From Actinomycetota bacterium (GTDB lineage Bacteria; Actinomycetota; Actinomycetes; Nanopelagicales; Nanopelagicaceae), in the NCBI GenBank assembly GCA_016870455.1, contig VGBN01000010.1, positions 1 to 38,433 on the forward strand: a DNA stretch of 38,433 nt, in the 5' to 3' direction. The notes under the pieces were generated by a model that saw only the letters and a list, made by a program, of their open reading frames with translations, was not told the origin of the DNA and ran no database searches. This document shows positions 1 to 38,433 of this stretch, one piece after another (position 1 is the stretch's first letter; each line of letters opens with the position of its first letter). The position numbers and the translations under genes were made by a program.

Positions 1-126
1 TTGTTTGAGAAGATGGCTGGGGTTAAATCAGATGCACCACTTTGCATGACCTGCGGCGTCAAAATGAGAATGGCTGGCTCCTGCTTTGTCTGTGAAGGAT
101 GTGGCAACACCTCCGGCTGCTCCTGA
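1..126 (+). CDS. nrdJ: Class II (adenosylcobalamin-dependent) ribonucleotide reductase, C-terminal fragment
   Basis: Open from window start; translates as LFEKMAGVKSDAPLCMTCGVKMRMAGSCFVCEGCGNTSGCS*, the Cys-rich zinc-ribbon tail typical of NrdJ. Confidence 0.85.
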   Translation: MFEKMAGVKSDAPLCMTCGVKMRMAGSCFVCEGCGNTSGCS

Positions 127-163
127 TCAGAGCAAACCGCTTTATCTTTGATAATGTTTCAGG

Positions 164-1387
164 GTGGAGCACAGTTTTAGCAGTAAGGTAATTGAAAGTA
201 GTTTCAAGGGTTTTCCGATAGATTCTTATGGGAAGACCCTTGCGGCATTTTTAGCCACAAAACCAAATTTATTCACCGCAAATTTTCAATTTCCAATCAT
301 GGTTGTAAATGAGGCAGCCCTTAAAAACAATATTGATCGGATGGCTAGTTACTGCAAATCAGTGGGTGCTGAGCTTGCTCCTCATGTTAAAACCACCATG
401 TCACCACAGATTGCCCAAATGCAAACTAATGCCGGCGCATACGCCTTAACCATTGCCAACTTCTGGCAGGCCAGCATATTTCTAGGCTTTGGCTTTAAGA
501 AATTGATTATTGCCAATGAGGTATTAGACCCATCAGCCATCGCTGAGATCTCTCACCTTAATAGAGATAAAGTTGCTGAAATTATTTTTTATGTTGACTC
601 ATTAGCAGGTTTAGAGATTGTTAAAAACCACACGCTAGCGGCCGGTGAGCAAAATCTGTTTATTGAGATTGGTACCGATGAGGGTCGGGGTGGAGTGAGA
701 GATTTATCTGAGGTAGAAAAAATTGCAAAAGCCATCGCAGCAGATAGCAGATTAAAACTACGAGGTGTTACTGGTTTTGAGGGTGCGGTACCAGCTGCTG
801 CTAGAAGCAAAAAAGGTGAGAAGAGATTGGCTGCATTTTGTCAAAAGATTGTGGCCGCAGCTGATCGGGCTTATCCATATAAGGCGGATGGAGTATTTAT
901 TATCTCGGCCGGGGGTAGCGCTTACTTTGAGATTGTGGCAGAGGAGTTAAATAAGTTTGGCAAAGAGAGGATTTTATTATTGCGCAGCGGTGGATATGTA
1001 ACCCATGACAGTAAGTATTATGAGGAGATATATCCATTTCGAGATTTAGATCAGAGGTTTAAGCCGGCAATTGAGGTCTGGGCTCAGATCATCAGCACAC
1101 CAGAGCCAAATTTTGGGGTGTTAAACCTGGGCAAACGCGATATTGGAAATGACCTACACAACCCCATTCCATTTGCCAAGTATGGATCTGGTTTAACCGC
1201 ATTTTCTGGTCAGATCGAGAAGCTAAATGATCAGCATGGTTACTTGAGAAGTAAGCAGGATTTTGCAGTATCACAGTTGATTGGATTGGGTATCTCTCAT
1301 CCCTGCACTACATTTGATAAATGGCGGTTAATTCCACTAGTCAACGACAATTATGATGTTGTAGATTGCTTGTATACATTCTTCTAA
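164..1387 (+). CDS. PLP-dependent amino acid deaminase / D-threonine aldolase-like (fold type III, DSD family)
   Basis: GTG start; PHVKTTMSPQ PLP-lysine motif and C-terminal SHPCTTFDKWR metal-binding-like motif typical of D-serine deaminase-like proteins. Confidence 0.85.
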   Translation: MEHSFSSKVIESSFKGFPIDSYGKTLAAFLATKPNLFTANFQFPIMVVNEAALKNNIDRMASYCKSVGAELAPHVKTTMSPQIAQMQTNAGAYALTIANFWQASIFLGFGFKKLIIANEVLDPSAIAEISHLNRDKVAEIIFYVDSLAGLEIVKNHTLAAGEQNLFIEIGTDEGRGGVRDLSEVEKIAKAIAADSRLKLRGVTGFEGAVPAAARSKKGEKRLAAFCQKIVAAADRAYPYKADGVFIISAGGSAYFEIVAEELNKFGKERILLLRSGGYVTHDSKYYEEIYPFRDLDQRFKPAIEVWAQIISTPEPNFGVLNLGKRDIGNDLHNPIPFAKYGSGLTAFSGQIEKLNDQHGYLRSKQDFAVSQLIGLGISHPCTTFDKWRLIPLVNDNYDVVDCLYTFF

Positions 1388-1412
1388 TCCCAAATTAATT
1401 AAAGGAGATCTA

Positions 1413-1796
1413 ATGCCTATCGAACATATCAATGCCAGCCAAGCCCCCGCGCCAGGTGGTTCTTACTCTCATGGGGTGGTTGCTAATGGCTTCCTATACA
1501 CCTGCGGTATGGGTCCAGTTGACCCAGCAACTGGAAAGATTGTTGATGGTGGGGTGGCTGAGCAAACTAGGCAGACTTTAAAGAACTTGCAAAAGATTTT
1601 GGATGTCAAGGGTGCAAAGTTTGCAGATGTAGTTAAGGTGACTGCTCACCTGCAAGATGTTAACCGAGATTTTGCTGCTTACGATCAGGTTTATCGGGAG
1701 TTTTTCTCTGCCCCTTTTCCAGTCCGTACCACAGTTGGTTCAGATTTAATTAACATTTTAGTTGAAATTGATTTTGTAGTAGCGCTTCCAAATTAA
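1413..1796 (+). CDS. RidA family (YjgF/UK114) enamine/imine deaminase
   Basis: RidA-like sequence (APAPGGSYSHGVVANGFLYTCGMGPVDPATG...); AAAGGAGAT ribosome-binding site upstream. Confidence 0.9.
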   Translation: MPIEHINASQAPAPGGSYSHGVVANGFLYTCGMGPVDPATGKIVDGGVAEQTRQTLKNLQKILDVKGAKFADVVKVTAHLQDVNRDFAAYDQVYREFFSAPFPVRTTVGSDLINILVEIDFVVALPN

Positions 1797-1800
1797 TCCT

Positions 1801-2598
1801 ATGACAATTGCACAAGATTTAGCTGGCAAGGTAGTGGTAGTTACTGGTGCTGGCCGCGGAATTGGACGCCAGATTGCAATCGGGGCAGGGCAAAGAGGTG
1901 CAAAGGTCGCAGTAGTTGAAGTAATTGCCGAAAATCTAGAGTCAACAGTTAAAGAGATCTCTGCGCTGGGAATAACGGCAGAGGGTTATCAAACTGATAT
2001 TTCCTCAGAGAGTCAGATTATTAAGAGTTTTGCTGCGATTGAAAAGGATTTTGGACAGATTGATTGCTTAGTAAATAATGCCATGATTCATGATCCTGAA
2101 GATCTACTGGCCACCTCACTTGAGGTTTGGAATCGCACTCTTGCTGTGACCTTAACCGGCAGTTTTTTAACTATAAAAGCCACCTTGCCCGGGATGATTA
2201 AGCGTAAATCTGGCTGCATCGTAAATATTGGCACCGTTAATGCCAAGGCGATGATTGGCAGTGACTCCTACTCAGTTGCCAAGGCAGGCATCCATGCGCT
2301 TACTAGAACAGTTGCCGTTAGATATGGTCCAGATGGAATTCGCTGCACAACGGTGGTGCCAGGAACTATTGCAACCGACGCTTGGCAGGCCAGGGTTGAT
2401 AGAAATCCACAAATTTTTGAAAAGTTAAAACCTTGGTATCCTCTAGGACGAGTCGGTACGCCAGTAGATGTTACGGAGGCGGTTTTGTTTTTACTTTCAG
2501 ATAAGGCGCAGTGGATTAGTGGCAGTGAGTTTGTAGTAGATGGTGGACTATTAGCTGGTTATGCCCCGATGTTTAAAATGGTTGAAGGTTCTGATTAA
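1801..2598 (+). CDS. SDR family NAD(P)-dependent oxidoreductase
   Basis: TGAGRGIGRQIA Rossmann motif, NNAMIHD, S-Y-x3-K (SYSVAKAG), C-terminal SGSEFVVDGG. Confidence 0.92.
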   Translation: MTIAQDLAGKVVVVTGAGRGIGRQIAIGAGQRGAKVAVVEVIAENLESTVKEISALGITAEGYQTDISSESQIIKSFAAIEKDFGQIDCLVNNAMIHDPEDLLATSLEVWNRTLAVTLTGSFLTIKATLPGMIKRKSGCIVNIGTVNAKAMIGSDSYSVAKAGIHALTRTVAVRYGPDGIRCTTVVPGTIATDAWQARVDRNPQIFEKLKPWYPLGRVGTPVDVTEAVLFLLSDKAQWISGSEFVVDGGLLAGYAPMFKMVEGSD

Positions 2599-2603
2599 AT
2601 CAG

Positions 2604-4202
2604 ATGAGTGAAAATACCTTCACCATTCGTGGGGCAAATGTAATTGATGGTAGCGATACACCTGCACAGCGCCTGGATATTTTAATTACAAATGGGGTTA
2701 TCTCACAGCTTGGTTCAATCTTGAGAGGTGCTGAAGAGGGCAAAGTTATTGATGGCTCTGGTTTAACTTTAGCCCCGGGATTTATTGATATGCACTCGCA
2801 TTCAGATTTAGCAGTTTTGACCGATAAACAACATTTAGCAAAGGTCTCCCAAGGGGTAACTCTGGAGGTAGTTGGTCAGGATGGACTTAGCTATGTGCCA
2901 AGTAATCCTGAAACCTTGCTTGAGCTACGTGAACAATTATTTGGTTGGAACTCAGATCCAAAAGATTTGAAGTGGGACTTTCACACAGTGGGAGAGTATT
3001 TAGATCGAGTTGATAATGGTTGTGCCGTCAATGTTGCATACTTAATTCCACACGGCTCGGTGCGCATGTTGGTTAGAGGAAATGAGCCTGGAACTGCCTC
3101 TGATGATGAGTTGGCGGCGATGAAACAGTTGACCCGTAAGGCAATGCAGGAGGGTGCCTTTGGTTTATCAGCTGGGCTTACCTACACCCCTGCGATGTAT
3201 GCAGATAATGATGAAATTGTGCAGCTTTGCAAGGTTGTCGCAGGGTTTGGTGGCTTTTACGCCCCGCACCATCGAAATTATGGTGCTAAGTTTTTAGAGG
3301 CAGTTATGGAGTGTTTAGATATTGCTAAGTTATCTAAATCTCCACTTCACTTAACTCACTGTCATATGAGCCACCCAAATTTTCATGGCAAAACTGGCTT
3401 GCTATTTGAACAGATACAAAATGCTGAAAAACAAGGGGTGGATGTCACTCTAGATACCTACCCATACTTAGCTGGTTCAACCTATCTGCATGCACTGTTG
3501 CCTTCTTGGGTCCAGGCAGGTGGCTCAAAGAAAACTCTGCAGCGATTGTCTGTGATGGAAAATCGGTTGAAGGTTATTTATGAGTTAACTGTCTCTGGCA
3601 GCGATGGTAATCATGGTGGGGTAGTTAACTGGCCAGCCATTAATATTGCCGGAGTTGAGAAGTCTCATAATATGCGACTTGTCGGAATGGATTTAGTTTC
3701 AGCCGCCCAGCTGGTAAATAAAAAAGTTGAAGATTTTTATCTAGATTTTATTATTGATGAGGAACTCAAAGCCTCTTGTGTAATTTTTGCCGGACATGAA
3801 CCAAATGTTCGAGCAATTATGCAAGATTCTCGTCACATGGTGGGTAGTGATGGAATTTTGACTGGCAATAGACCACATCCACGTGGCTACGGAACTTTTG
3901 CCAGATATCTTGGTGTTTATGCCAGACAAGAAAAGGTTTTAACAATGCATGGTGCAGTTGCAAGGATGACTGGCAGACCAGCAAAACGTCTTGGATTAAC
4001 TGATCGCGGTTTTATTAAGGTCGGCATGAAAGCAGATATGGTTTTATTTGATTCTCAAACAGTGGTTGATCGATCAACATATGAGCAACCGCGAGTAGCA
4101 GCTGCTGGATTTGAAATGGTCTGGGTTAGTGGCGTGGCCACATTGCGCAAGGGGGCGCGAACTGAGGCAACCCCAGGGCAGGGAGTAAGAAAAGTAGTTT
4201 GA
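2604..4202 (+). CDS. N-acyl-D-amino-acid deacylase (D-aminoacylase, amidohydrolase superfamily)
   Basis: APGFIDMHSHSD metal motif, HLTHCHMS, GSDGILTGNRPHPRGYGTFARYLG; characteristic of D-aminoacylases. Confidence 0.9.
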   Translation: MSENTFTIRGANVIDGSDTPAQRLDILITNGVISQLGSILRGAEEGKVIDGSGLTLAPGFIDMHSHSDLAVLTDKQHLAKVSQGVTLEVVGQDGLSYVPSNPETLLELREQLFGWNSDPKDLKWDFHTVGEYLDRVDNGCAVNVAYLIPHGSVRMLVRGNEPGTASDDELAAMKQLTRKAMQEGAFGLSAGLTYTPAMYADNDEIVQLCKVVAGFGGFYAPHHRNYGAKFLEAVMECLDIAKLSKSPLHLTHCHMSHPNFHGKTGLLFEQIQNAEKQGVDVTLDTYPYLAGSTYLHALLPSWVQAGGSKKTLQRLSVMENRLKVIYELTVSGSDGNHGGVVNWPAINIAGVEKSHNMRLVGMDLVSAAQLVNKKVEDFYLDFIIDEELKASCVIFAGHEPNVRAIMQDSRHMVGSDGILTGNRPHPRGYGTFARYLGVYARQEKVLTMHGAVARMTGRPAKRLGLTDRGFIKVGMKADMVLFDSQTVVDRSTYEQPRVAAAGFEMVWVSGVATLRKGARTEATPGQGVRKVV

Positions 4203-4203
4203 G

Positions 4204-4219
4204 GGTCGCCGCTGCGACC
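4204..4219 (+). terminator. GC-rich hairpin directly after the deacylase stop codon (possible terminator or processing hairpin)
   Basis: GGTCGC-CGCT-GCGACC perfect 6-bp stem; only a short T run follows, so termination is uncertain. Confidence 0.35.
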
Positions 4220-4229
4220 TTTCGGGCCA

Positions 4230-4258
4230 TTGATACAAAAGTGTTATTTTTCCAATCT
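4230..4258 (+). promoter_or_regulatory. Candidate sigma70-like promoter for the solute-binding-protein gene
   Basis: TTGATA, 17-nt spacer, CAATCT; would leave a leader of about 70 nt ahead of the ATG at 4339. Confidence 0.3.
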
Positions 4259-4298
4259 AACCCCCCTTGCTTGTTTTTGAAATTAATGATGGGCTAAG

Positions 4299-4330
4299 CC
4301 TCCCCCACAAGCATGTGGGATCCTAGGAGG
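4299..4330 (+). promoter_or_regulatory. 5' leader hairpin overlapping the Shine-Dalgarno of the SBP gene
   Basis: CCTCC.CCCACA-AGCA-TGTGGG.atccta.GGAGG: perfect 6-bp hairpin with flanking CCTCC complementary to the SD GGAGG. Confidence 0.5.
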
Positions 4331-4338
4331 ACTAATAA

Positions 4339-5583
4339 ATGAAAAAACTAACCAAGCGCAGAATTGTTGCGCTGGCTTCACTTGGAATGGTGGCAAGCGT
4401 ATTAGTTGCTGCACCAGCTCAAGCTAACACCGTAACAATTAAGGTTGTTACTCCTAATTACACAGATGCTATGCCGGCTTACTATGCCGACTTAAATGCC
4501 CGCTTTATGGCTGCTAACCCAACCATCAAAGTTGAGCATGAGAATCTAAGTTGGGATGACATCTTGGTTAAGGGTCGAACTTATATATCAACCAAGTCAT
4601 ATCCAGATGTATTGAACCTAAATACATTCTCTGAGTTTGCTGCTGAAGATTTACTGTATAAAACCAGTGATCTCTTCACTGAGGCAAAACTCTCTGACTT
4701 TGTTACCGCTTTCCGCGATAACTCAAAGTACAACGGAGTTGAGTATGCTGTTCCAGATTTGGCTTCAGCCCGTATGTTCTTTATTAATAAGGCTTTGTTC
4801 TATGGTGCAGGCAATACCAAGATCCCAACTACTTGGGCTGAGGTAACTGCTGCTGCCAAGAAGATCAAGGCTAAGTACGGATCAAGAGTTTATCCATTGG
4901 CTATCCCACTAGGTTCAGAGGAAGCTCAAGCTGAGTTCCAGATCTGGGCAGGTGGAAATGGTGGTCGTTACTTCAATGAGAGTACAAAGAAGTGGGTCAT
5001 CAACTCTAAGGAAAACCTAGAGACTCTTAATCAATTAAGAGCATGGGTAAAGGCTGGTTACACACAACCAAACCCAGCATCAACAAACCGTACTGATGCC
5101 TTTAAGCTATTTAGCCAAGGCAGAGTGGCAATGATCAATGCATCCGTGTTCTTCCCTTCAACATTGAAGGATTACAAGAGCAAGGTTGACTACGGTGTTG
5201 CGCCATTCCCATCTGCTAACGCAAGCAAGAAGCCAATCACACTTGGAGTCCAGGATTACTTCATGGCCTTCAAGAAGACTGGAAACAAGGATGCAGTTTC
5301 TAAGTATCTAAACTTCTTGTTTGAAGGCAAGAATTACGCTGGCTTCCTAAAGGCTGCCGGTGGATTTATCCCAGCAACTAAGTCAGCTTCAACTGAAGTG
5401 GATTCATCATTGCTTCCATTCATTGAGCAACTTCCAAATGCAATCTTCTACCCAGGAACACTAGGTTCTTGGGGTCCTGTCGTCGCTAAGATAACAACTC
5501 AAATCGGCACAGGTATTACCAAGAATCCAAAGACTGTTTTGGATTCTCTACAGAAGGATGCTGAAAAGGCTGGTACGAATTAA
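4339..5583 (+). CDS. ABC transporter extracellular solute-binding protein (family 1, sugar type)
   Basis: Sec-type signal peptide (MKKLTKRRIVALASLGMVASVLVAAPAQA), SBP-like body, permeases directly downstream. Confidence 0.9.
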   Translation: MKKLTKRRIVALASLGMVASVLVAAPAQANTVTIKVVTPNYTDAMPAYYADLNARFMAANPTIKVEHENLSWDDILVKGRTYISTKSYPDVLNLNTFSEFAAEDLLYKTSDLFTEAKLSDFVTAFRDNSKYNGVEYAVPDLASARMFFINKALFYGAGNTKIPTTWAEVTAAAKKIKAKYGSRVYPLAIPLGSEEAQAEFQIWAGGNGGRYFNESTKKWVINSKENLETLNQLRAWVKAGYTQPNPASTNRTDAFKLFSQGRVAMINASVFFPSTLKDYKSKVDYGVAPFPSANASKKPITLGVQDYFMAFKKTGNKDAVSKYLNFLFEGKNYAGFLKAAGGFIPATKSASTEVDSSLLPFIEQLPNAIFYPGTLGSWGPVVAKITTQIGTGITKNPKTVLDSLQKDAEKAGTN

Positions 5584-5614
5584 TTACTCTAAAAAGTAAT
5601 TAAAGGTTAGACCT

Positions 5615-5653
5615 ATAAGCGGGGTCGAGTGAGTAATCACCGATCCCGCTTAT
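5615..5653 (+). other. Strong intercistronic RNA hairpin between the SBP and permease genes
   Basis: ATAAGCGGGGTCG-(A)-GTGA-GTAA-TCAC-CGATCCCGCTTAT: 17-bp stem (one G-U, one bulged A) with a GNRA-type GUAA tetraloop, no poly-U tail. Confidence 0.7.
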
Positions 5654-5703
5654 AACACATTGAGTGGAATCAAAAGTTGATGGCTGGTTTGAAATGAGGA
5701 GCT

Positions 5704-6639
5704 TTGAGTAGCAAACTGCTAGTGAAGAGCGCGTCAACAAAAAGAAAGAGCTCTGTTGCAACTCATGATGTTTCTGTAGCAAGTGCCCTACCTTGGATTG
5801 GCCCCGCTTTACTCTTGATTATTTTGGTTGTTATTTGGCCGGTCGTTGAGTTAGTAAGAATTTCTTTCACCGACATCACAATTGCAGGTAGCTTGCTCGA
5901 TTTTCATGGTTTTGCAAATTATCGAGAGTTACTTGCAAATCCAGATTTATATCCAGTTGCCCGCAGGACTTTACTTTGGGTTTTTGGCATTGTGTTTTTC
6001 ACTGTGATTTTATCCTTACCTCTAGCTCAATTAATCAATCAAAACTTTCCAGGACGCAAGTACGTTCGTTGGGCATTAATCTTCCCTTGGGCAGCATCAG
6101 TGGTAATGACTTCTATGATTTGGACTTGGATTTTAGATGCCTACTCAGGTGAGTTTAATTTAACTCTTACCCAACTAGGTCTTATCGATGAGCCCGTGGA
6201 TTGGGTGAATAATCCCGGCAGTTCATTTTATGTTCTAATGGCAGTGGCTGTCTTCGTATCCATACCATTTACAACCTATGTACTTTTGGCAGGCTTGCAG
6301 TCGATCCCAAATGATATTGTCGAGGCTGCATCTGTTGATGGGGCAAGTCATTGGCAAACCTACCGACAAATAAAGTTTCCATTACTAAGAAATGCCTTGC
6401 TGATCGCAACAATCATTAATTTAATAAATGTGTTTAATTCTTTCCCAATTATCTGGATTATGACTCGCGGAGGACCAGGTTATGAGACTGACACCACCAC
6501 TACCTTTGCCTATAAGTTGGCTTTCATAGAATCAAACATGGGTCAATCAACCGCCCTGGGAGTATTTAATTTCATTGTTATTTTGTTAATAGTTAGTTTG
6601 TATCTAAAGCTAACCAAAGCTACTAGGACCGAGTTATGA
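5704..6639 (+). CDS. Sugar ABC transporter permease (MalF/UgpA type)
   Basis: TTG start after a GAGGAG RBS; multiple TM segments; EAA loop (EAASVDGASHWQTYRQIKFPLL). Confidence 0.9.
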   Translation: MSSKLLVKSASTKRKSSVATHDVSVASALPWIGPALLLIILVVIWPVVELVRISFTDITIAGSLLDFHGFANYRELLANPDLYPVARRTLLWVFGIVFFTVILSLPLAQLINQNFPGRKYVRWALIFPWAASVVMTSMIWTWILDAYSGEFNLTLTQLGLIDEPVDWVNNPGSSFYVLMAVAVFVSIPFTTYVLLAGLQSIPNDIVEAASVDGASHWQTYRQIKFPLLRNALLIATIINLINVFNSFPIIWIMTRGGPGYETDTTTTFAYKLAFIESNMGQSTALGVFNFIVILLIVSLYLKLTKATRTEL

Positions 6640-7478
6640 AAAGCACTAAAGCAAAAAAATTGACCGGTAAGAAGGTCGTAACTATTTCGGTCGCCTATTT
6701 GATTGCTTGGTTTTTCCTGTATCCATATATACACATGTTCTTAACTTCAGTGCGAACACATGAAGAGTTATACGCTTATCCAACCACCCACTTTCCTCAA
6801 GTTTGGCAGTGGCGAAATTACTTAGATTTATGGGATAACGCACCAATCGCAAATTACCTCAAATCAAGTTTAATTATCTCTATATCAGCAACAATTTTAG
6901 TTTTGCTCGTATCTTTACCTGCAGCCTACTTTTTAGCTAGATATCGATTTAGATTCAGAGGTGTGTTCTTACTATTAGTTCTTGCGACACAAATGTTTTC
7001 ACCAACTGCTTTAATCATCGGTATTTTTCGCGAGGTAGATTTCTTTAACTTACTTGATTCTTACTTAGCATTAATCATATTAAATGCTGGCTTTAATCTG
7101 GCTTTTTCTATCTGGCTACTAGCGGGATTTTTCTCCAGTATTCCAGCTGAGATAGAGGAAGCGGCGTTAATTGATGGTTGCAGCAGAGTGCAAGCACTGC
7201 GGAAAATTACCATCCCAGTTGCTTTGCCAGGTGTGGTCACTGCCATCATTTTCACCTTTGTCGCAGCTTGGAATGAATTTACAATTGCACTTACAATTAT
7301 TAGTTCAGTTGATAAGAAGCCACTTCCAGTTGGTTTGACTCAGTTTATTGGTCAGTACGATATTGCTTGGGAGTATTTGTTTGCTTCCACGATTATTGCC
7401 ATTATTCCAGTTGTAGTTCTCTTCATAGCTATCGAAAAGTATTTAGTGGGTGGGTTAACAGCCGGCAGCGTGAAATGA
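6636..7478 (+). CDS. Sugar ABC transporter permease (MalG/UgpE type)
   Basis: ATGA overlap with previous gene; EAA loop (EEAALIDGCSRVQALRKITIPVALPG). Confidence 0.92.
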   Translation: MKSTKAKKLTGKKVVTISVAYLIAWFFLYPYIHMFLTSVRTHEELYAYPTTHFPQVWQWRNYLDLWDNAPIANYLKSSLIISISATILVLLVSLPAAYFLARYRFRFRGVFLLLVLATQMFSPTALIIGIFREVDFFNLLDSYLALIILNAGFNLAFSIWLLAGFFSSIPAEIEEAALIDGCSRVQALRKITIPVALPGVVTAIIFTFVAAWNEFTIALTIISSVDKKPLPVGLTQFIGQYDIAWEYLFASTIIAIIPVVVLFIAIEKYLVGGLTAGSVK

Positions 7479-8677
7479 GTGGCATTAAATCCAACGCATT
7501 TACACTTGCTTACACATTTTTTAGAGAACCAGCAGAGAAAGTTATTCCTGAATTAAGAAGTTATGGGTTTTCTGGAATAAATTTAGCTCTTAATTATCAC
7601 AGCAGTCGTGATCTTTTGCTTCGTCAAGGACCGCAACTTGCGTATTTATCTGATGGATTTCATTACTATCAAGTTAATGATCAGGCGTACGAGCCAGGGG
7701 CGATCAAGCCAGAGCAAAAAGATCAACTTCCAACTAATCAAGTTTTGGATTCAGTGCTTAAAGTTGCCAAGGAGAATGATTTCGAAGTAAATGCCTGGGC
7801 TGTATATATGCATAACTCTGCAATTGGGATGGCTCATCCAGATTCAGTAGTTACAAATGCACTTGGAAATAAGTTTTTCTCAGAGCTCTGTCCTTCAAAC
7901 CCTGCCGTGGCTAAATATGCAGTAGGAATGAGTAAAGATTTAGCAAGTCGGGGGATTGATGGAATTAGAGCAGAGTCATTACATTTTCATGGAGCACGCC
8001 ATGGCGAACATCATGAGCGATTTTTTATTGAGTTAAGTCCAATTACTGAATTCTTGTTTGCATTATGTTTCTGCAATTATTGCAAGCAAAATTTTGAGGC
8101 GCGCAATGAAGATGTCGATAAGTTAATCTCAAAGGTTGCAAAATTACTTCTTTTAGTCTTTGAAGATAAGGATCCTTGGCTAGGTAAGCAATTGAATTTA
8201 TCAAACCTGGCTGAGGTTGCAGGTGAGCAAATCTTGAAATATCTCAAGTGTAGGGAAGAAGCAGTGACTAATCTTTATAGACAAATATCAGAGGTTACTA
8301 GCGGGGCCAAAATTAGCTTTAACTTTGTAGATCAAGCACCACTTCTAGACTTGAATTCACAGGATGCAATTTCAAATAGCTGGCAAGTGGGTATTGATAA
8401 TTCCCAAATAGTCCAGATCATAGATCGATACGAACCGTTGATCTATCGTCGCGAAAGTACTCAAGTAGCTAAACTTGCGGAAAACTATTTAAAGAACATT
8501 GCGCCTAATATCACAGCAATCCTTAGGCCTACTTATCCTGATTGCACTAGTGTCAATAATTTGTCTCAGAAAGTTGATTCTTTAGTTGGACTTGGCATAA
8601 GAGAAATAGATTTTTACCTTTTAGATACTATGCGTAAATCGGATTTAAATAATATAAAGAGCGTAATAACTAGCTAA
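7475..8677 (+). CDS. Uncharacterised TIM-barrel / glycosidase-like protein, no signal peptide
   Basis: ATG at 7475 overlaps the permease stop (ATGA), a better start than the ORF-track start; motifs CPSNPAVAKYAVG, GIDGIRAESLHFHGARHGEHHE and CFCNYCKQNF. Confidence 0.6.
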   Translation: MSGIKSNAFTLAYTFFREPAEKVIPELRSYGFSGINLALNYHSSRDLLLRQGPQLAYLSDGFHYYQVNDQAYEPGAIKPEQKDQLPTNQVLDSVLKVAKENDFEVNAWAVYMHNSAIGMAHPDSVVTNALGNKFFSELCPSNPAVAKYAVGMSKDLASRGIDGIRAESLHFHGARHGEHHERFFIELSPITEFLFALCFCNYCKQNFEARNEDVDKLISKVAKLLLLVFEDKDPWLGKQLNLSNLAEVAGEQILKYLKCREEAVTNLYRQISEVTSGAKISFNFVDQAPLLDLNSQDAISNSWQVGIDNSQIVQIIDRYEPLIYRRESTQVAKLAENYLKNIAPNITAILRPTYPDCTSVNNLSQKVDSLVGLGIREIDFYLLDTMRKSDLNNIKSVITS

Positions 8678-8713
8678 TTATTGTAGAACTATTCACTAGA
8701 TAGGGAGTGCACT

Positions 8714-9610
8714 ATGGAGCGTGGTGTTTACTCAGTATTGCAAACTCCGCTGGATGAAAGTGAGAATCTAAATCAAAGTGTTTTCAAGCGAGAAATAGAT
8801 TGGTTGATTGAATGTGGTGTAAAAGGATTAGTTTTAGCAATGGTTTCAGAGGTCATGCGATTTACGGCGCAAGAGCGCCGCTCTCAGTGGCAATCTGCAC
8901 TTAAATTGATTGACAAACGTGTTCCTTTAATCGTCAGCGTCGGTGGTGAAAGTACAGCAATTGCAGTTTCATTAGCAAAGTTAGCTCAGATCGATGGCGC
9001 AACAGCATTAATGGCTACACCTCCAGCATCATTTCCGGCCACCTCTTCAGAGATTTACCTTTATTACTCAGCAATAATCGAAGCAGCAGATATTCCACTT
9101 ATAGTTCAGGACGCAAGCAATTACATGGGTCAGCCCCTTGAACTTAAGCTATATGGCGATCTGATAAAAAAATACGGAACAGAAAGAGTTCAATTTAAGC
9201 CTGAAGCAAAGCCGGTTAAAGAACGGGCTATGGCATTACAGGAAATCGCCAACGGAAAAGCGAGGATTTTTGAAGGGCAAAGTGGCATAGATTTACTTGA
9301 TACTCATCCAATTGGAGTAGTTGGCACTATGCCAGGTAGTGAGATTCCCTGGGCGATAATAAAGCTTTGGGATGCGTTAGAGGCCAATGATCTAGATCGT
9401 GCTCAAGAGTTTCATCATCTAGTTACACAACTTGTTGCATTTCAACAAAATATAGATGGCTATGTTGCAGTTGAAAAATATTTATTGGTTAAGCAGGGAA
9501 TTTTTGAGTCAGAACGTCAACGTGGTCCAGTGAGAACAATTTTAAGTGCTGAGATCAAACATGAAATTGATCAAATATTTGAAAAGCTAGTTAAATTGGC
9601 TAATAACTGA
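8714..9610 (+). CDS. Dihydrodipicolinate synthase / N-acetylneuraminate lyase family protein, substrate unknown
   Basis: DHDPS-like barrel (GVKGLVLAMVSEVMRFTAQERR; VQFKPEA with Schiff-base-type Lys). Confidence 0.85.
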   Translation: MERGVYSVLQTPLDESENLNQSVFKREIDWLIECGVKGLVLAMVSEVMRFTAQERRSQWQSALKLIDKRVPLIVSVGGESTAIAVSLAKLAQIDGATALMATPPASFPATSSEIYLYYSAIIEAADIPLIVQDASNYMGQPLELKLYGDLIKKYGTERVQFKPEAKPVKERAMALQEIANGKARIFEGQSGIDLLDTHPIGVVGTMPGSEIPWAIIKLWDALEANDLDRAQEFHHLVTQLVAFQQNIDGYVAVEKYLLVKQGIFESERQRGPVRTILSAEIKHEIDQIFEKLVKLANN

Positions 9611-10495
9611 TTCATAGCTAATACCAATCAAGTCACAAGGCCTAGTGGTTGCGCTGGCAATTGCAGTTTCAATTGGGATACCAAGTGCTATTAGACGATT
9701 AATCGAATCACCCAAATTAGCTACTCCACCAGCTAATTTTCCATCAATACTTCTTGCTTGCCCATTTTTTGCCACTACATTGATATCTCCGAAAGTAAAA
9801 TTACCATCACCTAATCCGGCAGCAGCAACTGCATCATTTGTAATGATGAATCGGTCCATAATTTTTGGTAAGGTTTGCATGAGCAGGTCATCTGAAACAT
9901 GAACACCATCTGCAATCACTTGCACCATTACATCTTGTCGCTCAATTGCAACATCACTTAATCCTTGAGCGGGAGGTTTAGACATGCCATTAAATAAGTG
10001 GGTGACAGTTTTGGCACCAGCATCAAAACCTGCATTTGCCTCTGATTTAGTGGCGTTTGAGTGTCCAAGTGAGACGATGATTTCCTGCCCTACCAAATAT
10101 TTGATTAAATCTTTTGCGCCAGCAATCTCTGGCGCAAGGGTTACAAGCCTGACTGATCCAGCAGATAACAACGCCTTGAGGTGTTCTAAGTTTGGTGGAG
10201 TAATAAATTCTTTAGGATGAACACCAGCTTTTTCAGTTGAGATAAATGGGCCTTCAAGATGAATACCAAGAATTAAAGCTTCACCGGGCTTAGGTTCTTT
10301 GCGAACAGTTTCAATCAATTCAATACTTCTTACTGCAGATTGAAGAGAGGTAGTAATTATGGTTGGCAGATATCCTGCGACCTCATTTTTGAATAGCGAT
10401 CTACTCACTACTCTTACCTCATCAGGAGTTTTGGCGGAGAGTAAATCGACACCCCCATGTCCATTAACCTGAAGATCTATGTATTTAGGCTTCAT
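9587..10495 (-). CDS. nagA: N-acetylglucosamine-6-phosphate deacetylase
   Basis: DLQVNGHGGVD, GIHLEGPFIS, SLGHSNA, VTHLFNGMSK, ITNDAVAAAG motifs. Confidence 0.92.
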   Translation of the reverse strand: MKPKYIDLQVNGHGGVDLLSAKTPDEVRVVSRSLFKNEVAGYLPTIITTSLQSAVRSIELIETVRKEPKPGEALILGIHLEGPFISTEKAGVHPKEFITPPNLEHLKALLSAGSVRLVTLAPEIAGAKDLIKYLVGQEIIVSLGHSNATKSEANAGFDAGAKTVTHLFNGMSKPPAQGLSDVAIERQDVMVQVIADGVHVSDDLLMQTLPKIMDRFIITNDAVAAAGLGDGNFTFGDINVVAKNGQARSIDGKLAGGVANLGDSINRLIALGIPIETAIASATTRPCDLIGISYESVISQFN

Positions 10496-11439
10496 TGTTT
10501 ATCAGACCTATAAATTTTGATCATAGGGGAGTAAATACCAGCATCATCTTTGTTAGCTAATATTTTTGCACCCTCTAGTGGAGATTTATTTGGTTTATGG
10601 AGCATCATTCCACTTGCTTTTATTTTTGAAACTACATTTTTGTAAGTCATGGTGTTCTCCGCTAATACCCCACCAAGCAGAGCTACCTGAAAATCTTTCC
10701 CTCCTTCACACACACGTCGTGCAGTATCAGCAATTAAAACAATCTCATCTCCTGCCTTGTCAATAATCTCTAGCGCCGTAGCATTACCAGAGGCAGCAAG
10801 CTCATTTACTAACTGTGCAAATTGCGCAATTGCATGTACTGCCCGATTACTTTGATGAACAACGTGTGGTAAATGGTAAGGATCAGCATTAAAGTGTTGG
10901 CAGGCAACCGCAAGCAATTGGGCAGCTCCTGGTGTTTGATCACGCCCATCACTAGAACGCAAGGCATAATTTAAACCCATCCGGCCTATCCAATAAGCAC
11001 TAGCCACATCTCCAATTAAATGACCATCACCAGATAAAGAGTGCAAAATGGTGCCTGATTTACCAACAGCTAATGCAGTAATACCTGTGCCGGCAGTGAT
11101 TACTACCCCATCAGTTTCAATAGCAGCGGCGCAAGAGCTCACCGAATCACTACAGATCCACAGCTCCTCTACCTTGCTATTTTTGAAAACTAGATTTGCA
11201 ATACCTTGATAACTCTTGGTGTCGGCTGGCAAGGTAGCAACCGCAAGCACTGCCCGGGAGATACTTCCTTCAAACTGATTAGCAAAGGTTGTGACAACAT
11301 TTGCTAAGTAATCAACAAGGGAACCCTCGCCAGGAGTAATTCCAGGAAAATCTTTATAATTTTTTTCTATGCCGTCAACACCCGCAGCTGCGCGAATACC
11401 ACCACCGCCACCATCAAAGTAAATAACTGTCTTAGACAT
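10492..11439 (-). CDS. N-acetylglucosamine kinase-like protein (BadF/BadG/BcrA/BcrD ATPase family)
   Basis: YFDGGGGGIRAA phosphate-1-like motif, ITAGTGITALAVG, GDGHLIGDVASAYWIG. Confidence 0.85.
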   Translation of the reverse strand: MSKTVIYFDGGGGGIRAAAGVDGIEKNYKDFPGITPGEGSLVDYLANVVTTFANQFEGSISRAVLAVATLPADTKSYQGIANLVFKNSKVEELWICSDSVSSCAAAIETDGVVITAGTGITALAVGKSGTILHSLSGDGHLIGDVASAYWIGRMGLNYALRSSDGRDQTPGAAQLLAVACQHFNADPYHLPHVVHQSNRAVHAIAQFAQLVNELAASGNATALEIIDKAGDEIVLIADTARRVCEGGKDFQVALLGGVLAENTMTYKNVVSKIKASGMMLHKPNKSPLEGAKILANKDDAGIYSPMIKIYRSDKQ

Positions 11440-12452
11440 TAGTTAGTCAGTGTCACTTTACTCAGACCGGTAGGTCTATCTGGGTCCAATCCATTTTTCC
11501 TGGCAAATTCCAAAGCAAAGCGTTGCCCAATTATGCAATCGATAATGCAGTTATGGATTTCATTTCCAGTTTTTGCACCCTCGATCACAATCTCACCAGG
11601 CACTACTAAAGAGTTGGTGCCAATCCAATAAATCTTTGGAGATCTACTTCTGATTTGCGTCATGTAATCTTTTACAAAGCTTAGATCTGAGTCATTTTGA
11701 GCTACTAAAAATAATTGCGTTTTTGAAGTTAGTGCTGAAATAGGTCCATGCATATAATCGGCGATTGATAAGCCCTGCACAGGGATTTTACTGGTTTCTT
11801 GAATTTTTAATGCAAACTCTTTTGCATTGGGATATGAAAACCCTCGACCAAGAACAACGATTTCATTTTGAGGATTAACTGAGTCAACTGCACTAGAAAC
11901 AAGATTTTTATCTGAGACTAATAACTTTGCTTGGGTGACTATCGAGTCGGCAGTTGTTTTTTGATTTAGCCAGCCATCAACAAGAATTAGTGAACATAGA
12001 AGTTCAGCTGCGTAGCTCTTAGTGGCAGCTACAGCATTCTCTTTACCTGCTAGTAATGACAGGTGCAGATCTGCTGACTTGGCTAATGGCGAAAGCTCAT
12101 CATTTGTCATTGCTATCAAAAATCCACCACCGGCCTTGGCGGCCTTTGAGAACTTGATTAAATCAGAGGACTGCCCGCTTTGCGATATGGCTATAACTAG
12201 CGTGTTATCAAATTTCAATTGGGTGTCATAAATAGTAACTGAGGAAAGAGAGGTAAGACCAACTGGTAGACCGATTTTGGTTTCGATTAAGTACTTAAGA
12301 AAGTGAGCAGCATTGTCGGAGGTGCCACGGCCTAAAATTTGGACTGAATTAAAATCATGTTTCGTGAAAACATCATGCAATTTATCAAACTGATTTGAAT
12401 TGTCCAGAATTGTTTGAAATACCTCAGGAATTTGGGAGATCTCTGATTCCAT
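11439..12452 (-). CDS. SIS-domain protein, probable type II glucosamine-6-phosphate deaminase (NagB-II/GlmS isomerase-like)
   Basis: Two SIS domains (LGRGTSDNAAHFLKYLIE; AISQSGQSSDLI; VLGRGFSYPNAKEFALKIQET); start proposed at the internal ATG giving MESEISQIPEVF. Confidence 0.82.
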   Translation of the reverse strand: MESEISQIPEVFQTILDNSNQFDKLHDVFTKHDFNSVQILGRGTSDNAAHFLKYLIETKIGLPVGLTSLSSVTIYDTQLKFDNTLVIAISQSGQSSDLIKFSKAAKAGGGFLIAMTNDELSPLAKSADLHLSLLAGKENAVAATKSYAAELLCSLILVDGWLNQKTTADSIVTQAKLLVSDKNLVSSAVDSVNPQNEIVVLGRGFSYPNAKEFALKIQETSKIPVQGLSIADYMHGPISALTSKTQLFLVAQNDSDLSFVKDYMTQIRSRSPKIYWIGTNSLVVPGEIVIEGAKTGNEIHNCIIDCIIGQRFALEFARKNGLDPDRPTGLSKVTLTN

Positions 12453-12749
12453 TGATATACCTAAACTGGGCATGAGGTATTTTCGCATAAAACAAGTAGA
12501 TTGAGCCAAAATTTGGATTTCTTGAGCACCTAATCCGCTGTAATGGTTGTTTTTACCATGATTTCTAAGACTTCTCCATAGTCAAACGCTTTGTCCATGA
12601 CTCTTGAATTTATCAATGTTGAACTAGAAGCAATCTCATCTTTATTTCTAGCAAATTTAAATTTAGTCTCCTTCAAACTAGTTGCCAAGGACTATGTAAG
12701 GATTTAAACTAATCTAAACAACAAATTATTCTTCAAATTTAAGAGATGA

Positions 12750-13172
12750 GTGAGTATGGCAGATTTAGCTAAAAATAAGGAGTTGGTCTGTCAATTTTTT
12801 GAGCAAATATGGAATCAGGGAGATGAAAGTGCGATTGATAGGTTTATTGCAGAAGATGCTGCTGGTAACGATCCCAAGTTTGGCGTAGGTAGAGAGTCAT
12901 TCCGACAGCAATGGCGCAAGTGGCGAATAGCATTTCCAGATATCAATTTTGCAATTGAGGAGTTAATCGCTGAGGAAGATGTAGTTGTTTCTCGATGGAA
13001 ATTGACCGGTACTCATCTAGGGCAATATCTAGATATAAAAGCAACTGGAAAGAAGATTTCAGTTGATGGCGTCAGCATCGACCGGTTAAAGGATGGCATG
13101 GTAGTTTCAGGTTTTGATGCCTGGGATTCAAATGTATTGATTGAACAGTTGAACTCATTGCAAGCAGATTAG
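12750..13172 (+). CDS. SnoaL-like / ester cyclase family protein (NTF2-like fold)
   Basis: FFEQIWNQGDESAIDRFIAEDA...WRIAFPDINFAIEELIAEEDVVVSRWKLTGTHLG; start GTG 12750 or ATG 12756. Confidence 0.85.
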   Translation: MSMADLAKNKELVCQFFEQIWNQGDESAIDRFIAEDAAGNDPKFGVGRESFRQQWRKWRIAFPDINFAIEELIAEEDVVVSRWKLTGTHLGQYLDIKATGKKISVDGVSIDRLKDGMVVSGFDAWDSNVLIEQLNSLQAD

Positions 13173-13191
13173 GTGCCCAATATGCTGCAGA

Positions 13192-13644
13192 CTAATTTTT
13201 TAATTTAGCCAAAAGCTGTGGCCAAGTATTAGCAAAGCTGGGATGTAGATTTTTATTTGAAACCTGATCAATCTCAACCCAAGCAACCTCTTTAGATTCA
13301 TCATTTGCCTCATGGGCAATTAATTCAGGATGTGCCTGCGCAATTACTGTGTGATAAGCCCAAACCCCATGATCATCGGTAAAAATCTCACCTGGGGTTA
13401 AGTGGTGGGCAAAGATGCCAACCTCTTCATGAGCCTCTCTTATCGCAGCCTCAACTGGGCTCTCATGGGAGTCTTTTGCTCCACCTGGAATACCCCAAGT
13501 GCCACCATTGTGTACCCAGGGTGCACGGTGTTGCATCAAAATACTTTTACCTCTTACTAACAGTAATCCTGCTGCGCCATGTAAACCCCAATGTTTGCCA
13601 CCGCAATCACACTCAATCCAACCATCTCCATCACGGTGTGCCAT
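13192..13644 (-). CDS. NUDIX hydrolase
   Basis: Nudix box GGAKDSHESPVEAAIREAHEEVGI; start proposed at MAHRDGDGWIEC. Confidence 0.9.
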   Translation of the reverse strand: MAHRDGDGWIECDCGGKHWGLHGAAGLLLVRGKSILMQHRAPWVHNGGTWGIPGGAKDSHESPVEAAIREAHEEVGIFAHHLTPGEIFTDDHGVWAYHTVIAQAHPELIAHEANDESKEVAWVEIDQVSNKNLHPSFANTWPQLLAKLKN

Positions 13645-13730
13645 GGCAGAAGTTTTACACACAATTAAACAATTCACAGCCATAAGTTTTTTCCAAGCAG
13701 ATACTTAGTGAAATTACCTAAATTACCCCT

Positions 13731-14252
13731 ATGTTAAGTTTTAAAAGGTTAATCATTATTATGCTTTTGCCAGCATTATTAAGTAGCTGTGCTAGAGCAC
13801 AAGGAGCACTAGCACCAACTGGAGTACCACCAGCAAGTGAAGGGTTTGCTCCAATTGATCAATCAGATAGGTCATATCTGCCAGATGTTGAGCCAGCCGC
13901 CCTTGAGCCAATAATTAATTATGTTGATGGTTTAAATCTGGCATTAACTGGTGAGTTTTTATACCTTAGATCAACTGCCATTAGCAGCTGTGATTGTTTA
14001 GCAATAGCAGATCGGCTTGCCAAGTTGTTTAAGAGTGCAACTTTGGTGGGGGGTAGCTATCAATTAAAACGAGTTGATCTTGCTAAAGATGGGGTTAATC
14101 AAAAAAGTTTTGCAGTGGTAATTGATCGAAGTGATATTAGAAAAATAGACAAATCAAGTAGGCAATCAATCTTATGGAGTGCTTCTACTATCAAAAATAC
14201 TTTTACCGTAAAACGGATAGGAAAGGGGTGGTTATTAAGCGATATCAAGTAG
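13731..14252 (+). CDS. Putative secreted lipoprotein, DUF6318-like
   Basis: Signal peptide with lipobox-like LLSSC; later SSCDC motif resembling DUF6318. Confidence 0.55.
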   Translation: MLSFKRLIIIMLLPALLSSCARAQGALAPTGVPPASEGFAPIDQSDRSYLPDVEPAALEPIINYVDGLNLALTGEFLYLRSTAISSCDCLAIADRLAKLFKSATLVGGSYQLKRVDLAKDGVNQKSFAVVIDRSDIRKIDKSSRQSILWSASTIKNTFTVKRIGKGWLLSDIK

Positions 14253-14947
14253 CTTTAATCATCTGGCTACTTCTGCCAATACCAGCGCATGCTGCATCAG
14301 ATTGCATCGATAAGACCTGTGTGGATGTCTTTACTGAGGATAATCAATTGATAATTACCGCCTCAAAAAATGGGGCAAAGCCAACACCTAGTAAAAGACC
14401 AGTTAGTAAACCAAAGCCGGTGGTAAGTAAGCAGAGCACCCCAAAGCCGGTAACTAAAACTGCTCCGCCAAAACAGAGCACACCCAGCAAGCCCAAGCCA
14501 AAGGCTGCGCCAATCAAAAAGGTTGCCACCACCTCTTTATCTGATCGATTAATCAAATTACTGCCGGTAGGTGATATAAATTTTCAGCCAGAAAGAGATG
14601 CGCTAGTTAATTTACCGGTTTACTTTTGGACCCAAACTCCACAACGATTTAATGCAGTAGTGCCAATTCTTGATCTAATTGTTTATGTAAATCTATATTC
14701 AACCTTTACCTGGAGCTTTGGTGATGGCAGGGTAATCATCACCACCAATCAAGGTGGCCCTTACCCAGTTGGGGTGATTACCAATACCTATCAAAAAAAT
14801 GGAGAGTACCCAGTTAACCTAATGGTGATCTGGCGTGGCACCTGGTCGGTAAATGGGGTTACCACACCAATTAGTGGCAATGGGATTACTCAAAGTATTA
14901 CAAGAGATATCTCAGTTGTTAATGCGGTGGGAAGATTTACTAAGTAA
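14228..14947 (+). CDS. Secreted protein with Pro/Lys-rich linker and PKD-like domain
   Basis: GTG start at 14228; signal peptide (YQVALIIWLLLPIPAHA); KPTPSKRPVSKPKP linker; TWSFGDG PKD-type motif. Confidence 0.6.
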   Translation: MVIKRYQVALIIWLLLPIPAHAASDCIDKTCVDVFTEDNQLIITASKNGAKPTPSKRPVSKPKPVVSKQSTPKPVTKTAPPKQSTPSKPKPKAAPIKKVATTSLSDRLIKLLPVGDINFQPERDALVNLPVYFWTQTPQRFNAVVPILDLIVYVNLYSTFTWSFGDGRVIITTNQGGPYPVGVITNTYQKNGEYPVNLMVIWRGTWSVNGVTTPISGNGITQSITRDISVVNAVGRFTK

Positions 14948-15009
14948 GTCAGTTGATATCCACAATTTAATATTTAGGTGAGAAATTAAACTCACCACTT
15001 TGCCACTCT

Positions 15010-15531
15010 TTGCCTATGAAAAATAACCTATTACTAGATGATCAATTAAGTAAGATAAATGAAATAAATTATGAAGATGATGATGTTTTAAAGCAGCAAC
15101 GGCTAGGAGCTATTGCAGTTAACCAACTGGTGGCAAATTTTGCATTAGCAAAACATGAGGATGATCCTGAGTTAATCGCATTGGTATTAGTGCGCCTTAA
15201 GGATTTACAGGTGCGAGATTATGCAATGGGGCTGGTGAGTGCTGAAAACATTGATCAACAATTTAACCTCTGGTACTGGTTAATGAGTACGGCTCCTAAG
15301 GGTTACATTGCACCGGTGGCCTGCATCTTTGCCGCATGTGCCTATGAATCAGGGGAGAGTGATATGGCACATAAGGCTTTGGATAATGCATTTGCAGATC
15401 AGATCTCATATCCACTTGCGGTGCTGCTACGCCGGGTCTTTTTCTCAGGATGGCCTGCACACTCCTTTGCCGCGATGCGCTCTGAGCTACACCCAAAGAT
15501 TTGTGCATCACTTTTTGGGGGTAGTATTTAA
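15010..15531 (+). CDS. DUF4192-like protein (short, C-terminal part only)
   Basis: WYWLMSTAPKGYIAPVACIFAACAYESGESDMAHKALDNAF...LHPKICASLFG matches the C-terminal pattern of actinobacterial DUF4192. Confidence 0.7.
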   Translation: MPMKNNLLLDDQLSKINEINYEDDDVLKQQRLGAIAVNQLVANFALAKHEDDPELIALVLVRLKDLQVRDYAMGLVSAENIDQQFNLWYWLMSTAPKGYIAPVACIFAACAYESGESDMAHKALDNAFADQISYPLAVLLRRVFFSGWPAHSFAAMRSELHPKICASLFGGSI

Positions 15532-15568
15532 TTACTAAAGATCGTGGTTTAGTAGATCGGGTAGTTAC

Positions 15569-16651
15569 GTGATTATTGGTATTCCAAAAGAGATTAAAAA
15601 TAATGAGTTTCGAGTCTCTGCTACCCCCGCTGGTGTGCATGCATATGTAAGTGCTGGACATCAGGTTATTGTTGAAAGATCTGCCGGGATCGGCTCTGGT
15701 ATCTCAGATTATGATTACATCAAAGCTGGCGCAACCATTATTGATAAGGCTAATGAGCTTTGGCAAAAAGCTGATTTAATTCAAAAGGTCAAAGAGCCAA
15801 TTGAGGCTGAGTACAAGCGGATGCGCAGCGGACAAATCCTTTATACCTACCTGCACCTTGCTGCTAATAAGGCTTGCACCCAAGCGATTATGGATTCAGG
15901 TTGCACCGCAATTGCATATGAGACGGTTGAGGTAGATGGTGCACTTCCACTTTTAGCTCCAATGAGTGAGGTGGCAGGAAGAATGAGTATTCAAGTTGGT
16001 GCTGCCGCACTTGAGGCAAGTAAGGGTGGCCGGGGTGTACTGCTAGGTGGTGTGCCTGGGGTTAGACCTGGCAAGGTGGTGGTAATTGGTGGCGGAGTAG
16101 TTGGTGTTGCAGCCGCAACTATCGCCCATGGCATGAGAGCTGATGTAACGATTATGGATTTGGATTTAAAACGATTAGCACAGATTGATCAGATTTTTGG
16201 TGGCAATGTTAAAACCTTAGCCTCAAGTGGTTATGAGATTGAAAAAGAGGTAACCCAAGCTGATTTAGTAATTGGTGCAGTCTTAGTTCATGGCGCTAAA
16301 GCCCCTAAATTGGTAAGCAATGATTTGGTGAGCAAGATGCGAGCTGGCTCAGTATTAGTAGATGTTGCTATTGATCAAGGTGGCTGCTTTGAAGATTCTC
16401 GTCCTACTACCCATCAAGATCCCACCTATAAGGTGCATAATGCAATCTTTTACGCTGTTGCAAATATGCCAGGGGCAGTTCCTGCTACCTCAACCTACGC
16501 ACTTGCCAATGCCACAATTAAATATGGATTAGCACTTGCTAATAAGGGATGGCAGCGGGCGCTCGCCGATGATGCCAGTTTGGCAAAGGGGTTAAATGTG
16601 CATGAGGGCAGGATTATGTATGAGGCAGTTGCCAAGGCGCACAATCTTTAG
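15569..16651 (+). CDS. ald: Alanine dehydrogenase
   Basis: MIIGIPKEIKNNEFRVSATPAGV; VVIGGGVVGVAAATIAHGM Rossmann; GAKAPKLVS; DQGGCFEDSRPTTH. Confidence 0.95.
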   Translation: MIIGIPKEIKNNEFRVSATPAGVHAYVSAGHQVIVERSAGIGSGISDYDYIKAGATIIDKANELWQKADLIQKVKEPIEAEYKRMRSGQILYTYLHLAANKACTQAIMDSGCTAIAYETVEVDGALPLLAPMSEVAGRMSIQVGAAALEASKGGRGVLLGGVPGVRPGKVVVIGGGVVGVAAATIAHGMRADVTIMDLDLKRLAQIDQIFGGNVKTLASSGYEIEKEVTQADLVIGAVLVHGAKAPKLVSNDLVSKMRAGSVLVDVAIDQGGCFEDSRPTTHQDPTYKVHNAIFYAVANMPGAVPATSTYALANATIKYGLALANKGWQRALADDASLAKGLNVHEGRIMYEAVAKAHNL

Positions 16652-16664
16652 TATTTTTCTCCTA

Positions 16665-16781
16665 GGTCACGAGTCTTAGTTCATAGCCCCGGCTAACTAA
16701 GCGGCAACCCTCCACCACGGTGGGGTGCTCCGGGTGAGGACCAGATCGATTGCAAGGTGTAATCGATAAGCGTGGGTCGAT
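16665..16781 (+). ncRNA. SAM riboswitch, SAM-IV type, upstream of metY
   Basis: GGTCACGAGT...AGCCCCGGCTAACTAAGCGGCAACCCTCCACCACGGTGGGGTGCTCCGGGTGAGGACC; P1 GGTC(16665-16668)/GACC(16739-16742); downstream hairpin ATCGATT/AATCGAT. Confidence 0.85.
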
Positions 16782-16814
16782 AAAAAATTTAGGGAAAACC
16801 CTAATAATTTTTTT
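16782..16814 (+). terminator. Terminator-like hairpin between SAM riboswitch and metY (candidate expression platform)
   Basis: TTAGGG-AAAA-CCCTAA stem followed by a seven-T run. Confidence 0.5.
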
Positions 16815-16841
16815 CACACCACCTTTAATTAGGAGGTTGCT

Positions 16842-18146
16842 TTGTCATACTCATTTGAAACTCAACAAATACATGCTGGACAGGTTGCAGATCCAACAAC
16901 TGGCGCACGGGCGCTGCCGTTATATCAAACAACTGCTTACCAATTCCGCGATACCAAACATGCCGCTGATCTATTTGGATTAGCAGAGCTTGGCAATATC
17001 TACACCCGCATCATGAATCCAACTCAGGATACGGTGGAGCAACGAATCGCAGCGCTAGAAGGTGGCGTAGCGGCATTATTGGTTTCATCTGGATCAGCAG
17101 CCACCACATTTGCAATTTTGAATGTGGCGCAGGCTGGTGATCACATTGTCTCTTCACCATCTTTATACGGTGGAACTTATAACTTATTCCATTACACACT
17201 TCCAAAATTTGGTATTGAGGTTACCTTCGTAGATAACCCAGATGATCCAGAGTCTTGGCGCAAAGCGGTGAAGCCAAATACCAAGGCATTTTTTGGCGAG
17301 ACCATTGCTAATCCAAAAAATGATTTATTGGATATTGAAACAGTGGCAAAGATTGCTCATGAGCATGAGGTGCCATTAATTGTTGATAACACAGTTGCTA
17401 CTCCTTACTTGATTAGACCAATTGAGTGGGGTGCAGATGTGGTGGTTCACTCTGCAACTAAATTCCTATCTGGCCATGGAAATGCGGTAGTTGGAGCGAT
17501 TGTAGATTCTGGAAACTTTGATTATGCAAAGTATCCGGAGAAGTTTAAAAACTTTAACCAACCAGATCCTTCCTACCATGGCTTGGTATATGCCCAAGCA
17601 CTTGGAGTTGGCTCACCATTTGGCGCAAATCTTTCCTACATCTTCAAAATCCGTTTAACTCTGCTGCGCGATATTGGTGCAGCGGTTTCGCCATTCAACG
17701 CATGGCTACTTGCTCAAGGATTAGAGACATTGTCACTTCGTATTGAGCGACATGTTGAAAATGCTAAAGCGGTTGCGGCATTTTTAGAGAAACATCCACA
17801 AGTATCTGGCGTGAACTACGCATCACTGCCATCTTCGAAGTGGAATAAGTGGGCCAATAAGTATTCGCCAAAGGGAAGTGGATCAGTACTCTCCTTTGAA
17901 ATTAAGGGTGGTATTGAGGCGGGTAAGAAGTTTATTGAGGCGCTAAATCTGCATTCACATGTGGCAAATATTGGTGATGTTAGAAGCCTAGCGATTCACC
18001 CAGCCTCAACAACTCACTCACAATTATCACCTGAGGAACAATTAACCGCAGGTGTTACCCCAGGTTTGGTTCGTTTATCTGTTGGTATAGAAAGTATCAA
18101 AGATATTCAAGCCGATCTTGAAAAAGCATTTGCAGCAGCTAAGTAA
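16842..18146 (+). CDS. metY: O-acetylhomoserine aminocarboxypropyltransferase (sulfhydrylase)
   Basis: TTG start after AGGAGG; Cys/Met-metabolism PLP enzyme (VVHSATKFLSGHG); SAM riboswitch upstream and metX downstream. Confidence 0.93.
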   Translation: MSYSFETQQIHAGQVADPTTGARALPLYQTTAYQFRDTKHAADLFGLAELGNIYTRIMNPTQDTVEQRIAALEGGVAALLVSSGSAATTFAILNVAQAGDHIVSSPSLYGGTYNLFHYTLPKFGIEVTFVDNPDDPESWRKAVKPNTKAFFGETIANPKNDLLDIETVAKIAHEHEVPLIVDNTVATPYLIRPIEWGADVVVHSATKFLSGHGNAVVGAIVDSGNFDYAKYPEKFKNFNQPDPSYHGLVYAQALGVGSPFGANLSYIFKIRLTLLRDIGAAVSPFNAWLLAQGLETLSLRIERHVENAKAVAAFLEKHPQVSGVNYASLPSSKWNKWANKYSPKGSGSVLSFEIKGGIEAGKKFIEALNLHSHVANIGDVRSLAIHPASTTHSQLSPEEQLTAGVTPGLVRLSVGIESIKDIQADLEKAFAAAK

Positions 18147-19243
18147 TGAGCAAAGTAAATCCAGCAGTTACCGGGGCGTGGCTAGAAAGTCATGACCCCG
18201 GTGATCGCCAATTCTTAAATATTGGTGATCTAACTCTGGAATCAGGTGAGGTATTGCCTGATGTAGTTATTGCATACCAAAGTTGGGGTGAGTTAAATCC
18301 AGATGCCGATAATGCAATTTTAGTAAATCATGCTTTAACGGGCTGGGCTGATGTCAATGGCTGGTGGCCACAAATGGTTGGGCCAGGATTGCCATTTGAT
18401 ACCGAGAAATACTTTGTAGTTTGTCCAAATGTTATTGGTGGCTGTCAAGGCTCTACTGGTCCATCATCTATTGCACCAGATGGAAAAAGATGGGGATCAA
18501 GATTTCCAGTCCTAACCATCCGAGATATGGTTGCAGCTGAGCTTGCCTTTACAAAGAAAATTGGGGTCAAGAAGTATCAATTAGCGGTTGGCCCTTCATT
18601 AGGTGGTATGCGCAGTTTGGAATGGGCGATTGATTATCCCCAGTTAGTGGGTGCAATCTGCACCATTGGTTCATCTGCTGTTGCAACGGGAGATCAGATT
18701 GGCGCCGCCTCGATTCAATTACGGGCAATAAAGAATGATCCAAATTTTAATAATGGTGATTATTATGAACAAAGTATCGGCCCGGTCGAGGGAATGGGAA
18801 TTGCCAGAAGAATTGCACACCTTACCTATCGCACTGAGTCAGAGATGGATGTGCGATTTGGCAGGGAGTTGCAAGGGGATGAGACGGGAAGATATGCAGT
18901 TGAGTCATACCTAGATCATCAGGCAGAGAAATTAGCTAAACGTTTTGATGCCAACACTTACATTGCTTTGACAGAGGCTATGAACTCACATGATGTCGGT
19001 CGAGATCGTGGTGGGGTGGCTGCCGCTCTCGCCAGTGTGAAAATCCCAATTCATGTGGTCTCAATTGACACCGATCGGCTATTTCCACCTAGGTTGCAGC
19101 AGGAGATTGTCGAACTTGCCCCCGATCAAGCCATTTTGCACAGTATCTCATCGCCATTTGGTCATGATGGCTTCCTAATTGAGGTCGAATCTGTGGGTCA
19201 GATCATCCAGAACGCCCTAATTGGTCAAAAAATCTCAAATTAG
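18146..19243 (+). CDS. metX: Homoserine O-acetyltransferase
   Basis: VNHALTGWADV, VGPSLGGMRSLEWA nucleophile region, SIDTDRLFPP, GHDGFLIE. Confidence 0.95.
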   Translation: MSKVNPAVTGAWLESHDPGDRQFLNIGDLTLESGEVLPDVVIAYQSWGELNPDADNAILVNHALTGWADVNGWWPQMVGPGLPFDTEKYFVVCPNVIGGCQGSTGPSSIAPDGKRWGSRFPVLTIRDMVAAELAFTKKIGVKKYQLAVGPSLGGMRSLEWAIDYPQLVGAICTIGSSAVATGDQIGAASIQLRAIKNDPNFNNGDYYEQSIGPVEGMGIARRIAHLTYRTESEMDVRFGRELQGDETGRYAVESYLDHQAEKLAKRFDANTYIALTEAMNSHDVGRDRGGVAAALASVKIPIHVVSIDTDRLFPPRLQQEIVELAPDQAILHSISSPFGHDGFLIEVESVGQIIQNALIGQKISN

Positions 19244-19279
19244 CCAGTTACGGATGTGCATTTAGGGCTGTGGACAATT

Positions 19280-19285
19280 TATAAT
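19280..19285 (+). promoter_or_regulatory. Candidate -10 element (TATAAT) upstream of the sigma factor gene
   Basis: Perfect TATAAT about 70 nt upstream of the GTG; no good -35 match. Confidence 0.35.
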
Positions 19286-19352
19286 ATAGCCACGGGTCGA
19301 GGCGGTTTAAAGAATCGCAAAAGTTTTTAGACCTAAAAACAAAGGATGAATT

Positions 19353-20924
19353 GTGGCTGTATCTCGTGCGCCCAAAAAAGGTGCCAAAGCAGGAAAGAGT
19401 AAGAGTAAGCCTGCTGCCAAGAAGAGTTCAGCAAAAAAAAGTGTTGCAAAAAAAGGTAAGGCTGCAAAAAAGCCGGTAAAGATTCCAGCAAAGGCTGTTT
19501 TAGATGCCAAAGATGTGGCGTTGATTTTAAAAGTTAAAGAGATGGTAATTCAGCAAAAATCTGTGTTGGCTGAGTTAGAGGGTCGTGGTGTTACCAACAT
19601 CCACCGGATTGTTAAAAAAGCAGATCAAGATTTAGTTTTTATCGCTCGTGAATTAGAGGAGATTGTTCCTAAGCAGATTGAAAAACTTAGAAAAGTTGGT
19701 TTATCTCCCTACCGAATGCTTAAGAAGAGTGAGTTAGCGCTGGCAACACCTCCTGCACCAAAGGCAGCACCTGCTGCAAAAAGTGGCAAGGTTGAGAAGG
19801 TAAAGATTGATGGAGAAGAGGTTGAGTTAGAAGAGGTTGATTTAGAGGAGCTAGAAAATCTTATTGATGATAAAGAGGAGAGTGCATCTGAGGAGGGTGG
19901 CTCTGAGATCAGGGTGGTCAATGTTGCCGAAGAGTCACAAAATGAGGAGAACTCATTTGTACTTAAAGACTCCGAGGAGGATGACGCGCCACCTCAAACT
20001 GTATTAACCGCCGGTGCAACTGCAGATCCAGTTAAGGATTACCTGAAGTTAATTGGCCGGGTACCACTTCTTAATGCTGAGCTTGAGGTTTCCCTGGCTC
20101 AATCAGTTGAGGCTGGATTATTTGCTGAAGAGCGGATAGCAAAAGATAAGAAGATGGATAAGAAGGTAAAGCGTGAGTTGCAACAAATAGTACTTAATGG
20201 CAGAAGAGATAAAAACCACTTGCTAGAGGCAAACCTTCGTTTGGTGGTTTCCTTAGCTAAGCGTTACACCGGCCGAGGAATGTTATTCCTTGATCTTATT
20301 CAAGAGGGTAACTTAGGTTTGATTCGCGCAGTTGAGAAGTTTGATTACACAAAGGGTTATAAATTCTCAACCTATGCCACCTGGTGGATTCGCCAAGCGA
20401 TTACTAGAGCAATGGCAGATCAAGCTCGAACAATTCGTATTCCAGTACATATGGTTGAGGTTATTAATAAGTTAGCCAGAGTTCAGCGCCAGATGTTGCA
20501 AGATTTAGGAAGAGAGCCAACACCTGAGGAGTTAGCAAAAGAGTTAGATATGACGCCAGAAAAAGTAGTTGAGGTGCAAAAGTATGGCCGCGAACCTATC
20601 TCACTTCACACCCCACTTGGTGAGGAGGGTGACTCTGAGTTTGGTGATTTAATTGAAGACTCTGAGGCGATCGTGCCAGCAGATGCTGTCTCCTTTACCT
20701 TATTGCAAGAGCAACTTCATTCAGTTTTAGATACCTTATCGGAACGTGAGGCTGGGGTAGTGGCGATGCGATTTGGATTAACTGATGGTCAACCTAAAAC
20801 CTTAGATGAAATCGGCAAGGTCTATGGGGTCACCCGTGAGCGCATTCGCCAAATTGAATCTAAGACAATGTCTAAGCTTCGCCATCCTTCCCGTTCCCAA
20901 GTTTTGCGTGACTACCTAGATTAA
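19353..20924 (+). CDS. sigA: Principal RNA polymerase sigma factor (sigma70 group 1)
   Basis: Regions 1.2-4.2 intact ([60 protein letters not shown]); Lys-rich N-terminus. Confidence 0.95.
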
Positions 20925-20938
20925 AGATTGGAAAAATA

Positions 20939-21130
20939 ATGAGCGATAAAGTAAAGATTCAGGTTAAGAAAAATGGTTCAGTTCGAGTTACCGGCACCGT
21001 TGATTTTGTTGATGCCGAGGGAAATGTGATTGAGAGTAAGACAGATTTTTCACTCTGCCGATGTGGTGCTTCAAAGCAGAAGCCATTTTGCGATGGCAGT
21101 CACCGTGAAGTTGGGTTTGTCGCAGAGTAA
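20939..21130 (+). CDS. CDGSH iron-sulfur domain protein
   Basis: CRCGASKQKPFCDGSH motif. Confidence 0.93.
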   Translation: MSDKVKIQVKKNGSVRVTGTVDFVDAEGNVIESKTDFSLCRCGASKQKPFCDGSHREVGFVAE

Positions 21131-21131
21131 A

Positions 21132-21347
21132 TTAATTAGCTGATTGTTTAGCTAGTTTTTGCGTCTCATCTTGAACTACAGCAGTAACAGGCTTTAACCC
21201 TTCCGCATATGATTTAGCGTGGTGTGAGCAAAATAGTAATTGACCACCTGAGATCAAAATGGCACGAACATATGCTTGTGCGCCACAACGGTCGCATCTA
21301 TCGAGTGAGTTCAATGGCGTCTGCTCCATTGTGATCTGGCTACTCAT
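21132..21347 (-). CDS. DUF7455-like small zinc-binding protein
   Basis: LDRCDRCGAQAYVRAILISGGQLLFCSHHAKSYAEGL; start proposed at the internal ATG 21347. Confidence 0.8.
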   Translation of the reverse strand: MSSQITMEQTPLNSLDRCDRCGAQAYVRAILISGGQLLFCSHHAKSYAEGLKPVTAVVQDETQKLAKQSAN

Positions 21348-21507
21348 TATCTCTCCATCTGTTGGTGTCAGCAGGGGAACATCAAACCATGAATACTTTA
21401 TTCCCTGCTGGTTATTTGGTTTCAATTAAGTAAATTTTTCCGCTCAAATACTGAGAATCTGTTGTTAATATCTCATTTTTATATCGATTTGTAATAAATA
21501 TGGGTCT

Positions 21508-21549
21508 TTATCGGCGAGGATCAGCTATAGGTGGTATGAGCGCCGATAA
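21508..21549 (+). promoter_or_regulatory. Inverted repeat immediately upstream of topoisomerase IV B gene
   Basis: TTATCGGCG (21508-21516) / CGCCGATAA (21541-21549), perfect 9-bp arms. Confidence 0.45.
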
Positions 21550-21560
21550 TCTTCTCACCC

Positions 21561-23651
21561 GTGGCAACTAAGAGCACAAAAGCAGATGATGGTACCTCTG
21601 CGGCCATCATTAGTACCTACACCGCAAAAGATTTATCTGTCCTTGAGGGATTAGATGCAGTTCGCAAGCGTCCGGGTATGTACATCGGCACCACCGACTC
21701 ACGTGGTCTTTTGCATTGCCTTTGGGAAATCATTGATAACGCAGTTGATGAGTCATTAGCTGGGCATTGTAAGAAAATTGAAATTAATTTGGCAGCAGAT
21801 GGTTCAGTTGAAGTTCATGATGATGGTCGAGGTATACCAGTTGATAAGGAGCCTAAGACTGGTTTAACTGGAGTTGAAGTAGTTATGACAAAACTTCATG
21901 CTGGTGGAAAGTTTGGCGGATCCTCCTATGCTGCCTCAGGTGGATTACATGGTGTTGGTGCATCGGTAGTAAATGCACTTGCCTCTCGTCTTGATGTTGA
22001 GGTTGATCGGGATGGAAAAATTTATTGGATGTCCTTTAAACGAGGACATGCTGGAATATTTGATGGGGATGGACCAAATGCATCCTTTACTGAAAAGTCA
22101 GGGTTGCGGGTAATTGGCAAGGTATCTGCCAAGGTAACTGGGACCAGAATAAAGTGGTGGTTTGATAAACAAATTTTCTTAAAAGAGGCATCTCTTTCCA
22201 TTGAGGATATTTATGCCCGAGCACGGCAAACCTCATACCTAGTGCCAGGATTAACTTTGCTTGTTAATGACAGTCGCACCAAAACAAAAACATCTGAAAC
22301 TTTTTTCCATAAAGGCGGAATTTCAGAGTTTTGTACCTTCCTTCGCCCTGATGATCCAGTTGGTGAGGTAATTCGAATCTCTGGATCTGGTGCCTACACC
22401 GAAAATGTTCCGATCTTGGATGAAAAGGGTCATATGACCCCAACTGAGGTGGAGCGAGAGATGGATGTTGATATTGCTATGCAATGGGGAAATGGTTACG
22501 AAGCAACTATCGCCTCATTTGTAAACATTATCGCCACCCCAAAGGGTGGAACCCATGTTGCCGGGTTTGAAAGAGCGATAACCAAAGCTGTTAATGATGC
22601 ACTTAGAGCTACCAAGACTTTAAAAAATAATGAGGCAGATGTAATAAAAGATGATGTGCAGGAGGGATTAACTGCGGTAGTAACTGTTCGAATGTCAGAG
22701 CCACAATTTGAAGGGCAGACTAAAGAGGTATTAGGAACTGCTGCAGCTGGCAAGATTGTCGCTCAAGTTGTAGCTGATGAGATGAAGGCATTTTTCAACA
22801 CCACAAAGCGGATTGATAAAGCAACTGGGCGGTTGATCCTAGAAAAGATTGCTAACGCCTCTCGAACAAGAATTTCTGCCAGAGCACATAAGGATTTACA
22901 GCGTCGAAAAAATGCATTAGAGAGCTCATCTTTGCCAACAAAATTATCTGATTGTCGATCTGATGATCCAACCAGGACTGAGCTTTTTATTGTTGAGGGT
23001 GATTCTGCGCTGGGCACAACTAAAGCTGCTAGAAACTCAGAGTTTCAAGCAATCTTGCCAATCCGTGGCAAAATTTTAAATGTTCAAAAAGCCTCACTCT
23101 CTCAGATGCTGGAAAACAATGAGTGTGCATCAATCATTCAGGTGATTGGCGCAGGCAGTGGAAAATCCTTTGATATTAATGATGCTCGTTATGGAAGAGT
23201 TATTTTGATGTCAGATGCTGATGTGGATGGGGCTCATATACGTTGCCTGTTACTTACACTTTTCAACTCATATATGCGACCACTGGTAGAGGCTGGCAGG
23301 GTATTTGCCGCAATCCCACCTTTGCACCGTATTGATGTGATTGGCGGGAAAAAAGGCGAGGTGCACTACACCTACTCTGATGATGAGATGAAAAAGGTGA
23401 CTGCCCAACTTAAAAAAGATGGCAAGAAGTGGAAAGAGCCGATTCAGCGTTATAAAGGATTAGGTGAGATGGATGCTGATCAATTGCGTGAGACCACGAT
23501 GGATCCAGACCATAGGACCTTGCGAAGAATCACGATGAAAGAGGTGACAAAAGCTGAGGCGATGTTTGAATTATTGATGGGTAATGAGGTTGCACCACGT
23601 AAAGATTTCATCTCAAATGCAGATATTGATCGAGAGCGGATTGACGCTTAG
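21561..23651 (+). CDS. parE: DNA topoisomerase IV subunit B (GyrB/ParE type)
   Basis: GLDAVRKRPGMYIG, HDDGRGIPV, GGLHGVGASVVNAL, EGDSALGTTKAARN, SDADVDGAHIRCLLL, RYKGLGEMDADQL. Confidence 0.92.
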   Translation: MATKSTKADDGTSAAIISTYTAKDLSVLEGLDAVRKRPGMYIGTTDSRGLLHCLWEIIDNAVDESLAGHCKKIEINLAADGSVEVHDDGRGIPVDKEPKTGLTGVEVVMTKLHAGGKFGGSSYAASGGLHGVGASVVNALASRLDVEVDRDGKIYWMSFKRGHAGIFDGDGPNASFTEKSGLRVIGKVSAKVTGTRIKWWFDKQIFLKEASLSIEDIYARARQTSYLVPGLTLLVNDSRTKTKTSETFFHKGGISEFCTFLRPDDPVGEVIRISGSGAYTENVPILDEKGHMTPTEVEREMDVDIAMQWGNGYEATIASFVNIIATPKGGTHVAGFERAITKAVNDALRATKTLKNNEADVIKDDVQEGLTAVVTVRMSEPQFEGQTKEVLGTAAAGKIVAQVVADEMKAFFNTTKRIDKATGRLILEKIANASRTRISARAHKDLQRRKNALESSSLPTKLSDCRSDDPTRTELFIVEGDSALGTTKAARNSEFQAILPIRGKILNVQKASLSQMLENNECASIIQVIGAGSGKSFDINDARYGRVILMSDADVDGAHIRCLLLTLFNSYMRPLVEAGRVFAAIPPLHRIDVIGGKKGEVHYTYSDDEMKKVTAQLKKDGKKWKEPIQRYKGLGEMDADQLRETTMDPDHRTLRRITMKEVTKAEAMFELLMGNEVAPRKDFISNADIDRERIDA

Positions 23652-25246
23652 TCGATCGTAACTAGTTCGAAGTACTCCTCTTTCCAAAGATCTTCATCCC
23701 CATCGGGCAGAATTAATACTCGCTCGGGCTTTAACGCCTCAACTGCTCCAGCATCATGGGAAACTAAAATTACTGCGCCTTGATACTCAGCTAATGCTGC
23801 CAATATCTCTTCCCGGCTTGCTGGATCTAAGTTGTTGGTTGGCTCATCTAGCAGTAAAACATTTGCTGCACTGACCACCAACAATGCCAAGGCTAATCTA
23901 GTTCGCTCACCGCCACTTAAAACCTTCACTGGTTTATGAACATCATCGCCAGTAAACAAGAATGAACCAAGGACATTTCGTGCCTCTGGCTCTCTAATAT
24001 CTTTAGTTGCACTTAACATGTTTTCTAAAATGGTTCGTTCATAATCTAATGTTTCATGCTCTTGGGCGTAGTAGCCAATCTTCAAACCATGACCTGCCTC
24101 AACATGGCCGGTATCTGGCTCTAAATCTCCTGCCAAAATTCGAAGCAAGGTAGTTTTTCCTGCACCATTTAAACCTAAAATAACCACCCTAGAACCCTTA
24201 TCAATTGCCAACTCAACATCGGTGAATATCTCAAGAGAACCATAGGATTTAGATAACTCAGCAGCCGTGATTGGAGTTTTGCCACAAGGAGATGGGGTAG
24301 GAAAACGTAATTTGGCGACCCGATCAACCTTTCGAACGGCCTCTAAACCAGAAAGAAGTTGATCTGCTCTTCTAAACATCGCCCTTGCTGAGGCAGCTTT
24401 ATCCTTTTTCGCACGAAATTTTTCAGCTTGCTTTTGAAGTATCTCTGCCTTCTTTTCCGCAATGGCGCGCTCTTTCTTTCTGCGATGTTCATCAGTCTCA
24501 CGTTGCTGCAGATAGTTCTTCCAACTCATGTTATAAACATCAATGACATTTCGGTTAGCATCTAGGTAAAAGACCTTGTTTACAACAGTTTCAATGAGAT
24601 TTACGTCGTGAGAGATAATTACTAATCCACCTGGATATTTGAGTAAAAACTCACGCAACCAAATTATGGAATCAGCATCTAGGTGGTTGGTTGGCTCATC
24701 CAAAATTAAAGTTTGTGCCCCAGAGAATAAAATTCTGGCTAACTCAATTCGTCGCCGTTGGCCACCAGATAGTGCGCTTAACTGCTGATCAAATAGATTA
24801 TTTGGCACACCAAGTGAGGATGCAATCGCCTCTGCCTCAGCAGCAGCGGCATACCCACCAGCGGTTGAGAACTCATGTTCAACTCTTGTGTAACGCTCCA
24901 TTGCTTTTTCTAACTCAGCACCTTGCGCAGTCGACATCTCCTCTTCAACTGATCGCATTCGCTTGGCGATTTGATCTAATTCACGGACTGAAAGGATTCG
25001 ATCAATCACACTGCCTTGATCTTCACCTGTTCGAGGATCTTGTGGCAGATAACCTATTTTTCCGGTGCGATTGACCGCACCACCAGCTGGCATAGTTTCA
25101 CCAGATAAGACTTTAGCCAGTGTTGATTTTCCTGCGCCATTTCTTCCAACAAAACCAATTCGATCACCATGGTTGATCCGAACAGTGACATCCTTAACTA
25201 GAAGTCTGGCGGCAGCACGAAGTTCTAGAGCATTAGTTGATATCAA
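23648..25246 (-). CDS. ABC-F family ATP-binding protein
   Basis: Two Walker A (GRNGAGKST, GLNGAGKTT) and two signature motifs (LSGGQRRR, LSGGERTR), no TM domain. Confidence 0.95.
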   Translation of the reverse strand: MISTNALELRAAARLLVKDVTVRINHGDRIGFVGRNGAGKSTLAKVLSGETMPAGGAVNRTGKIGYLPQDPRTGEDQGSVIDRILSVRELDQIAKRMRSVEEEMSTAQGAELEKAMERYTRVEHEFSTAGGYAAAAEAEAIASSLGVPNNLFDQQLSALSGGQRRRIELARILFSGAQTLILDEPTNHLDADSIIWLREFLLKYPGGLVIISHDVNLIETVVNKVFYLDANRNVIDVYNMSWKNYLQQRETDEHRRKKERAIAEKKAEILQKQAEKFRAKKDKAASARAMFRRADQLLSGLEAVRKVDRVAKLRFPTPSPCGKTPITAAELSKSYGSLEIFTDVELAIDKGSRVVILGLNGAGKTTLLRILAGDLEPDTGHVEAGHGLKIGYYAQEHETLDYERTILENMLSATKDIREPEARNVLGSFLFTGDDVHKPVKVLSGGERTRLALALLVVSAANVLLLDEPTNNLDPASREEILAALAEYQGAVILVSHDAGAVEALKPERVLILPDGDEDLWKEEYFELVTID

Positions 25247-25252
25247 AGTTGC

Positions 25253-26752
25253 TTAAGCAACAAGACGGGTGCGGCGAGGGGAGGCGTACTTCTTTTCAAT
25301 ATCAGATAACTCCTCAGCCACTTTTGCCTTGATGCTCTCCTCAGTTTTTAGGATTGCAGTTAAGGTGGCGATTGTAGCCTTTAACTCCTTAGCCTCCGTC
25401 TCTAGTTCAATCTTACTCATCTTGGTCAATCTACGAAGTGGCATATCTAAAATATAGGTAGCTTGCTCATCACTTAATTTAAAACTCTTGATTAAGCCAG
25501 CCTTGGCCACAGTTGCATCTTCACTTGCCCTAATCAATTTGATTACCTTATCAATATCAACAATTGCTTTTAATAATCCATCAACTAGATTTAATCTAGC
25601 TTGAGTTTTCACTTTCCTAAAGGTTGATCTGCGACGGACTACCTCAATTCGGTGGTCGATGAAGACCTGCAGCAAATCCTTCAACCCTAAGGTCAAAGGT
25701 TTGCCATTTACCAATGCCACTGCATTAATTGAGAAAGCATCCTCCATTGGGGTTAAGCGGTATAGGTTTTCTAAAACCTCGGCTGGCTCATAACCATTCT
25801 TAATCTCAACTACTACTTTTGTACCTGATTGGCCATCAGAAAGATCGATGATATCTGAAATACCTTGAACCTTTTTTGACTTTACTAAATCGGCAATCTT
25901 CTCCACAATTTTTTCTGGCCCGATGTTATATGGCAGCTCCGTAATTACAATGCCTTGCTTACGTGATGAAACCTTTTCAATCACAGCGGTAGCTCGCACC
26001 TTAAATGAGCCTCTACCACTTGCATATGCATCTGCGATTCCTTCGGCACCAACTAAATATCCACCAGTTGGAAAATCAGGTGCTGGCACAATCTTCATTA
26101 ACTGCTTAAGGGTGGCCTTGGGATTTTCCATCAGATGTTTTGCTGCAGCAATAACCTCACCTAAATTATGTGGTGCCATATTTGTTGCCATACCTACCGC
26201 AATACCAGTTGCACCATTTACCAATAAGTTAGGAAAGGCAGCTGGTAACACCTGAGGTTCAAGAATTTGACCATCGTAATTAGAACCAAAATCAACGGTA
26301 TCTTCATCAGATTCATCCACCATCATCATTGCCGATGGTGCTAACCGAGATTCAGTGTATCTCATGGCAGCCGGACCAGAATCTAAGGAGCCAAAGTTTC
26401 CATGTCCATCTATCAGTGGCAATCGCATGGAAAAGCTTTGCGCCATACGAACCATGGCATCATAGATTGCACCATCACCATGTGGATGAAGCTTTCCCAT
26501 TACATCACCAACAACTCTTGCACACTTAACATGACCCTTATCTGGCCTTAAGCCCATTTCATTCATTTGGTGCAAAATTCTGCGCTGCACCGGTTTTAAT
26601 CCATCACGAGCATCAGGTAGGGCGCGTGAGTAAATTACTGAGTAGGCATACTCCAAAAATGATTCTGACATCTCGGAGGCAACATCAATATCAATAACTC
26701 GACCAGGGTTTTCGCCCGCTTTAGGTGCAACTACCTTTGGAGTTTTAGCCAT
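25253..26752 (-). CDS. parC: DNA topoisomerase IV subunit A (GyrA/ParC type), short form lacking the C-terminal domain
   Basis: [45 protein letters not shown] catalytic Tyr; 499 aa, ends [13 protein letters not shown]. Confidence 0.92.
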
Positions 26753-26881
26753 AGGTCGTATCTTGCCAATAGAAGCGGTGATTTTTTGCGACCGACAAGC
26801 CAGATTCAGCGATGAATTATCAAAATGCTAATCTTTAGGCATGCTTGATAGATTTTTTGCAATAAACCAGCCAGCAAAATT

Positions 26882-27997
26882 TTGTATGGAAAATATCCCC
26901 AATTGAGCGGTAAAACATTTGGTTTAGCTGATCTTACAAACTCAATTTTCAATTCCTTGTCGGTGAAAGAGACCTTTGACACCCTTTCCCTTGGCCAATC
27001 TCAAATGCGAGAGTGCTTAATATTGATCGATGGCTTAGGCCAAGATGCTGTTGATAGGTACGCAGATCAATTTGAGATATTTTCAGAGTTAAAGCAGGTT
27101 AAAAACCTTTATGCTAATTTTCCATCAACTACTGCAACTAGTCTTTCAACCCTAGGAACTGGGGTATTACCTGGCGTGCATGGCATGTTGGGTTACACAG
27201 TACGGGTGCCAAGAAGTGATAATCGATTGTTAAATGCCCTTAAGTGGGATGAGCGAGTAGATCCAGTGATCTGGCAAAAGGTGCCAACTCTCTTTGAAAG
27301 AGCAACTTTGGCAGGTGTGTCGGTAACACATGTTGCAGCTAAACGTTATGAGGGAAGTGGATTTACGCAGGCAGCGTTACGTGGCGCTAAGTATGTTGGT
27401 GCAAATGGAATTGATGAAATGGTTGTAGCAGTAGCGCAAGGACTAAAGCCACAACCCTCCTTTGTTTATACCTACTTAAACAATTTAGATTCAGCTGGTC
27501 ATAGTGATGGAGTAGGTTCTGATAAATGGTTAACCGCATTACAACAGGTAAGTGAGTTCATAAGTAAGGTAGTGGCAAGTGTGCCAGTTGGAACGAGAGT
27601 TTGGGTCACCTCAGATCATGGGATGGTAAATAGCACATCCCAAATAATTTTAGGCCAAGATAATGATTTACTTGAAAATGTAACTTTAATAGGTGGTGAA
27701 CCAAGGGCTCGACATATTTATATTAAGCCAGGTGCACAGGCAGAAACAATTGCAAAGTGGCAGGAGCAATTGCAAGGGGTGGCTGAGATCTTTAGCAGGC
27801 AATCTGCAATTGATGCTGGATTATTTGGTGAGGTAGTTAGGGAGGATGCAGCTGAGCGAATGGGAGATTTAATTGCAATCGCCCAAGGGGATTTGATCTT
27901 GATAGATCCAGCCAGAATCCGTGAAGAGAGTTCGATGGTGGGCCATCATGGCGGTGTAACTAAAACTGAGGTAGAGATTCCACTCTTACTTGGTTAA
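26882..27997 (+). CDS. Alkaline phosphatase family / nucleotide pyrophosphatase-like protein
   Basis: LILIDGLGQDAVD, NFPSTTATSLSTLGTG, LNNLDSAGHSDG, VTSDHGM, HHGG metal-binding motifs; 5' end uncertain (TTG start). Confidence 0.85.
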   Translation: MYGKYPQLSGKTFGLADLTNSIFNSLSVKETFDTLSLGQSQMRECLILIDGLGQDAVDRYADQFEIFSELKQVKNLYANFPSTTATSLSTLGTGVLPGVHGMLGYTVRVPRSDNRLLNALKWDERVDPVIWQKVPTLFERATLAGVSVTHVAAKRYEGSGFTQAALRGAKYVGANGIDEMVVAVAQGLKPQPSFVYTYLNNLDSAGHSDGVGSDKWLTALQQVSEFISKVVASVPVGTRVWVTSDHGMVNSTSQIILGQDNDLLENVTLIGGEPRARHIYIKPGAQAETIAKWQEQLQGVAEIFSRQSAIDAGLFGEVVREDAAERMGDLIAIAQGDLILIDPARIREESSMVGHHGGVTKTEVEIPLLLG

Positions 27998-28788
27998 TCC
28001 TCATCCTTTTTGCCAAACATAATGTCATCCCAAGATGGAATTTTGATTCTTCTAGTAACTCCATCCTTCTTATCATCCTCACTAACCTCATCGACAACTG
28101 CCAGTGGGGTTGGCGCATAAGGTGCGACATCTTCTTTAATTGAAACTAATCTTGGTGGTTCACTCTGTGGGATATTGCCAAAGGTTTGAGTAGGAGTTTT
28201 TGGTTTTGCCTCGCCACCAATCCATCTAGCGCCATCATCATGAGCAGAAAGTGCTCGACGTCCTAAGTTAAACAACCAAACGGCCTCACCCTTTGCCTGA
28301 CTTAGCGATCCATCACGAAGTGGGTAGTAAAGGGTTAGTTGCCAATTTCCATCAGGCAATCTGTGGGTACTCCATTCAACTGCGGTCATATCAACACCAC
28401 GTGGTGCTAATTGATTTGCAACTGCGGTCTCAAGGTAAGGCGCATGAGGCTCGCGCCGAATCTGGGTAGCAAGTGCTTGGGTAATTATGAAGGCTCGCTC
28501 TTGCAGTATTGGACCAGAATAATTTTCAATCTTTTCTACTGACCAATCGGTGGTGCGAGAGATGGAGTCAATTGATTCACCAGCACGCAATCTGGCCTGC
28601 ACCTCTTTAACAGAGGTGGTCACTACCTCCTCAAAATCTGCAACAGCAGATAATCGAGGTTGGTTTACTGTGGCACGTAGTGTGTCTGAGATCCGAAGTG
28701 AGTATTGATTTCCAAGTTGATCGACCAACTCAAGCCCGGTGCCATCGGCAGATTTGCCGGTTAACCTAAGATCTGTTGGTTCACTCAT
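27994..28788 (-). CDS. sepH: Septation protein SepH (DUF3071)
   Basis: MSEPTDLRLTGKSADGTGLELVDQLGNQYSLRISDTLRA N-terminal DUF3071 pattern; helix-turn-helix-like region. Confidence 0.87.
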   Translation of the reverse strand: MSEPTDLRLTGKSADGTGLELVDQLGNQYSLRISDTLRATVNQPRLSAVADFEEVVTTSVKEVQARLRAGESIDSISRTTDWSVEKIENYSGPILQERAFIITQALATQIRREPHAPYLETAVANQLAPRGVDMTAVEWSTHRLPDGNWQLTLYYPLRDGSLSQAKGEAVWLFNLGRRALSAHDDGARWIGGEAKPKTPTQTFGNIPQSEPPRLVSIKEDVAPYAPTPLAVVDEVSEDDKKDGVTRRIKIPSWDDIMFGKKDED

Positions 28789-28868
28789 GAGAGTAGATTG
28801 CCACAATTGTCAGGCTGGATAAATCTCCCACACGCTCAGCTCTTACCTTTTCATGCTTAGATAACCTG

Positions 28869-29627
28869 GTGAGCCTAGAGTTATTAAAGATTGCAGAATC
28901 TGTGGCAAAAGCCGCCGGTGAACATCTAATGAACCGTCCAGCAACCTTCACCTTTACTGAGAAAACTTCTGCAGTTGATTTTGCAACCCAAATGGACCAA
29001 CAAGCAGAGCAAATTATCGTTAATCAAATATTAGCCAGCCGGCCTGATGATGGAATCATTGCCGAGGAGGGTGCAGCCAAGCAGAGTAAATCTGGCATTA
29101 CCTGGGTAATAGATCCATTAGATGGCACCGTAAATTATTTATACGGCCTACCAGGCTGGAATGTTTCCGTTGCTGCCAAAGATAAATCTGGTGTAGTGGC
29201 AGGTGTGGTCTTTGCACCAAGTATTGATGGGTTTTGGAGCGCTTTCAAAGGTGGTGGTGCTTTTTATAATGGCCAAAAAATTAAATGCAATGATCCAATT
29301 GAATTAGATAAAGCTTTGCTGGCAACTGGGTTTTCCTATGATTTAAATCTGCGAATTAATCAGGGCGATACTATGGCAAAACTTTTACCCAAGATAAGAG
29401 ATCTGCGCAGAAATGGTGCGGCAGCTGTTGATCTTTGTTATGTTGCAATGGGTGCATTAGATGGCTACTTCGAAGCATCTCTTAAAGAGTGGGATCATGC
29501 AGCTGGTGGATTAATTGCAACTGAGGCAGGTGCGATTGTCTCCGGGCCAGCAGGTGGTGCGCCAAATTCGCAACTAGTCATATGTGCTGGGCCTGCCCTG
29601 CATGCTCAACTTTTGCCCTTAATTTGA
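28869..29627 (+). CDS. Inositol monophosphatase family protein
   Basis: GIIAEEGA, WVIDPLDGTVNYLYG, EWDHAAGGLIATEAG motifs. Confidence 0.93.
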   Translation: MSLELLKIAESVAKAAGEHLMNRPATFTFTEKTSAVDFATQMDQQAEQIIVNQILASRPDDGIIAEEGAAKQSKSGITWVIDPLDGTVNYLYGLPGWNVSVAAKDKSGVVAGVVFAPSIDGFWSAFKGGGAFYNGQKIKCNDPIELDKALLATGFSYDLNLRINQGDTMAKLLPKIRDLRRNGAAAVDLCYVAMGALDGYFEASLKEWDHAAGGLIATEAGAIVSGPAGGAPNSQLVICAGPALHAQLLPLI

Positions 29628-29719
29628 TCTCAAATTGATCTAACCACCCCGGCTATGGCAGGATGTGACCTCATCCAAATTAATTAATTGACCACAAATT
29701 TTAACGATTAGGACAAATC

Positions 29720-30244
29720 ATGAACGTGTTAGATGCTGTTGATGCCGCCTCACTCCGTCAGGACATTCCATCATTTCGTTCCGGCGATGAGTTAAAGGTT
29801 CACGTTCGAGTTATTGAAGGTAGCAAAAGCCGTATTCAGATTTTCCAAGGTGTGGTGATTGCTAGAAGTGGCTCAGGTGTTCGTGAGTCATTTACCGTTC
29901 GCAAAATTTCCTATGGTGTTGGGGTCGAGCGAACCTTCCCAGTGCACACGCCAGTAATTGAAAGAATTGAAATTATTCGTCACGGATCTGCTCGGAGAGC
30001 AAAGCTTTACTACCTTCGTAAGTTAACTGGTAAGGCAACCAAGATTAAAGAGCGTCGTGGCGCAGATGGTGAGATCATTGTTGAGCCAGAGTATGTCCCA
30101 CCAGTTGTTAGTAAAAAGGTTTCAGTACCAGAGGTTGGTCAGGCAGAAGAGGTTGAACAACCAGTTGCACAAGCTGCACCAGCAGCAGATGAGGTTGCAG
30201 CAACTGCTCCAGAGGCAGCTGCTGAATCAGATAAAAAAGAGTAA
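29720..30244 (+). CDS. rplS: 50S ribosomal protein L19 with long C-terminal Ala/Glu-rich extension
   Basis: Residues 1 to ~113 are canonical L19 ([21 protein letters not shown]...[20 protein letters not shown]...[23 protein letters not shown]), then ~60 aa of acidic Ala-rich tail. Confidence 0.93.
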
Positions 30245-30247
30245 TTA

Positions 30248-30487
30248 ATGATTGATGAAGCACTAGAGCATTTAGTAAAAGGGATTGTAGATAATCCACA
30301 AGAGGTAGTTATCACTGAGAAAAATTCACGTGGTGGCACAACTCTTGAGGTGCGAGTTCACCCTGAGGATATTGGCAAGGTAATTGGGCGCAATGGCAGA
30401 ACCGCTAAGGCACTGCGCACAGTAATTAGTGCACTTGCTGGTCGATCTGTGCGAGTTGATCTAATCGAGGCTGACGAGGTCCGTTAA
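30248..30487 (+). CDS. khpA: KH-domain RNA-binding protein
   Basis: DIGKVIGRNGRTAKALRTVI KH motif; position upstream of rimM-trmD. Confidence 0.92.
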   Translation: MIDEALEHLVKGIVDNPQEVVITEKNSRGGTTLEVRVHPEDIGKVIGRNGRTAKALRTVISALAGRSVRVDLIEADEVR

Positions 30488-30488
30488 T

Positions 30489-30989
30489 TTGCAACTTGTC
30501 GTAGGTCGTATTGGCCGCGCACATGGAGTTTTAGGCGAAGCAACAATTGAGGTTCAAACTGATGAGCCAGAGAATCGATTTCAAATTGGTAATAAATTAT
30601 CCCTGGCAGATGGCAGGCAGTTAACAATTAGATCCAGCCGTTGGCATAATCAAATATTGCTACTGGCTTTTGAAGGAGTTGTTGATAGAGATCAGATTGA
30701 GGCTTTGCGGGACCAATTGATCTCAGCTGATGTGGATCTATCCCAACTTGCACCAGGTGAGTACCACTACCAACAATTGATTGGTTGCTTAGTCTTGCTT
30801 GAAAATAATGAAGAGGTGGGACAGGTATTTGAGGTGGTAAAGCTGCCGGGCCAAGATCTCCTATCTGTGACTCGAAATGGTAATCAGATTCTGATTCCAA
30901 TGGTTAAGCAGATTATTATCAGCATTGATATTGCCGCTAAGAAGATTGTGATTAATCCACCGAAAGGGTTATTAGATGTTGCAAATTGA
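30489..30989 (+). CDS. rimM: Ribosome maturation factor RimM
   Basis: VGRIGRAHGVLGEATIEVQTDEPENRF; PRC-barrel C-terminus; overlaps trmD. Confidence 0.92.
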   Translation: MQLVVGRIGRAHGVLGEATIEVQTDEPENRFQIGNKLSLADGRQLTIRSSRWHNQILLLAFEGVVDRDQIEALRDQLISADVDLSQLAPGEYHYQQLIGCLVLLENNEEVGQVFEVVKLPGQDLLSVTRNGNQILIPMVKQIIISIDIAAKKIVINPPKGLLDVAN

Positions 30990-31674
30990 TCTAATCTCAA
31001 TCTTTCCTGATTATTTAACTCCATTAAAACTTTCTCTACTGGGCAAGGCTCAGGAGAGATCGCTGCTTCAGATCAATATCCATGATTTGCGGGATCAAAG
31101 TACAGATAATCACCACTCAGTAGATGACACCCCATATGGTGGTGGAGCTGGGATGGTTATGTCAGCTGAACCCTGGGGGAAGGCGATTGATGCCATAACT
31201 AATCAAGAGGATTTAGTTGATTTAATTATCCTAACGCCGGCAGGTAGGCGATTTAATCAACAGATGGCGTTGGAGTTTTCTAAAAAATCTCACCTCATTT
31301 TTGCATGTGGTAGGTATGAGGGAATCGATGCTCGAGTTGGTCAATACTACGCCGGTAAAAATAACTTTAAAGTTCATGAGGTCTCAATTGGAGATTATGT
31401 TTTAGGTGGTGGTGAGGTAGCTGCCATGGTGATTATTGAGGCAACCACCAGATTAATTCCAGGGGTATTAGGTAATCCAGCATCTTTAAAAGAGGAGTCA
31501 CACTCAATCTCATCTGATGATTTGGTATTGGTTGAGTATCCAAATTACACAAAGCCTGCTAATTGGCGAGGGTTGGATGTGCCAGAGGTTTTGCTCTCAG
31601 GAAACCATGCTCAGATTGCTAAGTGGCGACTTGAGCAGGCTGAGCGTCGCACCAAGCAGCTTAACTCGGAATAA
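30976..31674 (+). CDS. trmD: tRNA (guanine-N1)-methyltransferase
   Basis: VDDTPYGGGAGMVM, CGRYEGIDARV, SIGDYVLGGGEVAAMVIIEA trefoil-knot motifs. Confidence 0.96.
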   Translation: MLQIDLISIFPDYLTPLKLSLLGKAQERSLLQINIHDLRDQSTDNHHSVDDTPYGGGAGMVMSAEPWGKAIDAITNQEDLVDLIILTPAGRRFNQQMALEFSKKSHLIFACGRYEGIDARVGQYYAGKNNFKVHEVSIGDYVLGGGEVAAMVIIEATTRLIPGVLGNPASLKEESHSISSDDLVLVEYPNYTKPANWRGLDVPEVLLSGNHAQIAKWRLEQAERRTKQLNSE

Positions 31675-31798
31675 TCCCGACACGCCTACTGTTGATTAGG
31701 CACATCGATAGGTAATAGGGGATTATCCGCCCAGTTGGGGTAATGGTTACACCAAAGTTTTCAATGAGTGTTTGATGTAATTAAAGAGGAGGTGAGTG

Positions 31799-32095
31799 AT
31801 GGCTACAGATTATGACACCCCCAGAAAGACCGATGAAGAGTTACATGAGGAATCCCTTGAAGAGTTAAAGGCACGTCGTGCTGATGCACAATCTGGACAG
31901 GTAGATATTGATGAAGCAGAGGCGGCCGAAAATCTAGAATTACCTGGCGCAGATTTATCTGGTGAAGAGTTAGCAGTAAAGGTAGTTCCAAAACAAGAGG
32001 ATGAGTTCACCTGTAGTCGTTGCTTCTTAGTTAAACATATTGGTCAACGCGCTCGCGGTGAAGGCGTAAAAGCTGTTTGCCAAGATTGTAGTTAA
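31799..32095 (+). CDS. DUF4193 domain protein
   Basis: MATDYDTPRKTDEE...DEFTCSRCFLVKHIGQRA...VCQDC pattern; RBS GAGGAGGTG upstream. Confidence 0.9.
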   Translation: MATDYDTPRKTDEELHEESLEELKARRADAQSGQVDIDEAEAAENLELPGADLSGEELAVKVVPKQEDEFTCSRCFLVKHIGQRARGEGVKAVCQDCS

Positions 32096-32541
32096 TTTAA
32101 TCTACTAGCTAGCAATTTCGCTTTTCTACTAGAAATTAACCAGTAGGGTGTTGGATCTTTTTTATCATTAATCTCAACCTTAACTCCAGTTGAAACCCAA
32201 AACCTGGTGCCATTAAAGGCTGCTGGATCTGCATTGCGACCGCGAAGTTTTAAAAAATCTTGCTTACCTAAAGGTATCGCTCGCTTTAGGTACTTAACCT
32301 CGATTTTTGCATTTCCCACATAAAGCCAATCGTTGATCAATACAATCTCCAACGCAAACTTTTTATTGCTATATAACAAGGTAGATGAAATTACTGCGCT
32401 GATAACGATTGCAGGCAGGTGGCCAAAGGGTGCCCAAATTGTTAGATAAATTGAACCAACCATTATCGCCAAAAATGCCCAAAGCCAAATTGGCCAAAGT
32501 ATTCGCTCGGCAAACTCAGATTTAGAATTAGATCTTGGCAC
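32092..32541 (-). CDS. DUF3093 domain membrane protein
   Basis: Two N-terminal TM helices; GRNADPAAFNGTRFWVSTGVKVEINDKKDPTPYWLISSR pattern. Confidence 0.88.
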   Translation of the reverse strand: MPRSNSKSEFAERILWPIWLWAFLAIMVGSIYLTIWAPFGHLPAIVISAVISSTLLYSNKKFALEIVLINDWLYVGNAKIEVKYLKRAIPLGKQDFLKLRGRNADPAAFNGTRFWVSTGVKVEINDKKDPTPYWLISSRKAKLLASRLN

Positions 32542-32564
32542 GGGATAAAGGATACGCTTAACCT

Positions 32565-33149
32565 ATGGCACGAATTGCATCGACCACTCCTGCAGATGAT
32601 GCGGTGACGCCACCAAGACATCCCAAAGCACCAGCGATTGGCTCGCAGATTCCATCTCACTTTGGTCACTGCTTTGGTTGTGGTGAGCTACATAAATCTG
32701 GATTGCATTTGGTTGCAATCGCTGGCAAAGAGTTAGGTTTAACCGGAAAATTTACTGTTACTGAAAATCATCAGGGCGCCCCAGGACTTGCGCACGGTGG
32801 ATTGCTCTCGCTGGCATTTGATGAGGCACTTGGCAAATTGATGTGGTTAATCAGAACTCCAGCGGTCACAGGTAGATTAGAAACCGATTTTTTACTACCA
32901 GTTCCAGTTGGTCGAACTCTTTATATTGATGCAAGGATTACTGGGCAAGCAGGACGAAAAATATACACACAGGCGGAAGGTCGGTTAGATTCACCAACCG
33001 GAGATATTGCAGTAAAAGCTGCTGCACTATTTATTTCAGTGCCGATGGAACATTTTATGAAGAATTTAACGGAGCAGTACAAGGATCATCTAACTGAGCA
33101 CCCTGAGTTAATGGCATTTGTCGATCCAGATTTTGATGTTAATCCATGA
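32565..33149 (+). CDS. PaaI-family thioesterase (hotdog fold)
   Basis: HCFGCGELHKSGLHL, HQGAPGLAHGGLLSLAFDEALG. Confidence 0.88.
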   Translation: MARIASTTPADDAVTPPRHPKAPAIGSQIPSHFGHCFGCGELHKSGLHLVAIAGKELGLTGKFTVTENHQGAPGLAHGGLLSLAFDEALGKLMWLIRTPAVTGRLETDFLLPVPVGRTLYIDARITGQAGRKIYTQAEGRLDSPTGDIAVKAAALFISVPMEHFMKNLTEQYKDHLTEHPELMAFVDPDFDVNP

Positions 33150-33580
33150 CAGATGTATTGATAAAAAGGCTTGATCCCAGTGTGCCACTTCCATCATATG
33201 CAAAGGCAGGTGATGCAGGAGCAGACTTGGCAACGAGAATTGATTTTACTATCAAGCCTGGTGAGCGAATCTTGGTTCCAACCGGAATCAGCATCGCTTT
33301 AGCTACTGGATATGTGGCTTTGGTGCATCCAAGATCTGGCCTGGCAATCAAACATGGAATTTCAATGGTTAACACCCCAGGAACTGTTGATGCTGGCTAT
33401 CGTGGTGAGTTGCAGGTAATTTTAATAAATCATGATCTAACTCAATCTGTTAGCTTTAAAAAAGGGGATCGAATTGCTCAACTGGTTATTCAAAAGGTTG
33501 AGCGAGCTAACTTTGTCGAGGTTGAAAATTTACCAGGCTCAGAAAGATCTGATGATGGATTTGGATCAACTGGCAAATGA
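33146..33580 (+). CDS. dut: dUTP diphosphatase
   Basis: AGDAGADLAT, PRSGLAIKHGI, NTPGTVDAGYRGE, RIAQLVI motifs. Confidence 0.95.
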   Translation: MTDVLIKRLDPSVPLPSYAKAGDAGADLATRIDFTIKPGERILVPTGISIALATGYVALVHPRSGLAIKHGISMVNTPGTVDAGYRGELQVILINHDLTQSVSFKKGDRIAQLVIQKVERANFVEVENLPGSERSDDGFGSTGK

Positions 33581-34200
33581 GCTATCAAGGAGAAAATGGC
33601 GATAAAGATAAGGTAGTAAATGCCTTAGGTGGCAAACGTGGTTTAATTGATTCAGGATTACCATCCTTAGTTTTTCTAATAGTATTTAACTTATCTGATC
33701 AAAATATCGATACATCTATTTATGCTGCAGTTGCATTATCAATCATCTTAACCTTTGCAAGATTGGTCAAGCGAGAGACTTTGCAACATGCATTCTCTGG
33801 TCTAATTGGTGTTGGCATATGTGCATTAATCTCTAGAAGAAGTGGAAATGCTGCAGATTTTTATTTACCAGGCTTATGGATTAATGCTGGATATGCACTT
33901 TTATACACAGTAACAAACTTGATTAGGTGGCCAATACTTGGTCTATTGCTGGGACCAATCTTGGGAGAAAACCTACTGTGGCGAAAAGATCCAGCAAGAT
34001 TAGCTGCATACATAAAAGCTGGATGGCTATGGGTTGGAATGTTTACCGCACGGCTATTAATTCAATATCCCCTGTATGCAAGTGGAAATGTCAACGCACT
34101 TGGAACTGCCAGATTATTTATGGGATATCCACTATTTATCTTGACCGCATGGGGCACCTGGCAAATTTTAAAGCGAACACCAACTACAAAAGCTAATTAA
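33577..34200 (+). CDS. DUF3159 domain membrane protein
   Basis: Multiple TM helices with the DUF3159-like pattern; located between dut and trkA-like genes. Confidence 0.85.
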   Translation: MSYQGENGDKDKVVNALGGKRGLIDSGLPSLVFLIVFNLSDQNIDTSIYAAVALSIILTFARLVKRETLQHAFSGLIGVGICALISRRSGNAADFYLPGLWINAGYALLYTVTNLIRWPILGLLLGPILGENLLWRKDPARLAAYIKAGWLWVGMFTARLLIQYPLYASGNVNALGTARLFMGYPLFILTAWGTWQILKRTPTTKAN

Positions 34201-34853
34201 ATAAAGCAGGCTTTTAGAAGCTCTTCTGCTTTTGTGGATGCAACAAATATCAACTCATCTCCAGCTGCAAAAACATCATGATCCTTTGGAGTGATTACAT
34301 GCCCATCCCTAACTATTGCAGCGATACTGGCATCTTCAGGAAGATCAACCTCACCAACAGTTTTTCCGCAACATGCTGCATTGTCAGGAAGTGTTATCTC
34401 AACAAGATTTGCCTCACCCTTTCGAATTGAGAATAGGCGCACCACATCTCCCACACTTACCGCCTCTTCCACCAATGCAGAGATAATTCTTGGGGTAGAT
34501 ACCGCAACATCAACGCCCCAGGCTGAATCAAACATCCACTCATTTTTTGGATGATTAACTCTTGCCACAACTCTTGGCACACCATACTCAGTCTTACCTA
34601 GTAATGAAGCAACTAGATTCACCTTGTCATCGCCAGTTGCCGCAACTAGAACCTGACATCCATCTAATTTTGCTTGATCAAGTGCTGTAATCTCACAAGC
34701 ATCAGCAAGCAACCATTCCGCACTTGGCACAGACTCCATTTTTAGAGCCTTAGGATCCTTATCAATCAGTAAAACTTGGTGGCCATTTGCAAGTAGTTCA
34801 CGTGCGATAGCTCGACCTACATTTCCAGCTCCGGCAATTGCAACTCTCATCAA
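34197..34853 (-). CDS. TrkA-family potassium uptake regulatory protein
   Basis: GAGNVGRAIARELLANGHQVLLID RCK Rossmann; C-terminal RCK_C domain. Confidence 0.92.
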   Translation of the reverse strand: MMRVAIAGAGNVGRAIARELLANGHQVLLIDKDPKALKMESVPSAEWLLADACEITALDQAKLDGCQVLVAATGDDKVNLVASLLGKTEYGVPRVVARVNHPKNEWMFDSAWGVDVAVSTPRIISALVEEAVSVGDVVRLFSIRKGEANLVEITLPDNAACCGKTVGEVDLPEDASIAAIVRDGHVITPKDHDVFAAGDELIFVASTKAEELLKACFI

Positions 34854-35512
34854 GCACCCGCCGGTGACTTAGATAAAGTTTTTTCAACAAGTGAGATTTG
34901 TTTTTCTGCTATTAACAAATGGACCAAATCACCTTCTTGTAGAACTGTGTGCTCATTAGGCAGCACCGCCTCACCCAATCTAGTAATAAAAGCAACTCTG
35001 GCATCAGTGTTTTTCTCAATCAATAAAATTGATTCGCCATACCAATCTTTATGCAGACTTACTTCAACTAATTGCACAGTGCCAGTGGCGTCTCGCCATT
35101 CAGATTTGGCACCATCAGGAGTAAGTCGTCGCAGGATCTGATCAGTTGTCCAAATCACGGTTGCAACAGTTGGAATTCCTAGTCGCTGATAAATCTCAGC
35201 TCGACCTGGATCATAAATGCGAGCAACAACATTCTTAACTCCAAAGAGCTCTCGCGCCACTCTGGCTGCCAAAATATTGGAGTTATCACCATTTGATACG
35301 GCAGCAAATGCTTCAGCTTTTTCGATACCAGCCTCTAATAATGTGTCACGATCAAAACCAACTCCAGCAACTGTGCGACCGTTAAAATTTGCTCCTAAGC
35401 GCCTAAATGCCTCACGATTTTGGTCAATAACTGCCACTGTATGACCTGATTTTTCAAGATCTACCGCAAGGGTGGATCCGACTCGACCGCAACCCATTAT
35501 TACTACGTGCAC
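34850..35512 (-). CDS. TrkA-family potassium uptake regulatory protein (second copy)
   Basis: VVIMGCGRVGSTLAVDLEKSGHTVAVID; GTG start proposed at 35512. Confidence 0.92.
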   Translation of the reverse strand: MHVVIMGCGRVGSTLAVDLEKSGHTVAVIDQNREAFRRLGANFNGRTVAGVGFDRDTLLEAGIEKAEAFAAVSNGDNSNILAARVARELFGVKNVVARIYDPGRAEIYQRLGIPTVATVIWTTDQILRRLTPDGAKSEWRDATGTVQLVEVSLHKDWYGESILLIEKNTDARVAFITRLGEAVLPNEHTVLQEGDLVHLLIAEKQISLVEKTLSKSPAGA

Positions 35513-35544
35513 AAAGCACAACTTACACCCATAGGCTCGGCTCT

Positions 35545-36750
35545 ATGGAATCAAACGCTCAAGAGCGGGTAAAAGTAGGTCAGGTTTTACAGGTTGAGAT
35601 TGGTCCTGTGGCACATGGCGGACATTTTATTGCAAGACATAACGGACAAGTTATTTTTGTTAGACATGGCATTTCAAATGAGATTGCAAATATTAAAATT
35701 ACTTCCGTCACCTCAAAAATTGCTCACGCAGATGTCATTGAGGTAATCCAAGCTAGTCCCAACCGAGTTGAACCACCATGTAAATATGCGGGCAAATGTG
35801 GTGGTTGCGATTTTCAACATATCAATCTAAGCGCGCAGCGAGAGTTGAAATCTGCAGTTATAAAGGAGCAGTTCGTAAGAATTGGAAGAATAGATTTAGC
35901 ATCACTTGGTTTTGAGATTGATGTAAAAGGATTTGAGCCCCAGAATGGATTACATTGGCGTACCCGAATGGATTTTGCAGTATCTGCTAACGGGCAGATT
36001 GGATTTTTTGGCGCTAGAAGTAATCAAGTTGTGGAGGTAAAAGATTGCTTAATCGCCGACACTCGAATTAGTGTAAGTGAACTAGCTAGCCGGGCTTGGA
36101 AGTCAGATGCCAAGGTAGAGGTGGCAGTCTCTACCGCCAACGAGGTATCAATTACTAGATCTGGTCGAAGCATTAGTGGCCCTACTCAATTAGTTGAAAA
36201 GGTTGGTCCTCACTCGCTAACAATCTCACCTGCTTCATTTTGGCAAAGCCATAAGGCAGCTCCGGTTGAGTTGGTAAAAGCTGCTCTGCGCATGTTGGAG
36301 GCAAAATCAGGAGATCATCTCTTAGATTTGTATTCAGGAGTTGGATTATTTGCAGCTGCATTACTTAAAGAGGTTGGCGATCAAGGATTCATCACTTTGA
36401 TTGAGAGTGATAAAACTGCCGTAGCGGATGCTAGAAGAAATTTTGCTGGTAGAGAGAATGTAAAGATTTTGCAAGGTTTGGTTGCCCAGCAATTGCCAAT
36501 TGTCAAAAAGGCAGACTTAATTTTATTAGATCCACCAAGAACTGGTGCAGGAGAGATTGCAATTAAACAAATGATTAAATTTACTCCACGCAAAATTGTT
36601 TATGTTGCCTGTGATCCTGCCGCTTTGGCGCGAGATGCAAAAACCTTGATCGATTCCGGTTATAAGTTGGATCACATTGAGGCCTTTGATCTTTTCCCAA
36701 TGACTCAGCACATCGAGTGCGTGGCTGGATTTTCACCGGCAAAGAGATAG
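35545..36750 (+). CDS. Class I SAM-dependent RNA methyltransferase with TRAM domain (TrmA/RumA type)
   Basis: N-terminal TRAM; CKYAGKCGGCDFQH Fe-S cysteines; LDLYSGVGLFAAAL; LDPPRTGAG; YVACDPAALARD. Confidence 0.9.
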   Translation: MESNAQERVKVGQVLQVEIGPVAHGGHFIARHNGQVIFVRHGISNEIANIKITSVTSKIAHADVIEVIQASPNRVEPPCKYAGKCGGCDFQHINLSAQRELKSAVIKEQFVRIGRIDLASLGFEIDVKGFEPQNGLHWRTRMDFAVSANGQIGFFGARSNQVVEVKDCLIADTRISVSELASRAWKSDAKVEVAVSTANEVSITRSGRSISGPTQLVEKVGPHSLTISPASFWQSHKAAPVELVKAALRMLEAKSGDHLLDLYSGVGLFAAALLKEVGDQGFITLIESDKTAVADARRNFAGRENVKILQGLVAQQLPIVKKADLILLDPPRTGAGEIAIKQMIKFTPRKIVYVACDPAALARDAKTLIDSGYKLDHIEAFDLFPMTQHIECVAGFSPAKR

Positions 36751-36752
36751 GA

Positions 36753-36774
36753 TTGGCAACGAATTGGTAACGAA
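36753..36774 (+). repeat. Tandem 11-bp direct repeat upstream of acnA
   Basis: TTGGCAACGAA-TTGGTAACGAA, one mismatch. Confidence 0.6.
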
Positions 36775-36788
36775 AGAGGTGTGGGGCG

Positions 36789-38433
36789 TTGAGTAAAAAC
36801 TCATTTAACTCCAAGACCACGCTGGAAGTAGCGGGAAAAAGCTACGAAATATTTGATATCAAAGGATTTCCTGAGGCTAAAGATCTTCCTTTCAGCTTAA
36901 AAATTCTTTTGGAAAATCTTTTGCGAACTGAAGATGGAGCAAATATCACCAGTGCGCAGATTAAAAAATTAGCTAATTGGGATCCATCGGTTGAACCAGA
37001 TACTGAGATTCAATTCACCCCAGCCCGTGTAATCATGCAGGACTTTACTGGTGTGCCTTGTATTGTCGATTTGGCAACCATGCGAGAGGCAATTGCCGAC
37101 TTAGGTGGTGATCCAGCTCGAGTTAATCCACTATCACCAGCAGAGTTGGTGATTGATCACTCAGTAATTGCAGATTTGTTTGGTACCAAGGATTCTTTTG
37201 AAAAAAATGTTGATATTGAGTATCAGCGAAATAAAGAGCGATATCGCTTCTTGCGATGGGGGCAGAGCGCATTTGATGAGTTCAAGGTGGTTCCACCTGG
37301 CACTGGAATTGTGCACCAGGTGAATATTGAGTATCTAGCCCGTGTAGTCATGAGTAGAAAAGTTGATGGATCTCTCAGAGCTTATCCCGATACAGTGGTT
37401 GGAACAGATTCACATACCACCATGGTCAATGGTTTGGGAGTTTTAGGCTGGGGAGTAGGTGGAATTGAGGCAGAGGCTGCTCTGCTTGGTCAGCCAGTAT
37501 CAATGTTGATTCCTAAGGTTGTTGGTTTTAAGTTAAATGGAAAACTACCAATTGGCACAACTGCAACAGATTTGGTTTTGACTATAACTCAAATGTTGAG
37601 AAAACATGGAGTGGTAGGAAAGTTTGTGGAGTTTTATGGCCCAGGAGTTTCAGCACTTCCTATGGCCAACCGAGCCACAATCGGAAATATGTCCCCTGAG
37701 TATGGCTCTACCTGTGCAATTTTCCCAATTGATGAAGAGACAATTAAATATCTAAAGTTAACCGGAAGGTCCTCTGAGCAACTTAAGTTAGTGGAAGAGT
37801 ATGCAAAGTTTAATGGACTTTGGCATGATCCAGATGCAGCACCTAGATTCTCTGAAAAACTAGAATTAGATTTATCTACAGTTGTGCCATCAATTGCAGG
37901 TCCAAAACGCCCACAAGATCGAATCTCTTTATCTGATGCTAAAAGATCTTATCAAGATGTTTTGCCCTCTTACTTTAGTGATAAAACAAACAAAAATAAG
38001 ATTGATGTAAAAGTAAATGGTAAGGCGACTACTATTTCAAATGGCGATGTGGTGATCGCATCCATCACCTCATGTACTAATACTTCAAATCCATCGGTAA
38101 TGATTGGCGCCGCTTTGTTAGCTAAAAAAGCGGTTGAAAAAGGTTTAACCAGTAAGCCCTGGGTAAAAACTACCTTGGCACCAGGTTCTAAAGTGGTGAC
38201 AGATTATTATGATCGAGCTGGCTTAACTACCTATATGGATAAGTTAGGTTTTAACTTAGTTGGGTATGGCTGTGTTACATGTATCGGAAACTCCGGGCCA
38301 CTACCGGTTGAGATAAGTAAAGCGGTAAATGAAAATGATTTGGCAGTATCTGCTGTTTTATCTGGAAATCGTAATTTTGAGGGAAGAATCTCACCTGATG
38401 TAAAGATGAACTACCTAGCTTCACCGCCTTTAG
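36789..38433 (+). CDS. acnA: Aconitate hydratase, N-terminal part (runs off window)
   Basis: TTG start; [82 protein letters not shown]. Confidence 0.95.

Follow-up and report, generated by a model that had tools for sequence, protein, structure and literature searches.

The first part of this contig, from a streamlined freshwater actinobacterium whose nearest named relative is acI-B1 SCGC AAA027-J17, raises the question of which compound its genes take up and dismantle. Tiny in size, the acI actinobacteria rank with the most numerous bacteria of fresh water. The window, i.e., the whole stretch of DNA that was analyzed (38,433 nucleotides), contains two converging runs comprising twelve genes (Table 1). 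All twelve were confirmed, their ORFs and profile matches agreeing with the families given in the initial annotation; only the start of the TIM-barrel gene was corrected, from the listed ORF start at 7367, which is too early, to the ATG at 7475, which overlaps the end of the permease 2 gene by 4 bp.

Table 1. Genes and hairpins of the cluster, in window coordinates.
Feature	Position	Strand	Evidence
DSD/D-threonine-aldolase-fold PLP enzyme, 407 aa	164-1387	+	PF14031 + PF01168
RidA family enamine/imine deaminase, 127 aa	1413-1796	+	PF01042 E 1e-29
SDR oxidoreductase, 265 aa	1801-2598	+	PF13561
D-aminoacylase-like amidohydrolase, 532 aa	2604-4202	+	PDB matches 1m7j, 9kb1; residue map
GC-rich hairpin, then TTT, directly 3' of deacylase stop	4203-4221	+	sequence
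CUT1 sugar-type substrate-binding protein (SBP)	4339-5583	+	PF01547
14-bp hairpin between SBP and permease genes	5614-5654	+	sequence
ABC permease 1	5704-6639	+	PF00528
ABC permease 2	6636-7478	+	PF00528
TIM-barrel protein, 400 aa	7475-8677	+	AlphaFold, Foldseek, invariant residues
DHDPS-family lyase/dehydratase, 298 aa	8714-9610	+	PF00701
NagA-like N-acetylglucosamine-6-phosphate deacetylase, short form	9587-10495	-	TIGR00221 (below cut-off)
NagK/MurK-type GlcNAc kinase, BadF/BcrAD fold	10492-11439	-	PF01869; PDB 2ch5, 8zo3
SIS-domain glucosamine-6-phosphate deaminase, NagB-II type	11439-12509	-	PF01380; PDB 8eol

Layout and recurrence of the cluster

Intergenic gaps measure 4–25 bp in the dsd-ridA-sdr-deacylase run and −4 bp in the run from permease 1 through permease 2 to the TIM-barrel gene. 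The SBP gene is flanked by gaps of 136 and 120 bp, so the + strand probably comprises at least two transcription units. The hairpin following the deacylase gene is a possible end of the first of these, and is absent from the terminator-scan listing; promoter and terminator scans returned site numbers not above those in shuffles. The + and − strand runs meet at their 3' ends with a 24-bp overlap, and no common operator joining the + strand and nag halves was established.

The gene set is a real, conserved unit. Within the family, the TIM-barrel gene is present in 19 genomes and the deacylase gene in 19, with 18 carrying both, and the grouping recurs across many genera with rearrangements and is therefore not due to chance. 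This comparison of neighborhoods bears out the earlier proposal of a single functional unit, and extends to the nag genes, which had been counted as part of it: in other genera they occupy the same neighborhood as divergent neighbors of the DSD operon, often with a divergent intergenic region common to dsd. The sis and dsd starts are divergent in four loci (L062, L063, L068, and L070). A GlcNAc-type kinase gene occurs in 5 of 150 genomes, at about 5 kb or less from the deacylase gene in four of the five, and in a distant locus (L106) genes for NagA, a SIS protein, a ROK kinase, and an MFS transporter adjoin an SDR-TIM-RidA-deacylase group. The nag half is absent or decayed in the close relatives G011 and G051 (loci L031 and L032).

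The deacylase-DSD-RidA-TIM grouping was found again in Streptosporangiaceae, and parts of the cluster are present in Actinomadura, Rubrobacter, and Nitriliruptorales loci. In Tsukamurella, relatives of the deacylase and DSD genes lie next to a gluconate:H+ symporter gene and to genes for a 2-keto-3-deoxygluconate (KDG) kinase-like protein and a KDPG aldolase; in the Streptomyces-like G108 and G145, the neighbor is a KDG-kinase-like gene. In Haloferax, TIM, SDR, and RidA genes adjoin those for KDG kinase and Eda, and uronate genes leading to KDG adjoin the clusters of three relatives. The cluster of genus g9 is without a nearby DSD gene, and a Kitasatospora branch of the TIM family stands alone. 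In the complete genome of acI-C1 strain IMCC26077, TIM, importer, and deacylase genes form a version of the cluster that has no DSD gene close by. In one genome (G079), the seeming loss of the TIM gene is a contig end; in another (G049), the locus is rearranged and permease 2 is shortened.

Predicted functions of the encoded proteins

The ong cluster of Pseudoalteromonas prydzensis serves oxidative chitin utilization and has as its core a deacylase, a DSD-type deaminase, and RidA, predicted to convert N-acetylglucosaminate (GlcNAc1A) to KDG (PMC9537276). The same three proteins are encoded together at 164–4202 of the window. KdgK is absent from the cluster, the genome having one PfkB gene elsewhere, and no KDPG aldolase was found in this genome (82.6% complete). 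Neither the GH20 protein OngA nor the SSS transporter OngIT accompanies the trio; the genome is without GH20, and the cluster encodes an ABC importer.

By sequence alone, the deacylase appears nearer to D-aminoacylase (1m7j, 226 bits) than to OngB (PpOngB 9kb1, 186 bits); its identity to the P. piscicida OngB orthologue is about 32%. OngB has a subtype V metal site of Cys/His/His with a catalytic Asp. The window protein retains His222, His252, and Asp416 of this site, and carries Asp93 for Cys97 and His254 for Lys254, replacing two residues that are strictly conserved in OngB and D-aminoacylases alike. The OngB specificity residue Gln298 falls in a gap, where the loop alignment is uncertain. 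Thr193 and Ser256 occupy the columns of PpOngB Ala193 and Ala256, giving a pocket that is small/polar as in PpOngB, rather than the hydrophobic Phe191/Met254 pocket of the AfDam type. Judged by these residues, the deacylase belongs to a subfamily with Asp for the Cys metal ligand. Because it is not a canonical OngB, its substrate is one that we infer; the protein is proposed to be an N-acetyl-aldonate deacetylase. No paper treating glucosaminate together with D-aminoacylase was found in the literature.

The DSD-type enzyme matches D-serine deaminase 3gwq best among PDB entries (full length, 170 bits) and is 27–29% identical over its full length to OngC-type proteins of Pseudoalteromonas and Vibrio, with the SHPC motif retained. 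It is proposed to act as a 2-amino-2-deoxy-gluconate (GlcN1A) ammonia-lyase. Known DSD-fold enzymes use 2-amino-3-hydroxy acids, and D-Ala and D-Glu are not such acids. RidA is the counterpart of OngD, both being 127 aa long. The SDR has generic SDR matches only, with weak matches to glucose-1-dehydrogenase and L-rhamnose-1-dehydrogenase among them, and its position within the dsd-ridA-sdr-deacylase run is held in the family's clusters; its role is uncertain, with oxidation of an aldose at C1 and a redox reaction close to KDG as candidates. The DHDPS-family protein, whose best PDB match is L-2-keto-3-deoxyarabonate dehydratase (3fkk) and not NanA, is disfavored as a sialic-acid lyase. In genus g9, its orthologues (57%) adjoin an IlvD/Edd-like dehydratase gene, and its proposed substrate is a 2-keto-3-deoxy sugar acid.

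The TIM-barrel protein gave no match in Pfam, NCBIfam, or PDB sequences and has no relatives among viral contigs. Its AlphaFold model is confident (pLDDT 94) and resembles glycoside hydrolase (GH) barrels: Foldseek placed PgaB (GH153; 4p7o) best (E 1e-9, TM 0.60), followed by GH42, GH14, GH156, and GH20. Known GH family profiles gave no significant match to the window protein and sub-threshold GHL10 matches to its relatives. The invariant residues are E167, HGxHHE (176–181), and CxCxxC (198–203). The protein is proposed to represent a new family of glycoside hydrolases, acting within the cell. This widespread family, with members in acI, Streptosporangiaceae, Rubrobacter, Rhizobium, haloarchaea, and Alicyclobacillus, is mostly annotated as "hypothetical protein." A broader and rather doubtful suggestion is that it is a new glycoside hydrolase family that cleaves aldonic-acid-ended disaccharides inside the cell. 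Each lineage would pair it with one of several interchangeable amide hydrolases (D-aminoacylase, AstE-like, or creatininase-like) and with an equally interchangeable enzyme that makes 2-keto-3-deoxy acids (DSD-type or enolase-superfamily).

PDB matches of the SBP are sugar SBPs, the chitin-oligosaccharide-binding NagB2 (7eho) being among the weaker ones, and no importer ATPase gene lies within the cluster. NagA scored 198 bits against TIGR00221, below the cut-off of 225.65, and covers profile positions 55–349 of 380; it may fall short because its N-terminal part is missing, and its orthologues in genus g15 have 300–301 aa. The kinase matches human NAGK (2ch5) and a MurNAc/GlcNAc kinase (8zo3). 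The SIS protein is most similar to demonstrated NagB-II, with a 154-bit match to glucosamine-6-phosphate deaminase 8eol that is essentially tied with 3hba; the genome has no PF01182 NagB. It was rejected as a MurQ or other peptidoglycan enzyme, being NagB-II-like and having no MurQ-type protein among its matches.

Candidate substrates and routes

The preferred explanation, whose chances are judged to be about even, is that the region works as a single unit for the catabolism of a sugar containing GlcNAc, likeliest chitobiose or C1-oxidized GlcNAc-GlcNAc1A, processed by ong-like and nag routes. The SBP and two permeases would import the disaccharide, presumably powered by a shared MsiK-type ATPase, and the TIM barrel, which has no signal peptide, would, judging also by its fold and neighborhood, hydrolyze it in the cytoplasm. 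By homology, the kinase, NagA, and NagB-II would convert the GlcNAc half to fructose-6-phosphate. From the oxidized half, or from GlcNAc that the SDR has oxidized at C1, the D-aminoacylase-like enzyme would take off the acetyl group, leaving glucosaminate, from which the DSD-type enzyme would remove water; RidA would then hydrolyze the enamine/imine to ammonia and KDG, and the DHDPS-family enzyme would carry KDG to central metabolites. This explanation is preferred because of the conserved unit, the nag linkage, the ongB/C/D-like trio, the KDG-gene neighbors, the glycosidase-like TIM fold, and the small/polar deacylase pocket; uptake of GlcNAc by acI bacteria in experiments also counts for it (PMC5574706). 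Counted against it are the residue changes of the deacylase and its closeness to D-aminoacylase, the modest DSD identity to OngC-type proteins, an SDR step that is not fixed, the g9 cluster, the lone Kitasatospora branch, and the state of the nag half in G011 and G051. The earlier proposals of a sugar-type importer feeding the unit and, probably, of an amino-sugar conjugate as substrate are supported.

Neutral GlcNAc oligosaccharides could instead be imported and cleaved to GlcNAc by the TIM barrel, the SDR oxidizing part of it to GlcNAc1A as an aldose 1-dehydrogenase, so that two GlcNAc routes run in parallel and no LPMO product is involved. The fixed place of the SDR in the run and its weak sugar-dehydrogenase matches favor this, as does the lack of an SDR between these genes in relatives that import the acid, which are ong (through SSS) and Tsukamurella (through its symporter); the generic nature of the SDR matches, the lack of a lactonase in the cluster, and the redundancy of two routes per compound in a streamlined genome make it unlikely, if far from negligible. 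Degradation by the + strand genes of an N-acyl-D-3-hydroxyamino acid (N-acetyl-D-serine/threonine) or its glycoside, with no sugar acid, would suit the D-aminoacylases and D-serine deaminase that are, among solved structures, closest to the deacylase and DSD, respectively. The KDG-kinase and KDPG-aldolase neighbors in relatives, the sugar-type importer, GH-like barrel, and nag linkage, and the sugar-acid dehydratase genes beside DHDPS orthologues render it improbable.

Peptidoglycan recycling, through uptake of GlcNAc-MurNAc or muropeptides and release of D-amino acids by the deacylase, is very improbable despite the likeness of the kinase to 8zo3 and the homology of the deacylase to D-aminoacylase: the importer is of the CUT1 sugar type, not the peptide type, the DSD chemistry does not suit D-Ala or D-Glu, and the NagB-II-like SIS protein speaks against it. 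The initial annotation's peptidoglycan-derived N-acyl-D-amino acid is likewise not supported, given the DSD chemistry and the SIS protein. Equally hard to credit are two unrelated operons adjacent by chance, an idea that draws on the relatives with an absent or decayed nag half and is opposed by linkage in two different arrangements and in one distant lineage. A glycosaminoglycan substrate is disfavored, as it leaves the deacylase and DSD jobless.

On the preferred explanation, the cluster would supply an importer and two candidate routes, open to testing, for the acI GlcNAc uptake that a genome-based network study missed (PMC5574706).

Comparison with known systems

The nag half shares with the NagA/NagB-II/NagK pathway of GlcNAc catabolism a three-enzyme operon, by homology; it differs in its short NagA, without the first ~54 profile positions, and in a kinase that is BadF-type, not ROK. 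With the C-terminal domain of PgaB (GH153) and GHL10-type barrels, the TIM protein shares its predicted fold and an invariant Glu ending a barrel strand, whereas structural-alignment identity is ~10% and the protein is predicted to be intracellular and has a single domain. The deacylase shares with PpOngB, a GlcNAc1A deacetylase, the catalytic Asp, two His metal ligands, HxH, the carboxylate-binding Arg, and small/polar pocket residues (9kb1, PMC12017989), but differs in its Asp metal ligand, in His for Lys254, and in having no Gln298 counterpart.

The combination of genes had been thought to match no described pathway. This does not hold for the deacylase, DSD, and RidA, which are the ong core (PMC9537276), and does hold for the present version, in which a GH-like barrel, an SDR, and an ABC importer accompany that core next to a nag operon; this version is undescribed. 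In place of the SSS symporter OngIT, the periplasmic GH20 OngA, and the KDG kinase of ong, the window has an ABC importer, a GH-like barrel, and an SDR with a DHDPS-family enzyme; it lacks an RpiR-type regulator such as OngR and adds the nag operon. Its host is an actinobacterium, whereas ong-type routes are so far known mainly in marine Gammaproteobacteria (PMC9537276), a range beyond which the cluster would carry oxidative amino-sugar catabolism. The whole would constitute an actinobacterial, phosphate-free analogue of the marine ong pathway, joined to an ordinary nag route.

Conservation and linkage of the unit

Family searches bore out the gene list of the initial annotation. The DSD-like enzyme gave a full-length match to D-serine deaminase, the deacylase matched D-aminoacylases with 226 bits and PpOngB with 186, and L-2-keto-3-deoxyarabonate dehydratase was the best solved relative of the DHDPS-family protein. 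The kinase of the nag half is of the human NAGK/bacterial MurNAc-GlcNAc kinase type, while the SIS protein is nearest to glucosamine-6-phosphate deaminase of the NagB-II type. The TIM-barrel protein (TIM) matched no family in Pfam or NCBIfam.

The linkage also holds across relatives. Among the 150 surveyed, with the deacylase counted at E <= 1e-120, 19 genomes belonging to the window's family (its own counted) carry TIM and 19 carry the deacylase, 18 being common to both (Fisher p ~ 4e-16, assuming an approximate ~84 family genomes, which are not phylogenetically independent). The exceptions are G079, whose sequence stops at the deacylase, and G069, whose TIM match reaches the contig end. The dsd-ridA-sdr-deacylase order is preserved despite much rearrangement. 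Beyond the family, Planotetraspora, Microtetraspora, and Streptosporangium carry deacylase-DSD-RidA-TIM runs, with partial versions in Planobispora, Actinomadura, Rubrobacter, and Nitriliruptorales loci. The gene set is one unit, whose content, conservation, linkage, and homology are established at the sequence level.

The nag half belongs to this unit. The NagK-like kinase occurs in five of the 150 genomes, in four of them <= ~5 kb from the deacylase; the distance in the window is ~6.3 kb. At four loci (L062, L063, L068, L070), sis-nagK-nagA and dsd-ridA-sdr-deacylase are divergently oriented, with a short intergenic region between them, and in a distant actinobacterium (L106) SDR-TIM-RidA-deacylase adjoins SIS, nagA, an MFS sugar transporter, and a ROK kinase. 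The nag half is sometimes decayed or absent in close relatives (L031, L032); the nagA remnant of G051, in a cluster intact except for its lost kinase and SIS genes, points to recent decay.

Several loci vary. The clusters of genus g9 (L034-L037), among them that of acI-C1 strain IMCC26077 (L066), have no nearby DSD gene and carry a second RidA, an additional SDR, and an enolase-superfamily gene beside the SBP; the deaminating enzyme has possibly been replaced. The split TIM gene of G006 is either a pseudogene or an assembly error, and the second run of G032, adjoining MlrC-like and Gfo/Idh-like genes, is a putative paralogous pathway.

The source genome (1.01 Mb, 82.6% complete) contributes the window as one entire 38,433-bp contig; its nearest named relative, SCGC AAA027-J17, is given as acI-B1 in a published table (PMC5962901). 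The C-terminal motif of the truncated first gene looks like a ribonucleotide reductase tail. Genes following the riboswitch are metY/metX-like, an ordinary arrangement, and the palindrome is a possible operator.

Features of the window and of loci in relatives
Feature	Position	Strand	Remarks
Truncated gene, 3' end	window 1-126		Cys-rich C-terminal motif; contig begins within gene
Palindrome CCCACAAGCATGTGGG	window 4304-4319		shortly upstream of SBP gene
TIM	window 7475-8677	+	
SAM-IV riboswitch	window 16665-16778	+	Rfam RF00634, 105.8 bits; immediately 5' of Cys/Met-metabolism PLP enzyme and alpha/beta hydrolase genes
Split TIM gene (G006)	L040 227-1422		two ORFs
Kitasatospora/Streptomyces TIM homologues	L113 9917-11071		between rhomboid, HerA-like, carbamoyltransferase genes
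nagA remnant (G051)	L031 12948-13423		two pieces (61%, 69%)
Second DSD-deacylase-SDR run (G032)	L163 9633-13287		divergent, 28-35%

The TIM protein and the deacylase

The AlphaFold model of TIM, built with 38 relatives (pLDDT 94, pTM 0.92; loop 177-180 poorly modelled), best matched, by Foldseek, the PgaB C-terminal domain (E 1e-9, TM 0.60), GH42, GH14, GH156, and GH20; relatives gave sub-threshold GHL10 matches. Among the invariant residues are E167, ending a predicted strand (163-167), H176-G-x-H-H-E181, and C198-x-C-x-x-C203. TIM has no evident secretion signal, and neither GH3 nor GH20 was detectable in the 82.6% complete source genome. In Rhizobium, haloarchaea, and Alicyclobacillus plasmids, the family is annotated "hypothetical protein" within sugar or sugar-acid clusters. 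The expected deacylase position is taken by an AstE/AspA-like gene in Rhizobium and a creatininase gene in haloarchaea, which would substitute for it. Kitasatospora-type TIM genes stand alone among unrelated genes, and this branch may therefore have a different role.

Compared with PpOngB (PMC12017989), the window deacylase keeps His64/His66, His222, His252, Asp416, Tyr194, Tyr286, Ser292, and Arg427, but metal ligand Cys97 becomes Asp93, Lys254 becomes His254, and Gln298 falls in a gap. Pocket positions are Phe/Met in the D-aminoacylase AfDam, Ala/Ala in PpOngB, and Thr/Ser here, a polar pocket. The same Asp recurs in relatives from Tsukamurella, Arthrobacter, and Streptosporangiaceae and in one from haloarchaea. 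These residue changes and the shared Asp place the deacylase, judged by sequence, in a subfamily apart from OngB; by published residue criteria it is not OngB, although it may work like it.

Proposed route and the ong pathway

The substrates of DSD-fold enzymes are 2-amino-3-hydroxy acids, a class that includes glucosaminate but not D-Ala or D-Glu. In the proposed route, an imported GlcNAc disaccharide would be cleaved by TIM, with GlcNAc passing to NagK, NagA, and NagB-II, and N-acetylglucosaminate (GlcNAc1A) to the deacylase and then DSD and RidA, giving 2-keto-3-deoxygluconate (KDG). The DHDPS-family enzyme would perform one step, and the SDR would either make the aldonic acid or act near KDG. 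This overall reading is about evenly balanced; that the genes form a single unit for amino sugars, with a 2-keto-3-deoxy acid as its end product, is the more probable claim, and it is less probable that the compound actually imported is oxidised chitobiose. GlcNAc uptake is known for acI bacteria, but an acI network model failed to recover it (PMC5574706).

The context of actinobacterial relatives supports this chemistry more strongly than homology to the corresponding ong-type clusters retrieved from P. piscicida (L144) and Vibrio (L145), with which identities over (nearly) full length are 28-30% (DSD), 30-32% (deacylase), and 33-34% (RidA). Tsukamurella has a deacylase with 46% identity and a DSD homologue next to an annotated KDPG aldolase, a gluconate:H+ symporter, RidA, and a kinase whose best matches are KDG-kinase models. 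Streptomyces-like genomes pair deacylase and DSD with IclR and KDG-kinase-like genes, and Haloferax groups TIM with an enolase-superfamily enzyme, SDR, RidA, Eda, and KdgK1. Three g15 clusters are, in our reading, adjoined by uronate-pathway genes, a route also leading to KDG, and g9 DHDPS orthologues adjoin an IlvD/Edd-like dehydratase gene, one also with a sugar importer.

Partial literature coverage yielded no account of a cluster of this composition in actinobacteria; complete ong clusters were reported from Gammaproteobacteria and one Betaproteobacterium (PMC9537276). In that oxidative chitin route, OngB removes the acetyl group from GlcNAc1A, OngC turns glucosaminate into KDG plus ammonia, and the 127-aa RidA protein OngD is genetically required (PMC9537276). 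The deacylase, DSD-type deaminase, and RidA of the window correspond to this ong core.
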